Origin: Desulfosediminicola ganghwensis
GTDB lineage: Bacteria; Desulfobacterota; Desulfobulbia; Desulfobulbales; Desulfocapsaceae
DNA length: 64,000 nt
Direction of reading: 5' to 3'
Assembly: GCF_005116675.2 (NCBI RefSeq)
Contig: NZ_CP050699.1
Span: 1,635,001-1,699,000 of the forward strand
The stretch's first letter is position 1. Each line of letters begins with the position of its first letter. Below, piece by piece: positions 1 to 64,000 of this stretch. The position numbers and the translations under genes are program-made. The notes beneath the pieces were generated by a model. That model was not told the DNA's origin. It did no database searches and worked only from the letters and a program-made list of their open reading frames with translations.

Positions 1-1358
1 GTACGCCTGTGGCCGTAGCTTTTTCCCTGATCATCGACTTCAGTGTTTTCGGCGACAATCATTCCTACGAACAGATTACAGCCGATGGAACCTATACCAC
101 CCATGATGTGGAAGGAGACTACCTGTACGGTATTGAAGTTATCGTTGACCCAGAGTTTCAGGGGTTGCGACTCGGTCGTCGGCTCTATGATGCCCGCAAG
201 GAGCTGGCGGAGAACCTGAACCTCAAGGGAATCCTCATCGGTGGCCGCATCCCGGGCTATCATAAATACTCCGAGCAGATGACACCCCAGCAGTACATTA
301 TCAAGGTCAAAAATCAGGAGATCTACGATCCTGTACTTACCTTCCAGCTGTCCAACGGCTTTCATGTCAGAAACCTGCTTGACGATTATTGGCCGGAAGA
401 TCATCACTCAAAGGGTAATGCGGTGTTGCTCGAATGGATCAATATCTACTACCAAAAGAAGACCAAACTGATAGGCAGGACCCAATCCATTGCCCGAATC
501 GGCGTGGTGCAGTGGCAGATGCGGCGCTTCGATTCCTTCGACGACTTCATGCAGCAGGTTGAGTTTTTTGTTGATACGGTCAGCGACTATAAGTCGGACA
601 TCGTCCTCTTTCCAGAACTCTTTAACGCCCCGCTCATTCATACCTATGAAGGTAACAATTCCATGGAGGCCATGCGGATGCTGGCCGGATACACGGAGGA
701 CTTCCGGCAGGCCATGACCGAGATGGCGCTGAGCTACAATATTAATATCATCACCGGCAGCGTGCCGCAGATTCGTGACGACGGCAAGCTCTACAACGTC
801 AGTTATCTCTGCCGACGCGATGGTACCTGGGATTACCAGTCGAAACTGCATATCACCCCGGATGAAGACCGCAGCTGGGGATTCACCGGCGGGCATGATC
901 TCAAAGTATTTGATACCGATGTCGGCAAGATAGGTATATTAATTTGCTACGATGTGGAATTTCCTGAACTGGCGCGGCTGCAGGCAGCCAATGGCATGAA
1001 AATGCTGTTTGTGCCTTTCTGGACCGATACCAAGACCGGTTATCTCCGAGTGCGGTGCTGTGCCCAGGCCCGGGCTATTGAAAATGAATGTTTTGTTGCC
1101 ATCTCCGGCAGTGTCGGCAACATCCCGAAAGTTGAGACCATGGGCATACAATATTCACAGTCGGCCATCTTCACGCCGTCGGATTTCTCCTTTCCCCACG
1201 ATGCCATTGCCTCGGAAGCCACCCCGGGTATCGAGACCACCCTCATTACCGATCTCGATCTGGATCTTATTAAAGAACTGCGATTCAAGGGCAGTGTCCG
1301 CAATGCCTTGAGCAGGCGAACAGACCTGTATCAGTTGCGCTGGATAGGAGACGAATGA
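1..1358 (+). CDS. GNAT acetyltransferase-nitrilase fusion protein, 5' partial
   Basis: The reading frame is open to the left edge (Thr-Pro codons precede a GTG at 9), so the N-terminus lies outside the window. The visible 450 residues hold the end of a GNAT acetyl-CoA-binding fold (DPEFQGLRLGRRLY, about residues 48-60, is the acetyl-CoA loop) followed by a carbon-nitrogen hydrolase domain from about residue 162. The nitrilase triad is visible: Glu203 in FPELF, Lys279 in SKLHI and Cys313 in LICYD. This two-domain architecture is a known bacterial family of about 510-520 residues whose substrate is unknown; an amide or nitrile hydrolase role is inferred from the triad. A 240-bp gap without a clear terminator follows. 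Confidence 0.9.
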   Translation, partial: TPVAVAFSLIIDFSVFGDNHSYEQITADGTYTTHDVEGDYLYGIEVIVDPEFQGLRLGRRLYDARKELAENLNLKGILIGGRIPGYHKYSEQMTPQQYIIKVKNQEIYDPVLTFQLSNGFHVRNLLDDYWPEDHHSKGNAVLLEWINIYYQKKTKLIGRTQSIARIGVVQWQMRRFDSFDDFMQQVEFFVDTVSDYKSDIVLFPELFNAPLIHTYEGNNSMEAMRMLAGYTEDFRQAMTEMALSYNINIITGSVPQIRDDGKLYNVSYLCRRDGTWDYQSKLHITPDEDRSWGFTGGHDLKVFDTDVGKIGILICYDVEFPELARLQAANGMKMLFVPFWTDTKTGYLRVRCCAQARAIENECFVAISGSVGNIPKVETMGIQYSQSAIFTPSDFSFPHDAIASEATPGIETTLITDLDLDLIKELRFKGSVRNALSRRTDLYQLRWIGDE

Positions 1359-1599
1359 CATCAGCCTGTGGCAGGTTACATACAGGGTGACCTGCCAGAG
1401 TATTCAAGGGCTCTCAGGACCGGCCTGAAAGCTTGGAATAATGCCGTGATGGTAAGGGCGGGCATGAGTGGTTAGGCCCATGAGGTTCCTTGATTGAAGC
1501 TCAAGGTATACTGATGCCAAAGAGACTGTGCAGCCTGTTAAAAAGGTTGAGAGCATAAAAGTCATACGCCTCAATCCTTACACCTGCCCCTTCACGTTT

Positions 1600-2010
1600 T
1601 CAATGCAGTGCTTTCCCCGTGCTGCTCATCGCCAGATTACCGTCACGTACGCCGCGCAGGGAGATCAGTCTGTCGGCCAGATCCTGTACCTCTTTGGCCT
1701 TGCCCTTGACGATAATAACTTCCAGGCAGTTGTGGTGATCCATGTGCACGTGGGTGGTGGAGACGATATGATGGTGGTAGTCGTGTTGGACCTCTGTCAC
1801 CTTTTCCTGCAGTTTATGCTGGTGGTGGTCGTAGACCAGACTGATGACGCCCATTATCTGTCTGTCTTCCTCCCACTCGGTTTTCACGAAGGCTTTGCGA
1901 ATGAGATCCCTGATCGCCTCCGAGCGGTTGCTGTAACTCCGTGCCTTGATATGCTCATCAAAGATTTCGAGAAGATTGTCTTCAAGGGAGATTGAAAAAC
2001 GTTTGAGCAT
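1600..2010 (-). CDS. nikR: nickel-responsive transcriptional regulator NikR
   Basis: A 136-residue protein of canonical NikR length. Residues 1-45 form a ribbon-helix-helix DNA-binding domain (KRFSISLEDNLLEIFDEHI) and the rest an ACT-like tetramerisation and metal domain. The four high-affinity nickel ligands of E. coli NikR occur at the same numbers: His76, His87, His89 and Cys95. In the known family NikR represses nickel uptake genes when nickel is in excess. A strong Shine-Dalgarno AAGGAGGGG precedes the ATG. No nik transporter is adjacent and I found no GTATGA-N16-TCATAC box in the window; the three HupE/UreJ proteins at 18-20 kb are possible but unproven metal-related targets. Confidence 0.95.
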   Translation of the reverse strand: MLKRFSISLEDNLLEIFDEHIKARSYSNRSEAIRDLIRKAFVKTEWEEDRQIMGVISLVYDHHQHKLQEKVTEVQHDYHHHIVSTTHVHMDHHNCLEVIIVKGKAKEVQDLADRLISLRGVRDGNLAMSSTGKALH

Positions 2011-2198
2011 TGAGGCGACCCCTCCTTAGGGCAACGAATTAACAGTTGGACCTTCTTTCTTGTGAGAACTTCAGGCCAGGGATTTTCTCAGGGGCAGACC
2101 ACCTGGAGAGTATGGCTCTGAACAATTACTACAACTCGACACTGTAGCATATCTTGTTGCAGAGTCCTAGCGTGATCGGTTGAGATTTCTTCTGATTT

Positions 2199-3581
2199 TC
2201 AGCCGCGACGTTTATGGTTGGAGACGTTTTTCAGGCTATGCCTCAAAAAGAATATCAGCAGGACAAAGAGCGCGAGAGTGTACCACGGTGTCCAGCCCAC
2301 GGCGGAGATAAAGCTCTGGGCCTCAACCATCTCCTCAGACCATTCCGGGTGATGAGCGCCGGTGCGCGCCCGTGTCTGCTGCATCAACACGGCAAAGAAA
2401 ACACCAATCAGGCCATAACCCAGATTAAACACCAACCCCTTGAAGCTGAGTACCGTGGCTCTTTGGTCAGAGCTGGTGACGCGGTTCAGGTAGTGGCTGG
2501 TAAAGAAACTGACCATCATCAGTCCGATCGAGACAAAAGCCACCGGCAATACACCGAAATAAGGCACGAAAAGCGACAACAGAAAGAGCCCGACGATGGA
2601 GAAGCCAAAAAGGAAGAATACGTTTTGCGTGGGGGTGAAACGTTCGACCATTTTCTCGCAGATTTTCGGGACTACCAGGCCAAGTAAAGACATGGTCGCC
2701 AGGATCAGACCGAAGCTTGCCTCGGGCAACTGGATGAGCCGGAAGTATTGACTGGTCATGGTTATCAGCAGTCTCAGCACATGATCGTAGAACATACCGC
2801 AGAGAATAACCGCGGTAGCGAAAGGAGTCTTTAATATCCAGACGCATGCCTTTCCCGTAATCTTCAGGGCTTCGGTCATGTTTTTTGAGAAACTGCCATG
2901 GCTGTTATGTTTCTGGTAGTTTTCGGCTGGGTCGTGGAACATCAGGGAAACAGCAGTCGCCATAAAAGCCAGCACCAGGGTCAGAAAGACCGGGTAGCGC
3001 ATGGAATCCTGCTGGGTGACGGTGGCGGTGGAACCGACCAAGCTGAGCAATCTGTTGATTACAGCCGGGTCATAAACCAGGGCGCCCGTGGTGGCAGTAA
3101 GCAGCCCGACCAGCGCTTTTAAGCGCATCTGAAGACTCAGCACTTTGGGCCAGCAATCGCGCATATTGTTGTTGGCGAGAGTGTCATAGGCCAGGGCCTC
3201 ATCGGCACCGCTGGCCATGGCTTCGGCTAAGCCGCTGATTACGCGATTGAACATGAAGGCGTAAAAAACCAAAGTGATATTGTGCAGCGGCACGAAAGCG
3301 ATCACACCAAGTTCGAAGATCATCAGGAACGAGGTCGTCACAATGAGCTTTTTCCTGCCGAGAATATCAGCCAGTGCGCCGGAAGGGACTTCTGCGGCGA
3401 CGATGGTTATGGCCCAGACCGTGTTTAACAGAGCGAATTGCTCAATTGTCAGACCGTAGTCAAGAAAAAGAATTGTGAAAACAGGGTAATAGAACCGTGC
3501 ATTGAAAAGAATCCGAAAAGCCAGGAACAGCTTGATATTTTTGAGCGCAAAAGGAGAACCTGTTGTACAGCCATTGGCCAT
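2199..3581 (-). CDS. MFS transporter
   Basis: A 460-residue polytopic inner-membrane protein of the major facilitator superfamily. About 12 hydrophobic segments can be seen, with the MFS signature between TM2 and TM3 (GALADILGRKKLIV, about residues 70-83) and a long central loop around residue 230 (HDPAENYQKHNSH). The substrate cannot be told from sequence. The ATG at 3581 is preferred over a TTG five codons upstream, although neither has a strong ribosome-binding site. NikR lies 188 bp downstream on the same strand with its own strong ribosome-binding site. Confidence 0.85.
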   Translation of the reverse strand: MANGCTTGSPFALKNIKLFLAFRILFNARFYYPVFTILFLDYGLTIEQFALLNTVWAITIVAAEVPSGALADILGRKKLIVTTSFLMIFELGVIAFVPLHNITLVFYAFMFNRVISGLAEAMASGADEALAYDTLANNNMRDCWPKVLSLQMRLKALVGLLTATTGALVYDPAVINRLLSLVGSTATVTQQDSMRYPVFLTLVLAFMATAVSLMFHDPAENYQKHNSHGSFSKNMTEALKITGKACVWILKTPFATAVILCGMFYDHVLRLLITMTSQYFRLIQLPEASFGLILATMSLLGLVVPKICEKMVERFTPTQNVFFLFGFSIVGLFLLSLFVPYFGVLPVAFVSIGLMMVSFFTSHYLNRVTSSDQRATVLSFKGLVFNLGYGLIGVFFAVLMQQTRARTGAHHPEWSEEMVEAQSFISAVGWTPWYTLALFVLLIFFLRHSLKNVSNHKRRG

Positions 3582-3755
3582 GATCGATCCGTGCAAACTG
3601 TGATTTGTTGATATTATTGCGACTTCGGTCCAGCAATTACAATAATCTTTCAGCCGGGAGATTTCATGAAAAAATCAGCAATGTTAGAGGAGAAGGGAGG
3701 ATGTTGTTGGAATGATGGTTGTAACTGACGAAATTTTTAATTGAAAAGGTGGGTA

Positions 3756-3815
3756 GTGTGAGGTGAGTGGAGGGAGATGAGAGTTGGGAGGTGGGAGGTG
3801 GGAAGGCTGGTCTTT
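3756..3815. repeat. polypurine low-complexity tract
   Basis: The intergenic stretch 3582-4022 has no credible gene. Its centre is a purine-rich tract with repeated GGGAGGT/GGGAGATG units on the plus strand. Small apparent ORFs here are translations of this tract. A similar tract of opposite strand sense lies near 42965-43030. Confidence 0.6.
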
Positions 3816-3924
3816 GTAGATAGCCAGATCGACGCCGGCTTTCACCTCCCGCCTCACTGTTGAGGTAGAAACGTACCATATTGAAAGATGATACAGAATT
3901 CTGAACACTACCCTCGTTCCTCTT

Positions 3925-3966
3925 GCCTGTCTCCTGGTCTAGCCGAAACATATAGGACGGGATGAT
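3925..3966 (-). repeat. fragment copied from the amino-acid ABC permease gene
   Basis: These 42 bases match 5954-5995, inside the permease gene at 5234-6118, at 38 of 42 positions and in the same orientation. On the minus strand they encode the permease-like peptide PTYMFRLDQETG. The surrounding bases show no further similarity and no permease frame continues, so this looks like a small duplicated remnant about 2 kb downstream of the source. Confidence 0.65.
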
Positions 3967-4022
3967 TAATAATATCCTGTTATCGTTGATCTTTGTTGTT
4001 GTTCGCAGCGCAGGGCAGCCAG

Positions 4023-4697
4023 TTATCTTTTAAGTCTGTTAATAACTTCCTTATGTTCTTTTGAGACCCGAAAACTCTCGCGGGATTTTTGTATAGCCTT
4101 GTTGTGGGTTGTATTATCAAGGCGGTTGTCTTTAAAGAATCGTATCGTATCTTCCGGGAATTTTGCCATGCATACCGAAATAAGCCACGCATTGGCCATA
4201 TGTACATAATATCCCTGATGAGTCACGGCCTGGGAGAGGGTGAAGATTGTTTCGAGATTCTCCTTTTGCATATAATGGGCTAGAAGAATCACAAGTGCCG
4301 CGCGAACAAAAAACTCTTTCTCTGATTGCAGCCAGAGCCTGACAATATCAAGAACCACCTCTTTTTCATGAGCGATATTTTTATAGTCGCAGATGGTTGA
4401 GTCGACCTGTGCCCAGTTGTCAACTTTATCGAGGAATCTCTCAGTTAAGGGCAAAAGCTCTGAGAACGTTTTATCGAGATAGGAGAGTGTCATGCCTTCG
4501 AGCAATATCAGTTCATAGACATTATTCTTATCAGATTCGATAAACGTCAGTGCCTCTCCTTTGGCGATCTTTTTGGCAAGTTTTCGTAACGCGGGAACAC
4601 GTACCCCGATGGTTGTTTGTCGGGTGGGAATAATTTTGGTATTGAACTTCTTGTATTGAGTGTCGGAGAGTTTCTCCAATTCTTGCATTACGTTCAT
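4023..4697 (-). CDS. DNA alkylation repair protein, AlkD-like HEAT-repeat glycosylase
   Basis: A 224-residue all-helical protein matching the AlkC/AlkD DNA glycosylase family, which excises N3- and N7-alkylated bases. Family hallmarks are IGVRVPALRKLAKKI near the N-terminus and the central VDNWAQVDSTICD segment, which carries the Trp and Asp of the active-site region. The start is set at 4697 because GAGGAAAT lies seven bases before this ATG; the frame is open further upstream but without support. It stands alone, flanked by intergenic DNA on both sides. Confidence 0.85.
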   Translation of the reverse strand: MNVMQELEKLSDTQYKKFNTKIIPTRQTTIGVRVPALRKLAKKIAKGEALTFIESDKNNVYELILLEGMTLSYLDKTFSELLPLTERFLDKVDNWAQVDSTICDYKNIAHEKEVVLDIVRLWLQSEKEFFVRAALVILLAHYMQKENLETIFTLSQAVTHQGYYVHMANAWLISVCMAKFPEDTIRFFKDNRLDNTTHNKAIQKSRESFRVSKEHKEVINRLKR

Positions 4698-5233
4698 CTG
4701 ATTTCCTCTATACTGCCCGGTTGCGACAATTCGAGCCATGAGGTTTCCCTCCTGGCTGTTTCCATACGTGTACTGTCAGGCTGCGCGGCTTCGATAGCTG
4801 GCGGCCCACGCCAGTATTTGCCAAGCAACGGCACTATTGATATTAAATCGGTTTCCGACACATCGTCATCGTATGGTCAGTAGGTGGAGATACGGTACTA
4901 TAATGATCGATTCGAACAGATTGACGAGATATATCTATCAGGTAACTGTATCGCTGCCAGCCAATTATCCGTCGGAGATTCGTTTACCGGGCAACGCTAC
5001 AATGGAGTAAATGGAAGGTGTACTCCCAGATATTATGACGTGCGGAAATTGGCAAAATCTTCATGCTCTATAGAAATCCGGTAGGGGAACTATTCAATTT
5101 TTCAGGTGTATCATCCACCATAATTGTCTGGTCCAATCTTATTCCTTTTGTCTCTGTACCTTGTCCGGATTTTTAACCGGGACAGCCTCTAAGGTCGCTT
5201 GGTAAAGGCTCGGTGTATATCGTGCGCTGCGCA
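4698..5233. other. intergenic region without recognisable gene
   Basis: About 540 bases between the AlkD-like gene and the end of the permease gene. A 66-codon plus-strand frame (4884-5084) starts with GTG, lacks a ribosome-binding site and resembles nothing I know. No terminator hairpin with a T-run was seen. Confidence 0.4.
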
Positions 5234-6118
5234 CTATTTATAGGCTGTTTCCATTTTCTTCTCCAGCCTGCCCACCAAAAGAGATAAGCTCAGGCATACC
5301 AGCAGATACATGGCTGTGATGGTCAGCCACACCTCGATGGTAGCCTGGGTGGAGGCCATTACCTGCATGCCCTGAAAGGTGAGTTCCTGTATCGAGATGA
5401 TGGAGACGATGGACGAGTACTTGATGGTGTTGATAAATTCATTTGCCAGTGGTGGCAGCATAATGCGGGTTGCCTGGGGCATGATGATATGGCGCATCTG
5501 CTGATATTTTGAGAGTCCCTGTGAGCTGGATGCCTCCCATTGGCCGGTATCGATGGATTGGATTCCTGCCCGCACGATTTCGGTGATATAGGCTCCCTGG
5601 AAGAGCCCGATGGTAAGTACTCCGGAGAGAAACGGGGTGATCAGTTGTGGAGTAGCAGTAAAAAAGGCGAGTTTATCCTGTAGCTCCGGGCCTGCGGTAC
5701 GGTAAAAATCCTCGATGCCGAAGAGTGGTAAAAGCTGATCGCTGACGAAATAATAGAAGATAAAGACCAGGACCAGAGGCGGGGTATTCCTTATCAGCTC
5801 AACATAGCTTGTACCGATAAGGCGAAACACCAACCTTTTCGCAATACGCATCAGCCCCATGGCCACACCCATCACGGTTGCCAGCAGCATTCCCCAGATG
5901 CTGAGCCTGATGGTGGTAAAAAGCCCTTCCAGCAGGACATTGGCTCCCCAGCGGCCTGTCTCCTGATCTAGTCGGAACATATAGGTCGGGATGATCGACC
6001 AGTTCCAGTTATAGTTGAGCCCGTAAAACAACCGGTAGCCGAGAAAGCCGGCGAAACCAACAACCATGAGTATGGCTATCCAGTCGAGCAGGGTAAGTTT
6101 TCGTGTTTCGTGCTGCAT
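5234..6118 (-). CDS. polar amino-acid ABC transporter permease (second)
   Basis: A 294-residue HisM/GlnP-type inner-membrane permease. Residues 16-36 form a first transmembrane segment followed by a periplasmic stretch; the transport core begins near residue 60 (LLEGLFTTIRLSIWGM). The EAA loop that contacts the ATPase reads EASSSQGLSKYQQMRHIIMPQA (about residues 194-215, shown in part by GLSKYQQMRHIIMPQA). It belongs with the binding protein at 6463-7293 and the paralogous permease at 7373-8200, all on one strand, but a 344-bp gap with a repeat element separates it from the binding protein. No ATP-binding subunit is nearby. Confidence 0.9.
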   Translation of the reverse strand: MQHETRKLTLLDWIAILMVVGFAGFLGYRLFYGLNYNWNWSIIPTYMFRLDQETGRWGANVLLEGLFTTIRLSIWGMLLATVMGVAMGLMRIAKRLVFRLIGTSYVELIRNTPPLVLVFIFYYFVSDQLLPLFGIEDFYRTAGPELQDKLAFFTATPQLITPFLSGVLTIGLFQGAYITEIVRAGIQSIDTGQWEASSSQGLSKYQQMRHIIMPQATRIMLPPLANEFINTIKYSSIVSIISIQELTFQGMQVMASTQATIEVWLTITAMYLLVCLSLSLLVGRLEKKMETAYK

Positions 6119-6252
6119 GGGGAATGTCTTTCCAGCTGAACCGTTGGTGGTGTCGGTTGTTGATTGGTATTGGTGGCTTATGTTGCTTGTGAAAATGATC
6201 TGCGGAATTGGGCAGAAGGTGCGAATTTCTTTTCAGTTCAGGCAGCGTCAGG

Positions 6253-6324
6253 TTCGAAGTTTTGACTGTAAACTAGAGTTTGCCATGTGAGCAGTCAAAA
6301 CACTGAAGAAGATGGCGCTGCATG
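6253..6324. repeat. dispersed hairpin repeat, copy A
   Basis: About 72 bases sharing two blocks with copy B at 47979-48053: TTCGAAG(C)TTTTGACTGTA and CAGTCAARACACTGAAGAAG. In this copy GTTTTGACTG and CAGTCAAAAC form a perfect 10-bp stem with a 23-base loop. It lies between the binding-protein and permease genes of an ABC operon. It could be a REP-like element or a very small non-autonomous mobile element. Confidence 0.6.
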
Positions 6325-6364
6325 GACTGTACCCCAAGACCATTTCTTTCAGGGCACCTTCGGT

Positions 6365-6447
6365 GAACATTATGGAGATCCGCTGCATGTACATTGAGGC
6401 CTTATGCATTCTTAACCCTGTATCAAATAGTGATCGCCATAATGTTC
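6365..6447. repeat. 16-bp inverted repeat in the ABC operon gap
   Basis: GAACATTATGGAGATC (6365-6380) and GATCGCCATAATGTTC (6432-6447) are inverted copies with one mismatch, separated by 51 bases. The right arm ends just before the stop codon of the binding-protein gene. No long T-run follows on either side, so it is more likely a structured spacer or an element end than a standard terminator. Confidence 0.55.
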
Positions 6448-6462
6448 ATAAGAAATTGGCAA

Positions 6463-7293
6463 CTATTCTACCTGGCTTAACCAATCTTTGGTCCCAAACC
6501 AATACTGATGCTTCTCCTCAAGCCAACCTTCCATTTTCACACCGGTGATCCAGCTATTGAAATAGTTGAGGGTGTCCGGGTCGCCTTTTCGCATGGCAAA
6601 ACCGATGGGCTCTTTGGTGAAGTTTTCGGCAAGAGGCAGAAACAGGCTGTCCGCATAGTCAACCGCTTCATAGGCTGGTTTAGGTGCAGAGCCAACAACC
6701 GCATGAACTTTACCGTTTCTCAGCTCCTGGTATGCCTGGGGCTCGTTATCAAACATTCTGAGCTGGGCGTTGGGCAGGTATTTCTTGGCGGCAGCGGCAG
6801 CGGTGGTGCCAAGTTTTACAGCAATCTGTACATCCTTTCTGTTGAACTGCTCAAGTGAGTTGAAACCTGCTGCCAGCTCCTTGTGGGCAACAATGGACAT
6901 GCCGGAATAATCGTATGGTATGGAGAAGTTCACCTTCAGGGCACGCTTCGGGGTGATGCCCATGCCGCCGATGATAACATCAAACTTGCCGGTCAAAAGC
7001 GCAGGGATGATTCCGGACCAGGCGGTGGGAACGAACTCCACTTTCACGCCCATATCCTCAGCTAAACGCTTGGCTACATCGATTTCAAAACCGATCAACT
7101 CGCCATTTTTATCTTTCATTGCCCAGGGCTGAAAGATGTCCATGCCAACACGCAGAGTGCCGCGTTTCATGACCTGCTCAATTGTGCTGTCTTGAGCTAA
7201 CTGCTGCTGGATGGACGCAGCAAAAGCTGTTCCACTTACGGACAGCAGCAATGCCAGGCTGAGTACCAGAGCGGATAATGTGGTTCTCTTCAT
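6463..7293 (-). CDS. polar amino-acid ABC transporter substrate-binding protein
   Basis: A 276-residue periplasmic binding protein of family 3 (SBP_bac_3). It has a signal peptide ending near AFA-A (about residue 25), then MKRGTLRVGMDIFQPWAM, where the family's first ligand contacts lie, and IIPALLTGKFDVIIGGM (partial motif), a typical family segment. The start is placed at 7293 because GGAGG lies seven bases upstream; the longer frame would reach the end of the preceding permease gene. It likely delivers an amino acid to permeases encoded on both sides. Confidence 0.92.
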   Translation of the reverse strand: MKRTTLSALVLSLALLLSVSGTAFAASIQQQLAQDSTIEQVMKRGTLRVGMDIFQPWAMKDKNGELIGFEIDVAKRLAEDMGVKVEFVPTAWSGIIPALLTGKFDVIIGGMGITPKRALKVNFSIPYDYSGMSIVAHKELAAGFNSLEQFNRKDVQIAVKLGTTAAAAAKKYLPNAQLRMFDNEPQAYQELRNGKVHAVVGSAPKPAYEAVDYADSLFLPLAENFTKEPIGFAMRKGDPDTLNYFNSWITGVKMEGWLEEKHQYWFGTKDWLSQVE

Positions 7294-7372
7294 CTGATTT
7301 CCTCCAGAATAAGGTTCTAGGATGTATTGGTTTAACATCAGTTTTTTTATGAAATAGCTCGTACACATCAAA

Positions 7373-8200
7373 TCATGAGAGCTTCATTCGCAGCTCCATG
7401 ACAGTGACCACCACTGAAAGAATCACGGTGATTACCAGATACATGGCGGCAACGGTGAACCAGATCTCAAAAGTCAGGTATGTTTCGGCGATAAGGGCCT
7501 GGGCCTGCATGGTCAGGTCGTAAATGGCAATGGTACTGACCAGGGCGGAATCTTTAATAAGCGAAATAGTCTGACTGGTGAGTGGCGGCAGCATGGTTCG
7601 CACAGCCTGGGGCAAAATGATATGACGATAGGTCTGGAAATTATTGTGACCAAGGCTGTAGGCTGCCTCATACTGGCCTTTTGAGACCGAAAGAATGCCT
7701 GAACGGAAAATCTCAGAGGCATACGCTCCCTCAAAAAGGCTCAAGGCAAGGATTGCCGCGGGAACTCTTTCAAGCCCAAGGACAGGGCCAAGTACGAAAT
7801 ATATAAAAAATATCTGGATCAGCAGCGGGGTATTGCGACTGGTTTCCAGGTATATTCGGGCAAGTGTGCTGGCAACAGGAGAGGAGGAAAGTCGAAAGAT
7901 GGCCGTTACCAGACCTATGACAAGAGAGAAAATCAGACTAATAGCAGAAATTTTCAGGGTAATTTGCAACCCTTGGAGCAGTGGCCCTGCGGAGAAACCA
8001 TTTTCGTCCCATGTGTAGATGAACTTGGGGATCTGGTACCACTGCCAGTTATAGCTGATATTGTCTATGCTTATGGCGGCAAGCCAATACAGTCCCCACA
8101 CCAGCAGCAGAAACTGCATCACGTCAATGAGCGGTGAGCGCAATATGCTCCGCATCTGCTTAAAATAGAGCGACGATTTAGAAAGATTCTGCATGAACAT
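7373..8200 (-). CDS. polar amino-acid ABC transporter permease (first)
   Basis: A 275-residue permease paralogous to the one at 5234-6118. Both share an N-terminal transmembrane helix, a short periplasmic linker with a Trp-rich motif (WQWYQIP here, WNWSIIP there) and a core starting at LLQGLQITLKIS. The EAA loop is visible in AYSLGHNNFQTYRHIILPQA. It is the first gene of the transporter unit and probably forms a heterodimer with the second permease. A promoter is expected in the 230-bp gap upstream but I could not assign one. Confidence 0.9.
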   Translation of the reverse strand: MFMQNLSKSSLYFKQMRSILRSPLIDVMQFLLLVWGLYWLAAISIDNISYNWQWYQIPKFIYTWDENGFSAGPLLQGLQITLKISAISLIFSLVIGLVTAIFRLSSSPVASTLARIYLETSRNTPLLIQIFFIYFVLGPVLGLERVPAAILALSLFEGAYASEIFRSGILSVSKGQYEAAYSLGHNNFQTYRHIILPQAVRTMLPPLTSQTISLIKDSALVSTIAIYDLTMQAQALIAETYLTFEIWFTVAAMYLVITVILSVVVTVMELRMKLS

Positions 8201-8433
8201 TCAATGAATTCAGGAGCGGGAAGACTATGTAGGAATGAATTTTTTTCTCAATTATCAGAATCCTACATGAAATAGATACGAATTACCATCGTCAATTTCG
8301 CCAGCCATGTCTGGGGATTGGACTATTCCCCAGACCTTCGGTAGCTGTTTGCACGCTAATGAGTGGTACAGCATCTGATCACGACTAGCATGGTGACATA
8401 GTAGTCACTGAATTTGTTTAATAAAGGGTGTTT

Positions 8434-9108
8434 TTAGTCTTTATTAAAAACCTCAATGGCATTGGCCGGGCAGACTGTGTAACAATCTCCACACACATCA
8501 CAGCGGGTCGGGTCGATGAGGTACTGTCCGGCAGATTCCGAAATGGCCTTAAACGAGCACCTCTCAAAACATTCCCCACAGTTGATGCATCCGTCGGAGA
8601 TGCGTACTCCCCTGAATGGGTATTCCATAGCCCCGAAGGTAAAGCGGGTGCGTTTAAGTTTGTGATCCCGTTTTTCCATGGCAAAGTCAAAATCATAAAT
8701 CTCACCAGCGGCACGGTAGAGGCAGAAGGTGGTCATTGCCGGATATTTCTCTATATCTTTGACCCCAAGCTCAAACATGCTGTTTGCAGCAGCTTTTTCT
8801 TTGAGCTGCTCCAGGCTGATTTCCTTGACACTACCTGAAACACTGATGGTGTAGCCCGGCTGAAAATAGGGCATACCATGTTCATCGTGACTAATAGCTG
8901 ATACCGGGTAGATACCGCAGATCGCCACTTTACCCGATTCAACCAGCTGGGAGTAAAAGGGTTTGACCGTCATGGTCCTGAAATACAAGCCTTCACTGTC
9001 ATGGGCGAAGAGATGGGCAATACGGGTACGAGGTTCACCATTTTCGACGGTCGCGAATGTAAGAGATCCGATTTGATCAAAGAGTTGGTAGATTCCCTGA
9101 ATGTTCAT
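8434..9108 (-). CDS. pyridoxamine 5'-phosphate oxidase-like flavoprotein fused to a 2[4Fe-4S] ferredoxin
   Basis: A 224-residue protein. Residues 1-130 resemble the FMN-binding split-barrel of the PNPOx family (GSLTFATVENGEPRTRIAHL, and FRTMTVKPFYSQL). Residues 168-220 are a bacterial-type ferredoxin with two cluster motifs, CINCGECFERC and CDVCGDCYTVCP. The fusion suggests electron transfer between flavin and Fe-S clusters in the cytoplasm; the substrate is unknown. GAGG sits nine bases before the ATG. It is a single gene between the ABC unit and an AraC regulator on the same strand, which may control it. Confidence 0.85.
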   Translation of the reverse strand: MNIQGIYQLFDQIGSLTFATVENGEPRTRIAHLFAHDSEGLYFRTMTVKPFYSQLVESGKVAICGIYPVSAISHDEHGMPYFQPGYTISVSGSVKEISLEQLKEKAAANSMFELGVKDIEKYPAMTTFCLYRAAGEIYDFDFAMEKRDHKLKRTRFTFGAMEYPFRGVRISDGCINCGECFERCSFKAISESAGQYLIDPTRCDVCGDCYTVCPANAIEVFNKD

Positions 9109-9286
9109 AGTAACAACCTCAAGCTGGAATTATGGATTACTGTATCGTGTTTACTGCTCAGGTTTCATGAGATATTTCTTTATTTCGGCAAAATGCTCAT
9201 GAGCTATCAGGGCTGGAGAATAATGGTAAAAGGTCAGTCGGCAAAGGTTGATGCGGGTAGGAAAATGGTAAATATGAGACAGATGT

Positions 9287-10177
9287 TTATTTTGTGAAAT
9301 TTTTCCGGAATCGGGCCGGGGATTGCCCTGTGTGTTTTTTGAAGAACTTCACAAAATTTGTCGCTTCATCAAAACCGCATTGGTAGGTGAGTTCCTGTAT
9401 TGGTTCAGAGGAGGTGGCCAGGTGCCTCTTAATTTCAAGGACCGTATAACTGTCGATAAATTCTTTTGCGGTACTGTTTGTCATGGCCTTGCATATTCTG
9501 CCAAGATGTTTTGTCGATTTGCCCAGCATTTCTGCATAGTCGACAACATTCCTGGTGCTGGAAAAGTGTTGCTCCAGAAGGGTTCTGAACAGTTCAAAGG
9601 TTGTAAACCACTCCAGGTTTTGGGGTGGGGTTGAAACACGGTGTTGAATGCGCTCGATCTTCAGCAGCAGCTGCTTCAGTTGGAGCCTGAGAATTTCTTC
9701 TTTGGCGAAATGGTCCGGGTTGCGGTATTCCCGTACCATCTGGTCAATGAGGCTGGCTATTTCTTCCCGTTCTGTGGCGGCAGGTTCTATAAGTGGGGAG
9801 CGGAGATGGTAGTTCATCAGCCGGTTCAGTGTCACGACATCATCATGGGTCATATTTTTTTCGAGGAAGGTATCGGTGAAGAGAAGTACCAGGCCGTCCA
9901 CTTCAGGTTGAACTGTAAAAGCGTGAACCTGATTCTTGGAGACCATGAGCAGTGTACCCGGTTGATACGGGTATGGTTGAAAATCGATGTGGTGTTGGCC
10001 ATGGCCCTTGGTTATCAGCAGGATCTGGTAAAAATTCACCCTGTGCGGTTTTTCCAATGGGTGCTCCAGCCTGTCTCTGCGGTTGAACAGGCCGGCAAGA
10101 GAAAAAATTTCAATCTGCAGTTCCTGTGCTCTTTTTTTGCAAAAATCGATGTGCGGTATATTCAGCTCAATGGACAT
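9287..10177 (-). CDS. AraC-family transcriptional regulator
   Basis: A 296-residue regulator with an N-terminal cupin-like sensing domain (about residues 35-115, including ILLITKGHGQHHIDFQ) and a C-terminal double helix-turn-helix (about 195-290). The AraC signature is visible in YQCGFDEATNFVKFFKKHTG and PARFRKNF. The inducer is unknown. It is followed on the same strand, 178 bp on, by the flavin/ferredoxin fusion gene and faces away from the panE-like gene at 10324, so either neighbour could be its target. Confidence 0.9.
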   Translation of the reverse strand: MSIELNIPHIDFCKKRAQELQIEIFSLAGLFNRRDRLEHPLEKPHRVNFYQILLITKGHGQHHIDFQPYPYQPGTLLMVSKNQVHAFTVQPEVDGLVLLFTDTFLEKNMTHDDVVTLNRLMNYHLRSPLIEPAATEREEIASLIDQMVREYRNPDHFAKEEILRLQLKQLLLKIERIQHRVSTPPQNLEWFTTFELFRTLLEQHFSSTRNVVDYAEMLGKSTKHLGRICKAMTNSTAKEFIDSYTVLEIKRHLATSSEPIQELTYQCGFDEATNFVKFFKKHTGQSPARFRKNFTK

Positions 10178-10323
10178 GGTTCTGTGCCTGTTTCCATACT
10201 GGATTTGATTTCATCTCTTCCCGATTATAAAATTTAATCAGGAGTCCAACTGGATTTGCTGGGTCAAATTCATGGATAAATTACGCTGAATTTACCGAAT
10301 AGGAAAGAGTTCAGGGAGTAACA

Positions 10324-11271
10324 ATGAGAATAGTGATTGTTGGTGGTGGAGCAATTGGAAGACTTTTTGGTTCATATCTGGCGCGGGGGGAGAATGAAGT
10401 GACGCTCCTGGATACCGATGAACAGGTAATCGGCGCTATGCGGGATCAGGGCATAGGTGTGGTGGCGAGTGCCACGGACGATCCTGATGAGGTTACACCC
10501 GTGCCGGTAAGTGCTGTAACGGACGGTATGCTTATAAAGGAGTGCGATCTGGTCATGTTGATGGTGAAGTCGTTTGATACCAGATGTGCCACCAGGTCAG
10601 TGGCACATCTTATCGATGCGAACTGCCCTTTGCTCAGCATTCAGACCGGACTCGGCAATATCGAATTGATGGAAAAAGTTGTGCCCAAAGAGCATATTCT
10701 GGCTGGTTTCACCTTTAAATCCGGCACTGCTCTCGGGGGGGCCAAAGTGCGTTACGGCAGGGAGGGAAAAACGTATCTGGGTGAATTGAACGGCAAGGTC
10801 ACCGAACGGGTTCAGAAAATCGCCAATGTTTTTGAACAGTGTGGTATCGAGACCAAAATCTCTCAGCGGATCGTTGGCAGATTGTGGTGTAAAGTCATCG
10901 TATTTTCGGCGATTAATCCTCTTTCTTCGTTGCTCAAGGTTCCAAACGGCTGCCTTACCAGCAAGATGGAGTCGATCACCCTGATGAAACGCCTTGTTGA
11001 CGAAGGGAGGGCGGTTGCTGAGGCATACGATATTGATCTTGTGTACGACGATCTTAATGAACTGCTTTTTGAGGCGTGCCAGAAGAGTGCCAACAATCTC
11101 TCATCAATGCTCCAGGATATTTTAAATGACCGGCCAACGGAGATTGATGCCCAGAATGGTGCCATATGCCGCTTCGCAGCCAGGCGTGGCATAACGGTGC
11201 CTACCCATGAGACCATGGTGGAGCTGGTGAAATTGCTCGAAAAGTGGAGGCCTGGGATGGAGCAATTCTAG
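10324..11271 (+). CDS. 2-dehydropantoate 2-reductase family protein
   Basis: A 315-residue NADPH-dependent reductase of the ApbA/PanE family. The N-terminal Rossmann motif is VGGGAIGRLFGSYLA (about residues 5-19). The C-terminal helical domain holds RLWCKVIVFSAINPLSSLL, where the Lys is the expected catalytic residue, and a late Glu-Asp rich helix. True PanE makes pantoate for coenzyme A, but many homologues of this length act on other 2-oxo acids, so no gene symbol is given. AGGGAG lies just upstream of the ATG. It is divergent from the AraC gene and apparently monocistronic. Confidence 0.85.
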   Translation: MRIVIVGGGAIGRLFGSYLARGENEVTLLDTDEQVIGAMRDQGIGVVASATDDPDEVTPVPVSAVTDGMLIKECDLVMLMVKSFDTRCATRSVAHLIDANCPLLSIQTGLGNIELMEKVVPKEHILAGFTFKSGTALGGAKVRYGREGKTYLGELNGKVTERVQKIANVFEQCGIETKISQRIVGRLWCKVIVFSAINPLSSLLKVPNGCLTSKMESITLMKRLVDEGRAVAEAYDIDLVYDDLNELLFEACQKSANNLSSMLQDILNDRPTEIDAQNGAICRFAARRGITVPTHETMVELVKLLEKWRPGMEQF

Positions 11272-11456
11272 CAGAGAGCTATTTTTCTTCATCTCTTCGT
11301 TGTAGGGCAAAGAAATAATGCTCAACATATTACTCATATGCCTCCGCTTAATTTTCTACCTACGCCTCGACCTGAGAAAAAATAGCAATTCTTTACTGAA
11401 TGCCGAAGGACAAGATGAGCTTGAAAATTATTTGTAAAGATCAAGGAGGGGATTGA

Positions 11457-11912
11457 ATGGGAAACTGGAAGAAGTTCTTGCTGGCTGTGGATGGCAGTGA
11501 AAATTCCAGGCGAGCCGTAATCTACCTGAGCCACATAGCCCCTCTTGTTGAAGGTGTGGAAATCTGCGTGCTCAATGTCTACCCCCAACCACCACCGGAT
11601 TATTATACGGAGGGCGGTCGTCTTGATCGATATCTGGAGATGCGTACCAACCGGGCCCGTGAGATGTTTGCGGAGGCCGAGGAGATACTCGTCGCTGCCG
11701 GTGTGGATAAATCGTCTTTGGATTTCGAAGTGCACATGGCTGAGGAATGCACCATCAGTGAAGTTGTCCTCAAGATACAGGATGAAGGCGACTATGGCAC
11801 AGTGGTTGCCGGCAAGCGCGGGGTTTCAAAGGCCGAGGAGTTCCTGTTTGGCTCCATCTCCAATGCCCTGGCAAGGCACAGCAAAAAATTCACCTCCTGG
11901 ATAGTTGGGTGA
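11457..11912 (+). CDS. universal stress protein, UspA family
   Basis: A 151-residue single-domain Usp protein. LLAVDGSENSRRAVIYL at the N-terminus and VVAGKRGVSKAEEFLFGSIS near the C-terminus match the ATP-binding Usp fold, with the G-x2-G-x9-G(S/T) region partly visible as GKRGVSKAEEFLFGSIS. A strong AAGGAGGGG precedes the ATG. It is followed after four bases by a kinase-like gene, so the two are almost certainly co-translated. Confidence 0.9.
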   Translation: MGNWKKFLLAVDGSENSRRAVIYLSHIAPLVEGVEICVLNVYPQPPPDYYTEGGRLDRYLEMRTNRAREMFAEAEEILVAAGVDKSSLDFEVHMAEECTISEVVLKIQDEGDYGTVVAGKRGVSKAEEFLFGSISNALARHSKKFTSWIVG

Positions 11913-11916
11913 AGCC

Positions 11917-12909
11917 ATGGCCGACTGGAGCGGTTTCCCCCACCATATTCTCGAGCGCCTGCAAAATCATGTAGCGGTTCGTTCCCAGCGCAGAAAACCA
12001 AGGCTTTTTGCTGATACCAGTGATTTTGTCAATATCGACTATGGCGACGTCATCCATGTCGATGACCGGTATTTTCTGATCGTCGGCTATACCAGGGAAG
12101 GGCGTTTCGGAGTGGATGAACAGCCTAAACAGTGGGTACCGAAGGTATATGATCTTGAGAGTGGCGAGCGGCACATTGTCAAGCTGGTATTCCATGAGAG
12201 GTATACCATCAGGCTGGGCGGCCTGGAGGTCACCTGCTATCGCAGCCCGGAAAAGGAGGCCCAGGTTATTGAACTGACCAGGCGCAATCCCTCGTTTATG
12301 CAGGGCTACGCGGCCCTGGACGAGGTGGGCAACCTGGTGCGAATTCTGGAGATCGTCAATGGCAGGCGGCTGGACAAGGTGGTCTACCAGTTGGGCAGCG
12401 ATCACCGCGATTACTTTGAAAATCATCTGTCCGGTGTGCTCGAGCGGTTCCTGGTCTCGGTTGAAGGTATCGTCCTGCTGCATAGGCATGGCCTCAAGCA
12501 CGGGGATATCCGCCGCGACCATATCTTCGTGGACCGTCAGGACGGGCACTTCATCTGGATCGATTTTGACTACGATTTTTACCTGCCCGAACGCCCGTAT
12601 GCCATGGATCTGTTTGGCCTGGGCAATGTGTTACTTTTTCTGCTTGGCCAACAGAATTTCAGGCCTTCTGCGGTGTTGGAGAACCCACAATTTGGGCAGA
12701 GGATATTCGATACCCTTGAACAGGGAGACCTGGCCCTGATCGCCCAGGACCGGATCTTCAACCTCAAGAAAATCTATTCCTATATCCCTGAACCACTCAA
12801 CGATATCCTGCTCTTTTTCGCCACCGGTACGGATGTAATGTATGACACCGTAGAAGAGTTCCGTGATGATCTTGCCCGGGCGGTGGACACGGTCTGGAAA
12901 TCGGCCTGA
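11917..12909 (+). CDS. protein-kinase-like protein linked to UspA
   Basis: A 330-residue protein with a degenerate protein kinase fold. The catalytic loop is visible as HGLKHGDIRRDHIFVD (about residues 188-203) and the metal-binding motif as WIDFDYDFY (about 210-218, DFD in place of DFG). The N-terminal glycine loop is not recognisable. The ATG at 11917 starts four bases after the UspA stop codon; a TTG further upstream is less likely. The pairing suggests a kinase acting on, or sensing through, the stress protein, but substrate and activity are inferred. Confidence 0.7.
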   Translation: MADWSGFPHHILERLQNHVAVRSQRRKPRLFADTSDFVNIDYGDVIHVDDRYFLIVGYTREGRFGVDEQPKQWVPKVYDLESGERHIVKLVFHERYTIRLGGLEVTCYRSPEKEAQVIELTRRNPSFMQGYAALDEVGNLVRILEIVNGRRLDKVVYQLGSDHRDYFENHLSGVLERFLVSVEGIVLLHRHGLKHGDIRRDHIFVDRQDGHFIWIDFDYDFYLPERPYAMDLFGLGNVLLFLLGQQNFRPSAVLENPQFGQRIFDTLEQGDLALIAQDRIFNLKKIYSYIPEPLNDILLFFATGTDVMYDTVEEFRDDLARAVDTVWKSA

Positions 12910-13227
12910 ACTATTGGAAAAAGGAACTGAAGAAACAAAACGACTATGTTGCTGCCGGTAATGCATTTCCTCGCCTATCCATGCTTCCATACTACCGATG
13001 GGGCCTGGCCAGTTGTTGACCCCGTTGTTCCATTTCGGTATCCTTTTAGATAGCAGTGACGTTGCACGACTAAGAGCCTGTCAGGCTCCTGGCAGGTCGT
13101 TTCTCCCTTGCCGAAATCGGTCGGCGCATGCTGTTTGTAACTATCTGCTATGGTTTTAAATATTCGCTTTCCGGGCCGGGTGTATGCTGTCTGACAAATA
13201 CTGCATTTCCTCAGGGAGGGTAGTGAA
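12910..13227. promoter_or_regulatory. intergenic leader of the DUF3604 block with a small palindrome
   Basis: About 318 bases with no gene. GAGCCTG-T-CAGGCTC at 13074-13088 is a perfect 15-base palindrome, about 140 bases before the first DUF3604 gene, and could be an operator. A ribosome-binding site (AGGGAGG) lies just before the ATG at 13228. Confidence 0.4.
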
Positions 13228-15138
13228 ATGAAAGGGGTGTCGGCTAACTGGTATTGTATTGTGCTCTCCGCCATATTGATAGGTGGCGTAACATCTGCAT
13301 ACGCCACCACCTCGGCGATGTTCGATAAAGAGAACACCAGGCTCGAGAAAAAGGAATTTTCCCCGTATGTTAATCGAGCCTACCCGACCCAGGTTTTCTT
13401 TGGTGATACCCATCTGCATACTTCGCTGTCGATGGATGCCGGCACCTTCGGCAACAGGTTGGGCTTGGACGAGGCCTACCGCTTTGTCCGCGGTGGCGAA
13501 GTGGTCGCTTCGGGAGGGTTCAAGGCCAGACTGGCAGAGCCGCTCGATTTTGTGGTCATCGCCGATCACTCCGATGGTATGGGCTTTTTTGATATGTTCG
13601 CCAAAGGTGATCCGGCAATGATGAACAAAGAGGAGGGCAAGCGCTGGCATAAGGCGATAAATGAGGGCGGCCAGGCGGCCGTGGATGCGGCCCTTGAGAT
13701 CATAACCCTGTTCTCCCAGGGCAAGTTTCCCTGGAAAACCAATGATCCCAAAATAATGAAACCGGTCTGGCAAAATGTCATCGATGCTGCGGAACAATAC
13801 AATGAGCCGGGCCGCTTCACTGCCTTTATCGGTTACGAGTGGACCTCGCTGGTGAAGGGCAACAACCTGCACCGGGTGGTAGTGTACCGGGATGGCTCCG
13901 CCCAGGCCAGGCAGACTCTGCCCTTTACCCTCGCCGACAGTGCAGATCCTGAAAAACTCTGGGATGCCATGCAGTCTTACGAAGACCGGACCGGCGGTGA
14001 CCTGCTCGCCATTCCCCACAACGGCAACCTGTCCAACGGGCTGATGTTTGATGTAGAAACCTTATCCGGCAAGCCGCTTGACCGGGACTATGCTGAACTG
14101 AGACAGAAGTGGGAGCCGCTGTACGAGACCACCCAGATCAAGGGGGATGGTGAGGCACATCCGTTTCTCTCACCAGACGACGAATTTGCTGATTATGAGA
14201 CCTGGGATCTGGGTAATCTCGATATGAGCCAGGCCAAAACCGAGGAAATGCTGGCGGGTGAATACATTCGTTCCGGTCTCAAACGCGGTCTTGAGTTTGA
14301 CCAGCAGCTTGGGGTGAACCCCTATAAGTATGGCCAGATCGGTTCCACCGACTCGCACACCTCCCTGCCGGCAGTAGAGGAAAATAACTTTTTTGGCAAA
14401 CACTCGGGGGTGGAACCCTCACCGGAACGGGCAATGCATGTGACCTTAGGTGGGGAATACGGGAAGATTATGGGCTACCAGATGGCGGCCTCCGGCTATG
14501 CCGGGGTCTGGGCGACCAGCAATACCCGACAGGCTATTTTCGATGCCATGGCGCGGCGGGAGACCTACGCCACCACCGGTCCCAGGCTGGTGGTCCGCTT
14601 CTTTGGTGGCTGGGATTTCACCGAGCAGGACGCCCTGTCCCGCATGCCGGCCCATGTCGGCTATCAAAAAGGGGTTCCCATGGGCGGTGATCTCTCCATG
14701 ACACCGGACGGCAAGTCGCCCACTTTCCTTGTTGCCGCCCTGAAAGATTCGATGAGCGGCAATCTCGATCGGATCCAGATCATCAAGGGCTGGCTCGGCA
14801 GTGACGGCAAGGCCCAAGAGCGGGTGTATGATGTTGCCGTTTCCGATGGTCGCGAGATCGGTGAAGATGGCCGCTGCCGGACACCGGTGGGTAATACCGT
14901 CAATGTTGCAGAGGCGACCTGGACCAATACCATCGGCGATCCAGAGCTGATAACCGTCTGGACAGATCCTGACTTTGATCCGGCCCAGAGGGCATTTTAT
15001 TACGCCCGGGTCCTGGAGATCCCCACACCCCGTTGGACAGCGTATGAGGCCAAGAGATTTGAAATAACCATGCCGCCGGAGGCGGAGATGATAACCCAGG
15101 AGCGCGCCTATACGTCGCCTATCTGGTACACGCCGTAA
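13228..15138 (+). CDS. secreted DUF3604 domain protein (copy 1)
   Basis: A 636-residue exported protein with a signal peptide (hydrophobic residues 9-25, cleavage near AYA-T). The rest is a DUF3604 domain related to PHP-type metal-dependent phosphoesterases. Probable metal ligands are in FGDTHLHTSLSMDAG (His62, His64), VIADHSD, IPHNGNLSNG and IGSTDSHTS. Its function is not established for this family. The second copy follows after 45 bases and is similar along its whole length, ending in the same PRWTAYEAKRF and RAYTSPIWY motifs. A periplasmic hydrolase role is inferred. Confidence 0.85.
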   Translation: MKGVSANWYCIVLSAILIGGVTSAYATTSAMFDKENTRLEKKEFSPYVNRAYPTQVFFGDTHLHTSLSMDAGTFGNRLGLDEAYRFVRGGEVVASGGFKARLAEPLDFVVIADHSDGMGFFDMFAKGDPAMMNKEEGKRWHKAINEGGQAAVDAALEIITLFSQGKFPWKTNDPKIMKPVWQNVIDAAEQYNEPGRFTAFIGYEWTSLVKGNNLHRVVVYRDGSAQARQTLPFTLADSADPEKLWDAMQSYEDRTGGDLLAIPHNGNLSNGLMFDVETLSGKPLDRDYAELRQKWEPLYETTQIKGDGEAHPFLSPDDEFADYETWDLGNLDMSQAKTEEMLAGEYIRSGLKRGLEFDQQLGVNPYKYGQIGSTDSHTSLPAVEENNFFGKHSGVEPSPERAMHVTLGGEYGKIMGYQMAASGYAGVWATSNTRQAIFDAMARRETYATTGPRLVVRFFGGWDFTEQDALSRMPAHVGYQKGVPMGGDLSMTPDGKSPTFLVAALKDSMSGNLDRIQIIKGWLGSDGKAQERVYDVAVSDGREIGEDGRCRTPVGNTVNVAEATWTNTIGDPELITVWTDPDFDPAQRAFYYARVLEIPTPRWTAYEAKRFEITMPPEAEMITQERAYTSPIWYTP

Positions 15139-15183
15139 CGGATATCTGCCACGATATATTTCCCACTATCAGGGGGAACACAA

Positions 15184-17094
15184 ATGAAATCTTCGATGAT
15201 CTCTCACACCCTGGCCGCTGTCCTGATCCTTGGTATGATCGGGACAGTCTTTGCCTCTTCCACAGGGATGTCACCCAGCAAAAAAGGCGTGGGCGACGCT
15301 CTTTCCACCAAGGAGTACTCTCCCTACGTCGGTCGTGATTTCCCGACCCAGGTGTTCTGGGGTGACACCCATCTTCACACCGCTGTTTCCGTTGATGCGG
15401 GCACCATGTGCCGGGTCGGCCAGGAGGAAGCCTTTCGCTTTGCCCGGGGGGAGGAGGTGACCACCACCCATGGGTTGCGGGTCAAGCTTTCCAGGCCGCT
15501 GGATTTTCTGGTGGTATCCGACCATGCCGAGATGTACGGGTTGATGCCGCAATTGCTGAAAGGAGACCAGCAGGTGCTCTCCACCGAAAAGGGGCAACGC
15601 TGGTACGAGATGCTCCAGAGTGGTGATTATGATAAAACATTTGCCGCGGCCATGGAAATTGTCGCTTCGCTCTCCGAAGACGAGCCGCCGATTAAAAGTG
15701 AGCGGGCGGTAAAAAATGCCTGGAACAGCTACACGGCCTTGGCGGACAAATATAATGAACCGGGCAGGTTTACCGCGCTTATCGGTTATGAGTGGACAGC
15801 TATCGGTGGCTATAACCTGCACCGAAACGTCATCTTCCGGGGGGATAGCACCACAGCCAACAGGACCGTCCCTTTCTCCCAGTACGACAGTAAGAACCCG
15901 GAGGATCTCTGGGCAGAACTGCAGCGCTTTGAGCAGCAAACCGGCGCCGAGGTCCTGGCCATCCCCCATAACGGCAACCTGAGCAATGGCCGCATGTTCA
16001 ATGTGGAAACCTTTGGCGGTAAGCCACTGACCAGAGAGCTTGCCGAGCTGCGCAGCCGTTACGAACCTCTTGTCGAGGTCACCCAGATCAAGGGTGACGG
16101 CGAGGCCCACCCGCTGCTTTCCCCCGATGATGAGTTTGCCGATTTCGACACCTGGGATCGCTCCAACCTGAATGGCACCGAGGCCAAGGAGGAGTCGATG
16201 CTGCAGTGGGAATATGCCCGCGAGGCCTTGAAAACAGGGCTCAAGCTGGAAGACTCACTGGGAATCAACCCTTTCAGGTTCGGTATGATCGGCAGCTCTG
16301 ATGCCCACACCGCGTTCGCGGCGGTGGAGGAGGAGAATTTCTTTGGCAAGCACTCCGGTGTGGAGCCGGAGCCCCAGCGGTGGAAGCATGTGGTCATCGA
16401 GGCTCCCGATCCCCAGTTCACCATCTATGGCTGGCAACAGGCGGCCGGAGGCTACGCCGCAATCTGGGCCAGGGAGAATACCCGGGAGGCCCTGTTTGAC
16501 GCCATGATGAGAAAAGAGACCTATGCCACCACCGGCTCCCGGATGCTGGTCCGTTTTTTCGGGGGCTGGGATTTTGAAGACAGCGATACCCTCTCCAGGC
16601 TGCCTGCGGATATCGGCTACAGGAAAGGGGTGCCGATGGGCGCGGACCTGCGCAATGCCCCGTCTGGAACAGCGGCGCCCAGTTTTCTGGTTGCGGCGCT
16701 TAAAGATCCGTATAGCGGCAACCTCGACCGTATCCAGATCATCAAGGGCTGGCTGGACAGCGACGGGATGACCAGGGAGAAAGTCTATGACGTTGTCTGG
16801 TCGGGTGAGCGCACCCCGGACGAGAAGGGCCAGCTTCCGGCCGTGGGCAATACGGTGGATGTGAAAAACGCTACCTGGACCAACTCCATTGGCGCGCCTG
16901 AGCTGATAGGGGTCTGGACCGATCCTGATTTCGATCCGGCTGAGAGAGCCTTCTATTATGCCAGGGTGCTGGAGATACCCACCCCGCGCTGGACAGCCTA
17001 TGAGGCGAAGCGCTTCGGGGTCGAGATGGACAGCGAAGTGCCCATGACCGTGCAGGAGCGTGCCTATACCTCACCCATCTGGTACGCCCCCTGA
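15184..17094 (+). CDS. secreted DUF3604 domain protein (copy 2)
   Basis: A 636-residue paralogue of the preceding protein, identical in length and collinear. Signal peptide residues 8-25 end near VFA-S. The conserved metal motifs are WGDTHLHTAVSVDAG (His63, His65), VVSDHAEM, IPHNGNLSNGRM and IGSSDAHTAFA. The first aspartate-histidine pair differs at its tail (DHAE against DHSD), which may reflect a different substrate. A ribosome-binding site AGGGGGA precedes the ATG. A GC-rich hairpin with a T-run follows the stop codon at 17119-17150, so downstream genes may be partly uncoupled. Confidence 0.85.
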   Translation: MKSSMISHTLAAVLILGMIGTVFASSTGMSPSKKGVGDALSTKEYSPYVGRDFPTQVFWGDTHLHTAVSVDAGTMCRVGQEEAFRFARGEEVTTTHGLRVKLSRPLDFLVVSDHAEMYGLMPQLLKGDQQVLSTEKGQRWYEMLQSGDYDKTFAAAMEIVASLSEDEPPIKSERAVKNAWNSYTALADKYNEPGRFTALIGYEWTAIGGYNLHRNVIFRGDSTTANRTVPFSQYDSKNPEDLWAELQRFEQQTGAEVLAIPHNGNLSNGRMFNVETFGGKPLTRELAELRSRYEPLVEVTQIKGDGEAHPLLSPDDEFADFDTWDRSNLNGTEAKEESMLQWEYAREALKTGLKLEDSLGINPFRFGMIGSSDAHTAFAAVEEENFFGKHSGVEPEPQRWKHVVIEAPDPQFTIYGWQQAAGGYAAIWARENTREALFDAMMRKETYATTGSRMLVRFFGGWDFEDSDTLSRLPADIGYRKGVPMGADLRNAPSGTAAPSFLVAALKDPYSGNLDRIQIIKGWLDSDGMTREKVYDVVWSGERTPDEKGQLPAVGNTVDVKNATWTNSIGAPELIGVWTDPDFDPAERAFYYARVLEIPTPRWTAYEAKRFGVEMDSEVPMTVQERAYTSPIWYAP

Positions 17095-17118
17095 GAACTG
17101 TGGCCTGTCAATAAAATG

Positions 17119-17150
17119 AAGCGCGGCTCGTTTCCCGGGCTGTGCTTTTT
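17119..17150 (+). terminator. rho-independent terminator after the DUF3604 pair
   Basis: AAGCGCGGCTCG and CGGGCTGTGCTT can form a 12-bp stem including three G-U pairs around a five-base loop, followed by a short run of T. It lies between the second DUF3604 gene and the parvulin gene. Confidence 0.55.
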
Positions 17151-17175
17151 GGGTGTATGATGTATACCGATATCT

Positions 17176-18024
17176 ATGAAAAAAATTCTTAACGACCCGT
17201 TGTTGCATTTCTTTGCCATCGGCTGCCTGCTGTTTCTCGTCTTTGAATATTTTGGATCAGCAGGCGAAGACGAAGATCTTACTATTCGAGTTTCCAGTGG
17301 GGATATTAAAGCGCTGGAGGCGAGTTTCAGCAGGACCTGGCAGCGCCAGCCTTCCAGGGAGGAGTTGGACGGCCTTATTGACGAAAAGGTCCGTGACGAA
17401 ATTGCCTACCGGGAAGCGGTTGCCCTGGGCCTTGACCGTGACGATGCCTATATCCGGCGCAGGCTGCGCATGAAGATGGAACTTCTGGTCGAAGACATCA
17501 CCACGGCGGTGCCGCCTACAGATGAGGAGTTGAAAGCCTACCTTGAGGAGAACCGGCAGGCCTTCAGGCAGGAGATGCGGCTGGCGTTCAACCATGTCTA
17601 CCTCAATCCGGACCAGCACGGAACCACTCTTGATACGGATATCCAGCGACTGCTGGAAGAGCTTGACCGGAAGGGGGAACAGGCGGATCCGAGGATGTAT
17701 GGTGACGCTATCATGCTCCCCAGAATCTACTCGCTCTCCTCCGCCAATGTAATCGACAGGCAGTATGGGGCCGGTTTTTCTAAAGAGCTTGCCGGCATGG
17801 AGACGGGGAGATGGCAGGGGCCGGTTCGTTCGAGTTATGGGCTGCACCTGGTCCTGGTTCGGCAAAAAAAAGAGGCGCACGCCCCTGAGCTTAAGGAGGT
17901 GCGAGCTGCGGTTGAACGGGAGCTGATGTCTGCCCGGAGGCAGGAGGTAAGGAAGCAGACCTACGACACACTGTTGGATAAGTACAGTATCGTTGTCTCC
18001 CGGGACAATGGCGTAAGGGATTAA
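17176..18024 (+). CDS. membrane-anchored parvulin-type peptidyl-prolyl isomerase
   Basis: A 282-residue protein with one N-terminal transmembrane helix (LLHFFAIGCLLFLVFEYF, residues 8-25) and a periplasmic part. Residues 45-115 resemble a SurA/PpiC-type chaperone helix region (REELDGLIDEKVRDEIAYRE), and residues 120-245 the parvulin domain (MRLAFNHVYLNP, GRWQGPVRSSYGLHLVLV). It likely assists folding of exported proteins. The stop codon is one base before the ATG of the next gene, so it is translationally linked to the HupE/UreJ genes; its clients may be the DUF3604 proteins or the membrane proteins. Confidence 0.8.
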   Translation: MKKILNDPLLHFFAIGCLLFLVFEYFGSAGEDEDLTIRVSSGDIKALEASFSRTWQRQPSREELDGLIDEKVRDEIAYREAVALGLDRDDAYIRRRLRMKMELLVEDITTAVPPTDEELKAYLEENRQAFRQEMRLAFNHVYLNPDQHGTTLDTDIQRLLEELDRKGEQADPRMYGDAIMLPRIYSLSSANVIDRQYGAGFSKELAGMETGRWQGPVRSSYGLHLVLVRQKKEAHAPELKEVRAAVERELMSARRQEVRKQTYDTLLDKYSIVVSRDNGVRD

Positions 18025-18025
18025 T

Positions 18026-19048
18026 ATGGTCTCTTGGACGAAATATCTCTGGCCGGCAATCCTCTTCTTGTGGCTGGCGCTGCTGCTTCTGCCCAACGAG
18101 GTGCTGAGCCATGAGAGCCAGCCCGGTGCCGTGGAGATCAGGCATCTGGCGGGGGACCGCTATGAGGTCGCCTGGCGCGCCCCGATCTATTACAACAAGC
18201 CCCACCCGGCCAGGCTGCAGTTGCCAAAGAACTGGCAGACCATTGGGCAACCTGTCCAGCGGCGCACCCGGGACGCCATCCTCTTTACCAGGATAGTCTC
18301 CACCCAGGGCGAGGGGCTTGACGGACAGATCCTGCGTTTTCCCGGTCTTGAGTCGACTATAACTGATGTTTTTATCAAAATAGCGTTGGCCGACGGCAGT
18401 GTCATGACCACCACGGCCAGGCCAACACGACCCTGGGCAGAACTCCGCGGTGAGCGCTCCTGGCATATAACGGCCCGGGAGTATCTCTTTCTCGGTTTCC
18501 ACCACATTCTGCTCGGCCTGGATCACCTGCTGTTTGTGCTTGGCTTGCTCCTGATCGTCAAGAGCAGGGTGATGTTGCTGCAAACCATCACCTCATTTAC
18601 GATCGCCCATTCAATTACCCTGGCCATTGCCACCCTTGGGTATGCACGGGCGCCGCTGCCGCCGCTCAATGCGGCTATAGCCCTGTCGATCATGTTCCTC
18701 GGGCCCGAGATCATGCGCGCCCGGCGCGGTGAGGACAGCCTGACCATAGCCCGGCCCTGGCTGGCCGCCTTTGGCTTTGGCCTGCTTCATGGCTTTGGTT
18801 TCGCCTCCGGGCTCTCCACCACCGGCATACCGAAGACCGAATTGCCGTGGGCGCTGCTCTGGTTCAACCTTGGGGTTGAGTTCGGACAACTTGTTTTTGT
18901 CTCCCTTATCTTGTTGCTTGCCTGGTCGTTTAGAACCTTGAAGATAGTGTGGCCAAAGTGGGTGGAGGTGGTGCCTGCCTACTCCGTCGGCAGCCTCGGA
19001 GCCTACTGGACCATTCAGCGAACCATGATCATGATCGGAGGATTCTAG
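18026..19048 (+). CDS. HupE/UreJ-2 family membrane protein
   Basis: A 340-residue protein: a signal-like hydrophobic start (residues 8-27), a periplasmic domain of about 125 residues, then about six transmembrane segments. The HupE/UreJ signature is in HHILLGLDHLLFVLG (about residues 159-173), with IAHSITLAIA, GLLHGFGFASGL and FNLGVEFGQL in later helices. HupE and UreJ relatives are linked to nickel or cobalt uptake; the group-2 proteins with a large N-terminal domain are less defined. It is one base after the parvulin gene and one base before the next HupE/UreJ gene. Confidence 0.85.
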   Translation: MVSWTKYLWPAILFLWLALLLLPNEVLSHESQPGAVEIRHLAGDRYEVAWRAPIYYNKPHPARLQLPKNWQTIGQPVQRRTRDAILFTRIVSTQGEGLDGQILRFPGLESTITDVFIKIALADGSVMTTTARPTRPWAELRGERSWHITAREYLFLGFHHILLGLDHLLFVLGLLLIVKSRVMLLQTITSFTIAHSITLAIATLGYARAPLPPLNAAIALSIMFLGPEIMRARRGEDSLTIARPWLAAFGFGLLHGFGFASGLSTTGIPKTELPWALLWFNLGVEFGQLVFVSLILLLAWSFRTLKIVWPKWVEVVPAYSVGSLGAYWTIQRTMIMIGGF

Positions 19049-19049
19049 G

Positions 19050-19652
19050 ATGAAGACTGATAAAAGCGCGTGGCTTGTCCTGGCGGCTTGGCTGCTGCTG
19101 ATGGCATTTCCCTTTGAAGCCGCAGCGCACATTGCCGGAGGGCAGGCCACCGGCTTCTGGACCGGGCTTGAACATCCCTGGTCCGGCCTGGACCATATCG
19201 TGGCCATGGTGGCGGTGGGCTTATGGGGAGCTCAGCTCGGTATGCCTGCTCTGTGGGTTTTGCCGGTTGTTTTTCCGATGCTGATGTCGGTGGGGGCCAT
19301 GCTGGGATTGCTTGGCATCCCGGTTCCCGGAGTTGAGGTGGGGATAGCTGTCTCGGCGGTGGCTCTTGGCATCATGGTTCTGGGGGAGGTGCGTCCCGGG
19401 ATGGTGGTGGCCATGCTGGTTGTTGGATTCTTTGCGATCTTTCATGGGCATGCCCACGGCACTGAGCTGCCGGCCGGGCAGAGCGGACTGCTCTATTCCA
19501 TGGGCTTTATTCTCGGCACCGGCTGTCTGCATGGAGTCGGTATCCTCATCGGTCTGGTTCACTACTATCCCCTGGGGAAGGGCCTTTTGCGGCTAACCGG
19601 TGGCTGTATCGCGGTTATGGGCCTGTTCTTTCTCTGGCATGCGGTAACCTGA
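19050..19652 (+). CDS. HupE/UreJ family membrane protein (canonical type)
   Basis: A 200-residue protein of typical HupE length with a cleavable signal (residues 6-26, ending AAA-H) and about six further hydrophobic segments. The key motif EHPWSGLDHIVAMVAVGLWG (about residues 36-55) and FHGHAHGTELP (about 130-140) contain the His and Asp residues thought to bind metal in HupE permeases. A nickel or cobalt permease role follows from the family but is not shown here. It begins one base after the preceding stop codon. Confidence 0.88.
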   Translation: MKTDKSAWLVLAAWLLLMAFPFEAAAHIAGGQATGFWTGLEHPWSGLDHIVAMVAVGLWGAQLGMPALWVLPVVFPMLMSVGAMLGLLGIPVPGVEVGIAVSAVALGIMVLGEVRPGMVVAMLVVGFFAIFHGHAHGTELPAGQSGLLYSMGFILGTGCLHGVGILIGLVHYYPLGKGLLRLTGGCIAVMGLFFLWHAVT

Positions 19653-19663
19653 GCCGAAAGCGA

Positions 19664-20269
19664 ATGGATTCTGGGAAAACGTCATTGTTTGTTTCTGTGC
19701 TGACAGCAGTCTTGTTCATGTTGTGGCCGGGGACTGCAACTGCCCATCTGGTCACCACCGGCATGGGCCCTGTCTATGACGGCATAGGCCATCTCCTGCT
19801 GACGCCGGAGGATATCATCCCGGTTGTGGCGCTGGCTCTATTTGGTGGGATGCGAGGTGCGGAGAGCTGTCGGAAGCTGCTGATGATTGTACCCCTGTGC
19901 TGGCTGTTGGGAGGTATTACTGGCTTCGGTGGCACAAACATCCCGGATTTCCCGGTGCAGGCTGGTTCTTTGCTGCTCATCGGTTTACTGGTGGCTGGAG
20001 ATGTCCGGCTACCAGTGCCGGTAACGGTCGGTATTGCCGGGCTGTTCGGCTTGCTGCACGGTTTCATGAATGGGGTGACCCTCAACAATGAGCTTGAACC
20101 ATTGGGTCTTTTGGGAATAACGATAGCCCTGATTGTGATAATCACCATAGTATCCGCCTTGGTCGTTTCCATAGCCGAGGGCTGGAAGCGGGTCGCCGTC
20201 AGGGTGGGAGGAAGCTGGGTTGCGGCCAGCGGCCTGCTGATGTTTGGCTGGTACCTGAAGGGGGCCTGA
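19664..20269 (+). CDS. divergent HupE/UreJ-like membrane protein
   Basis: A 201-residue paralogue of the preceding protein with the same membrane pattern and a signal segment (residues 8-26). The conserved HP-x-GxDH motif is reduced to YDGIGHLLLTPEDIIPV, and the second histidine motif FHGHAHGTEL is reduced to LLHGFMNGVTL, so several putative metal ligands are lost. It may be a non-transporting partner of the canonical copy or have changed specificity. It starts 11 bases after the preceding gene and ends the block. Confidence 0.75.
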   Translation: MDSGKTSLFVSVLTAVLFMLWPGTATAHLVTTGMGPVYDGIGHLLLTPEDIIPVVALALFGGMRGAESCRKLLMIVPLCWLLGGITGFGGTNIPDFPVQAGSLLLIGLLVAGDVRLPVPVTVGIAGLFGLLHGFMNGVTLNNELEPLGLLGITIALIVIITIVSALVVSIAEGWKRVAVRVGGSWVAASGLLMFGWYLKGA

Positions 20270-20327
20270 TGCCGGTTCAGCATTTAAGGGCGGCTATCTG
20301 CCGTATTCTGATGTTTGGTTTTGACAA

Positions 20328-21167
20328 TTAATCCTTGTGGGTTACCCCCAGAAAGGTGTGCCAGACACCATTTCCTTTCCAGTGTTTGAGTACTGAAACC
20401 GGCAACGTCTTCAGATGGGCGGAGATCTTTTCCGCTTCGCTGCTGAGCAGGCCGGAGAGCACAAACCACTTCTGCTGCAAAAATCCTTCACTGGCCACAA
20501 TATCCTTCATCACCGCGTAATGAATATTGGCAACCATCAGGTCGGTGGGCCGTGCAATAAGCTGTTCGGCGCGGCCGCTGACCACCTGGATGTTTGGTTC
20601 CAACTGGTTGAGCACTACATTGGCCTGGGCGGTCTGGGCGGCGAGATGATTGAAATCCACGGCCAGACATTTTTCGCAGCCCAGCTTGGCGGCTGCGATG
20701 GCTAGAATTCCGGTGCCTGTGCCGAGATCGAGCATGGTCTTCACCTTGCCGCCCATAGAGGCGATCTCGATCGCCTCCAGACAGTCGCGGGTGGTGGGGT
20801 GTGCGCCATTGCCGAAGACCACACCGGGGTTAAGCGAGATCGCTATCTGACCTGGTTCAACCTGCTGCTCGCTCCATGAGGGCTGCAGCACAAATCTGCC
20901 GATCTGAACCGGATCGATTGAGCCGCCCTGCCAGTCGGCGTAGCTCATCTCATATTGATCAACGAGTTGAAGTGTATTGTGATCTTCGACCACTTGGCCG
21001 ACGGTTTCATCGGCTGCTTCCAGAAAAAAGAGAAATGAAAACTCATCTTCTTCCCAATTACCTAAAAAGGCGGGATGGGAGATGACGTAATCGAGGCTGA
21101 TAATCCCTTCCAGGTAGTAGATATGCAGTATCGAGTCGGGGCGAAGTAGTGCTGTTGCGCAATTCAT
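20328..21167 (-). CDS. prmA: ribosomal protein L11 methyltransferase family protein (PrmA-like)
   Basis: A 279-residue SAM-dependent methyltransferase. The PrmA signature NPGVVFGNGAHPTTRDCLEAI and the SAM-binding motif LDLGTGTGILAIAAAKLG are present (about residues 110-165). The usual Asn-Pro/Leu motif IV reads VANIHYAVM, a variant of VANILA. The N-terminal region differs from E. coli PrmA, so methylation of ribosomal protein L11 is likely but another protein substrate is possible. AGGAAA lies before the ATG. It converges on the HupE/UreJ block. Confidence 0.8.
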   Translation of the reverse strand: MNCATALLRPDSILHIYYLEGIISLDYVISHPAFLGNWEEDEFSFLFFLEAADETVGQVVEDHNTLQLVDQYEMSYADWQGGSIDPVQIGRFVLQPSWSEQQVEPGQIAISLNPGVVFGNGAHPTTRDCLEAIEIASMGGKVKTMLDLGTGTGILAIAAAKLGCEKCLAVDFNHLAAQTAQANVVLNQLEPNIQVVSGRAEQLIARPTDLMVANIHYAVMKDIVASEGFLQQKWFVLSGLLSSEAEKISAHLKTLPVSVLKHWKGNGVWHTFLGVTHKD

Positions 21168-21485
21168 CTGCTTTTTCCTGACACAAATTATTGGTTGAAA
21201 ATCTTCTGAAGAATTAACAGTTACATCGTAAAAAGCTGACTATACAGCGTTCACAGGCTGGCTGGAAGGATAAATTGAGCCAGGGTCCCCCGGTAGCCGT
21301 CATCGCGCGTAGTGATTGCCATCATTACAGCGAAAGAGGAAAGAGATTGTCCGCCTTGGCCGAATGCGCTAGTCTTATGGACTGTGAGCTGATGTAACAT
21401 CGGGGCTCTGGCGTAGCCGAGCTGTCTGTGAAAGAAATGAGAGACTCTGTGCATGTCCGGCAGAGGATCGGTGACAGGTGGATGA
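21168..21485. other. intergenic region before the first alcohol dehydrogenase
   Basis: About 318 bases between divergent genes. I found no convincing sigma-54 or sigma-70 promoter, and no gene. It should contain promoters for the PrmA-like gene and for the dehydrogenase-kinase-activator operon. Confidence 0.35.
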
Positions 21486-22640
21486 TTGCTGATGGATATT
21501 ATTAAATTTGCTATTCCTGAGATTATTTTCGGCAGGGGAAGCCTCAATTACGCGGGTCAGTGTGCTTTGCGACTCGGCGGGAAAAAAGTCTTTCTGGTCA
21601 GCGACTCGGGTATCGAGGAGGCGGGCTGGCTTGACCGGTTGATGCACATTCTGAAAAAGGATGGGATCGAGTGGGTCTATTATCCCGGCGTAACCTCCAA
21701 TCCCCGTGATTATCAGGTGGAGCAGGGCGCCGAACTCTACATGAAGAACGGCGCAGACGTCATTATCGCCATTGGTGGCGGCAGCCCGATGGACACAGCT
21801 AAGGGCATCGCTATCCTGGCCAACAATGGCGGACGGATACGTGATTACGAAGGGGCCAACAAGGTGGAACGCCCGTTGCCGCCCATGGTCCTGGTTACCA
21901 CCACCGCCGGCAGTGGCTCCGATATTTCCCAGTTTGCCATAATCACCGATATGGAACGGGCGGTGAAAATGTCTATCATCACCAGGACACTGGTGCCCAA
22001 TATTGCCATTGTCGACCCGTTGATTCTCAGAACCAAGAGCGAGACACTTATCATCAGGAGCGCATCGGATGCGCTGGCCCATGCTGTTGAAGCGTACCTG
22101 TCGGTGATCGCCTCGCCATTTACCTCAATGCACTCGTTGAAAGCGATTGAGTTGATCCATAAAAATCTGAAGCTGGCAGTGGAGACACGTTCGCTTGAGG
22201 CGCTTGAGCAGTTGAGTATCGCCTCGGTCTCTGCCTCCATCGCGTTTTCCAATGCCGGTCTTGGGGCAGAGCATGCCCTGGCGCACTCCCTGGGCGGCCA
22301 GTTTGATATTCCCCACGGCGTGGTTCATCCCATCCTGTTGACCTCAGTGATGCGATTTAATCTTGATGCCTGTGAGCAGAAGATGGCGGATATCGGCAGG
22401 GTGATACTCGGCGGTCAGCGAGGCTCTGATAACCGTACGGCGCTTGAAGGCATTGACAAGCTCACCGAGTTTTTCTCTTCTTTCGACGTTTCTTTAAAGC
22501 TGCGGGATGAAGTCGGCGAGGAGGGCAAAGAGATGCTTGAGCCAATAGCCAAAATGGCCATCAACGATGCCTGCAACCTCACCAATCCGCGACCGGCCAC
22601 CAGTGAAGAGTTGCTGGCTATCTGTGAGGAGGTGTGGTAA
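21486..22640 (+). CDS. iron-containing alcohol dehydrogenase
   Basis: A 384-residue group III dehydrogenase. The NAD-binding motif is IAIGGGSPMDTAKGIAI (about residues 94-110). Iron ligands are expected in SASDALAHAVEAY and HALAHSLGGQFDIPHGVVH (about 194-280). It probably interconverts an alcohol and aldehyde with NAD(H). The stop codon overlaps the ATG of a histidine kinase gene by one base, which suggests that the sensor responds to its substrate or product. Confidence 0.92.
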   Translation: MLMDIIKFAIPEIIFGRGSLNYAGQCALRLGGKKVFLVSDSGIEEAGWLDRLMHILKKDGIEWVYYPGVTSNPRDYQVEQGAELYMKNGADVIIAIGGGSPMDTAKGIAILANNGGRIRDYEGANKVERPLPPMVLVTTTAGSGSDISQFAIITDMERAVKMSIITRTLVPNIAIVDPLILRTKSETLIIRSASDALAHAVEAYLSVIASPFTSMHSLKAIELIHKNLKLAVETRSLEALEQLSIASVSASIAFSNAGLGAEHALAHSLGGQFDIPHGVVHPILLTSVMRFNLDACEQKMADIGRVILGGQRGSDNRTALEGIDKLTEFFSSFDVSLKLRDEVGEEGKEMLEPIAKMAINDACNLTNPRPATSEELLAICEEVW

Positions 22641-23866
22641 TGCCGGGGAAAACGACCCTAGAGGACCTGATAGGGATAGAGCACTGCAAGCTGGGATTTT
22701 ACCAGGAGTTGCAACAGAACGTCGCCCAGCTGAGCAGATCGAATATGAAGCTTGACGAGAAGCGCAAAGAAAACCAGGCGCTTCTGGACGGGATCACCGA
22801 TATGATGATCGTCCTTTCCGAAGATCTGACCATTAAACGGGTAAACCATGTCTTTCACCGCTGGTATCCGGGAGTGGACCCGGTAGAAAAGAGCTGCCAC
22901 CAGATCTTGAGAGGAAAGTCGACCCGTTGTGAGGAGTGCCCGGCCCTGAAAGCTTTCGACTGCAATGAGGTGGTCAAGGATTTCTGCATTTACAAAGTGG
23001 ATGGTAAGTATCGGCATTATGAGATCATCGCCTCACCATTGAAGACCGACCCGGCCTCTGAGCGCCAGGTGTTGTTGTTCAAGCGCGATCTCACCCGTGA
23101 AAAGGAATACCAGGCGCAATTTTATCAGGCCGAGAAAATGGCCACCATTGGCACCCTGGCAGCCGGTGTGGCCCATGAAATTAATAATCCGCTGACGGCA
23201 ATCAGCGGTTTTGCAGAAGGTTTGCAGCGCAGGGTGAAAAAGCTGGAAGGCGTGGTGCCCGAGGAAATGCTCAGCGATTTCAGGGAATATACCCGAACCA
23301 TTATTGACGAGGGACTCCGCTGTCAGGATATCGTCAGAAACCTGCTTACTTTCAGCAGGCCCAAGTGTACCAGTCTGGGGCCGGTGGATATGAATGGCTG
23401 CGTGCGGGACACCCTGTTTTTGCTCAAACATCATTTTAAGCGACAGCAGCATATTACAATCACGACCAGGTTGGCCGAAAGTCTGCCCTCTATTTGTGGA
23501 GATGAATCGCAGTTGAAGCAGGTGATACTCAATCTGCTCACCAACGCCTGTGATGCAATCGCAGAGGGCGGTATGGTGGAAATTTCCACTGTGGAGACAG
23601 AGACCTTGGGGGTCAAACTGGTGATCAAAGATACCGGTTGCGGCATCTCCTTAGAGAATCTGGATAAGTTGTTTGAGCCGTTTTATACCACCAAGCCGGT
23701 TGGGCAGGGGGTTGGTATCGGCCTGTCTACCTGCTATTCGATTGTGAGGAACCATGGCGGGGAAATCGTGGTGGATAGTACTCCCGGTAGCGGGTCTGCA
23801 TTTGAAGTACGTTTGCCCGGGGTTGCCGATAGTGGAAGTTGCTCTGAGCAGACATTTTGTTTTTAG
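22640..23866 (+). CDS. PAS-domain sensor histidine kinase
   Basis: A 408-residue cytoplasmic kinase. It has an N-terminal coiled segment (residues 20-50), a PAS domain (about 50-150) with a cysteine set (SCHQILRGKSTRCEECPAL), a dimerisation domain with the phosphoacceptor His179 in VAHEINNPLTAI, and an ATPase domain with NLLTNACDAI, DTGCGIS and GVGIGLSTCYSIV. There are no membrane helices. The clustered cysteines hint at redox or metal sensing, an inference. It is translationally coupled to the dehydrogenase and three bases ahead of the sigma-54 activator, its probable partner. Confidence 0.9.
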   Translation: MPGKTTLEDLIGIEHCKLGFYQELQQNVAQLSRSNMKLDEKRKENQALLDGITDMMIVLSEDLTIKRVNHVFHRWYPGVDPVEKSCHQILRGKSTRCEECPALKAFDCNEVVKDFCIYKVDGKYRHYEIIASPLKTDPASERQVLLFKRDLTREKEYQAQFYQAEKMATIGTLAAGVAHEINNPLTAISGFAEGLQRRVKKLEGVVPEEMLSDFREYTRTIIDEGLRCQDIVRNLLTFSRPKCTSLGPVDMNGCVRDTLFLLKHHFKRQQHITITTRLAESLPSICGDESQLKQVILNLLTNACDAIAEGGMVEISTVETETLGVKLVIKDTGCGISLENLDKLFEPFYTTKPVGQGVGIGLSTCYSIVRNHGGEIVVDSTPGSGSAFEVRLPGVADSGSCSEQTFCF

Positions 23867-23869
23867 GAG

Positions 23870-25216
23870 ATGAGCAGGGGGATGGAAGAAAAAAAATACA
23901 ATATTCTGGTAATTGATGATGAGGAGCCGATTCGCAGACTTTTGCAGAATGAATTGAGCAACTCATATCGGGCAGTGCATGTGGCAGGGTGCGGGGCAGA
24001 AGGTCTGAAAAAGGCCCGTGACTACTGGTTTGACGTAGTCTTGCTCGATCTCAGTTTGCCCGATGTCCATGATCTGGAGTTGTTGATAACGATCCGGGAG
24101 TCTGTGCCCGATTGTGAAGTTATTATGATCACCGGCCATGGTGACATCGACAGCGCTGTGCAATCCATGAAACTCGGTGCCTGCGACTTTATCCGCAAGC
24201 CTTTCAATCTGGATCGGCTGGAACTGATAGTGGAAAAGGCACACCAGCGGGTGATGCTGGCACGTGAGAATGCGATCCTGCGTCATAGTGCCGACAGCGG
24301 CAGCGTAGCCGTCAATTTTATCGGCAACTCCAAAGCGGTAAAGGATATAAAATTTCTGGTGGAAAAAGTCGCACCAGCCAGAATTCCGGTACTCATTACC
24401 GGTGAATCGGGGGTGGGCAAAGACGTTGTCGCCCGGCTCATCCACCAGCGTTCCGGCTGTGGCGCCAACCCGATGATTGCCAAGAACTGTGCTTCGCTGC
24501 AGAAGGAACTAGCTCGAAGCGAGCTCTTTGGTCATATCAAGGGCGCTTTTACCGGAGCAACTGAAACCCGTGAAGGACTGTTGGCATTTGCCAATGATTC
24601 AACGCTCTTTTTAGATGAGATAGGCGAGTTGCCGTTGGCTGTTCAGGCTTCCCTGCTGCGGGCTCTGGAGACCAAAAGTTATCGAAGAATCGGCGAAAAG
24701 GAGGAGCGAACGGTCAACACCCGCTTTCTTTTTGCCACGAACCGGGTGCTGCTCGAAGAAGTTGAAAATGGCCGTTTCAACGAGGCTTTTTTCCACCGTA
24801 TCAATGCCTTTACTATCGAGATTCCACCTCTTCGGGAGCGGAAAGAGGACCTGTCGCTGCTGGTCGACTATTTTCTGAACGCCTTGAGCCCGGATGGCAG
24901 CGATTACAGGATAATTGACACGGCCATGGACTGTGTGCTGCGTTATCACTGGCCTGGCAATATCCGGGAACTTCGTAATGTGCTGGAGCGGGCAATAATT
25001 CTGGCTGAGAATGGTCTTATTACCGAGCGGTGTCTGCCCCATGATCTGGCGGGCGGTGCTGCCGAGGAGTGTTCACCGCTGTCTCTGGAGACAGTTGAGC
25101 GCCAGCATATCATCAAGATGCTCGATTACTTTTCCGGTAATCGCCAGAAAACTGCGGAGTCTCTCGGAATAAGCAGAAAGACTCTCTATAGAAAGCTCGC
25201 CCGGTATGAAGATTAA
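23870..25216 (+). CDS. sigma-54-dependent response regulator
   Basis: A 448-residue NtrC-type activator. It has a receiver domain (acid pair Asp16-Asp17, phosphoacceptor Asp60 in VVLLDLSLPD), a AAA+ domain (Walker A GESGVGKD, the sigma-54 contact loop GAFTGA, Walker B STLFLDEIGELP) and a C-terminal Fis-type helix-turn-helix (NRQKTAESLGISRKTLYRKL). An ATG at 23882 is an alternative start four codons in. It is likely to activate the consensus -24/-12 promoter at 25470-25486 ahead of the second alcohol dehydrogenase. Confidence 0.93.
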   Translation: MSRGMEEKKYNILVIDDEEPIRRLLQNELSNSYRAVHVAGCGAEGLKKARDYWFDVVLLDLSLPDVHDLELLITIRESVPDCEVIMITGHGDIDSAVQSMKLGACDFIRKPFNLDRLELIVEKAHQRVMLARENAILRHSADSGSVAVNFIGNSKAVKDIKFLVEKVAPARIPVLITGESGVGKDVVARLIHQRSGCGANPMIAKNCASLQKELARSELFGHIKGAFTGATETREGLLAFANDSTLFLDEIGELPLAVQASLLRALETKSYRRIGEKEERTVNTRFLFATNRVLLEEVENGRFNEAFFHRINAFTIEIPPLRERKEDLSLLVDYFLNALSPDGSDYRIIDTAMDCVLRYHWPGNIRELRNVLERAIILAENGLITERCLPHDLAGGAAEECSPLSLETVERQHIIKMLDYFSGNRQKTAESLGISRKTLYRKLARYED

Positions 25217-25258
25217 ATTCTGAGCCTCTTTATCTTTTGTCCCTTCCCTGTGTGTGTC

Positions 25259-25300
25259 AAAATGACCCGAACAGCCTCACTAGCGGGTCATTTTGTCTTT
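25259..25300 (+). terminator. terminator after the dehydrogenase-kinase-activator operon
   Basis: AAAATGACCCG and CGGGTCATTTT form a perfect 11-bp stem around a 14-base loop and are followed by T-rich sequence. It ends the operon 21486-25216. Confidence 0.8.
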
Positions 25301-25389
25301 ACACCCATCCTGCCTAAATAAAAACCCATAATTACTGTTGGTTAGCTGTAAAATTTCAGCCGTGTCACCTCGCCGATTGGTACCGATAT

Positions 25390-25415
25390 GTCACAGTTGC
25401 GTGGCAGGGTGTGAC
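25390..25415. promoter_or_regulatory. candidate activator-binding inverted repeat
   Basis: GTCACA (25390-25395) and TGTGAC (25410-25415) are perfect inverted arms 14 bases apart. A related GTGTCAC lies at 25362-25368. The sites are 55-110 bases upstream of a sigma-54 promoter, the usual place for an enhancer bound by an NtrC-type activator. Confidence 0.45.
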
Positions 25416-25469
25416 CTTTTGCAGTGAGAGGGGATTGGCTATGTGCCTGTAGTAGCGTCATTACTGTTT

Positions 25470-25486
25470 TGGCACGACTGTTGCTA
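25470..25486 (+). promoter_or_regulatory. sigma-54 promoter for the second alcohol dehydrogenase
   Basis: TGGCACGACTGTTGCTA matches the -24/-12 consensus TGGCACG-N4-TTGCW at every defined position. It lies about 124 bases before the ATG at 25610, downstream of a sigma-54 activator gene. Confidence 0.9.
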
Positions 25487-25609
25487 TATATGTTACGGAT
25501 TTTGTGTTGATTATTGTATGAGCTCTTCCAGAAGCGGTTTTCTGACCCGAAGCACCATAGCCGGGAGAAAACTTCATATTCGTAACATCAGAAAAAGGAC
25601 GGTTTCATT

Positions 25610-26791
25610 ATGGCTACACAGGAAATGGTTTATGGCTACTTCATCCCAAGCGTTACCCTGATCGGCATTGGTGCAAGCAAAGAGATTCCAGCCAAAATCA
25701 AAGCTCTTGGTGGAACAAAGCCCCTTATTGTTGCAGACAAAGGTATCACAGCCGCAGGTATTACCAAGACAGTAACCGATATGTTGGAAGCGGATGGCAT
25801 GGAATGTGTTGTTTACGATGAGACCATTCCAAATCCGACCGATAATAATGTTCATGCGGGTGTTGAGTCCTACAAAATGAACAAGTGTGACAGCCTGATC
25901 ACCCTTGGTGGTGGTAGCGCCCATGATTGCGGTAAGGGCATTGGCCTGGTGATCGCAAACGGCGGCACCATCCATGATTATGAGGGTGTTGATAAATCAG
26001 CCAATCCCATGCCTCCGTATGTAGCGGTAAACACCACAGCCGGAACTGCTTCAGAAATGACCCGCTTCTGTATCATCACTGATACCAGCCGAAAGGTGAA
26101 GATGGCCATCGTAGACTGGCGCGTGACCCCGGGTGTCGCCATTGATGACCCGATGCTGATGGTAGGAATGCCTCCCGCGCTGACCGCTGCAACCGGTATG
26201 GACGCCCTGACCCACGCAGTTGAAGCCTATGTGTCCACTATCGCCAACCCCATGACCGACTCTGCAGCAGAAAAAGCTATCGAGCTTATCGCCAAACATC
26301 TTCGACCGGCAGTGGCTAATGGTGAAGATATTGATGCTCGCGAAGGTATGTGCTTTGCCCAGTATCTGGCTGGTATGGCTTTCAACAACGCCAGTCTCGG
26401 CCATGTGCATGCAATGGCACATCAGCTCGGCGGTTTTTATGACCTGCCCCATGGTGAGTGCAATGCCATCCTGCTGCCACATGTCAGCCGTTTCAACCTG
26501 ATCGCCAAGGTGGATCGTTTCGTCAAGATCGCTGAACTCATGGGCGAGAACACCGAAGGGTTGTCACCGCGTGCAGCGGCTGAACTGGCACTTTCTGCAA
26601 TTCAGAAACTCTCCACCGATATCGGCATCCCGGCCGGTCTGGTCGAGTTGGGCAAGCGCTACGGTAAAGAGGTCAAGGCTGAAGATATCGGCACCATGAC
26701 CGCCAACGCCCAGGTTGACGCCTGCGGGTTGACCAATCCACGCCGACCTACCGATGACGATGTAAAGGCTATTTACACCGCCGCGTTATAA
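25610..26791 (+). CDS. iron-containing alcohol dehydrogenase (methanol/1,3-propanediol dehydrogenase type)
   Basis: A 393-residue group III dehydrogenase of the subgroup that includes NAD-dependent methanol dehydrogenase and 1,3-propanediol dehydrogenase. The cofactor motif is TLGGGSAHDCGKGIGL (about residues 97-112) and the iron-binding segments are GMDALTHAVEAY and HAMAHQLGGFYDLPHGECN. It is a monocistronic gene with a sigma-54 promoter upstream and a stem-loop downstream, so it should be strongly inducible by the adjacent two-component pair. The substrate is probably a short-chain alcohol, an inference. Confidence 0.93.
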   Translation: MATQEMVYGYFIPSVTLIGIGASKEIPAKIKALGGTKPLIVADKGITAAGITKTVTDMLEADGMECVVYDETIPNPTDNNVHAGVESYKMNKCDSLITLGGGSAHDCGKGIGLVIANGGTIHDYEGVDKSANPMPPYVAVNTTAGTASEMTRFCIITDTSRKVKMAIVDWRVTPGVAIDDPMLMVGMPPALTAATGMDALTHAVEAYVSTIANPMTDSAAEKAIELIAKHLRPAVANGEDIDAREGMCFAQYLAGMAFNNASLGHVHAMAHQLGGFYDLPHGECNAILLPHVSRFNLIAKVDRFVKIAELMGENTEGLSPRAAAELALSAIQKLSTDIGIPAGLVELGKRYGKEVKAEDIGTMTANAQVDACGLTNPRRPTDDDVKAIYTAAL

Positions 26792-26812
26792 TACTCTGAC
26801 ATTTGCTGCATG

Positions 26813-26836
26813 AGCGGCTCAGCTCTTGAGCCGCTT
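26813..26836 (+). terminator. stem-loop after the second alcohol dehydrogenase
   Basis: AGCGGCTCA and TGAGCCGCT form a perfect 9-bp stem around five bases. No T-run follows (TAAAA), so termination strength is uncertain. Confidence 0.45.
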
Positions 26837-26922
26837 AAAAGGTGAGATGAGGGTGGCCCGGTAGGTATGTCCAATGCCCTGTCCAGCATCGCATACCGCT
26901 CTGACTATCCCGTCTCTATACC

Positions 26923-26960
26923 AAAAAGGTCCCTGCATAATTACATGCAGGGACCTTTTC
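26923..26960. terminator. bidirectional terminator between convergent genes
   Basis: AAAAGGTCCCTGCAT and ATGCAGGGACCTTTT form a perfect 15-bp stem around a short AT loop, with A-run and T-run flanks, so it can stop transcription from the dehydrogenase (plus) and the acyl-CoA ligase (minus). Confidence 0.85.
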
Positions 26961-26987
26961 TTGATTACGGGCTGTTCAGTATACTGC

Positions 26988-28523
26988 TTACTTTTTCTTT
27001 TTCCGATCTTGAAGCAGCTCTGTTCTGGCAATCTCAGTCAGTGTTCTGAAGTCGATTTTACCACTGCCCATCTTGGGCACATTTTCCATAACCATGAAGG
27101 TTTTGGGAATGGCGATGGCGGGCAGATGTTCGGCCATCTGCTTCATGATCGATTTCTTATCAACCTCGACTGTGGTGACAGCCACGATCTTGGCCCCTTT
27201 CACCGCATCGGGAACTTCAACGACGGAACAGAGCGCATCGGTGGGAAGCATTTTTTCGAGAACATCTTCAATCTTCACCAGGGAGACCATCTCCCCGCCG
27301 ATCTTCACAAACCGTTTCAGGCGGCCGACATGCCAGAGGTAACCGTTGGCGTCGATGTTGCCCATATCACCAGTATCATACCAGCCACGACGAATATGCA
27401 GGGAAGTCTGCTCGAAATCGTTGAAATAGCCCCGCATGACGTTCTCGCCTTTGATCAGGATACGGCCATCCTCACCGGGTGCGCACTCTTCGCCGGTTTC
27501 ATAATTTTCGATACGTACCTGTACTCCCGCCAGAGGTTTGCCCACACTACCCGGACAGTTGTCTTCGGGGCAGTTTGCTGAAATAACCGGGGAACACTCG
27601 GTGGCGCCATACCCTTCCAGCAGGGTGATGCCGTGTTTTTCCTTGAAGGCATCGCGCAGTGAATCGGGACATTTGTCGGCGCCGCAGAGAGCGATACGAA
27701 GTGAATCGAAATCTCCACTCTCTGACTTACGCAGATAGCCCCAGAAGAAGCTTGGGGTACCGACCATCAGAGTTGGTGAATGCTTTCGGGCAATCTCACA
27801 AACCTTATTGTATTCCAGTGGATTGGCGTAGGTAAGGATGGTGTTGCCGTGATAGAGGGGAATCCACATATTCACGGTCATGCCGAATACGTGGAAATAC
27901 GGCAAGGTAGAAAGGAAAACCTCATCGTTGGTGAACTTGAACCTTTCGGTAGCGGATTCGATGTTGGCCAGGATATTTCTGTGGGTCAACTGAACCGCTT
28001 TGGGATCTTTTTCACTGCCGCTGGTAAAGAGGATGGTCGCATTGGAGCGATCGGGGCCATTATAGAGTAGTTTTTTCAAAAGGTTGGGAGGCAGTTTGGA
28101 CAACAGGGCGGCTTTTACTTTCTGGAAGCCATTGATGTTATCCATGATGTCCTCGATGTAGATCATGCCGTCTACATATGGACACTCAATCTTCTCCAGC
28201 AGCGCCTTGGAAGTGATAATCGACTTGAAGTCACATTTATCCTGGGCGAAACGGCAATTCTGCTCTGCTCCGGTGGAGTAATTTATCATTACCGGAGTTC
28301 GGCCACTCATGAGGATGGCGATCTTGGCAAGTATGCAACCGGCAGATGTCGGCAGCATCAAACCAATGTTACCTTTCTCCAGTTTTCGAAAAATCCCTGT
28401 AAGGATGAGGGATGCGATTAACGCTCTGTCATAACTTACCTTTTTGTTGGTGGTAAAGTCATGAATTGCGAGCTTATCGCCAAACTGCTTGGCGGAATTG
28501 ATGAAATGGTGGTGTAATAGCAC
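26988..28523 (-). CDS. AMP-binding acyl-CoA/acyl-ACP synthetase
   Basis: A 511-residue ANL-superfamily ligase. The phosphate-binding loop is TILFTSGSEKDPKAV (about residues 165-179), an Aas-like variant of the usual TSGTTGxPK. Other motifs are LLEGYGATECSPV, GWYDTGDMG and the C-terminal lysine region KMGSGKIDFRTL. It resembles the synthetase half of 2-acylglycerophosphoethanolamine acyltransferase/acyl-ACP synthetase and lacks the acyltransferase half. It likely activates a fatty acid. The start is GTG with GGAG seven bases upstream. The C-terminus ends in a lysine run. Confidence 0.88.
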   Translation of the reverse strand: MLLHHHFINSAKQFGDKLAIHDFTTNKKVSYDRALIASLILTGIFRKLEKGNIGLMLPTSAGCILAKIAILMSGRTPVMINYSTGAEQNCRFAQDKCDFKSIITSKALLEKIECPYVDGMIYIEDIMDNINGFQKVKAALLSKLPPNLLKKLLYNGPDRSNATILFTSGSEKDPKAVQLTHRNILANIESATERFKFTNDEVFLSTLPYFHVFGMTVNMWIPLYHGNTILTYANPLEYNKVCEIARKHSPTLMVGTPSFFWGYLRKSESGDFDSLRIALCGADKCPDSLRDAFKEKHGITLLEGYGATECSPVISANCPEDNCPGSVGKPLAGVQVRIENYETGEECAPGEDGRILIKGENVMRGYFNDFEQTSLHIRRGWYDTGDMGNIDANGYLWHVGRLKRFVKIGGEMVSLVKIEDVLEKMLPTDALCSVVEVPDAVKGAKIVAVTTVEVDKKSIMKQMAEHLPAIAIPKTFMVMENVPKMGSGKIDFRTLTEIARTELLQDRKKKK

Positions 28524-28851
28524 AGAAATCTCCTAGTGACCTATGACCTGTTAATATCCGGTAACCAAATACCATGTTTTGTGTACTTTGGCAATGTCAG
28601 GTCTGGAGGAAAAATAGCCATCTTTTCTTTGGGATGCGCCGGGACTCGTTGTTTCGACGATATTGTCGAGCCCGTTCTTTGATTGTCGTCTCAAGCATAG
28701 CTCAAAACACGGTGTTGTTCGAAAAAAATGCGTACTTTGACGGAGAAAGTCCGTTTGTTGTGAAAATAACTTATTGGCACGCTTCTTGGATGGTAAAGGG
28801 CAAACAGGTTGTTGTCAGTTGAAAAGACATATTTTCACAAGGAGAGTTTCA
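28524..28851. promoter_or_regulatory. divergent regulatory region with sigma-54 promoter at 28775
   Basis: Non-coding region between the ligase gene and the DUF4405 operon. Apart from the sigma-54 promoter listed separately, AACACGGTGTT near 28707 is a short palindrome that could be an activator site. The plus-strand frame seen upstream of the DUF4405 ATG lacks a ribosome-binding site. Confidence 0.4.
28775..28790 (+). promoter_or_regulatory. sigma-54 promoter for the DUF4405 operon
   Basis: TGGCACGCTTCTTGGA has a perfect -24 element TGGCACG and correct spacing to TTGG, one mismatch from TTGC. It lies about 62 bases before the ATG at 28852. The operon it would drive encodes its own sigma-54 activator. 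Confidence 0.75.
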
Positions 28852-29730
28852 ATGAATATGCGCAAGATTACGTCCATGACCATGCTGGTTTCCATACTGC
28901 TTCTGTGTGTTAACTCTGTAGTACTTTATATCGTTCCGGAGGGAAGAGTCGCGTATTGGGCCGACTGGCACCTGATCGGTCTTACCAAGAGTCAATGGGG
29001 TGATCAGCATATCACCGTCGGTGTACTCTTTCTGGTGGCAAGTATTCTGCACGTTTTCTACAACTGGAGCCCGATTGTAGCCTACATGAAAAACAAGGCT
29101 AAAGAGATCAAGGTCTTCACCGGATCTTTTAATGTAGCGCTGATATTGACCATACTCGTTGCGGTGGGAACGTATTACGAGGTACCGCCCATGAGCACAA
29201 TTCTTGATATTGGTTCTGCTATCAAGGATGGTGGCGCCGAAAAGTATGGTGAACCGCCTTATGGCCATGCAGAGCTTTCTTCTCTGAAATTCTTTGCCAA
29301 AAAAGAAGATCTGGATCTTGAGAAAGCGATCGCCCTGTTGAAGGAAGCAGGCCTGAAGGTGGAAGGAGAGAAGGAGACCCTGAAGGATATTGCCGGAAGC
29401 AACGCAATGACTCCAAAAGAGATTTATGAGATCATCAAGCCTGCAAAAGTTCAAGTGAAAATAGAGAAGAAAGCAGGTGAGGAAGCACCGGGAAATGCCG
29501 GTGTAAGCGCACCCCAACTGCCTGATCATCCAAAACCGGGCTTTGGCAGAAGAACTCTTGAGGAGGTTTGTGCCGAGTATCAACTTGATCTACAGTTTAT
29601 GATCGATGGTCTAGCCAAAATAGGAATTAATGCCAAAGCGGATATGACTATCAAGGATATCAGTAAAGAAAGCGGCAAAGAACCGCTGGAGATCTTCGAA
29701 GCGATTCATGTCATCGTGAATGAACAGTAG
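28852..29730 (+). CDS. DUF4405 domain membrane protein with C-terminal tandem repeats
   Basis: A 292-residue protein. The first 110 residues hold three transmembrane helices of the DUF4405 type, related to cytochrome b-like membrane domains, with possible haem histidines in the second and third (WHLIGLTKSQWGDQH, FLVASILHVFYNW). The C-terminal part has two similar short domains (LKFFAKKEDLDLEKAIALL and LEEVCAEYQLDLQFMIDGL), each followed by a DIS/PKEI-type helix. The start is chosen for AAGGAGAG eight bases upstream. Function unknown; membrane electron transfer or sensing is possible. Confidence 0.75.
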   Translation: MNMRKITSMTMLVSILLLCVNSVVLYIVPEGRVAYWADWHLIGLTKSQWGDQHITVGVLFLVASILHVFYNWSPIVAYMKNKAKEIKVFTGSFNVALILTILVAVGTYYEVPPMSTILDIGSAIKDGGAEKYGEPPYGHAELSSLKFFAKKEDLDLEKAIALLKEAGLKVEGEKETLKDIAGSNAMTPKEIYEIIKPAKVQVKIEKKAGEEAPGNAGVSAPQLPDHPKPGFGRRTLEEVCAEYQLDLQFMIDGLAKIGINAKADMTIKDISKESGKEPLEIFEAIHVIVNEQ

Positions 29731-29739
29731 AGGCAAGTA

Positions 29740-30135
29740 ATGAAGAAGGCTGGAATAGCAGTGATAATAATGCTTGCCCTGATAGCGACAAATGTTCTAG
29801 CCTCTGACATCATCCACGGTGAAGTCATCGACATTGACCGGGAGGCGATGAAAATGACGATCAGGACAAGTTCGGAAGAATCCGGTGAAATGATGAGGAT
29901 CGTCTCTCTGACCGAGAAGCTGCTCATTAAAAATCAGGCTGGTGCCAAACGGCTCCCGGGTTGTATACAACCTGGGAATCGGGTGAGGGTCTGGGGAACG
30001 GTCAATGATCTGGAAGAAGAAGAGAAGGTCTTTGTCGCCGAGGAAATTCGAGGCTGTGGAATGGGCGGTTGTAACGACCCGACAGGAGTACGGGATCGCC
30101 TGAACAAAAGTAGAAAACGAAACTGTTGTCGCTGA
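29740..30135 (+). CDS. small exported protein with C-terminal cysteine motif
   Basis: A 131-residue protein with a signal peptide (residues 4-21, cleavage near VLA-S). The mature part is an OB-like beta domain (GEVIDIDREAMKMTIRT, PGNRVRVWGTV). A C-terminal tail has RGCGMGGCNDPTGVRDRL and ends in NCCR. I do not recognise a named family. It begins 10 bases after the DUF4405 gene, so the two probably work together, perhaps on a metal, but that is inference. Confidence 0.7.
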   Translation: MKKAGIAVIIMLALIATNVLASDIIHGEVIDIDREAMKMTIRTSSEESGEMMRIVSLTEKLLIKNQAGAKRLPGCIQPGNRVRVWGTVNDLEEEEKVFVAEEIRGCGMGGCNDPTGVRDRLNKSRKRNCCR

Positions 30136-30234
30136 CGGAGTTGATAGAAATGGCAGGTCGCAAGACCTGCCTCTTTGTATTTAGATATAATATTACAGCA
30201 AGATACGGGTAGAAAGAGAAGGAGACTGAGATTT

Positions 30235-31761
30235 ATGCGGGGTAATCCAATGTGGAAGACCAGCCTGCTGATCTGTGCGATTTTGGTGGCGCTGGTGACA
30301 GGCTATTTTGCGTATCAGGTTCATACTGCCTCAAACCAGTTTCGGAAAAATTCCCGCGAACACTCTAAAGTACTGGCGGCGGCGGTTGAACTGAATATCC
30401 GCAATGCGATGCTCAGCAATAACGGCCTTGAACTGGTTATTACCGATTTCCTAAAAAACAGCGCCCGCTTTATTTCCTACCTCAACGTTATCGAACGGTT
30501 TGATCAGCAAGAACTTTCCGCTTTTGCCAGGGAAAGTGGTCTTGCCGGTATAACCATTGTCTCAACTGGTGAGGGTGTTCAGGTGTCCGGGCCGGAGGGA
30601 TGGGCAGAAAATGTTCGCTGCAGTCAAGATCGGATTCTTTCTTTAGACATTGAAAAACATCTCTATTCTTACGTCTATACTTCTGAAGATACAGAAGAAT
30701 GTGTGGTTGTCGGTTTTGCATCAGACGATGTGGCACATATACGGCAAAGTGTTTCGGTAGAGACATTGCTCGAAAAGCTTAGTGAATTACCTGGAATAGT
30801 TTCCGTACAGCTGGAAAAGAGTACGCTTGATAGTTCAGGCCAGGAGGAACAACTGGCCAAGCTGGTACAACGCGATGGGCAGAAGGTGACAGAAACACGA
30901 ATTCGCATAAATGACAGCGACCTGATTGTTACCCAACGTGCCGGGCATTTTGCTAAAAGGCTGAAGCAGATGGCTATTGAATTCATGGTGTTCGTTGGGT
31001 TATTGCTGGTCTTTGGCGTACTTTCCAGCTGGTGGCTCTATCATGCTGAAAGACGACGTCTTGCTGAAGCACGCGAGTATGAAAAAGAGATGGCCCGCCA
31101 GCACGAGGAAGCGGTCCTGGGCAGGGCTGCGGGAACCATCGCCCATGAGATACGCAACCCGTTGAATGCAATAAATATGGGCCTTCAGCGCTTACAATTG
31201 GAAACTGAAGGGCTCGATCCGGAGCATCTTGATCTGCTGGTTTCCATGCGGCAAGCGGTGGCGAGATCCAACGGAATTATCACCAATCTCCAGCAATATG
31301 TTCGTTCCTTCGAAGTAACGAAGGAGCAGGTTAAGCTGTTGCCCCTGATTCGCTCAGTGCTGGATCTTTATGGTGCAGCCTGTAAAGCGCAGGGGGTTGA
31401 GGTTGTGCTGGAGGCAGATGCGGAATATACTGTGCCGGGTGACACAGGACTTTTGGGCCAGCTTTTTGAAAATGTTATCAAGAATGGTGTGGAAGCTCAG
31501 TCCCATGGAGGCTATTGCCGGATTTCTGTGAGTGGTAGCGATACCTATTGTCGGGTAAGGTTGGAAAATGGTGGTTTTCTCCTCTCCGAGGACGACAGCA
31601 AACAGCTGTTTGAGCCATACTTTACCTCAAAGGTCCAGGGAACCGGTCTGGGGCTGGCTATTAGCCAGAAAATTGTCGAGGCCCATGGCGGGAGTATTGC
31701 GGCTGAACCCGATATCGACAGGCAAAGCCTTGTTTTGCTCATAGATCTGCCACGAAAATAG
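30235..31761 (+). CDS. membrane sensor histidine kinase
   Basis: A 508-residue kinase. It has two transmembrane helices (about residues 9-28 and 248-268) enclosing a 220-residue periplasmic sensor domain. A coiled linker is followed by the dimerisation domain with phosphoacceptor His304 (TIAHEIRNPLNAI) and an ATPase domain (LFENVIKNGVEAQ, GTGLGLAISQKIVEAHGG). The ATG at 30235 is preferred over a TTG-like start further upstream. It lies in a gene row with a DUF4405 protein and a sigma-54 activator, which is the probable partner. Confidence 0.9.
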   Translation: MRGNPMWKTSLLICAILVALVTGYFAYQVHTASNQFRKNSREHSKVLAAAVELNIRNAMLSNNGLELVITDFLKNSARFISYLNVIERFDQQELSAFARESGLAGITIVSTGEGVQVSGPEGWAENVRCSQDRILSLDIEKHLYSYVYTSEDTEECVVVGFASDDVAHIRQSVSVETLLEKLSELPGIVSVQLEKSTLDSSGQEEQLAKLVQRDGQKVTETRIRINDSDLIVTQRAGHFAKRLKQMAIEFMVFVGLLLVFGVLSSWWLYHAERRRLAEAREYEKEMARQHEEAVLGRAAGTIAHEIRNPLNAINMGLQRLQLETEGLDPEHLDLLVSMRQAVARSNGIITNLQQYVRSFEVTKEQVKLLPLIRSVLDLYGAACKAQGVEVVLEADAEYTVPGDTGLLGQLFENVIKNGVEAQSHGGYCRISVSGSDTYCRVRLENGGFLLSEDDSKQLFEPYFTSKVQGTGLGLAISQKIVEAHGGSIAAEPDIDRQSLVLLIDLPRK

Positions 31762-31824
31762 CTCTGTTGTTCCTGGTGAAATTGTGTCGACATGTTCGGG
31801 TAATGTTCTTTATAACGGTAATAT

Positions 31825-33153
31825 ATGCGTATTCTGATTGTTGATGATGAGCAGATGCAGCGGGAGATGCTGCAGGGCTTTCTGGAGAAAAAAGGCTACT
31901 CGGTATGTACCGCCTCAGGTGGAGAGGAAGCACTTCGCCTTTTCAGGTCTGAACCGGTACAGTTGGTATTGCTCGATCATCGCATGGAAGACATGAACGG
32001 GGATGAGGTGCTGGCCCATATGCGTCGGGAGTCGCCGTTGATACGCGCGATTATGATCACCGCCTTTGGCAGTGTGACGACTGCAGTCAAGGTGATGCAA
32101 CTTGGTGCCGATGACTTTCTGGAAAAACCGGTAGACCTTTTGGAGTTGCTGGAAAAAATCGATCGTATAGAACAGGAGCTTGTAGCGGCCGAAGAGGCAG
32201 ACGAGGTTACTGCTACTCTGGTGCAGCAGGAGCTGCCGGTGAATATCATTGGCTCAAGCCGGGAAATGCAGGATCTGCTTTCGCTGGTGCATCGGGCGGC
32301 GCCGGTGGAGTGGCCGACGCTTATCCGCGGGGAGACCGGTACCGGCAAGGAGTTGGTGGCAAAATGTATCCATTTGCTTGGCGAACGTAAAGATGGCCCT
32401 TTTGTGGAGGTGAACTGTGCAGCGGTTCCGGAATCTCTCTTTGAATCAGAGCTCTTCGGGCACGAGAAGGGCGCTTTTACCGGCGCTTCCAATATGCGCC
32501 GGGGCCGTTTTGAGCTGGCGGATAAAGGAACACTCTTTCTTGATGAGGTAGGGGAATTACCACTGCAGATGCAGGCCAAACTTCTCCGTGCCCTGCAGGA
32601 GAAAACCATCAATCGGGTGGGCAGTGAAACCAACCTGAAAATCGATGTACGGGTTATTGCGGCAACCAACCGGGATCTGAAAAAAATGGTAGCAGAAGGC
32701 AGCTTCAGAGAAGATCTCTACTTTCGCTTAAATGTGCTGGAACTCTTTATTCCACCGCTGAGAGAGCGTCGCGGGGACATTGTCGAGCTGGCCGAACATT
32801 TTCTCACCAGGCATGGTCGCGGAATCAGCTTTGATCCGGAAGCTCTGAGTGTGTTTGTCAAATACGACTTTCCCGGTAATGTCAGGGAACTGGAACATAT
32901 CATTCAGCGAATGGTTACCTTTGCCCGCGGCAGAGTCATCAGGATGAGTGATCTCCCTGCCGAGGTACGGGAGCAGCCGGAGAATGGTGGCATGCTCAGC
33001 GAACGTCTGGCCAATGTGGAGCGGCGTATGCTGCTGTCTGCTCTTAAGGAGCATGGCTGGGTCCAGACCAGGGCCGCAGACTCCCTGGGTATCAGTGAGC
33101 GTGTCCTGCGCTATAAGATGAAGAAGTATGGTATAGAAAACAGTATGAGTTAA
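31825..33153 (+). CDS. sigma-54-dependent response regulator (second)
   Basis: A 442-residue NtrC-type activator. Its receiver has Asp7-Asp8 and phosphoacceptor Asp51 (LVLLDHRMED). The AAA+ core has GETGTGKE, GAFTGA and GTLFLDEVGELP. The C-terminal Fis helix reads VQTRAADSLGISERVLRYKM. It follows its kinase by 63 bases. It probably controls the sigma-54 promoter at 28775, making this operon autoregulated, which is inferred from position. Confidence 0.93.
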   Translation: MRILIVDDEQMQREMLQGFLEKKGYSVCTASGGEEALRLFRSEPVQLVLLDHRMEDMNGDEVLAHMRRESPLIRAIMITAFGSVTTAVKVMQLGADDFLEKPVDLLELLEKIDRIEQELVAAEEADEVTATLVQQELPVNIIGSSREMQDLLSLVHRAAPVEWPTLIRGETGTGKELVAKCIHLLGERKDGPFVEVNCAAVPESLFESELFGHEKGAFTGASNMRRGRFELADKGTLFLDEVGELPLQMQAKLLRALQEKTINRVGSETNLKIDVRVIAATNRDLKKMVAEGSFREDLYFRLNVLELFIPPLRERRGDIVELAEHFLTRHGRGISFDPEALSVFVKYDFPGNVRELEHIIQRMVTFARGRVIRMSDLPAEVREQPENGGMLSERLANVERRMLLSALKEHGWVQTRAADSLGISERVLRYKMKKYGIENSMS

Positions 33154-33209
33154 ACGCAGTTTCCCTTTATGTCCCTGTGTATTACCAATTCAATCACGGA
33201 GGCAGAAGC

Positions 33210-34532
33210 ATGCGAACGCTGTTGGATAAGGTTGTCTCTTTTCTGGGAAATCGTTTCCCCGGGGACCATTCCGGTAGCAATACGACCATAGATCTCCCAA
33301 TTTCCCATGATCACCTCCGTGAACTCCTGTTACGGGACCCGGTACCCCTCTATTCGAAAGAGCATGATCTGGCCCTGTTCTGGTCAGCCAAATCGGGCTG
33401 CACCTTTGGGGTAAAATGGTTTTTGCACCATACAGACCTGCTTGGCCGGGCCCTGGAGCACAGCAGCTGGGTGCACGATTATCGTGAGCAGGTTCTGACG
33501 ATTTCCCGGCAGTTTCAAGAGAATATCGGTTGCATCGCTACGTCCTCCATGCGGGTGGTCAAGCTGGTGCGCAACCCCTACGCACGGGCGGTCAGTTCGT
33601 ATCTGATGGCAGTACGGGCAGGATACGAGAATGAACCTGTAGCGAGGTTCCTGCAACGGCCTGTGGATAGTAACAATGGCTTTTCTTTTGCCGAATTTGT
33701 TGACTATCTGGCGACCATAGATCTCAGGAATTGCAATATTCACCATAGACTGCAGCTGCATCCGGCTGAAGAGGCGGGCGGGGTGATGCCTGACCCTGTG
33801 ATTCAGCTTGAGGAGAGTTTTAAACAACTGGCAGAATGTGAAAAAGTTTTGGGATTAACTCCAGCTGATCTCGGTCAATTCAGAAAGTCAGGTCATAACA
33901 CCGCCAGAGAGGTATGGCCTGAGTTCTGGGGAGAAGTGCGGCTTTATCGCCATCTCGGCACTAAAATCCTTCCCCAGACCGCAAATTTCTATGATGAAAA
34001 ACTCCAGATTAAGGTTGCAAGCCTATATGGGGCAGATTTTCACCATTACGGTTATGACCTGAACTGTGTACCAGGCAAAGAGGGTGTGGAGCTTGAGGAG
34101 CATGCACCGGATCAGTTGCTCAATACGATACGTGAGCAGCTGCCCGTAGTCGGGGCGGTTGAAATTGCCGGTAAGCCGGTGGGATACTGGCCGGACAGCT
34201 GGTGCGCGATACGTTTTGAGGCACAGATGACAACTTTCGCTGCGGCAGGCTCCGTCTCTTTAAGTGGTTGTCTGCCCGGAGGAGTGCTTTCTCACAATAC
34301 CTTGACCGTGAAAGTGAACGATATCAGCAGAAAAGCTGAAATTGATGACTGTTCCGACTTTCGTGTCGAACTGCCTGTTGCGCTGGCCAAAGGAGAAACG
34401 GTGCAGTTGCGAATAGAGTCGGCGTTCAGCAAAAGTGGTGTCGAGGCTGAATTGAATAGTGATGACAGGCAACTATCCTTCTATCTGAAAGAGATCGCTT
34501 TTCATGCTGTAACTCCCGGGTCAATTATTTAA
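33210..34532 (+). CDS. sulfotransferase family 2-like protein
   Basis: A 440-residue cytoplasmic protein. FWSAKSGCTFGVKWFL (about residues 58-73) resembles the 5'-phosphosulfate-binding loop, and VVKLVRNPYARAVSSYLMAV (about 113-132) the 3'-phosphate-binding Arg-Asn-Pro-Tyr segment of PAPS-dependent sulfotransferases. The last 130 residues form a separate beta-rich region, unlike the catalytic core, that may bind a glycan. ACGGAGG lies nine bases before the ATG. No PAPS synthesis or polysaccharide genes are nearby, so the acceptor is unknown. Confidence 0.7.
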   Translation: MRTLLDKVVSFLGNRFPGDHSGSNTTIDLPISHDHLRELLLRDPVPLYSKEHDLALFWSAKSGCTFGVKWFLHHTDLLGRALEHSSWVHDYREQVLTISRQFQENIGCIATSSMRVVKLVRNPYARAVSSYLMAVRAGYENEPVARFLQRPVDSNNGFSFAEFVDYLATIDLRNCNIHHRLQLHPAEEAGGVMPDPVIQLEESFKQLAECEKVLGLTPADLGQFRKSGHNTAREVWPEFWGEVRLYRHLGTKILPQTANFYDEKLQIKVASLYGADFHHYGYDLNCVPGKEGVELEEHAPDQLLNTIREQLPVVGAVEIAGKPVGYWPDSWCAIRFEAQMTTFAAAGSVSLSGCLPGGVLSHNTLTVKVNDISRKAEIDDCSDFRVELPVALAKGETVQLRIESAFSKSGVEAELNSDDRQLSFYLKEIAFHAVTPGSII

Positions 34533-34587
34533 CACATTGTAAAAATGAACTAAATATGAACAATAGTATTTAATAAATTAATTAAAC

Positions 34588-34616
34588 TTGAAAGCGGTTC
34601 TGCCATATTGTAGTAT
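34588..34616 (+). promoter_or_regulatory. sigma-70-type promoter of the Fe-S/cytochrome b pair
   Basis: TTGAAA at 34588 and TAGTAT at 34611 are spaced 17 bases apart, 31 bases before the ATG. A TATGCA/TGCATA inverted repeat overlaps and follows the -10 element and may be an operator. Confidence 0.5.
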
Positions 34617-34646
34617 GCATTTGATTTTGCATATACAGGAGGAACC

Positions 34647-35624
34647 ATGAAAATCAGCAGAAGAAACTTTCTCAAAGGGAGCGCCATGGCGGGTGCCTTG
34701 ACGGTACTTCCCAAGGTAGACGCACACGCCGCACCTGCTCCCGAGTCATATGCCACTCTTATAGATTTGAATAAATGTGACGGTTGTGCGGGGAAAGATA
34801 CCCCGCTCTGTGTCGCTGGCTGCCGCAGCGGTCGGGCGCAGGATTTTCCGGAACCGATCCAGGATCAGGTTCGGGACTACTGGCCACAGAAAAAACATGA
34901 AGACTGGTCGAATAAACGGCATGTCACCGATCGCTTCACTCCATATAACTGGCTCTTTGTGCAACAGGTCCAGGTGGGAGGGCAGACACTTTCCATCCCA
35001 AGACGCTGCATGCACTGTGATAATCCACCTTGTGTGAAACTGTGCCCTTTCGGCATTAACCATAAAACACCTGAAGGGCCCGTATATATCCAGGAAAACC
35101 TGTGCATGGGCGGCGCGAAATGCCGCAACGTCTGCCCCTGGAGTGTGCCGCAGCGCCAGGCCGGAGTTGGACTGTACACGTATATTCAGGATTACCTGCC
35201 CATGGGCGGTGGGGTAATGTTTAAGTGCGATCTTTGCCGGAAAGAGCTGGTACAAGGCGGTACCCCCCATTGCATTTCGGCCTGTCCGAAAGATGCCATG
35301 AGTATCGGTTCCCGGGAGGCGATACTGGCCAGAGCTGAAGAACTCAAAGATGAATACGACGGCGATATGTACGGAATGGATGAAAACGGTGGTACCTCTA
35401 CCATATATGTCTCCCCGGTAGCGTTTTCCGAAATAGATGCCGCACTTCAGAAGGCGGCTGCAGAGCAGGGCAGAAAAAAGGTCGTTCGTCTGAACAAGCC
35501 AGAGAATATGCTGGAGAAACAGAAAGGTTTGGCGTTGCTGAGTCTGGTGGCGCCAGTTATAGGTGCGGTAGCGGCATTTGGTCTGGCAGGAAGAAAGACC
35601 ACGGATGAGGAGGTGCAGAAATGA
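34647..35624 (+). CDS. Tat-exported four-cluster iron-sulfur protein
   Basis: A 325-residue electron-transfer subunit like those of formate dehydrogenase-N and related molybdoenzymes. It has a Tat signal (SRRNFLKGSAMAGA, residues 4-17), four cysteine groups that would bind four [4Fe-4S] clusters (CDGC...CVAGC, CMHCDNPPCVKLC, CMGGAKCRNVC, CDLC...CISAC), and a C-terminal transmembrane helix (about residues 295-315). It overlaps the cytochrome b gene by four bases. AGGAGGA precedes the ATG. The catalytic subunit is not directly beside it. Confidence 0.9.
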   Translation: MKISRRNFLKGSAMAGALTVLPKVDAHAAPAPESYATLIDLNKCDGCAGKDTPLCVAGCRSGRAQDFPEPIQDQVRDYWPQKKHEDWSNKRHVTDRFTPYNWLFVQQVQVGGQTLSIPRRCMHCDNPPCVKLCPFGINHKTPEGPVYIQENLCMGGAKCRNVCPWSVPQRQAGVGLYTYIQDYLPMGGGVMFKCDLCRKELVQGGTPHCISACPKDAMSIGSREAILARAEELKDEYDGDMYGMDENGGTSTIYVSPVAFSEIDAALQKAAAEQGRKKVVRLNKPENMLEKQKGLALLSLVAPVIGAVAAFGLAGRKTTDEEVQK

Positions 35625-36265
35625 AAAGAGTACGACATTCCCTCGCGGTCCGACTTACCCACTGGCTGATAGCTTTCAGCGGCATCCTGCTGCTCTTTTC
35701 CGGTTTTGGGCAGATGCCTATGTACGCACGTTATAACGTGGTGAAAATTCCAGGGTTGGCCTGGTCATCAGACTACGCCTTGACCCTTATTCTGCACTAT
35801 GTATCCGCGGCAGTTTTTACCGCTGTCGTGGTCTTTCACCTGGTGTATCATCTCCGCAGAGAGGAGTTCGCTATCCTCCCTAAACGGGGTGATCTTGGTG
35901 AGTCGGTACGTGGCTTTCTGGCCATGTTCGGCCTGGGGCAGGAACCCGAAAATGAAAAATTCCAGGCCAAGCAACGGGTAATTTATGCCATAATCGGTTC
36001 CACCACACTGGTGCTGATTTGTACGGGGCTTTTGAAGTCCTACAAGAACCTTGGTGCCATCATTATCGACCCGATGATCCTGCAATGGACCGCCTACATT
36101 CACACGATCTTCGGCATGATCTTTATGCTGCTCCTGATCGCCCATGTCGCGGCATTGCTGTTCAAGAGCCACAGGCCGTTAATTCCCTCGATGATCACCG
36201 GCAAAATTGATCGCCGATATGCCGAGCATCATCACTCCAGGTGGCTGGATGGCGAAGGCAAGTAG
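35621..36265 (+). CDS. cytochrome b subunit, formate dehydrogenase gamma type
   Basis: A 214-residue protein with four transmembrane helices of the cytochrome b561/FdnI type. Likely haem-binding histidines are in VRLTHWLIAFSG, FHLVYHLRREEF and YIHTIFGMIFM. It would pass electrons between the Fe-S subunit and the quinone pool. The start codon overlaps the end of the preceding gene (ATGA), typical of coupled translation. The C-terminus is rich in His, Arg and Asp (AEHHHSRWLDGEGK). Confidence 0.9.
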   Translation: MKRVRHSLAVRLTHWLIAFSGILLLFSGFGQMPMYARYNVVKIPGLAWSSDYALTLILHYVSAAVFTAVVVFHLVYHLRREEFAILPKRGDLGESVRGFLAMFGLGQEPENEKFQAKQRVIYAIIGSTTLVLICTGLLKSYKNLGAIIIDPMILQWTAYIHTIFGMIFMLLLIAHVAALLFKSHRPLIPSMITGKIDRRYAEHHHSRWLDGEGK

Positions 36266-36280
36266 TCGTTCATCGTTGCA

Positions 36281-36319
36281 ATACAGCAGGATGCGCTGTG
36301 AAGTTTCATCCTGCTGTAT
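36281..36319. terminator. long perfect hairpin between convergent genes
   Basis: ATACAGCAGGATG and CATCCTGCTGTAT form a perfect 13-bp stem with a 13-base loop. It sits between the end of the cytochrome b gene and the converging molybdenum enzyme gene. T-runs are poor on both sides, so it may be a transcript-stabilising hairpin or a modest terminator. Confidence 0.55.
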
Positions 36320-36520
36320 CAGTAAAAAATAACTCCTTAACCGACAGATTATATCTCCGCAATTTGATAAATATTCTCTTGCAGTATGCGACCGTTGACG
36401 AAGTCCAAGAGGGCTGGAAGCCATTCTGGTCGTGGCGGTAGTTGAAAAGGTGCTCGGCCATTGCCAGCCCACTGGATCCGTAACGCTGAGATTGGACGTA
36501 AGCCGAGTTTAATATGGAAA

Positions 36521-38728
36521 CTATTTATGGGCGGATTTCCTACCCTCCACCTCTTTTTCAACGCGGCACAACAACGCGGAATGCGGCCAACTGCCTATTT
36601 CAGGACTGCAGAATTCAGGATCGTCCGGGCAAAGAATATTGGCGTTTGACTCAAAAACACCAAATAACTCTGGGAGATTTGGCTCCCGCTCCGGGAACCA
36701 CCAGGAGTGTTGGATGTCGACCATCTTGGGATGCATGACGTCTGTAATCTTTACCCGCTGGCGTATCGAACCAAGCGGAGTCGATATCATGGCCCAGTCT
36801 CCTTCGGAAAGCCCCAAATTTTCTGCTGTTTCGGGGTGAATTGAGACTAATGGATCGGGTATTTTTTTGCGGGCCTTTTCTATTTGTCGCTGTTCCGAAT
36901 GATACATGGGCATAAAGCGGCTTCCGGTGATCAGAATCAGAGGATATTCCTCCGCCAACTCCGGGCTGCTCACCGGGCTCCATACTGGCTCACGGTATTG
37001 AGGCAGAGGATCTGCCCCCAGCTCTTCAAAAATCGAGGATTTCAGTTCGACCTTACCGGATGGGGTCCCGAAGCCGAACTGTTCGTACCGACGATATTCC
37101 ATCTCGCCAAATACACCGTATTGATCCGCCAGTTGCTTGAATGTCAGGCCAACAGGTTCCAGAGAATGGTCATAGACGTCTTCAATCGTTTCCCAAGGCC
37201 AATATTCCTCCTGACCTAAGCGCATCCCAAGGCCGCGGTAGAAATCATAACTATTGCGCCGTTCGTACATCGGCTCAACCCCTTGCGGACAGGCCATGCA
37301 GAATCTGCCGGTCAACCAGATTTCAGAGGTTTCCACAGTGGAGGCTGCAGGAAAAACATAGTCCGCCAAGGCGGCGGATGGGGTCATGTAGTAGTCCACA
37401 ACCACATATAGCTCCAGGGCTTGCAGAGCCTCAAATACCCGTTTTGTATTGGGTAAGGCAAGAAGCGGATTGTTTGCCAGGGTGATTGCAGCTGTTACTG
37501 GATATGGCTTGCCGGTAATAATGGCGTTCATGACCTCTCTGGCATGCGCGAGATTGGAATGCCACGCCTCGGGAGCGGCCATGTATCCTTCGGGGAGTCT
37601 CTTGTTGGCGGCTGAGTTTTTTTCCCATCCCGGGAAACCGAAAAACGGATATTGGTCAACGCCAAGCTGCTTGGCCTTTTGACTCTCAGGCAGCATATCG
37701 TTAAGCTCGAGATACTCAGTATCACGTATTTTTCCTATTTCACCAGCCAACGAGAAGACCTCTCCGCCGGGGATTTCCAGGTTGCCGGTAATAGCCCTGA
37801 TAATTGCCCGACCTCTCGCACACTGCGTGGAATTGACGCCCTGCTTGTCCAGACCCAGTCCAAAAGGAATTACAGCCGGGCCGTTTGTTGCGTACATTCT
37901 TGCCGACTCTGTAACGAGAGCTGCAGGCACCGAAGTGATTTCTGCAACCTTCTCCGGAGTGTAGGGCTCAACCGCCTCTTTCAACTCTTCGAAACCAACA
38001 GTCCACTGGGATACAAACTCACGGTCATATAAATCTTCGGCAATAATCAAGCGAATCCAGCCGAGCATGAGCGCAAGGTCCGTGCCCGGGCGAATCTGCA
38101 ACCACACATCCGCCTTTTCCGCCTCTTTTGTCCTTCTCGGGTCAACGACAATGACCTTGGCTCCATTTTTTCGGGCGGCAACAATTTTAGGGTAAAGGCC
38201 AACCGGGCTGGATTGTGAAGCGTTACAGCCCCATAAAACGACGCATTTGGCAGCCGGCACTTCGCTACCCATGATCATGCCCCCGTAGGTGGCAAATTCA
38301 GTCGCATAGCTGGGACACATGCAAATCGTGTTTACGCCACAGGTGTTGGGAGAGCCGAAGAGATTGAAAAAACGGCGGCAATCCCAATGATATGTTCGTT
38401 TGGTGCCATGGGTAAATGTCAGGGTTTCTGCTCCGTGTTTATCCCTAAGTTCCGAGAGATTTTGGGCCACTTCATCCAGAGCCTGGTCCCAGGATATCTG
38501 CTGCCAGCGACCTTCCCCTTTCTTCCCAACCCTTTTTAAAGGATAATTCAACCGCTGTGGGTGATAGAGATGATCCTGCATTAAACGGCCACGTTCGCAG
38601 ATGACTCCCCGAGTGATTGGATGGTCCGGGTCTCCGGTAACCTTTACTACTTTGCCGTTCTCCAGATGCAAAAGGGTGCCACATCGTGGATGGCAAAGAC
38701 CACAGTAACTTCTGCGAATTTCCTTCAT
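36521..38728 (-). CDS. molybdopterin oxidoreductase, catalytic subunit
   Basis: A 735-residue Mo/W-bis-PGD enzyme of the DMSO reductase superfamily. It has an N-terminal [4Fe-4S] motif (Cys9, Cys12, Cys16, Cys44), a likely metal ligand Cys136 or Cys138 in GVNTICMCPSYATE, conserved VVLWGCNASQSSPV and VDPRRTKEA segments, and a C-terminal cofactor-binding domain (LILITGSRFMPMYHS, NLGLSEGDWAMI). There is no Tat signal. The ATG at 38728 has GGAGGT eight bases upstream and precedes the cluster motif, so an N-terminal signal is not simply missed. It converges on the exported Fe-S/cytochrome pair, so a direct complex with them is doubtful. Confidence 0.88.
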   Translation of the reverse strand: MKEIRRSYCGLCHPRCGTLLHLENGKVVKVTGDPDHPITRGVICERGRLMQDHLYHPQRLNYPLKRVGKKGEGRWQQISWDQALDEVAQNLSELRDKHGAETLTFTHGTKRTYHWDCRRFFNLFGSPNTCGVNTICMCPSYATEFATYGGMIMGSEVPAAKCVVLWGCNASQSSPVGLYPKIVAARKNGAKVIVVDPRRTKEAEKADVWLQIRPGTDLALMLGWIRLIIAEDLYDREFVSQWTVGFEELKEAVEPYTPEKVAEITSVPAALVTESARMYATNGPAVIPFGLGLDKQGVNSTQCARGRAIIRAITGNLEIPGGEVFSLAGEIGKIRDTEYLELNDMLPESQKAKQLGVDQYPFFGFPGWEKNSAANKRLPEGYMAAPEAWHSNLAHAREVMNAIITGKPYPVTAAITLANNPLLALPNTKRVFEALQALELYVVVDYYMTPSAALADYVFPAASTVETSEIWLTGRFCMACPQGVEPMYERRNSYDFYRGLGMRLGQEEYWPWETIEDVYDHSLEPVGLTFKQLADQYGVFGEMEYRRYEQFGFGTPSGKVELKSSIFEELGADPLPQYREPVWSPVSSPELAEEYPLILITGSRFMPMYHSEQRQIEKARKKIPDPLVSIHPETAENLGLSEGDWAMISTPLGSIRQRVKITDVMHPKMVDIQHSWWFPEREPNLPELFGVFESNANILCPDDPEFCSPEIGSWPHSALLCRVEKEVEGRKSAHK

Positions 38729-38948
38729 GTGTACCTCCAGGCTTGGTTGAGAATAATCAGGTTTTGGGCCTTTGAACCATGGCTGGACCAAGCTCAATTG
38801 AAACCATTCCTTTCATTATCCAGCATGAATTTCACCAACATCAAAAATCAGAAGTGGAACTGCTTACGCAGGTAAATGTCCGTTTATTTGCTTAGAGTTA
38901 CGCAGTACTTTATCCTGATATAATAATTTATATCGGTTGTAGATTATG

Positions 38949-38975
38949 TTAAAATAGACTGGCAGTCAATTTTAA
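38949..38975. promoter_or_regulatory. TetR-type operator 1
   Basis: A 27-base near-perfect palindrome with core GACTGGCAGTC, flanked by TTAAAAT and ATTTTAA. It lies between the molybdenum enzyme gene (minus) and the TetR gene (plus), about 67 bases before the TetR ATG. Confidence 0.7.
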
Positions 38976-38978
38976 ATC

Positions 38979-38989
38979 GACCGGAAGTC
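38979..38989. promoter_or_regulatory. TetR-type operator 2
   Basis: GACCGGAAGTC shares the pattern GACYGGMAGTC with the core of operator 1 and lies 22 bases away centre to centre, about two helical turns, which would suit two dimers on one DNA face. The outer arms here are TCGAC and GTCGA. Confidence 0.6.
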
Positions 38990-39041
38990 GACAAAACATT
39001 CACACGCAAAAAATTGCGCACCATAACAGCGAGGAGAAGAC

Positions 39042-39683
39042 ATGAAAAAGGCCGCTTCAGTTGCGAGCCGATCAGGCTGTAAGACCACCCGTCGAAGCGG
39101 GGCACCATCGGGGCCAAGGAAGGCGGATGAGAGACGCGCAACCTTGATTAAAGCGGCAGGCAAGCTTTTTGCTGAAAAGGGCTACGAGGCTACCACGATG
39201 GATGAAATTGCAGCCGCCGCCAATTGCGCAAAAGGTACACTGTATCATTACTTTTCTAATAAGGCTGAACTGCTGCAGGTTCTGAGAGAGGGGTTCGAAC
39301 TAGAAGCCATGAAGCGTATCAGGGCGAGCGTGGATAACTGCCATGCTGATGATTGGCGGGGTCGTATCAAAGCATGGATAGATGGGGCCGTTGAGGGGTA
39401 TTTTGAGATGAATGAGCTGCACGACAGAGTAATCTACGGTTCAGGAATGCCGTTTCGAAACCCTATGGCAGATGCTGAAGTAACCAAATATCTTGCGACC
39501 TTGATAAGCGATGGAACTAAAGCTGGAGCCTGGCACGTTGATGATGAGCACTGGACTGCCGTAGTTATGTTCTACAGCTTTCGAGGTGGCTGTGACGAGG
39601 CTATTCTGGGAACACAGTGCGCAAAAGATATTCCGAATAAGCTTTACGATTTGTTTTTCAGAATTTTAGGTGTAAACCATTGA
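39042..39683 (+). CDS. TetR-family transcriptional regulator
   Basis: A 213-residue repressor. After a basic N-terminal tail it has a TetR helix-turn-helix (about residues 30-75; LFAEKGYEATTMDEIAAAA, then CAKGTLYHYFSNKAELL). The ligand-binding domain is helical. Two palindromes in its 5' region share a core that fits TetR dimers, so autoregulation is likely and the divergent molybdenum enzyme is a candidate target. AGGAGAAG lies before the ATG. Confidence 0.92.
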   Translation: MKKAASVASRSGCKTTRRSGAPSGPRKADERRATLIKAAGKLFAEKGYEATTMDEIAAAANCAKGTLYHYFSNKAELLQVLREGFELEAMKRIRASVDNCHADDWRGRIKAWIDGAVEGYFEMNELHDRVIYGSGMPFRNPMADAEVTKYLATLISDGTKAGAWHVDDEHWTAVVMFYSFRGGCDEAILGTQCAKDIPNKLYDLFFRILGVNH

Positions 39684-39976
39684 AGAAACTATAATTGTGA
39701 TTTCAGGTTCTTGGATATGGAGTAGGCTGGTAAAAATGCGGCTTGCATTGTACTTTTCGTTAATATTGCCATTTCAAAGATCTTACCACTCTAATAATCT
39801 CAAGCTTTGCCTGCCTTACTGGATATTTTCGATCGAGTCATTCCTGATTCCTCCACCCATTGTCGAGCACAGAATTTCGGCAGGTGTGAAACATCTGCAA
39901 CTGACTCTATATAAAAAACACGTATAATTAGAGGAGATAGGGTCGGAAAAGGAATATTGAATCAGGAGGAGGCGAG

Positions 39977-41302
39977 ATGATAGAGAATGTCATTATTATG
40001 GGGGCCGCCGGTCGTGATTTTCATAATTTCAACGTCTACTTCAAAGACAATTCCCGATATCGGGTTGTCGCTTTCACCGCCGCCCAGATCCCCAATATCG
40101 AGGGACGAAGTTATCCACCGGAACTGGCAGGAAAAATGTATCCCGCCGGCATCCCTATCCGGGCAGAAGCGGAGCTTGCCGGCCTGATCCGCGAAAATTC
40201 CATTGATCTGGTGGCCTTTTCCTACAGCGATGTTCCGTATTCCGAGGTGATGCATAAAGCCTCGATCGCCATGGCTGAGAATGCCGATTTCATCATGATC
40301 GGTGCACGCTATACCATGCTGAAATCGGCTAAACCTGTGATCGCCGTCTGTGCCGTTCGCACCGGATGCGGCAAGTCTCCAACCACCCGGAAGATTTGTG
40401 AATTACTTGCAAAAGAAGGCAAGAAGACAGTGGTGGTTCGTCATCCCATGCCCTATGGGGACCTGCGAAAACAAGAGGTGCAGCGTTTCTCCAGTTACCA
40501 GGATTTCGGGAAAATGCAGTGTACTATCGAGGAGAGGGAGGAGTACGAGCCGCTGGTCGATCTCGGTATCACGGTCTTTGCCGGAATTGATTATGAGAAG
40601 ATTCTGAGGGCGGCGGAAACAGAGGCTGATATCATCATCTGGGACGGAGGCAATAACGATACACCCTTTTTTGCACCCGATGTCCATATTGTCCTGTTCG
40701 ACCCTCATCGGGCCGGTCATGAACTTCTTTACTATCCGGGTGAAACCAACATGATCATGGCGGATATAGCGATCATCAACAAGGTGAACACTGCCCAACC
40801 AAAGAATATAGATGAGGTGCGGCACAATATCGAGCGTCATGCACCAAAGGCCCGGATAATTTTGGCCGAATCCGAAATCAGCGTCAACAGACCGGAACGC
40901 ATCCGGGGACGGCGGGTACTCGTTGTCGAGGATGGCCCGACGCTGACCCATGGAGGCATGGCCCATGGTGCCGGTATGATCGCTGCCAGGAAGCATGGAG
41001 CTGCAGTAATAGTCGATCCCCGGCCCTATGCGGTCGGAACGCTGGCGAAAGCGTACAAGACATATCCCCATATCGGTCCTGTCCTGCCGGCCATGGGGTA
41101 CAGCCCGGCCCAGGTAAAGGATCTGGAAACCACCATTCACAATGTCGATTGCGACCTTGTTCTCTTCGCCACTCCGATCAAGCTCAACCGGTTGCTTTCC
41201 ATCGATCATCCGGCTCTTCGGGTTTCTTATACATACCGGGATCATGGCAAGCCTGATCTTGAGGATGCACTCCGTCCTTTTCTTATGAAACTTTTCCCTT
41301 AG
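39977..41302 (+). CDS. cyclic 2,3-diphosphoglycerate synthetase-like protein
   Basis: A 441-residue cytoplasmic protein. It matches the archaeal cyclic 2,3-diphosphoglycerate synthetase family in length and in the P-loop AVRTGCGKSPTTRKICELL (about residues 126-144), with further segments DIIIWDGGNNDTPFF and VLVVEDGPTLTHGGMAHGAG. The archaeal enzyme closes a cyclic phosphoanhydride at the cost of ATP for thermoprotection. That product is unexpected in a mesophilic bacterium, so the bacterial reaction is open. AGGAGGAGG precedes the ATG. It is monocistronic, 290 bases after the TetR gene. Confidence 0.8.
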   Translation: MIENVIIMGAAGRDFHNFNVYFKDNSRYRVVAFTAAQIPNIEGRSYPPELAGKMYPAGIPIRAEAELAGLIRENSIDLVAFSYSDVPYSEVMHKASIAMAENADFIMIGARYTMLKSAKPVIAVCAVRTGCGKSPTTRKICELLAKEGKKTVVVRHPMPYGDLRKQEVQRFSSYQDFGKMQCTIEEREEYEPLVDLGITVFAGIDYEKILRAAETEADIIIWDGGNNDTPFFAPDVHIVLFDPHRAGHELLYYPGETNMIMADIAIINKVNTAQPKNIDEVRHNIERHAPKARIILAESEISVNRPERIRGRRVLVVEDGPTLTHGGMAHGAGMIAARKHGAAVIVDPRPYAVGTLAKAYKTYPHIGPVLPAMGYSPAQVKDLETTIHNVDCDLVLFATPIKLNRLLSIDHPALRVSYTYRDHGKPDLEDALRPFLMKLFP

Positions 41303-41429
41303 CCCGAATTTCTCATGAGCATTTTGTAAAAAATGAGCAAAATGTATTTAATTTAAAGGTAATGCTTCGTTCTGTTGCAGCAATTTCTTCATTTTCATGC
41401 CAGACCTCCTTTGTCTATGAGTGTGCTCT

Positions 41430-42248
41430 TTATTTGGGAAAGAGAAATTTTAAGGTGAATACCATGCTCCAGTCAGGGCCAAAGTCGGGTTTTTCCGCAT
41501 AGCCGTAAGCCTGCAGTTTGAAATCAACGGGTTGATTGCCGAACCGGTGCAGTTTGCCGATGCCTCCGCCGACAGGGATGGTCCAGGTACTGTCGCTGTC
41601 CGCCTCCCAGTTGGCGGTAATGATGGGCGTCATGGAGAGGTACCAGCCGTTAGCCAGGTTGTAATTGATGAAATACTGAAACAGGAACTTATTGACATCC
41701 GGAGCATCACCCGGGCCGGCATACGACCACATATTTTGCGCAAGGGCTCCAATAACCCATTTCCCAGGCATCGTGAGTACCACGGCTGCGATTCCCGCCG
41801 ACCATTTTTCCGAGCCTAATCCGTCACTTTGAGTGGGGAAATCAAGTACCGGCCCAATTCCGTAAATGACCTCCCCCGGCTCGGCAAGGCTGAAGAATCC
41901 CTGGTACTGGATGTTGCCGAGGCCGTTTTCCGAAACATTGGTCGGGGGAATGACCACATTACCCAGGTCGCTTCCATCGATATTAGCATCGACAGAGATG
42001 TAAGGAATGATGAATCGGTTGATCAGATTGTATTTTCCGATATTTACCGGATACACCGGCTTGGCGATGACGACGTCGGCACTGGAATCGTTGGGCATTC
42101 CTTCGTAATGCCAGTACTCGAAGGGCAGGCTGATCATGTCGCCCACGGGGTTTTGCGATTGTTTGGCCAGGTCACCTTCGGCAGACGCGTTGGATAAGGC
42201 CAGGAAAAAGGAAACGAGCATGATCAATACACTACAGTGGCGCTTCAT
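41430..42248 (-). CDS. exported outer-membrane-like protein, phenol-degradation meta-pathway family
   Basis: A 272-residue protein with a signal peptide (residues 5-23, cleavage near ASA-E) and alternating hydrophobic beta strands ending in FTLKFLFPK, typical of an outer-membrane barrel. It resembles proteins misnamed neuromedin U and the MetA-pathway transporter family. The start at 42248 has GAGGAG nine bases upstream and removes a 58-residue unsupported extension. Ligand unknown. Confidence 0.75.
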   Translation of the reverse strand: MKRHCSVLIMLVSFFLALSNASAEGDLAKQSQNPVGDMISLPFEYWHYEGMPNDSSADVVIAKPVYPVNIGKYNLINRFIIPYISVDANIDGSDLGNVVIPPTNVSENGLGNIQYQGFFSLAEPGEVIYGIGPVLDFPTQSDGLGSEKWSAGIAAVVLTMPGKWVIGALAQNMWSYAGPGDAPDVNKFLFQYFINYNLANGWYLSMTPIITANWEADSDSTWTIPVGGGIGKLHRFGNQPVDFKLQAYGYAEKPDFGPDWSMVFTLKFLFPK

Positions 42249-43301
42249 GAAGTTATCTCCTCTCTTCAGGTTGTTGAGAAAAATAGCAAGCAGAACAGCA
42301 TCCCGCTTTTCCCCGCGAAGGAAACGACACATAAGATGACTCATCGTGGGAAACGACAAACAAGCCAGGTAACGATTATAAGCATATGATAAACTGTATC
42401 GTCTTGCTATATCCCTGAACAAACGTTTTTTTATTTGTTGGGGTTGGGCGTCTCATGATTCTTTTTCAAGAAGAGGCATTGATAGTGTCTGGATCTTCAT
42501 GTACGTCAGGATGAGGTGTGTAATGCTTCAATATTATTGATTCACTCATGGAATTGAGTCAGGTTGTTGATGCCTTGAAAGTATTAAAATCGGTGAATGG
42601 AATTTGGAACGGCACACAACGGTCTATTTAGACAAGCGGCATCTTCCTTTGAAGCAGATCCGGAACAATCTCAAAATCGATTGTGGAATTTTTTCTGAAA
42701 GTCTCCAGGAAATTTTGAAATGTAGTGGTAATCGTGAGCTAATAATTTGTGATAAGCATAAATGTTGACAGCTTTCGATAAAAGTGAGTTTCCTGCTTTT
42801 CGCCTGCAGTCGAGTTTGCCGAAGACTTGATTTGTAATGATGTTAGGCGCCATGTCAGGTACTACGATACAATCAATAGCAAGGGGAGCACTACCTTTGG
42901 GGTGTTCTGGAGGGCGGGATTCAAACATGTCTGTAATCCCTCAAGATCAAATCTCAAATTTTACACCTTATCCTTCCCACGTCCCACTTCTCCCTTCCGA
43001 CCTCTAACCTTCCCAAATCCCAGTTCCAGTTGTTTACTCCTTTCAGGTGAGGTTCCAGATCCACTTATCCGTTTACTTCCGGGGTTCCGTGGTATATTCC
43101 CTGGCTTTTTTAAGGGCTGATGTAAACTCGTGAAATATCCGGGCCAACAGAACATGCCGCTGTCTCATAAATATTCCTCTGGGTGAGTTGTGGAGAAGAT
43201 TTCCAGAGGGGTGAATTTGTCACTCCCTCTGGTTTGGAGACTACTCCTGTTTTTTTAACTTTTTGCAATTCCTGCTGTTGTTATCCAAGCGTCCAATGCA
43301 G
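42249..43301. other. long intergenic region with a polypyrimidine tract
   Basis: About 1,050 bases. A minus-strand 85-codon frame (42671-42928) has no recognisable product or ribosome-binding site. From about 42965 to 43030 there is a pyrimidine-rich tract with repeated TCCCA and CTTCCC units, the complement in style of the purine tract at 3756-3815. No terminator or promoter could be assigned. Confidence 0.4.
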
Positions 43302-43877
43302 TTATTTTTTGAGCGCTTTCCCATCACGCCACGGCTTGCCGGTACGTTCTCCGATAGACCAGTATTCATGCGCCATAAAATCAAAGAGAATAGGGTCGAT
43401 CTTTTTCAGGTCAGGCTTTTTACCGGTGAGGCAGGTTTCATCTATGTACGTATTCACCAGTTCACCAATGAAAATTTCATGGGGTCCAAGCACGACGGTA
43501 TCATGCAAACGTAACTCCATCGAGAGCGGACAATCGGCTATCATCGGGGCATGGGCGAGCTCTCCCCGGGCTACTTGAAACAGCTCGCTTTTATCCACCT
43601 TTTCACCGGTCACGAGGCCCGCATAGTCTGTTGCCACCAGCATTTTCTGCGAAGGGATATTAATGCTGAATTCCTTATGCTCATTAATGCCTATGTTGCT
43701 GTAGTGGTTGCTGTGCAGGCCAATTGAAAGATATTGCGGGACATCTCCATGGGCATGATTGAGTATGCCCACATGGGCGATGGTTATCCAGTTGGGTTTG
43801 CCTTTGACATCGGCGCCGACAATAGTGGTGAGCGAAGGATAAAGTCCGTTTTTGGCATCAATGTTTACACGGTTCAT
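43302..43877 (-). CDS. flavin reductase-like domain protein
   Basis: A 191-residue FMN-binding split-barrel protein of the flavin reductase-like (DIM6/NTAB) family. IVGADVKGKPNWITIAHVGILNHAHGDV and INIPSQKMLVATDYAGLVTG are typical of the family (each given in part: GADVKGKPNWITIAHVGI). AAGGAGAAC before the ATG at 43877 fixes the start. It is 130 bases downstream of a MarR gene on the same strand, so they may share control. A flavin or quinone reductase role is inferred. Confidence 0.85.
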   Translation of the reverse strand: MNRVNIDAKNGLYPSLTTIVGADVKGKPNWITIAHVGILNHAHGDVPQYLSIGLHSNHYSNIGINEHKEFSINIPSQKMLVATDYAGLVTGEKVDKSELFQVARGELAHAPMIADCPLSMELRLHDTVVLGPHEIFIGELVNTYIDETCLTGKKPDLKKIDPILFDFMAHEYWSIGERTGKPWRDGKALKK

Positions 43878-44007
43878 GGCGTTCTCCTTAAAAAAGATTA
43901 GTTGTGCATGCAAGTATTTGGTTCTAAGAATTCTTTTGCTTTAAATTTTTTCCATTAGCGACAGAGAAATACGTTAGTTATCCGTCCAACGTCCAACATG
44001 CTTTAAG

Positions 44008-44442
44008 CTACCCTTTCTGCAGCTTGCGGCTGGCCTCAAGAGTCAGTCGTGTCAGTTGATCTCCATTTTCCTGGCCGAGTAGTTCGGAGTAGCGTTTATA
44101 AAGATTATGCCAGACCTCCTTGATCTGCGGTTCAATCGCGAGACCTTTTTCCGTAGGGTGGATAAAGGTATTGCGTCCCAGTCCTTCCTTTCTGATAAGT
44201 CCACGTTTATCCAGTGCGTCCACAAAGCGGGAAACCGTGGAAGGGGCCATATTCATAGCCTCAGCCAGCTCCTTCTGGGCTATGCCGGGGTTCTCCATGG
44301 CCAGCATCAGCAGGAAGGCGTAGGAAGGGGTCATTGCTATAGCTGCAAACTCTTCTTCGCCCATGCGGGTGATTACCCTGGCCAGTGAGTTGGCGGTGAA
44401 GAAGAGACAACAATCGAGTGGGCTTTCTGTTTTATGTTTCAT
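44008..44442 (-). CDS. MarR-family transcriptional regulator
   Basis: A 144-residue regulator with the winged-helix core (GIAQKELAEAMNMAPSTVSRFVDAL, about residues 48-72, shown by AEAMNMAPSTVSRFVDAL) and wing (KRGLIRKEGLGRNTFIHPT). Two adjacent cysteines near the N-terminus (DCCLFF) could act as a redox switch. The start is at 44442 after CAGGACC. It likely regulates the flavin reductase gene downstream. Confidence 0.88.
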   Translation of the reverse strand: MKHKTESPLDCCLFFTANSLARVITRMGEEEFAAIAMTPSYAFLLMLAMENPGIAQKELAEAMNMAPSTVSRFVDALDKRGLIRKEGLGRNTFIHPTEKGLAIEPQIKEVWHNLYKRYSELLGQENGDQLTRLTLEASRKLQKG

Positions 44443-45063
44443 ATCAGGTCCTGAATTATTAGTTGCACACACAAATATTCTTTTAGAGAGTATAAGTCAA
44501 CAAATAATTTTAAGGTAACAGGGAGGCAGGAACAACAAGCGGCATACGCTAGGAGAATACTCCGATTTCTCACTGAGAGCCTGCAATTTTCAGGTTTGTA
44601 TAGGTTGAATGAGCTTCTGATTGTCCCAGAAGTTCAATAAGAACTGGTAGGATATCACGCGTAAGGTGGCAGGCGTATGGGGTAGGCTAACCAGAGGGAC
44701 GTGCCACATTTTCTCAGGATATGGGTTGGCCGTTTCCATACAAAAAATACCTAATCTTGACTGCAGTAAGAAATATTCAGTGCATATCTGGTTAAAATAA
44801 AACGAAAAAACAGCTTTTGTTACGTATACTCAGGAATCATCTTCAGTTGTCCTGTCTGTCAACCACAGCAGATAGTCGATGACCATCTTCAATCTCGCCT
44901 TGCATGATTGTGTCGTGCAAGTTCCCAATCTGCCTGACACCCTAGAAACTCCAATCCCTGAGGTGCGTAGCCGAAGATAATCCGAGAGTACCTTTGAGGT
45001 GAGTCAATCAAAGACGTGGTTTTTTTCTGCAGGTGTTTGAAATTGTGTCTCCTGATCCCGATT
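44443..45063. other. intergenic region, nothing recognised
   Basis: About 620 bases between the MarR gene and the RelE-like gene. No ORF with a ribosome-binding site, no repeat and no clear terminator was found. Confidence 0.35.
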
Positions 45064-45414
45064 CTACAATTCCTTGAGCTTCTTCATATCCTTTTTATGG
45101 TAAAGATCAAAAAATATAACGCTGTTGTCCGGCAGCTCGTCGCATCCATCGCATTTTTGTTCTAGGCGTTGATTTTCCTTACGACACAGATGACACCAGT
45201 AATAGATCAGGCGGTAATCTTTCCGTCCTACATACTTTTTGAGCCGGCCATTATAAAGTCCTCTCATCTTACCGTCTGAATTACCGGGGTCAAACAACAA
45301 TCGATCAATTACCCTGTTGATACGAGCATGACCAGATGGGTCAACAACCTCAACCTGGTCAAGCTTCCTTGAAAAATGTGGCATCGGCCGATATGCAAAA
45401 GTTGTGTTATTCAT
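45064..45414 (-). CDS. RelE/ParE-like protein with an inserted zinc ribbon
   Basis: A 116-residue basic protein. MRGLYNGRLKKYVGRKDYRLIYYW (part: GRLKKYVGRKDYRLIYYW) resembles the core strands of RelE-type mRNA-cleaving toxins. A Cys-x2-Cys-x10-Cys-x2-Cys insert follows at once (CHLC...CDGC), then VIFFDLYHKKD, the last RelE strand. No antitoxin gene lies on either side. It may be an orphan toxin-fold protein with a metal-stabilised insert; toxicity is not established. Confidence 0.55.
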   Translation of the reverse strand: MNNTTFAYRPMPHFSRKLDQVEVVDPSGHARINRVIDRLLFDPGNSDGKMRGLYNGRLKKYVGRKDYRLIYYWCHLCRKENQRLEQKCDGCDELPDNSVIFFDLYHKKDMKKLKEL

Positions 45415-46025
45415 AGCGTAGGTACATGATAAAACATTTCCGCATGTTAAAATATTGGTTGTTATTCGACTAACACAAAATTGTTACCAGATAACGGCAA
45501 ATAGATCTACTTGAAAACATTGTAGATCTTGTGTGCCGATGTTGGCAGAGATAGATGTCAAGTCCAGAATCATGGAACCAGTAAGTGTAGTTCACGTGAT
45601 CCGTTGATGCCTGATACCGTTTAACTATATTCCAGAGATGCCTAACATTTATACGACAAAGATGCACATAATGCATTGATATAAAATGTAATAATTAACA
45701 CAGCGCCCCTCCTGCCGTTTGAACCAACTATTCGACAAAATGCAAAAGTCTATTATTTGAAATGCGTAGAGTGTCAAAAATGGCGTGCCAACCACGAGAC
45801 ACTATGTTGTAATGTAAAGATATGATTAATCTATCTTAGTAACTCGCTGGCGTTTGTTCATTGCTTATCATATCACAAATGCCTTATCCTACGCGGGGTG
45901 ACGGGGGAGAGCGATGACTCCAGCACCAGCAGTTTTGAAATGTTGTGGTAATTTAGCGTATCAGTCTATCTGTAAATAAACCTAAAGCGACAATAATCTT
46001 AGCTGTTGTAATTCGAGGTAACATC
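45415..46025. other. AT-rich intergenic region, nothing recognised
   Basis: About 610 bases. A 68-codon minus-strand frame (45470-45676) has unusual composition and no ribosome-binding site. No antitoxin for the RelE-like protein could be found here. Confidence 0.35.
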
Positions 46026-47111
46026 ATGCAGCAAATTTCGCAGGAAAGGGAAGGAGAGGGAATAGGCAATACCCTACAGACACTGCTGAATTACACAGTT
46101 ATTCTTGGCACCCTGATAGGTCTTTATTTCACAATAAGAATTAATTATCTCGTTTTTCATATTCTGGCAGAGGGTTACAGTATTATCATTGCATCTTCTA
46201 TCTTCGTGATAGCCTGGAACTCCAAAAAGTATATTCACAATCCATATCTGTTGTTTATTGGAATTGCGTATTTCTTCATCGCCCTGGTTGATCTGCTGCA
46301 TACCATGGCATACAAAGGTATGCCGCTGTTCACGGATTACGACTATTACGCAAATCAACTCTGGATTGTGGCCAGGTACATAGAGTCCATTACACTCCTT
46401 GTTGCCTTCGCTTATATGCGCTTGAACCGGATGCCTCGAGTAAATCTTGTTTTCATTGTCTATACGATTGTGACAGCTCTGTGCATAGCCAGTATTTTCT
46501 ACTGGAAGATCTTCCCCGAATGCTTTGTTGAGGGGCAGGGACAGACAATGTTCAAGATAATAAGTGAATATGTTATCTGTGCCATTTTGGTGACATCGGT
46601 CTATCTTCTGGTGAAAAACAGATCAAGATTCTCACCGAAGATATTTTACATTCTCCTGGCGTCGATTCTTTTCACCATCAGCTCAGAGTTGTCATTTACA
46701 CTGTACATTGACAACTATGGAATGATGAACCTGGTTGGTCACTATTTCAAGATTTTCTCATTTATCCTGATCTATCTGGCACTCATCAAGACAGGCATCG
46801 AAGAGCCGTTCAATTTGTTTTTTCTTGACCTGAACCGAGCAAATAATGATTTGAAAGAAGAGATTCGGATCCGCAAGGAAACCGAAGCGGAAAAGGAGCA
46901 CCTTATCAACAATCTTACTCATGCTCTGGAGGAGATAAAAACTTTACAGGGGTTGCTTCCTATCTGCTCATTCTGCAAGAACATCAGGGATGATAAGGGG
47001 TACTGGAATAATATAGAGTCCTATCTCTCAGTTCATGCCGATGTTGAGTTCAGCCATGGTCTATGCCCGGATTGTGCAGAAAAAAATTATCCTGAATTCT
47101 ATGAACAATAG
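46026..47111 (+). CDS. MASE3-type membrane sensor without an output enzyme domain
   Basis: A 361-residue protein. Residues 18-260 form about eight transmembrane helices of the MASE3 sensor type (ALVDLLHTMAYKGMPLF). A coiled coil follows (NRANNDLKEEIRIRKETEA, about 268-310), then a short domain with GLLPICSFCKNIRDDKGYW and LCPDCAEKNYPEF, seen at the C-terminus of sensor proteins in this phylum. The Cys-x2-Cys pairs may bind zinc. No kinase, GGDEF or HD domain is present, so the signal must leave through a partner; a lone receiver gene is next door on the other strand. Confidence 0.8.
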   Translation: MQQISQEREGEGIGNTLQTLLNYTVILGTLIGLYFTIRINYLVFHILAEGYSIIIASSIFVIAWNSKKYIHNPYLLFIGIAYFFIALVDLLHTMAYKGMPLFTDYDYYANQLWIVARYIESITLLVAFAYMRLNRMPRVNLVFIVYTIVTALCIASIFYWKIFPECFVEGQGQTMFKIISEYVICAILVTSVYLLVKNRSRFSPKIFYILLASILFTISSELSFTLYIDNYGMMNLVGHYFKIFSFILIYLALIKTGIEEPFNLFFLDLNRANNDLKEEIRIRKETEAEKEHLINNLTHALEEIKTLQGLLPICSFCKNIRDDKGYWNNIESYLSVHADVEFSHGLCPDCAEKNYPEFYEQ

Positions 47112-47179
47112 GAAAAAATCTGCAGCTTCTCAAGTTGTCCTGTTTCTCCCTTCCCCATGATGGTAGTCATCACAGACGG

Positions 47180-47566
47180 TTAACCTGGAGAATTGGAGTT
47201 CAGTACATCTGAAAGAGCATCAAAGCTGATAGGTTTTTCCATAAAGGCGGCGGGACTAAGAGGAGAGAGTTGTTCACGCTTCGTATCGTTCAAGCATCCA
47301 GAAACGATTACCACCTTCACCTTTTGGCAGAGTGTTCTGATACACTGAAAGGCTTCAATGCCGTTCATTTCTGGCATATTGATGTCGAGCAGGACCACAC
47401 CGATACTTTGTTTATTTCTGGTAAATAATTCTACTGCAGCAACACCATTAAGAGCAGTGATGACAGGATATCCCATATTTTTAACCATGGACGCTGCCAC
47501 GCCGAGAAAGATGGCATCGTCATCAGCAATCAGTATTGTCGGCAGATTTTTCAAGAATTTTATCAC
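47180..47566 (-). CDS. single-domain response regulator (receiver only)
   Basis: A 128-residue CheY-like receiver. It has the acidic triplet at residues 15-17 (IADDDAIF), phosphoacceptor Asp61 (VVLLDINMPEMNG), a Ser in VIVSGC and the conserved Lys in MEKPIS. There is no output domain. The start is GTG with AAGAG upstream. It converges on the MASE3 sensor gene; a functional link is possible but not shown. Confidence 0.88.
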   Translation of the reverse strand: MIKFLKNLPTILIADDDAIFLGVAASMVKNMGYPVITALNGVAAVELFTRNKQSIGVVLLDINMPEMNGIEAFQCIRTLCQKVKVVIVSGCLNDTKREQLSPLSPAAFMEKPISFDALSDVLNSNSPG

Positions 47567-47978
47567 CCGGAAACTCTTGATTGAAAAGACTAATAGCGTG
47601 TATTAAGCATTATAATCACGAGACTCTCTTGTATTGCAAAGTAGCATTCAGGAGATTAGTTAACAATGATAAAATGGGTGTTATCAGGAAAGGAGCTCAT
47701 TTGAGGTAACAATTTTTGCTGTTGAAAATCCATTCAGATCTATGTTTAGTGATATTTTATTATAGAGGGTCTATCTTGTTAGGGACCCAGGCCCTTGCCA
47801 AATCTAAGATTAAGGCTATTTCATCTTCGCTGAAAAGTACATTGGTTGAGAGCCAAACCAGGTTAATAGAAGTCTTTGGTAGGACATTCCCACTACCAAT
47901 CTAAAGAACCTGATGGACTGATCTGGCTTTCTACAGTTCATTTCCTCTCAATTCCAGATGAATACCTGCGGTGCCATA
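47567..47978. other. intergenic region, nothing recognised
   Basis: About 410 bases upstream of repeat copy B. A 62-codon frame at 47716 has no ribosome-binding site. The sequence is AT-rich. Confidence 0.3.
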
Positions 47979-48053
47979 TTCGAAGCTTTTGACTGTACGC
48001 ATTAGTTCAACCTATGCGTACAGTCAAGACACTGAAGAAGATGGCCTTGCACG
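47979..48053. repeat. dispersed hairpin repeat, copy B
   Basis: About 75 bases similar to copy A at 6253-6324. Here TTGACTGTACGCAT and ATGCGTACAGTCAA form a perfect 14-bp stem with an 11-base loop, followed by the shared block ACACTGAAGAAGATGGC. It lies three bases after the stop codon of the VOC gene. Confidence 0.65.
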
Positions 48054-48055
48054 TG

Positions 48056-48553
48056 TTAATCCTGATACGCTCCGGCAGAATAGGTCAATTCATAGCTGTG
48101 GGAGTAGATCTCGATAAGGTTGCCGAACGGGTCTTCGCAGTACACCATGCGGTATGGTTTTTCGCCGGGATAGTATTCCCGTACAGGCATTCGCTGCTTG
48201 CCGCCATGCTCGACGATCTTTTTGGCGAGCCCTTCCACATCCGGGTCCTGCACGCAGAAGTGAAAGACGCTGGTCTTCCAGTATTCAAAATTGTTTTCCG
48301 GTTTTTCCGCGTTCTTGAACTCAAAAATCTCAACGCCTATTTTATCACCCGTGGAGAGGTGGGCAATCTTGAAACTTCCCCAGCCCTCGCCAAAGACATC
48401 GTTGCACATTACGCCGATGGCTGAATCGTCTGCGAAGATTTCAGTCGGTGGCATAATGACGTACCAGCCGAGTACTTTGGTATAGAATTCAACAGCTTTT
48501 TCAAGATTTGTAACTGAAAGACCGATATGAGAAAAGGTTCTTGGGTAAGTCAT
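48056..48553 (-). CDS. VOC-family (glyoxalase-like) protein
   Basis: A 165-residue single-domain protein of the vicinal oxygen chelate fold. HIGLSVTNLEKAVEFYTKVLGW at the N-terminus (part: LSVTNLEKAVEFYTKVLGW) and DPFGNLIEIYSH near the C-terminus are typical, with possible metal ligands His11 and the Glu in LIEIYSH. The substrate is unknown. It is divergent from an HxlR regulator, which is likely to control it. Confidence 0.88.
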   Translation of the reverse strand: MTYPRTFSHIGLSVTNLEKAVEFYTKVLGWYVIMPPTEIFADDSAIGVMCNDVFGEGWGSFKIAHLSTGDKIGVEIFEFKNAEKPENNFEYWKTSVFHFCVQDPDVEGLAKKIVEHGGKQRMPVREYYPGEKPYRMVYCEDPFGNLIEIYSHSYELTYSAGAYQD

Positions 48554-48727
48554 GTACGTGCTCCTTAATGGGTGTCATTGATTACTGGGCTATCCCAGAG
48601 TTACTGGTATAGTATAGGGAATAAATTGACAGGTACAAGAAGGCACTTATTGGTGTGATACGTACCCACAGGTTGGTTTTGTGAAGCTACAGTGTAGCGC
48701 GAGCGATAATTTTTTTTGGGATTGAAG

Positions 48728-49084
48728 ATGATTGAAAGAAACGGAAAACACTACCATTGCCCTGTGGAGGTCGCCATGGACATGCTCAGCGGCAAATGGA
48801 AATGTCTCATGCTCTGGCATCTGCATGAAGGTGATAAGCGTTATAAGGAACTGGAGCGAATTGTGCCAGGTGTAAGCCAGAAGATGCTCAGCCAGCAATT
48901 AAAAGAGCTGGAGCGGGATGGTCTGCTCACCAGAACGGTGTATCCCGAGGTACCTCCAAGGGTGGAATACGCGCTGACTGATCTGGGTAAAAGCGCTTTT
49001 CCCATCCTTTCCATGATGCACCACTGGGCAGTTGAAAAGCTTAAGGTGACAGATGAGAACCATACCTCGGAAGTTACCAGCTGA
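48728..49084 (+). CDS. HxlR-family transcriptional regulator
   Basis: A 118-residue winged-helix regulator. CPVEVAMDMLSGKWKCLMLW (residues 11-30) carries the conserved N-terminal Cys and the GKWK motif of the family, followed by RYKELERIVPGVSQKMLSQQ and RTVYPEVPPRVEYALT. The Cys suggests aldehyde or electrophile sensing, as in some relatives. The ATG at 48728 is preferred to an upstream TTG. It is divergent from the VOC gene. Confidence 0.9.
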   Translation: MIERNGKHYHCPVEVAMDMLSGKWKCLMLWHLHEGDKRYKELERIVPGVSQKMLSQQLKELERDGLLTRTVYPEVPPRVEYALTDLGKSAFPILSMMHHWAVEKLKVTDENHTSEVTS

Positions 49085-49136
49085 AAGACATACTCACCTG
49101 CCTGAAACCGGCCAATTGAATGATGAACGGGGAAGA

Positions 49137-49286
49137 ATGAAGTTGTTTGATGAGACCCGGATCAATGGTGTCTCATTCATCGCTGAGTATCAGGAGCTGA
49201 CCAGACGCGTTCATAACATGGAAGCAAGATCGCTATGCAGAGCTTTTTCGTTGATTTGCCTGATTATCTTGTACTTCTATGTTTGA
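49137..49286 (+). pseudogene. possible N-terminal remnant of an Old Yellow Enzyme-type flavin oxidoreductase
   Basis: MKLFDETRINGVSFIAEYQEL begins like NADH:flavin oxidoreductases of the OYE family (K-L-F-x-x-x-x-I-N-G), but the resemblance ends after about 12 residues and the frame stops at 49286. It follows an HxlR gene, a common partner of such oxidoreductases. A chance match cannot be excluded. Confidence 0.25.
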
Positions 49287-49531
49287 CGCGTGAGCGTGCT
49301 TTTGATGATCCTGATAAAATCAACAATCGATTCGTTACGTATGGTGTTGGCTTTCGCCATGTAATATGAGTAATCGATTGTGCCATGCTTATCACGTCGA
49401 ACAGGTCTGGAGTCACTTTTGCCTGTACTTTCCAGGCGACCACCCTGGTATTGGATTGCCTCCATATTTTCAGCACAGGGCTCCTCAAATTTCTCAGTCC
49501 ACGATCGAGTAATAATTCTTATATTTTCCAT
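49277..49531 (-). CDS. small hypothetical protein
   Basis: An 84-residue frame with unremarkable, natural-looking composition (MENIRIITRSWTEKFEEPC...). It has no recognisable domain and no clear ribosome-binding site. It lies in a 600-base stretch between regulators and may be a decayed gene. Confidence 0.3.
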   Translation of the reverse strand: MENIRIITRSWTEKFEEPCAENMEAIQYQGGRLESTGKSDSRPVRRDKHGTIDYSYYMAKANTIRNESIVDFIRIIKSTLTRQT

Positions 49532-49681
49532 GACTAAACTCTGTTCACCAGCAGGTTGAATGTAGATATTTGTAAGTGAACATCATCGTACTCAGGGTTG
49601 TGGAAAAATACATTGCTAAGAATTGTTTGTTTTGTAATTATCTGGCAACAATTAAGACAAAAATTCTAATATGGCGCAATT

Positions 49682-50137
49682 ATGGATAACTACGATCTGA
49701 AAATACTTGATTGTTTGCAAACTGACGCGAGGATTTCGAATGTGGCTCTGTCCGAGGCGATACATCTATCACCTGCACCATGCCTGAGAAGGGTTCGTGA
49801 ACTTGAGAATCAGGGAGTCATCAGCGGCTACACGGCGCTGCTCGATCAGGAGAAGATGGGATGGGGGGTAACTGTGTTTATCGAGATTCGGCTCGACAAG
49901 CAGGTGTTGAGTTATATTGAGGTATTTGAAAAAAAGATTGCCCAGTATCCTGAGATAATGGAGTGCTATCTGATGACAGGTTCATCAGATTACCTGTTGA
50001 GAGTAGTAGCCCGGGACTTGCCATCACTGCAGACGTTTATCACCGAAAAACTCGCCACGATACCGAACGTTGCCAATATGCGTTCCAGCATTGCTCTCAA
50101 GCAGGTGAGATATAAAACGGCTTTGCCACTTGAATGA
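49682..50137 (+). CDS. Lrp/AsnC-family transcriptional regulator
   Basis: A 151-residue protein with an N-terminal helix-turn-helix (DLKILDCLQTDARISNVALSE, about residues 4-24, given in part as ILDCLQTDARISNVALSE) and a C-terminal RAM effector domain (ECYLMTGSSDYLLRVVARDL). It senses an amino acid or related metabolite by family analogy. It stands alone; the target is unknown. Confidence 0.92.
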   Translation: MDNYDLKILDCLQTDARISNVALSEAIHLSPAPCLRRVRELENQGVISGYTALLDQEKMGWGVTVFIEIRLDKQVLSYIEVFEKKIAQYPEIMECYLMTGSSDYLLRVVARDLPSLQTFITEKLATIPNVANMRSSIALKQVRYKTALPLE

Positions 50138-50275
50138 GGCTGTAACGATTATGGATAGTCTGCGGAAATGGTTTGCCGCGTTAAGTTTGCTCTACCCCGT
50201 TCGTGTTGTTGAAGTGAGCTGATAAGGTTTCTCTTCGGCAGAGTTCTGAAAAATTTTAATTATCTGCTTGCAAAA

Positions 50276-50297
50276 TGTATAATTTATAAATTATACA
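50276..50297. promoter_or_regulatory. palindromic operator upstream of the GntR gene
   Basis: A perfect 22-base palindrome with core ATAATTTATAAATTAT, about 84 bases before the GntR ATG. The same 16-base core recurs at 51161-51176 ahead of the hyi/garR genes. Confidence 0.65.
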
Positions 50298-50380
50298 AAG
50301 TAGAGTCATGTAGATCTGAATGTGGACGCAGACGAACATATTATGCCAGCATAGCTGAAGAAAAAGGAAAAGATTCATAT

Positions 50381-51022
50381 ATGGAATTCAAGAGCTTGAA
50401 CGATGCGGCCTATTCGGAAATCCGAGCAAAAATATTGCAGGGGGAATATGAACTCGGCAGCCGGATACGCGAAGATGTCCTGGCCGAACAGATCTCGATA
50501 AGTCGCACTCCGGTCAGGGAAGCAATAAACCGCCTTGTTGCAGACGGGATAATCATCAAAAAGCCACAGCGAGGTCTGTATCTTATCGATCCGGACCCTG
50601 AGCAGATTGAAGAACATATTGAGATCAGACTGTCTCTGGAGAAACTCGCTGTTAAAAAATGTATCGAACTGCTGACAGATGAGAACCTCGCAGCGATAAA
50701 TGACTCACTACGAGCGTTTGAAAAAGAGCTTGAGCGAAAAGATTACACTGCGTGTAACGAGCTTGATGGCGAGTTTCATATGCTGATAGCACGATTGTCT
50801 GGAAATAGTCGTCTGGTAAACTTACTCGATGAATTTTCGGCCTTCTTCCAGTTGATCAGGAAAGAGGAGAAGAAGCATAATCCGGAAGAGAAGAACAGCA
50901 TCACCCTCTCTGAACACCGGCAAATTGCTGAGGCTATCAACAACAGAAATGTCACTGCGGCCCAAAAGGCAATCGAAGGCAACATTCAAACGATGCGCCA
51001 CACTTTGCTTAAAAGCACCTAG
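50381..51022 (+). CDS. GntR/FCD-family regulator of the hydroxypyruvate isomerase unit
   Basis: A 213-residue FadR-type regulator with a winged helix (LAEQISISRTPVREAINRLVADG, part: ISRTPVREAINRL, about residues 35-62) and a helical FCD ligand domain with possible metal-binding residues (DGEFHMLIARLSGN, LSEHRQIAEAI). It probably controls itself and the hyi-garR pair through two shared palindromes. The inducer may be a glyoxylate-family metabolite, inferred from the neighbours. Confidence 0.9.
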   Translation: MEFKSLNDAAYSEIRAKILQGEYELGSRIREDVLAEQISISRTPVREAINRLVADGIIIKKPQRGLYLIDPDPEQIEEHIEIRLSLEKLAVKKCIELLTDENLAAINDSLRAFEKELERKDYTACNELDGEFHMLIARLSGNSRLVNLLDEFSAFFQLIRKEEKKHNPEEKNSITLSEHRQIAEAINNRNVTAAQKAIEGNIQTMRHTLLKST

Positions 51023-51366
51023 TGGTTTGGTGAAAAATTGAGGGGAATTCTTCCAAAAGGGCAATCGTGGATAAGCTCTAGATATTCCCCTGAATAACAA
51101 TAAATCACTACTGATTGATTGTGCTATGCAACGCGCAGCCACTGATAGTTGTCGATATGAATAATTTATAAATTATAAAATGTTAAAAATGTGACGCCTT
51201 TTCAGACCGGAGAAGAGCGCGACAGGAGGTGAGTGAACTTGTTCATGCTGATTGCCACATTCCCTGAATCTGCTGAAAAGTACATAAAGGGATGGGATAA
51301 AAGGCCAGATTTTCGTATCTGGTGCAGGTGTAGATCGACAATGTAATTGAATGTGTGAGGAGTGTT
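51023..51366. promoter_or_regulatory. intergenic region with second GntR-type palindrome
   Basis: About 344 bases. The palindrome ATAATTTATAAATTAT at 51161-51176, about 190 bases before the hyi ATG, is the shared operator core. No gene is seen. Confidence 0.6.
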
Positions 51367-52143
51367 ATGCCGAGATTTAATGCGAATTTGTCAATGATGT
51401 TTCAGGAGGTTGAATTTCCGGATCGTTTCGAAGCAGCCGCCAAAGCTGGCTTCAAAGGTGTGGAATATCTTTTCCCCTACGATTTTGAAGCGGAGCAACT
51501 GGTCGAGTTGCTGCAAAAAAATAATCTTGAACAGGTGTTGCACAATCTGCCTGCAGGAGACTGGGCAAAAGGTGAGCGTGGCATAGCCATATTCCCTGAT
51601 CGAATAGGTGAGTTCCAGGACGGTGTCGGTACAGCCATTGAATATGCCAAAGCTTTGGGAAATAAGAACGTCAACATGCTGGTTGGAATAGCACCGGATG
51701 ATGTCAGCAACGATGTTTTGACGAGCACGCTGATCGAAAACGCCACTTTCGCGGCAGGGGAACTGGCAAAAAATGATATCGGCCTCTTTTTAGAGCCGGT
51801 CAATAGCAGGGATATTCCGGGCTTCTTCCTCTGTAGAACACAGCAGTGTCTTGATGTGATAGCAGCCACCGGATCAAACAACATCAAACTGCAATACGAT
51901 ATCTACCATATGCAGGTCATGGAGGGGAATCTCGCACCCACTCTGGAGAAGAATCTGGGCAGCATAGGGCATATCCAGCTGGCTGATAATCCCGGCCGTC
52001 ACGAACCGGGCACCGGTGAGATCAATTATCCATTTCTCTTCGATTTTATCGACCAAATCGGCTACCAGGGCTGGATCGGTTGCGAATACATTCCGGCCAC
52101 TACAACAGTAGAAGGGTTGGGCTGGCTAGACCCATACCTGTAA
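51367..52143 (+). CDS. hyi: hydroxypyruvate isomerase family protein
   Basis: A 258-residue TIM-barrel sugar-isomerase-like protein. RFNANLSMMFQEVEFPDRF and GIAIFPDRIGEFQDGVGTAI (in parts) are typical of Hyi. Probable metal ligands lie in LFLEPVNSRDIPGF, LQYDIYHMQV, GHIQLADNPGRHEPG and GCEYIP. It would interconvert hydroxypyruvate and tartronate semialdehyde. GAGGAG lies before the ATG. It is followed by a tartronate semialdehyde reductase, which fits a glycerate/glyoxylate route. Confidence 0.88.
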   Translation: MPRFNANLSMMFQEVEFPDRFEAAAKAGFKGVEYLFPYDFEAEQLVELLQKNNLEQVLHNLPAGDWAKGERGIAIFPDRIGEFQDGVGTAIEYAKALGNKNVNMLVGIAPDDVSNDVLTSTLIENATFAAGELAKNDIGLFLEPVNSRDIPGFFLCRTQQCLDVIAATGSNNIKLQYDIYHMQVMEGNLAPTLEKNLGSIGHIQLADNPGRHEPGTGEINYPFLFDFIDQIGYQGWIGCEYIPATTTVEGLGWLDPYL

Positions 52144-52215
52144 TGCGGGCTAGCCCCAGGACTCAGATCCGCAGTTTGTAAGAATCAACACTTGTAAGAA
52201 TTCAATGGAGAAAAA

Positions 52216-53097
52216 ATGCGCAAGATCGGATTTGTCGGACTAGGAATAATGGGCGCCCCAATGGCTGCAAATATTCTGGCTGGTGGTTGCCAATTGTATG
52301 GATGCAGCCGAAGTGGTGTTCCCCAGGGGTTGATAGATAAGGGAGCAGTTGCCTGCGCAACCGCAAAGGAAGTGGCAGAACAGGCAGATGCTGTCATAAC
52401 AATGGTTCCGGATACTCCCCATGTGGCAGAGGTCTTGTTTGGTGAAAATGGAGTCGCCGAAGGATTGAGCCCGGGCAAAGCAGTTATTGATATGAGTTCC
52501 ATATCACCGATCGAAACCAAAATGTTCGCCAAACAGATCAATGCGCTTGGCTGCGAATATCTCGATGCACCAGTATCAGGCGGAGAGGTCGGCGCCAAAG
52601 CAGCGACATTGACAATCATGGTCGGCGGGTCTGAGGGAGCCTTTGAAGCAGCAAAGCCGATCTTTGAACTTATGGGTAAAAATATTACCCACGTTGGCGC
52701 AAATGGTGATGGTCAAACCTGCAAAGTCGCCAACCAGATCATTGTTGCCCTGAACATCGAGGCGGTGGCAGAGGCCCTGCTGTTCGCTTCCAAAGCTGGG
52801 GCAGACCCTGCCCGCGTGCGCGAAGCGTTGATGGGTGGTTTTGCATCTTCAAAAATTCTGGAGGTGCATGGCGAACGCATGATCAACCGCACCTTTGAGC
52901 CGGGTTTTCGTATTGAGCTGCATCAGAAAGACCTGAACCTGGCGCTTTCCAATGCCCGGGCCATGAAGCTGAGCCTGCCAAACACTGCAACGGCGCAGGA
53001 ACTGTTCAACGCATGTACAGCAAACGGAGGAGAGGGTTGGGATCACTCCGCTATGGTACGTGCTCTTGAACTTATGGCATCCCATGAGGTTGCCTGA
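52216..53097 (+). CDS. garR: 2-hydroxy-3-oxopropionate (tartronate semialdehyde) reductase family protein
   Basis: A 293-residue beta-hydroxyacid dehydrogenase. The Rossmann motif is IGFVGLGIMGAPMAANI (residues 4-20), the substrate motif DAPVSGGEVGAKAATL (about 118-133) and the catalytic lysine is in CKVANQIIVALN (about 172-183). It likely reduces tartronate semialdehyde to glycerate with NAD(P)H. Homologues of this length also reduce succinic semialdehyde or act on 3-hydroxyisobutyrate, but the hyi neighbour supports the first choice. No glyoxylate carboligase is nearby. Confidence 0.85.
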   Translation: MRKIGFVGLGIMGAPMAANILAGGCQLYGCSRSGVPQGLIDKGAVACATAKEVAEQADAVITMVPDTPHVAEVLFGENGVAEGLSPGKAVIDMSSISPIETKMFAKQINALGCEYLDAPVSGGEVGAKAATLTIMVGGSEGAFEAAKPIFELMGKNITHVGANGDGQTCKVANQIIVALNIEAVAEALLFASKAGADPARVREALMGGFASSKILEVHGERMINRTFEPGFRIELHQKDLNLALSNARAMKLSLPNTATAQELFNACTANGGEGWDHSAMVRALELMASHEVA

Positions 53098-53428
53098 CAA
53101 ATAGCCCTGCCTGTTGTCCTGAAGAAGGAGAATGGTGCGACCCCCCATTACCCTGTTTGGGGATGGGGAGGTTGTTGGCATCATGCGGTATCATTAAAAT
53201 AAAGAAAGAGGCCTGCTGAGACGTTAACAGAATACGAAAATATTTAGTTTGGCCGAGCCGGTAACGTGTCATATCAATCCTGAATCTTTACTGTTCCCGC
53301 AATTTCAAATATGTTTATAGTAATATCGATTGTGAGCTGATCGCAGGATTACATATGAGGATTGCATTGAGTCTCCTGGAAAACTGTATTTTCCAGGTTA
53401 ATGTTGAATCTTAACGAGTTTCAGCGCC
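53098..53428. other. intergenic region with a CCCCAT/ATGGGG inverted repeat
   Basis: About 330 bases. CCCCCAT and ATGGGGA near 53141-53170 could form a stem, but no T-run follows. Nothing else was recognised. Confidence 0.35.
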
Positions 53429-55165
53429 ATGCCTGACAGAGCTCTCCGAAAGCTGGTTAACAGCATCTCTTTCCGTATCGCTTTACCATCGTTCTTCACC
53501 ATTCTGCTCTTCATCATAGCCATATTCTTTATTATTCTTCCCGAGCTGGAAAAAAGTTTCATTAGCAGGAAGCAAGAGACAATCAGGGAACTGACGGAAA
53601 CGGTCTGGAGTCTGCTGGAGTCATATTCTGAACGTGAACAGTCGGGCGAGCTGACGAGGGAAGACGCGCAGAACAGAGCCATTTCACGTATCAGAAAATT
53701 ACGATATGGCATTGATAAGAAGGACTACTTCTGGATTAATGACACGTATCCCAGGATGGTTATGCATCCGTACAGGCCGGATTTGGAGGGAAAAGACATT
53801 TCCGATTTCGAAGACCCGAACGGCGTATTCCCTTTCAGAAAATTTGTCGATCTTGTTAATAAAAAAGGCTCGGGATACATAGACTATCTGTGGCAGTGGA
53901 AAGATGATCCGCTCAAGATATCCCCTAAGTCATCCTATGTCATGGGGTTCAAGCCGTGGGGATGGATTATCGGCACCGGCATGTATTTAGATGATGTCCA
54001 CGCGGAAATGGCCGCCATACGCATCAAACTCAAGGTCATATCTGCAGGCATCCTGTTCATTGTCTCATTATTGGCCGCCTATTCGATTCGCCAGACGATG
54101 CTGGCAGACCGGGAGAGGGAAAATATTGCAATAGAGCGGGAACAGCTGCTCGAATCATTGGCGCAGAGTACTGAAAGATTTCGAAACCTGCTGGAGACGA
54201 CCAGCGACTGGATCTGGGAAACCGACAGAAGTGGCAGGTATATTTATTCAAGCCCGCGAGTAAAGGATGTGCTCGGTTACGCACCCGAAGAAACTATCAA
54301 CAAAGACCTGATGGATCTTGCATCTCCCCGTTCATCCGAGGCGTTGTCGCCCCAATATGAAGAGTTGTTGAGGGCTAAAAAGCCGTTCAGCGGCTTTGAG
54401 TGCACTTGTCTTGGCAAAGACGGGCAGGTAGTGGTGTTGGAAAACAATGCAGTGCCTGTTGTAAACGAAGAGCAGGTTCTGCTAGGTTTTCGGGGGATTG
54501 CCAGAGATATAACGGATCGGAAAGTTGCCATGGAAGCATTGAAGAAAAGCCGTGACGACCTGCGTGCCAGCCTTGAGGAAACCGTAGCGTCTCTTGCGTC
54601 AACAGCGGAAAAAAGAGATCCTTATACCGCAGGCCACCAGCTGCGGGTAGACCGTTTAGCATGTGCTATTGCCAAACAACTTGATCTTTCTGAAGATGAG
54701 ATTGAAGGGCTCCACATCGCCGCTTTGCTGCATGATATCGGCAAAATTACCCTGCCTTCCGAATATCTGGCTAAACCAACAGAACTTAGCAAGAAAGAAC
54801 GGGCGATTATCGAGTGCCACCCAGAGGTGGGGTATGAAATACTGAAACCGATTCATTTTCCATGGCCTATAGCGGATATTGTCTATCAGCATCATGAGCA
54901 TCTGGACGGAACAGGCTACCCCCAAGGGTTGATGGATAAAGATATTTTGCTTGAAGCAAAAATTCTGGCTGTTGCCGATGTGGTGGAAGCAATGTCTTCC
55001 CATCGGCCGTATCGGCCATCACTGGGGATCACTAAGGCGTTAGATGAAATTAGGGATGGACGGGGCATTCGGTATCACGCGCCAAGCGTTGACGCCTGCC
55101 TGCACCTGATCCAGGAAAAGAAGATAGAGTTCTGCACAGAAGATTGGTGCCAGATATTTCTTTAA
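53429..55165 (+). CDS. Cache-PAS-HD-GYP signalling protein, probable c-di-GMP phosphodiesterase
   Basis: A 578-residue protein. A transmembrane helix (about 21-40) is followed by a single Cache periplasmic domain (YFWINDTYPRMVMHPY, PKSSYVMGFKPWGWIIGTGMY in part), a second helix (about 203-222), a PAS domain (about 250-370) and an HD-GYP domain with HDIGKITLP, HPEVGYEIL and HHEHLDGTGYPQGL, the catalytic motifs for c-di-GMP hydrolysis. The Cache domain may bind a small organic acid. It is monocistronic. Confidence 0.92.
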   Translation: MPDRALRKLVNSISFRIALPSFFTILLFIIAIFFIILPELEKSFISRKQETIRELTETVWSLLESYSEREQSGELTREDAQNRAISRIRKLRYGIDKKDYFWINDTYPRMVMHPYRPDLEGKDISDFEDPNGVFPFRKFVDLVNKKGSGYIDYLWQWKDDPLKISPKSSYVMGFKPWGWIIGTGMYLDDVHAEMAAIRIKLKVISAGILFIVSLLAAYSIRQTMLADRERENIAIEREQLLESLAQSTERFRNLLETTSDWIWETDRSGRYIYSSPRVKDVLGYAPEETINKDLMDLASPRSSEALSPQYEELLRAKKPFSGFECTCLGKDGQVVVLENNAVPVVNEEQVLLGFRGIARDITDRKVAMEALKKSRDDLRASLEETVASLASTAEKRDPYTAGHQLRVDRLACAIAKQLDLSEDEIEGLHIAALLHDIGKITLPSEYLAKPTELSKKERAIIECHPEVGYEILKPIHFPWPIADIVYQHHEHLDGTGYPQGLMDKDILLEAKILAVADVVEAMSSHRPYRPSLGITKALDEIRDGRGIRYHAPSVDACLHLIQEKKIEFCTEDWCQIFL

Positions 55166-55329
55166 ACCAGCAGCTTACCCATCAGCATGGGTGCCCTTGA
55201 TAGTCAAAGAGAGAGGGGCAGGGTGGATCGAATTCGGCTGTTTCAATTGTCTGTCAGTTTTATTGATTCGCTCTAGATTTTACAGATTTTATTTAACCAA
55301 TACAGGTTATTGAAACTTTTTTGATCATC

Positions 55330-55974
55330 TTATCGGAGGTCGATTCGCTCTTCAATAATCCCCATGTAGCTGCGAATATGTTCTTCGGCAATTCTCCTGC
55401 TTGTCTTTTTGTCGCGTTTTTTGAGTGCATCAAGGAGTAGGCGTTGGCTTTTGAATTGATCGAACATCTGTTCCTTGCTGAAAACAAGGTAATGCCAGAA
55501 TCTGGCACCGACACTCTGGTAGTTACGGAGTAATTTTTCCAACTGTGGGTTCCCTGTGGAGGAATAAATCACATTGTGAAAATCAGATTCATGCTTCAGT
55601 AAGGCTTCACCGTCTACTCCATTTTCAATTTCCAGTGCTGCCACATTTTCAAGGATCCCGGTAAGCGCATGGAGTTCCTCTTCTGTAATCCTCTCTGCTG
55701 CCAGTTCCCCGGCGATTCCTTCGAGACCAATCCGTATTTCAGTTATTTGTTTGAGGAATTTGAAGTCCATCGGGGCAACCCAGGTTCCTGACCGTGGAAT
55801 GCGCTTTATGAGACCCTCGTTCTGGAGTTCTAAAAAAACCTCGCGCAACGGTGTTCGCCCAATTCCATACCGTTCCATAATATCTTTATCTTTCAACAAT
55901 TCGCCGGGGGCGAGTTGTTGAGTAATGATTCGATATTTAAGCCCTTCATATGTTCTTTGCTTGGTCGAGGTCAT
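55330..55974 (-). CDS. GntR/FCD-family regulator divergent from the lyase locus
   Basis: A 214-residue FadR-type regulator. The winged helix contains MERYGIGRTPLREVFLELQNEGL and RSGTWVAPM (first in parts: GIGRTPLREVFLEL). The FCD domain has the usual Asp/His pattern (HESDFHNVIYSSTGNP). It is transcribed away from the eutA-like gene, with 500 bases between them that include a 52-bp palindrome overlapping a promoter; it is the best candidate repressor of that locus. Confidence 0.9.
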   Translation of the reverse strand: MTSTKQRTYEGLKYRIITQQLAPGELLKDKDIMERYGIGRTPLREVFLELQNEGLIKRIPRSGTWVAPMDFKFLKQITEIRIGLEGIAGELAAERITEEELHALTGILENVAALEIENGVDGEALLKHESDFHNVIYSSTGNPQLEKLLRNYQSVGARFWHYLVFSKEQMFDQFKSQRLLLDALKKRDKKTSRRIAEEHIRSYMGIIEERIDLR

Positions 55975-56370
55975 GTGTTCCCTGCTCTGTTGCTATTTCG
56001 ATCTCAGCAGTCTCATCCGAAAACTGACTTCAGGAAAAGAAGGTAAGGCCATTGTAAATGGATGTGGTCCTGAGAATTCCTCATGGATTCCTCAATTAAT
56101 CCGACAAGAATATAATCCAACGAATTAAAAATGAAAACCAACTCATTTTACTCACAGAATTGTGTTCAAATAAAATTCCTGAACCTAACTGTGTATCAAT
56201 GCGAGGTGATATGTCATTAAGAATTGGCCCATTGATTTTTTATTACAACGGATTCGCGAATTTTTCCTGCAACCACTCCATTTCTTTCCCTTTTATTTCT
56301 AAGTGATTGTAACCCATAAGGGACAAAAATGTAATCAGTCAAATTGGCGAATTACAAATATGGAAGGTTT
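55975..56370. other. regulatory spacer upstream of the lyase locus
   Basis: About 400 AT-rich bases with no gene. GTAAT and ATTAC arms occur around 56331-56355. No cobalamin riboswitch was recognised even though the downstream enzyme should need AdoCbl. Confidence 0.35.
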
Positions 56371-56422
56371 TTGTATCTTGACTGCTGGTATATCAGCTAG
56401 TATATCAGTAGTCAGGATACAA
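56371..56422. promoter_or_regulatory. 52-bp palindromic operator overlapping the promoter of the eutA-like gene
   Basis: TTGTATC (56371) and GATACAA (56416) are the outer arms of an extended palindrome centred on AGCT at 56395-56398. Inner mismatches are few. The element contains TTGACT (56378), a 17-base spacer and TATATC (56401), a good sigma-70 promoter reading to the eutA-like ATG at 56476; the opposite strand has a weaker mirror promoter (CTGACT, 17 bases, TATACC). A bound regulator would block RNA polymerase. Confidence 0.75.
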
Positions 56423-56475
56423 AGCCCATTGCCTTAAAACACCCATGAAATCAGCGTGGTTTTGCAGAGAAGAAT

Positions 56476-57960
56476 ATGTCTAGCAGAGAGAAGGAATTTC
56501 ACAAAAACGGCGTAGTCACGATGGTTGGGCTTGATTTCGGCTCAACAACAAGTAGCGCGATGGTGGCTCATGCTCGTGTTGGCCGTAATTCAGTTACTGG
56601 CCGAATGGCTTTCGGTCATCCCGATATCATATACCGCTCTGAACCCGTGTTCACACCTTTTGAAAATGACAGGATCGATGAAATAGCACTGCGGGGCTAT
56701 CTCGACCGCTGGTTGCAAGCAAGTGGTATAAGAATAGATGAACTGTTCTCAGGCGGGGCAATTATCACCGGTCTGGCCACCGAAAAAGCAAATGCAGGCC
56801 GGATCGCTGAACTGGTTAAAGAGCGAGTGGGAGAAGCTATAATCGCAACGGCTTCGGATCCTTGCCTGGAGTCCTGGCTCGCCTTTATGGGCAGCTGTTC
56901 AACTCTTTCCCGCTGTCACAGCGAGCGTGCCATAATCAATCTTGATATCGGAGGTGGCACTACCAATCCGGCTCTTGGTGTAAATGGGAATGTGCTGGCT
57001 GCTGGCTGCTACTTCATCGGAGCCCGTCACTTTCAGTTTGAGCCTGGAACATATCGCCTTACCTCGATCTCCGCTTATGGTCGCGTGCTCCTGGATCACC
57101 TTGGGATTTCCAGAATAGTTGGAGACGATCTGAAGATACCTGAGCGAGACGCGATTCTTGAGTTCTATCGGATAATGCTGGAGGCAATTGTCCGAGGCAC
57201 GGATAAATTACTGGAAAGCCATGCCGCCCGATTACACACTCAGATCCCTCTGCCTACGAAAGAGTTGTCGAGAAAACCTGTAATTACTTTTTCCGGCGGA
57301 GTCGGTGAACTCATTTACAGGCATGCACTTGGCCAGCCTCTTCCCGATACCACCCATTTTGGGGATCTGGGTATAGATCTGGCTCGCTCCATCATGTCCT
57401 CGCCGATCCTTTCCGCGGGTATCTCCAAGCTTGTACCTGAAAACATGGGCAGGGCCACAGTCTATGGACTTGCCATACATAGCACCGAGGTCTCAGGGGC
57501 CACCCTGTTCCTTCCACGAAAAGAGATATTGCCCCTGCAGGATGTGCCCATCGTGGGGCGGATGTCAATGGATGCCGGTGATGAAAAAGTTCGTCAGCTT
57601 ATCAAGATGATAGCTAAAAGCGAGCGTGGGGGGGCGATACAGGTTACCGCTGCTGCTGAAGATGATCAATCTGAAGGAGTTATCAAGGGGCCGTCAGTTG
57701 AAAAAATGGAACGGGTAAAGGCCTTGGGTCAGAGGCTGTATTCTGGCGTAGTGGCTGAAGGGATCACGCCCGATACTCCGCTCATCGTGCTTGTCCCTAA
57801 CAATTGTGGCAAATCGCTGGGAAATTACGCCACTGGCTGGCGACGGCTTTCTGCCAATATCGTGGTGATCGATGAAATTCCTGACAGGAATGCGCACTTC
57901 GTCAATATTGGCCGTAATCGTAATAACATTGTGCCTGTGTCGTTTTACGGGGTGCAGTAA
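56476..57960 (+). CDS. eutA: ethanolamine ammonia-lyase reactivase-like protein (EutA family)
   Basis: A 494-residue ASKHA-fold ATPase. The phosphate-1 motif is VGLDFGSTTSSAMVA (residues 18-32), the phosphate-2 motif NLDIGGGTTNPAL (about 155-167) and the adenosine motif TFSGGVGELIY (about 273-283). EutA reactivates ethanolamine ammonia-lyase by exchanging damaged cobalamin for fresh AdoCbl. It lies 36 bases ahead of the lyase gene, as expected for a reactivase. No microcompartment shell genes are near. Confidence 0.85.
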   Translation: MSSREKEFHKNGVVTMVGLDFGSTTSSAMVAHARVGRNSVTGRMAFGHPDIIYRSEPVFTPFENDRIDEIALRGYLDRWLQASGIRIDELFSGGAIITGLATEKANAGRIAELVKERVGEAIIATASDPCLESWLAFMGSCSTLSRCHSERAIINLDIGGGTTNPALGVNGNVLAAGCYFIGARHFQFEPGTYRLTSISAYGRVLLDHLGISRIVGDDLKIPERDAILEFYRIMLEAIVRGTDKLLESHAARLHTQIPLPTKELSRKPVITFSGGVGELIYRHALGQPLPDTTHFGDLGIDLARSIMSSPILSAGISKLVPENMGRATVYGLAIHSTEVSGATLFLPRKEILPLQDVPIVGRMSMDAGDEKVRQLIKMIAKSERGGAIQVTAAAEDDQSEGVIKGPSVEKMERVKALGQRLYSGVVAEGITPDTPLIVLVPNNCGKSLGNYATGWRRLSANIVVIDEIPDRNAHFVNIGRNRNNIVPVSFYGVQ

Positions 57961-57996
57961 TGCACTCTAAAAAAAAATAAATTTGATAAACGTTTT

Positions 57997-60204
57997 ATGA
58001 AAATTATTAAATCGTTAGAAGACATATTCGTGCCTGCTCCGGGCCCTGATGAGGTATATGCAACCTCCCTCCTCGATCGGCAGTTCAACTTCAAAGGCTT
58101 GAAGAAACTGCTCGGAGCTGCAGACATCAGCAAGGCGGGTGACCGTACCGCAGGGCTTGCAGCCAAAGATGAAATGGAAAGGGAGGCGGCACGCTCAATT
58201 CTCTCAGGTCTTTCCCTGCAACATATTTACGACACGCCCCTGACCGATGGCAGCGGACGGGTCGATAGTGTCATGCGTGCCGGATACGAGATCGACCTTG
58301 AGCTGTTTCGCACGATCGCGACCATGACCGTAGGCCAACTGAAAGATCATCTCCTTGCTTCGGGCGGCGCGGAGGTTGAGCGGCTGGGTAAGGCATTAAC
58401 GCCAGTTATGGCGTCTGCTTTAGCCAAAATAATGGATGTGCATGAGCTTGTCTTCATCCCCAGGAAAATTTCCAAGCCCACCAGGGCACGAACGCTTATT
58501 GGTCTGCCGGGCTGTCTCTCATTCAGGCTTCAGCCGAATCACCCCAAGGATGATCTCGATGCAATTTCTCTCTTGGTCTATACAGATCTCAGTTTAGGCA
58601 TGGGAGACTGTCTGATCGGGGTGAATCCCTCTGAGGGCTCGGTGGATAACGTGAGCAGAATTCTTCATCACCTGGATAAACTTCGGCGAGAAACCGAAGC
58701 GCCGTCTCAGATCTGTGTTCTGGGGCATGTTAAAACTCAGCTGGCGGCTCTCGACCAGGGGGCGCCTGTGGAAATCCTCTTCCAGAGCTTTGCGGGAACG
58801 GAGAGAACACTTACCGAGGAGTTTGATGTCACCGTAGAGTTTATGGATCGGGCGTACGCGATTATGGCGGAGCGTGGTCCTCTTGCGGGTAGAGCAGATC
58901 AGTTCATGTACTTTGAGACCGGACAGGGGAGTGAGATGACCTACCGGAAGCATGACGGTATCGACATGACGACCTGCGAAGCTCTCTGTTATGGACTCTG
59001 CCGTCGCTACGACCCTTTCATGGTCAATAATGCTACAGGCTTTATTGGCCCGGAAACTCATCTGAACGATTTCGAGTTGATGGTATCTACCCTGCAGGAT
59101 CATTTTATGGGAAAAATCCTTGGTCTGCCCATGGGGATAAGCCCAAGCTATACCCTGCACTCACAGTCACATCTGGAAGGGCAGCAGATGGCCGTTCAGC
59201 TGGCGACAGCCGCAGGTGCGAACTTTTTTATGGATGTTTACTTGGGGGCCGATCGCATGCTGGCCCATTTTGTGAACAGTGGCCATGACGACCAGACCAT
59301 GCGGGAGATTTACAATCGGAATCCTGCCCCAGAATTTCTCCGATGGGCGGTTGACCGGGGGATCTTCGAGCAGACTCCTGACGGCAGGGTGACGAGGGGG
59401 CCGAACTGGGGCAATCCCAGGCTGTTCATTTCCTCAGACGCGGAGTTTCAGCGATTGCGGGAATCCCTTCCCAACGCCCCCGGTTTCGACAACGCAGGTC
59501 CTCGTCCCGTCAATGCTGTACAGCGGGTTCTCCGGGCTAACCAGGCTGTAGGGCGAGAGGCTGTGCACAGCGACCTGAGATTTGCCGAATTGGCGTCATT
59601 CAACTTTCGAACCTTGTCCACTTTGGCTGTGGCCAAGGTCGATCATCTGAAAAACCCTGAGCTTGGCTCACGGCTCAGCCCTGAATCTGCTGCAACGCTT
59701 ACCCCAGAGCACCGGGACGTGCAGATTGTCGTAACAGACGGACTCAGCGCAGAGGCGGTTCACCATAATATCTCAGATTTGCTGCCTGTGCTCCAGGATG
59801 GTCTGGCCAGTCGGGATTTTACCATGGGGCAGCCCATACTCGTTCCGTATGGGCGGGTAAAACTGGTCGAGGCATTGGGGGAAGCCCTGAAACCGCAGCT
59901 GCTGATTCTGCTGGTCGGGGAACGCCCAGGTGGAGATGCCCTGTCATCAAGGAGCCTTTCAGCCTATCTGGCTATCAGGCTTGCCGACAGTTCGTCGCTG
60001 CCGGAAGCCATACGCTACAGCGGCAACGCCAGTATCGTATATGAGTACACGCTGATCACCAATATCTATGCTGGAGGGCTTCCTGCGGTTGAGGCGGGAA
60101 GTGTCGTCGCGGAAAAAGCGATGGAAATACTCGAACATCAAGCCGCAGGAAATAGACTGGAAGATATTCTCGCACGGCTCGAGGGAGTTAACGAACACCT
60201 TTGA
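57997..60204 (+). CDS. eutBC: single-chain ethanolamine ammonia-lyase homologue (EutB-EutC fusion)
   Basis: A 735-residue protein joining a EutB-like large-subunit domain (about 1-480) and a EutC-like small-subunit domain (about 495-735; VVTDGLSAEAVHHN, ILLVGERPGGDALSS, ITNIYAGGLPAVEAG). EutB residues R160, Q162, N193 and E287 correspond to Arg177, Gln179, Asn210 and Glu307, but D362, which holds the substrate ammonium, aligns without gaps to Ser382 (MGISPSYTLHS in place of MGCDICYTNHA). The fold and cobalamin mechanism should remain, so the substrate is probably an amino alcohol or diol other than ethanolamine. The ribosome-binding site is weak. The small-subunit N-terminal microcompartment tag is absent because of the fusion. 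Confidence 0.88.
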   Translation: MKIIKSLEDIFVPAPGPDEVYATSLLDRQFNFKGLKKLLGAADISKAGDRTAGLAAKDEMEREAARSILSGLSLQHIYDTPLTDGSGRVDSVMRAGYEIDLELFRTIATMTVGQLKDHLLASGGAEVERLGKALTPVMASALAKIMDVHELVFIPRKISKPTRARTLIGLPGCLSFRLQPNHPKDDLDAISLLVYTDLSLGMGDCLIGVNPSEGSVDNVSRILHHLDKLRRETEAPSQICVLGHVKTQLAALDQGAPVEILFQSFAGTERTLTEEFDVTVEFMDRAYAIMAERGPLAGRADQFMYFETGQGSEMTYRKHDGIDMTTCEALCYGLCRRYDPFMVNNATGFIGPETHLNDFELMVSTLQDHFMGKILGLPMGISPSYTLHSQSHLEGQQMAVQLATAAGANFFMDVYLGADRMLAHFVNSGHDDQTMREIYNRNPAPEFLRWAVDRGIFEQTPDGRVTRGPNWGNPRLFISSDAEFQRLRESLPNAPGFDNAGPRPVNAVQRVLRANQAVGREAVHSDLRFAELASFNFRTLSTLAVAKVDHLKNPELGSRLSPESAATLTPEHRDVQIVVTDGLSAEAVHHNISDLLPVLQDGLASRDFTMGQPILVPYGRVKLVEALGEALKPQLLILLVGERPGGDALSSRSLSAYLAIRLADSSSLPEAIRYSGNASIVYEYTLITNIYAGGLPAVEAGSVVAEKAMEILEHQAAGNRLEDILARLEGVNEHL

Positions 60205-60279
60205 AAGCATATACAACGCTGCTGCCGCTGACGCCGTAGCAATCAATCAACACATCAATCCCCCAAAGGAGGAAAGACC

Positions 60280-61323
60280 ATGATGTACCCTGTCAAACAT
60301 TTCAAGAAGGCCATGTGCACTCTGGTGGCCCTGTCGATGTTCGCGCTGACTGGCCCAGCTGGCGTGGAAGCCGGTTCCGTAAAAATGAAATTTTCTCATC
60401 AGAACAACGTCTATGATGCTGATCAGTTACTGGCCGAGACCTTCAAGCAGCTGCTGGAAGAGCGAACCGACGGTGGGATTAAAGTCGCTATTTATCCGGG
60501 AACCCTGACCACCAGCGAAGAAGAGGCGATGGAATTCGTCAAATCCGGAACTGTCGATGTTGATACCAACTCAGCCGGACACCTTGCAGGATTTTATAAA
60601 GATATTCAATTTCTGCAGCTGCCCTACCTATTCAAAAGTCCAGCCCATTATAAAGTGGCCAGGCAGTCAGGGGTTATCAAAGAGATACTCGCTGAGCTTG
60701 AAAAGGCAACGGGGTTGATTGCTCTCGGTATCTATTCAGACTGTAACGGTTTTGCCATTGCCAGCACCAAGCCGATTAAGAGCATCCAGGATGCGAAGGG
60801 AACAAAACTGCGTTGTATGCAGAATCCTCTCTTTGTGGATATCTACAGCGAGTTCGGGTTTACCGTTACCCCCACAGACTGGGGTGAACTCTACACTTCC
60901 CTGCAGACTGGCCTGGTGGAGGCAGACGACCTCGGCGTGTATTGTAACAACATCTTCAAGATGAGTGAGGTGGTAAGTAATTATGCAATCCTCCGTCAGA
61001 TGTGGACGCAGAAAGTCGTCTTCATCTCTCCAAAGACCTGGGCCAAGCTCTCTGGAGAACAACAGGAGCTGGTACGCTCCGTAGCCAATGATGCGATTGA
61101 ACTCACCGATGCATGGCAATACGCTCGGGAGCAGGAGGCCATCGAAAAGGTACAAGCTGCAGGCGGTACCGTGACATATCCGGATACTGCCCCGTTTAAA
61201 GCGGCTTCTGAGAAAGTTTACGAAAAGTGGTTTGCGAGTAATCCGCACTGGAAAGCCTGGTACGATCAGATCCAGTTTCTTGATCCTGATGCGAGAATGC
61301 CAAAAGCATACGAAATCAAATAG
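60280..61323 (+). CDS. dctP: TRAP transporter substrate-binding protein (DctP type)
   Basis: A 347-residue periplasmic protein with a signal peptide (residues 10-32, ending VEA-G). TSLQTGLVEADDLGVYCNN and PTDWGELYTSLQTG are typical of TRAP DctP. KLRCMQNPLFVDIYSEFG (about residues 170-187) keeps the arginine that pairs with a substrate carboxylate in most TRAP proteins. AGGAGG lies seven bases before the ATG. It follows the lyase gene by 75 bases and precedes the membrane subunits, so it should import the lyase substrate. Confidence 0.9.
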   Translation: MMYPVKHFKKAMCTLVALSMFALTGPAGVEAGSVKMKFSHQNNVYDADQLLAETFKQLLEERTDGGIKVAIYPGTLTTSEEEAMEFVKSGTVDVDTNSAGHLAGFYKDIQFLQLPYLFKSPAHYKVARQSGVIKEILAELEKATGLIALGIYSDCNGFAIASTKPIKSIQDAKGTKLRCMQNPLFVDIYSEFGFTVTPTDWGELYTSLQTGLVEADDLGVYCNNIFKMSEVVSNYAILRQMWTQKVVFISPKTWAKLSGEQQELVRSVANDAIELTDAWQYAREQEAIEKVQAAGGTVTYPDTAPFKAASEKVYEKWFASNPHWKAWYDQIQFLDPDARMPKAYEIK

Positions 61324-61448
61324 TTGATATCATGTAGCAAGCATACTGGTCCTCTCAGGACTTTTGGCTTGGGCAGGGCCGGTATGAATTGCTCATCGGT
61401 GAACCCGGTGGAGTTTGCTGGAAAAAGTTGCCAAGGAAAGAGGGTGAA

Positions 61449-61964
61449 ATGGAAGATATCGAGGTAAAACCTCATACAACTGCAGGAGTAATGGCCCAGA
61501 CTGTTCGAGTGACGAAAGTCGTTACCTGTACATACATTTCAGTTCTGCTGGTTGGAATGGGGCTGGTGCTAGGGGCAAGCATTCTCCTTCGGTTCTTCTT
61601 CGACCAACCCGTAGCCTGGTCCAACACCATAACACGGTATGCCTACATCCATATTGTTCTGCTGGGGGCAGCTGTCTCCTACATGGAGGGTAGCCATGCC
61701 CAGATTGATGTGATTTACCAGTGGGTACCCCGAAAGATGCAGCTTGGTTTTGACCTTGTCCATAATGGTGTGATGCTGTTTCTCTGCTCTGTCCTGACGG
61801 TGATGGGGGCCAAGCACGTTGTAAATATGTGGCAGGTGCACTCGCCTATTATTACTGGTTTTCCAGTGGGTGTTGTGTACCTCGCAGTACCGTTGTGTGC
61901 TGTGGTTATGGTGATATTCATATTCCAGCGATTAGTTGAATTGAAAGATAGGAAAGAGGGTTGA
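61449..61964 (+). CDS. dctQ: TRAP transporter small membrane subunit (DctQ type)
   Basis: A 171-residue protein with four transmembrane helices (about residues 22-46, 58-80, 92-112 and 135-158), typical of TRAP small subunits, including EGSHAQIDVIYQWVP. The ATG at 61449 follows GAGGGTGAA; a longer frame from 61389 is possible but less likely. The stop codon is two bases before the ATG of the large subunit. Confidence 0.88.
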   Translation: MEDIEVKPHTTAGVMAQTVRVTKVVTCTYISVLLVGMGLVLGASILLRFFFDQPVAWSNTITRYAYIHIVLLGAAVSYMEGSHAQIDVIYQWVPRKMQLGFDLVHNGVMLFLCSVLTVMGAKHVVNMWQVHSPIITGFPVGVVYLAVPLCAVVMVIFIFQRLVELKDRKEG

Positions 61965-61966
61965 GC

Positions 61967-63247
61967 ATGTTGTACATTGCACTGATGGTAATCTGTTTTT
62001 TTGTTCTCATGGCAATACGGGTACCGATCCCCTTTGCTTTGCTCGCTTCAACTCTGGTCTACTATTTCGGCGCTGAACTGCCGCTCAATATTGTGGTGGT
62101 TCGTCTTCTGCGTTCATTCGATTCGTTTATCCTGCTGGCCATCCCTTTCTTCATCCTCGCAGGTCGAATCATGTCCGAGGCGGGAATCAGCGACCGGTTG
62201 ATCCGGGTGGCTGACCTTATCGTCGGGAGAGTCAAAGGCAGCCTGGCGTACACAAATATTGTGGTCAGCATGTTCTTTGGCGGTATCACCGGTACAGCCA
62301 TTTCAGATACCACAGCAATTGGTTCTATCCTTATTCCCTCAATGGTGAAAAAGGGGTACTCGAGAAGCTTCAGTGCCGCAGTTACTGCTGCCTCATCAAC
62401 CATGGGTCCTATCATTCCCCCGAGCCTCATGTTCATCATATATGGCTCCATTGCCCAGGTCTCCATTCGGGATATGTTTCTTGCCGGCGCTATTCCCGGG
62501 TTGCTGGTCGGAATCTCACAGATGGCGGTGGTGAAAATTCATGCCATCAAGAATGACCTCCCCAGAAGGGAGGAAACGATTTCTCCTCGTGAGGCGTGCA
62601 TAATTGTTCGGGACGCCTCTCTGGCTATCCTGCTGCCGGTAATAATTCTCGGCGGGATCCTTCTCGGAATCGTCAGTCCCACCGAGGCGGCGGTCGTGGC
62701 TGCCTTTTATGCCGGTATCATCGCCATGTTTGTTTACCGGACTCTGAGCGTGAGACGGCTGCTGACGGTAATCAAAGAGTCCGCGGTTGAGACTGGCAGC
62801 GTTTCGATAATTATCGCTGCTGCTGCTCTTTTTGGCTGGGCGTTGTCCAACGAGCAGGCCCCTCAGATGTTTGCAGAATGGCTGATGGATAGTTCATTAT
62901 CGAAATGGCAGATCCTGTTGATGATCAACCTGATGCTGTTTGGGCTCGGGATGTTCATGGACAGCATTCCAGCCATCATGATTGTGACGCCTGTCTTGCT
63001 GCCTCTCTTTAACATGCTCAACATTGACCCACTGCATGCCGGTTTATTCATGAGCGTTAATCTCATTACCGGTCTTGCCACACCGCCCGTTGGCTGCTGT
63101 CTGTTTGCTGCCTCGATAATATCAGAGTCACCAATGGAGAAGATAAGCCGGGCAATCCTGCCTTTTCTCCTGGCGAATGTTATTGTGGTGTTGCTGGTAA
63201 CATATATTCCCAGCATATCTTTATTTATTCCTTCTTTATTGAAGTAA
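61967..63247 (+). CDS. dctM: TRAP transporter large membrane subunit (DctM type)
   Basis: A 426-residue polytopic protein of the DctM family with about 12 transmembrane helices. Family segments are visible: GRIMSEAGISDRLIRVADL, FGGITGTAISDTTAIGSIL and PPSLMFIIYG. It uses a sodium or proton gradient to move the substrate delivered by the DctP protein. It ends the transporter operon; a hairpin with arms CAATTGCA...TTGCAATTG follows at 63273-63327. Confidence 0.92.
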   Translation: MLYIALMVICFFVLMAIRVPIPFALLASTLVYYFGAELPLNIVVVRLLRSFDSFILLAIPFFILAGRIMSEAGISDRLIRVADLIVGRVKGSLAYTNIVVSMFFGGITGTAISDTTAIGSILIPSMVKKGYSRSFSAAVTAASSTMGPIIPPSLMFIIYGSIAQVSIRDMFLAGAIPGLLVGISQMAVVKIHAIKNDLPRREETISPREACIIVRDASLAILLPVIILGGILLGIVSPTEAAVVAAFYAGIIAMFVYRTLSVRRLLTVIKESAVETGSVSIIIAAAALFGWALSNEQAPQMFAEWLMDSSLSKWQILLMINLMLFGLGMFMDSIPAIMIVTPVLLPLFNMLNIDPLHAGLFMSVNLITGLATPPVGCCLFAASIISESPMEKISRAILPFLLANVIVVLLVTYIPSISLFIPSLLK

Positions 63248-63675
63248 TGATTTTGATCCAGGGTGGTGCCGCCAATTGCATAAGGTTTTGCTTGGTACGC
63301 TCTATGAGATGCATAGCCTTGCAATTGAGGGCTTTGTTCGGAGGAAGCCTTGCTTGCTCTGGTGCCATCAACCACCTCCCTTGCTGGAGTTTGGCGGCAA
63401 CATACCCATGGTGTCTGGAGTCGAGGGAGGCAAGACGGTACAAGGACGTTTAAACAGTATTTTATCGTGAATGTCACCCTGCTTTTACTATAGGGTCGAA
63501 GGTCACTGAGGCGTTCTGTGCCGTTCACCATTAAAAAAGTGGGTACAGGTGGTAGCCACGCAAAATACATCCTGTTGGATGCTCTGATCCTTCGCGAAAA
63601 TTTGATAACCCCTGGCTGTAATACAGCAAAGAAATGACGAAAAGCTCGCTAGGGGTAAGAATTTTCTTTGGGAAA
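63248..63675. other. intergenic region with a hairpin after the TRAP operon
   Basis: CAATTGCATAAGG (63273) and CCTTGCAATTG (63317) can pair with a two-base bulge. Short frames in this region lack known domains. The remainder shows nothing recognisable up to a structured element at about 63676. Confidence 0.4.
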
Positions 63676-63745
63676 CGCCTGGTACGGACCCCTCATGCCA
63701 GGTGTTGCGGGGGCGGGGGAGAAAAACCTTCGGCTGTCCGATTAG
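63672..63745 (+). ncRNA. group II intron domain V/VI-like remnant
   Basis: AACGCCTGG and CCAGGTGTT form a nine-base stem with one G-U pair, and a 34-base element with a CGC-type triad and GGAC loop is followed by a G-rich stem. This resembles the 3' end of some bacterial group II introns. No maturase frame is upstream, so this would be a solitary tail or a chance structure. Confidence 0.3.
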
Positions 63746-63788
63746 GGTTTTTTCAATAGAGATTGCTCACATACTCAGCAGTATATTT

Positions 63789-63812
63789 GTAAGCGGTAAT
63801 TAAACCCCACTC
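63789..63812 (-). repeat. probable IS66-type terminal inverted repeat
   Basis: GTAAGCGGTAATTAAACCCC starts with GTAAGCG, the usual tip of IS66-family ends, and contains the transposase stop codon. The preceding GTATATTT would be an 8-base target duplication, which cannot be checked because the other end is outside the window. Confidence 0.5.
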
Positions 63813-64000
63813 ACATTTCCAGCTATTCGTAGATCGTCAGCTTTTAAATTCATCGGCAAAAGTTTCAACAGCTCTGAACGAGATTCTGCAAACGGTAATT
63901 TTTCAAATAGATATCGAAGGTAGTTATACGGTTCCAAATTATTGGCCTTGGCTGTTTCAACCAGGCTATAGATCACGGCGCTCGCCTTAGCACCTTCCTG
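63800..64000 (-). mobile_element. IS66-family transposase, C-terminal part
   Basis: A minus-strand frame open to the right window edge encodes 66 residues and a stop. GAKASAVIYSLVETAKANN, LEPYNYLRYLFEKLP and ELLKLLPMNL match the C-terminal tail of IS66 TnpC transposases, which ends with a short post-catalytic region (DDLRIAGNVSGV here). The remainder, including the DDE residues, lies beyond the window, so it is not known whether the element is intact. Confidence 0.88.

Follow-up and report, generated by a model that had tools for sequence, protein, structure and literature searches.

The gene at 57997..60204 of the window (the whole 64,000-nucleotide stretch of Desulfosediminicola ganghwensis DNA analysed here) encodes a single-chain EutB-EutC lyase from a family in which every member has lost Asp362 of E. 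coli EutB, a residue that reportedly contacts the substrate amino group and that we take to contact that group only. We propose, with a probability of roughly 0.4, that this is an AdoCbl lyase with a distinct, N-methylated substrate, the methylated amine being suggested by one operon and a weak genome association. It is probable that the substrate is something other than ethanolamine. As judged from sequence comparison, the fused gene would represent a paralogous amino-alcohol lyase family beside ethanolamine ammonia-lyase (EAL), with a rebuilt ammonium pocket.

A single-chain lyase encoded next to eutA

An earlier note on this DNA had described both EAL subunits as joined in one chain of 735 residues, and a single open frame does carry EutB followed by EutC, each Pfam match lying far over its cut-off. 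The curated NCBIfam cut-offs are missed for EutB (407 versus 554 bits) and EutC (133 versus 230 bits). The EutC part can be aligned with E. coli EutC chains, minus the N-terminal extension of the E. coli protein. The gene, its parts, and its neighbours in the 5.65-Mb host genome are as follows:

55330..55974, - strand: GntR/FCD-family regulator, divergent from the operon (PF00392 and PF07729)
56476..57960, + strand: eutA, reactivating factor, ending 36 bp before the lyase gene (PF06277, 233.5 bits)
57997..60204, + strand: single-chain EutB-EutC lyase, 735 aa (Pfam EutB and EutC in one frame; 18 distinct fused homologues including this protein)
58084..59373, + strand: EutB (TIM-barrel) part, residues 30-459 (PF06751, 425.6 bits; model matches 3abo_A, VIA Z 48.0)
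59443..60159, + strand: EutC part, residues 483-721 (PF05985, 149 bits)
60280..61323, + strand: DctP, TRAP solute-binding protein (PF03480; aligned to 4mhf; Arg of the KLR(C/A)MQNP motif kept)
61389..61964, + strand: DctQ, TRAP small permease (PF04290)
61961..63247, + strand: DctM, TRAP large permease (PF06808)

No other EutA in the genome passes the cut-off, and in 13 of the 18 loci eutA is the gene immediately before the fused one. DctP is conserved in five marine fused-gene loci, and TRAP genes are absent from 13 of 18. In Desulfosediminicola flagellatus the orthologue of the GntR/FCD regulator, 77% identical, lies downstream of the operon. Among the open reading frames scanned around 52216-63247, there are no BMC shell, eutE/eutG, or aldehyde dehydrogenase genes beside the lyase; an Rfam scan of 53000-64000 gave no match, and no inverted repeats were found in the gap before eutA. 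The stretch before the lyase start (57960-57997) holds no clear Shine-Dalgarno sequence; the start itself is conserved in homologues.

The fused proteins form one conserved clade

A homologue search over genomes and plasmids yielded 18 distinct fused proteins, counting that of the window, to which the other 17 are 57 to 87% identical. They come from Desulfosediminicola, uncultured Vibrio and Psychromonas, Xanthobacter tagetidis, two Aquabacter, a Methylocystis plasmid (where the protein is annotated as ethanolamine ammonia-lyase), two SZAS proteobacterial MAGs, five Oligoflexales/Bdellovibrio-like genomes, and one further alpha- and one further gammaproteobacterium. The closest relative with the gene is D. 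flagellatus, of the same genus, whose protein is 87% identical. The fused gene is rare, being found in 2 of 398 genomes in an even sample of one phylum and, for the Bdellovibrio-like phylum, in 5 of 58. The fused proteins group as one clade (bootstrap 100) on a stem of 0.96 substitutions per site. Comparison of the window gene with its orthologue in D. flagellatus gives a dN of 0.09 and only 45% identity at third positions, which indicates strong purifying selection on the fused protein.

The amino-group pocket is altered throughout the clade

Residues were numbered against E. coli EutB (3abo_A), aligned by phmmer. From Glu287 to Asp362 the alignment is gap-free, with a constant offset of 20, placing Glu287 at Glu307 and position 362 at Ser382, just as the earlier note had counted; the matches that it gave for Arg160, Gln162, and Asn193 are likewise recovered, as Arg177, Gln179, and Asn210. 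We take Arg177, Gln179, Asn210, and Glu307 to hold the substrate hydroxyl and to drive amine migration, and since all four are kept, the EAL chemistry is probably unchanged. The pocket positions, all on the + strand, are as follows:

58525..58533, + strand: Arg177-Leu-Gln179 (E. coli Arg160, Gln162), invariant in the fused clade (alignment)
58624..58626, + strand: Asn210 (Asn193) (alignment; fused-clade comparison)
58915..58917, + strand: Glu307 (Glu287) (alignment; fused-clade comparison)
59029..59037, + strand: Asn345 and Thr347 (Thr325, Val327), clade-specific, on barrel strand 6 (model strand 342-347); Asn345 is common to the unfused Ala362 EutBs
59140..59145, + strand: Ser382-Pro383, in place of Asp362 and its neighbour (alignment; model strand 379-383)
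59233..59235, + strand: Asp413 (Gly393), an acid (Asp or Glu) throughout the fused clade (alignment; after model strand 410-412)

Residue counts were taken from 100 aligned EutBs, 18 fused and 82 others. Asp362, whose replacement by serine the earlier note had suggested following through other fused homologues, is absent from all 18, with Ser in 5 and Ala in 13; it is kept in 80 of the 82 others, so the change is not due to chance. Position 393 is Asp (16) or Glu (2) in the fused proteins, compared with Gly, Ala, Ser, or Thr in all 82 others. The acid gained by the window protein is Asp413, at a position that is Gly in most EutBs. To say that the ammonium carboxylate is simply lost is an incomplete account, because every fused member has gained Asp or Glu at 393 on the neighbouring strand. 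Asp419, considered as a stand-in for Asp362, corresponds to E. coli Asp399, which is conserved in ordinary EutBs too, and was rejected.

Positions specific to the fused clade include V327T, E347Q, Ala/Ser362-Pro363, D375G, D377Q, and G393D/E. Several of these changes remove acids (E347Q, D362S/A, D375G, D377Q, and D398 to a neutral residue) and others add bases (A298K, I400R); segment 340-410 has a net charge of -4.4 in the fused proteins versus -7.7 in other EutBs. A loop cited earlier as a changed CDICYTNH is indeed changed, reading GISPSYTLH in the window protein; E. coli has GCDCCYTNH, and GVDICYTNH is the form in many homologues.

An AlphaFold2 model of residues 1-491, for which two ordinary EutBs from viral contigs were added to the alignment, has a pLDDT of 87 and a pTM of 0.90; a model of the full-length protein, built from 13 fused sequences, had a poor barrel (pLDDT 66.5) and was discarded. 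The model adopts the EAL fold, matching 3abo_A with an rmsd of 2.0 Å over 447 residues, and also matches diol dehydratase (VIA Z 19-20). Strands 175-178, 206-210, 304-308, 379-383, and 410-412 carry or adjoin Arg177/Gln179, Asn210, Glu307, Ser382, and Asp413, a predicted placement that fits a shared catalytic face. Ser382 is within strand 379-383 and Asp413 comes immediately after strand 410-412, both in the region of the catalytic barrel strands; the ten-residue blocks with these two residues have a mean pLDDT of 51 to 57, so side-chain geometry is not to be read from the model. Ordinary EutB genes are present on two contigs of the IMG/VR viral collection (L184, L185), probably as host flank of proviruses.

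Ordinary and variant EutBs in the same and other genomes

A two-subunit EutB with Asp362 is also present in 13 of the 17 fused-gene genomes; three fused-gene MAGs have no ordinary EutB, and none was seen in one more genome at the threshold used. The ordinary eutBC of the window genome (L043:6387-11735; 0.46 Mb, 459 kb) follows the genes of a TRAP transporter (DctP, DctQ, DctM), and no EutA is encoded close to it. A third EutB of this genome (L044:7820-9165; 2.29 Mb) is split into two overlapping frames and is either a pseudogene or the product of a sequencing error.

Two unfused EutBs from the window organism's family, L007 and L008, also lack Asp362. They have M322, N325, T334, A362, P363, and Q376 in common with the fused clade and carry Gly393, so Asp362 can be lost without an acid being gained at 393. 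In a tree with L017-L019 as outgroup, both are basal branches of the two-subunit group, and the common pocket signature could thus reflect shared ancestry or convergence alike. L008 sits in a eutS-eutP-eutB-eutC-eutA microcompartment locus (L041:1338-6040) and shares 58% identity with C. difficile EutB, an ordinary microcompartment protein that keeps Asp362. A second, distant fused EutB-EutC clade, 27 to 29% identical, keeps Asp362 (L019 at L046:8423-10777, L017 at L045:7986-10382, and L018). Given these proteins and the two unfused EutBs without Asp362, fusion and Asp362 loss are separable. One member of the distant clade starts with a Tat-like signal (MHRRTFLAMMGIAGAALAGVTLA), which, going by its sequence, would imply an exported EAL-like protein.

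Linkage to methylated-amine genes in one genome

The fused gene of one gammaproteobacterium, G662, lies in an operon with an informative gene content:

L140:998-11335 and L148:117-3199, one strand throughout: methylated-amine operon with eutA-eutBC

The upstream genes encode a GMAS-type ligase, a class II amidotransferase, FwdC-like and glutamate-synthase-like proteins, PurU, and SoxB/SoxA/SoxG-like proteins, a set that we take to be the N-methylglutamate pathway of methylamine oxidation. After the SoxG-like gene come eutA, the fused eutBC, and genes for a DASS symporter, DmmA, a reductase, and a HODM-alpha-like (haem-dependent N-demethylase alpha-like) protein. The stop codon of the SoxG-like gene overlaps the start of eutA, and the pathway genes and eutA-eutBC are thus very probably a single transcription unit, from which a gap of about 1 kb separates the DASS and Dmm genes that follow. 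The transporter, suspected initially of being a BCCT protein, proved to be the DASS symporter. With this linkage, a lyase releasing methylated amine would feed the N-methylglutamate pathway directly.

The association was also examined across genomes. DmmA is found in 5 of 6 alphaproteobacterial fused-gene genomes versus 10 of 30 order-mates with ordinary EutB only (one-sided Fisher p of 0.035, uncorrected for phylogeny). The GMAS-type ligase is not significantly associated (5 of 6 versus 18 of 30 controls, p of 0.28). No homologues of the G662 methylamine genes were found near the fused gene in the window or at the other 16 loci, and DmmA is absent from the Desulfosediminicola, Vibrio, Psychromonas, and Bdellovibrio-like host genomes. 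A search for MttB gave only weak matches in the two Desulfosediminicola genomes, none linked to the operon.

A proposed reaction and the alternatives

The earlier note had suggested a relaxed or different substrate. The latter is favoured by the fixation of Asp362 loss in a monophyletic family, by the other pocket changes, and by the ordinary EutB in most of the same genomes. Relaxation is not: the pocket is tightly conserved among proteins that are 57 to 87% identical, under purifying selection. A substrate with a methylated nitrogen would be consistent with losing an acid that forms a hydrogen bond to the amino group. Tentatively, the clade may be a B12-dependent family, evolved from EAL, that frees methylamine, dimethylamine, or trimethylamine from N-methylated ethanolamines, including choline. 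By analogy with the known family, the 5'-deoxyadenosyl radical of AdoCbl would take a hydrogen at the hydroxyl-bearing carbon, and a 1,2-shift or loss of the amine would follow, with release of an aldehyde or ketone and the amine. The amino-group pocket would be rebuilt through Ser/Ala for Asp362, with Pro383, Asn345, Thr347, and Asp/Glu413, so that N-methylethanolamine, N,N-dimethylethanolamine, or choline would give acetaldehyde and the methylated amine. EutA would presumably reactivate the lyase, as in EAL, and the TRAP transporter would be an addition of the marine operons and the GntR regulator one of Desulfosediminicola. Against an N-methylated substrate stand the restriction of the methylamine-gene linkage to G662, the weak DmmA association, and the TRAP and DASS transporters of the window and G662, which usually carry anions; the gained Asp/Glu413, moreover, could simply bind a primary ammonium.

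That last point leads to an EAL whose ammonium carboxylate has moved from 362 on strand 7 to 393 on strand 8, making the fused protein an EutA-partnered isozyme for other conditions. The acid at 393 accompanies Asp362 loss in all 18 members, Ser382 and Asp413 sit at the ends of neighbouring strands in the model, and every other substrate contact is kept. We nevertheless consider such an isozyme doubtful, since an ordinary EutB is already encoded in 13 of 17 genomes, the pocket signature occurs together with Gly393 in the two unfused Ala362-Pro363 EutBs, and the clade has many further changes of its own. The charge pattern invites another explanation, an amino alcohol bearing a carboxylate or sulfonate and imported by TRAP (or by DASS in G662), with the loss of acids round the pocket making room for the charge. 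The lost acids, the gained bases, and the less negative 340-410 segment agree with this, as does the TRAP Arg kept in the window DctP, which we take to be the carboxylate-binding Arg of solved TRAP relatives. An anionic substrate is still unlikely: an acid is gained at 393, 13 of 18 loci are without TRAP genes, and the ordinary EutBC of the window genome also adjoins a TRAP transporter, which makes TRAP no guide to charge.

Were Asp362 to contact the amino group only, an EAL fold without it might dehydrate a 1,2-diol, and the model does match diol dehydratase. The acid gained at 393, the concern of the sole informative operon (G662) with amines, and the pairing with EutA rather than with a diol dehydratase reactivase make this very unlikely. 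Decay into a non-catalytic EAL paralogue, to which the loss of one substrate-contact residue might point, is barely credible given strong conservation over several bacterial groups, a dN of 0.09 for two species whose third positions are close to saturation, and conserved EutA pairing.

Significance and comparison with known systems

To our knowledge, EAL has been treated as a one-substrate family, with homologues annotated as ethanolamine ammonia-lyase. A search of the open literature gave nothing relevant on fused forms of EutBC, on paralogues of EAL, or on methylated substrates for EAL. If the clade acts on methylated amino alcohols, that annotation is wrong for it, and a cobalamin route from choline and its relatives to methylated amines would exist beside the glycyl radical route. 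The family would span predator-like bacteria as well as marine and soil ones, a microcompartment locus shows much of its pocket signature too, and the pocket residues involved could be read from sequence. Even with another substrate, the coupled 362/393 change amounts, together with the ordinary enzyme in the same genomes and the unfused Ala362 EutBs, to a natural experiment on amino-group recognition.

EutBC (EC 4.3.1.7; E. coli 3abo) resembles the fused lyase in fold, in its EutB and EutC domains, in Arg160, Gln162, Asn193, and Glu287, and in its EutA partner. The fused lyase differs in being a single chain, in having Ser/Ala for Asp362 together with Asp/Glu393, Pro363, Asn325, and Thr327, in scoring under the NCBIfam cut-offs, and in usually being co-resident with ordinary EutBC. 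The unfused Ala362-Pro363 EutBs (L007; L008/L041) share the loss of Asp362 and the residues Pro363, Asn325, Thr334, and Gln376, whereas they have two subunits and Gly393 and are microcompartment-associated. PduCDE, an AdoCbl diol dehydratase, has a similar TIM-barrel AdoCbl fold but is only 14% identical and has a different reactivase. The choline TMA-lyase CutC, a glycyl radical enzyme, can be compared by proposed reaction only: should the hypothesis hold, both would convert a methylated ethanolamine to acetaldehyde and a methylated amine, and the fused lyase, with its unrelated fold and other radical source, would be the cobalamin counterpart of CutC.
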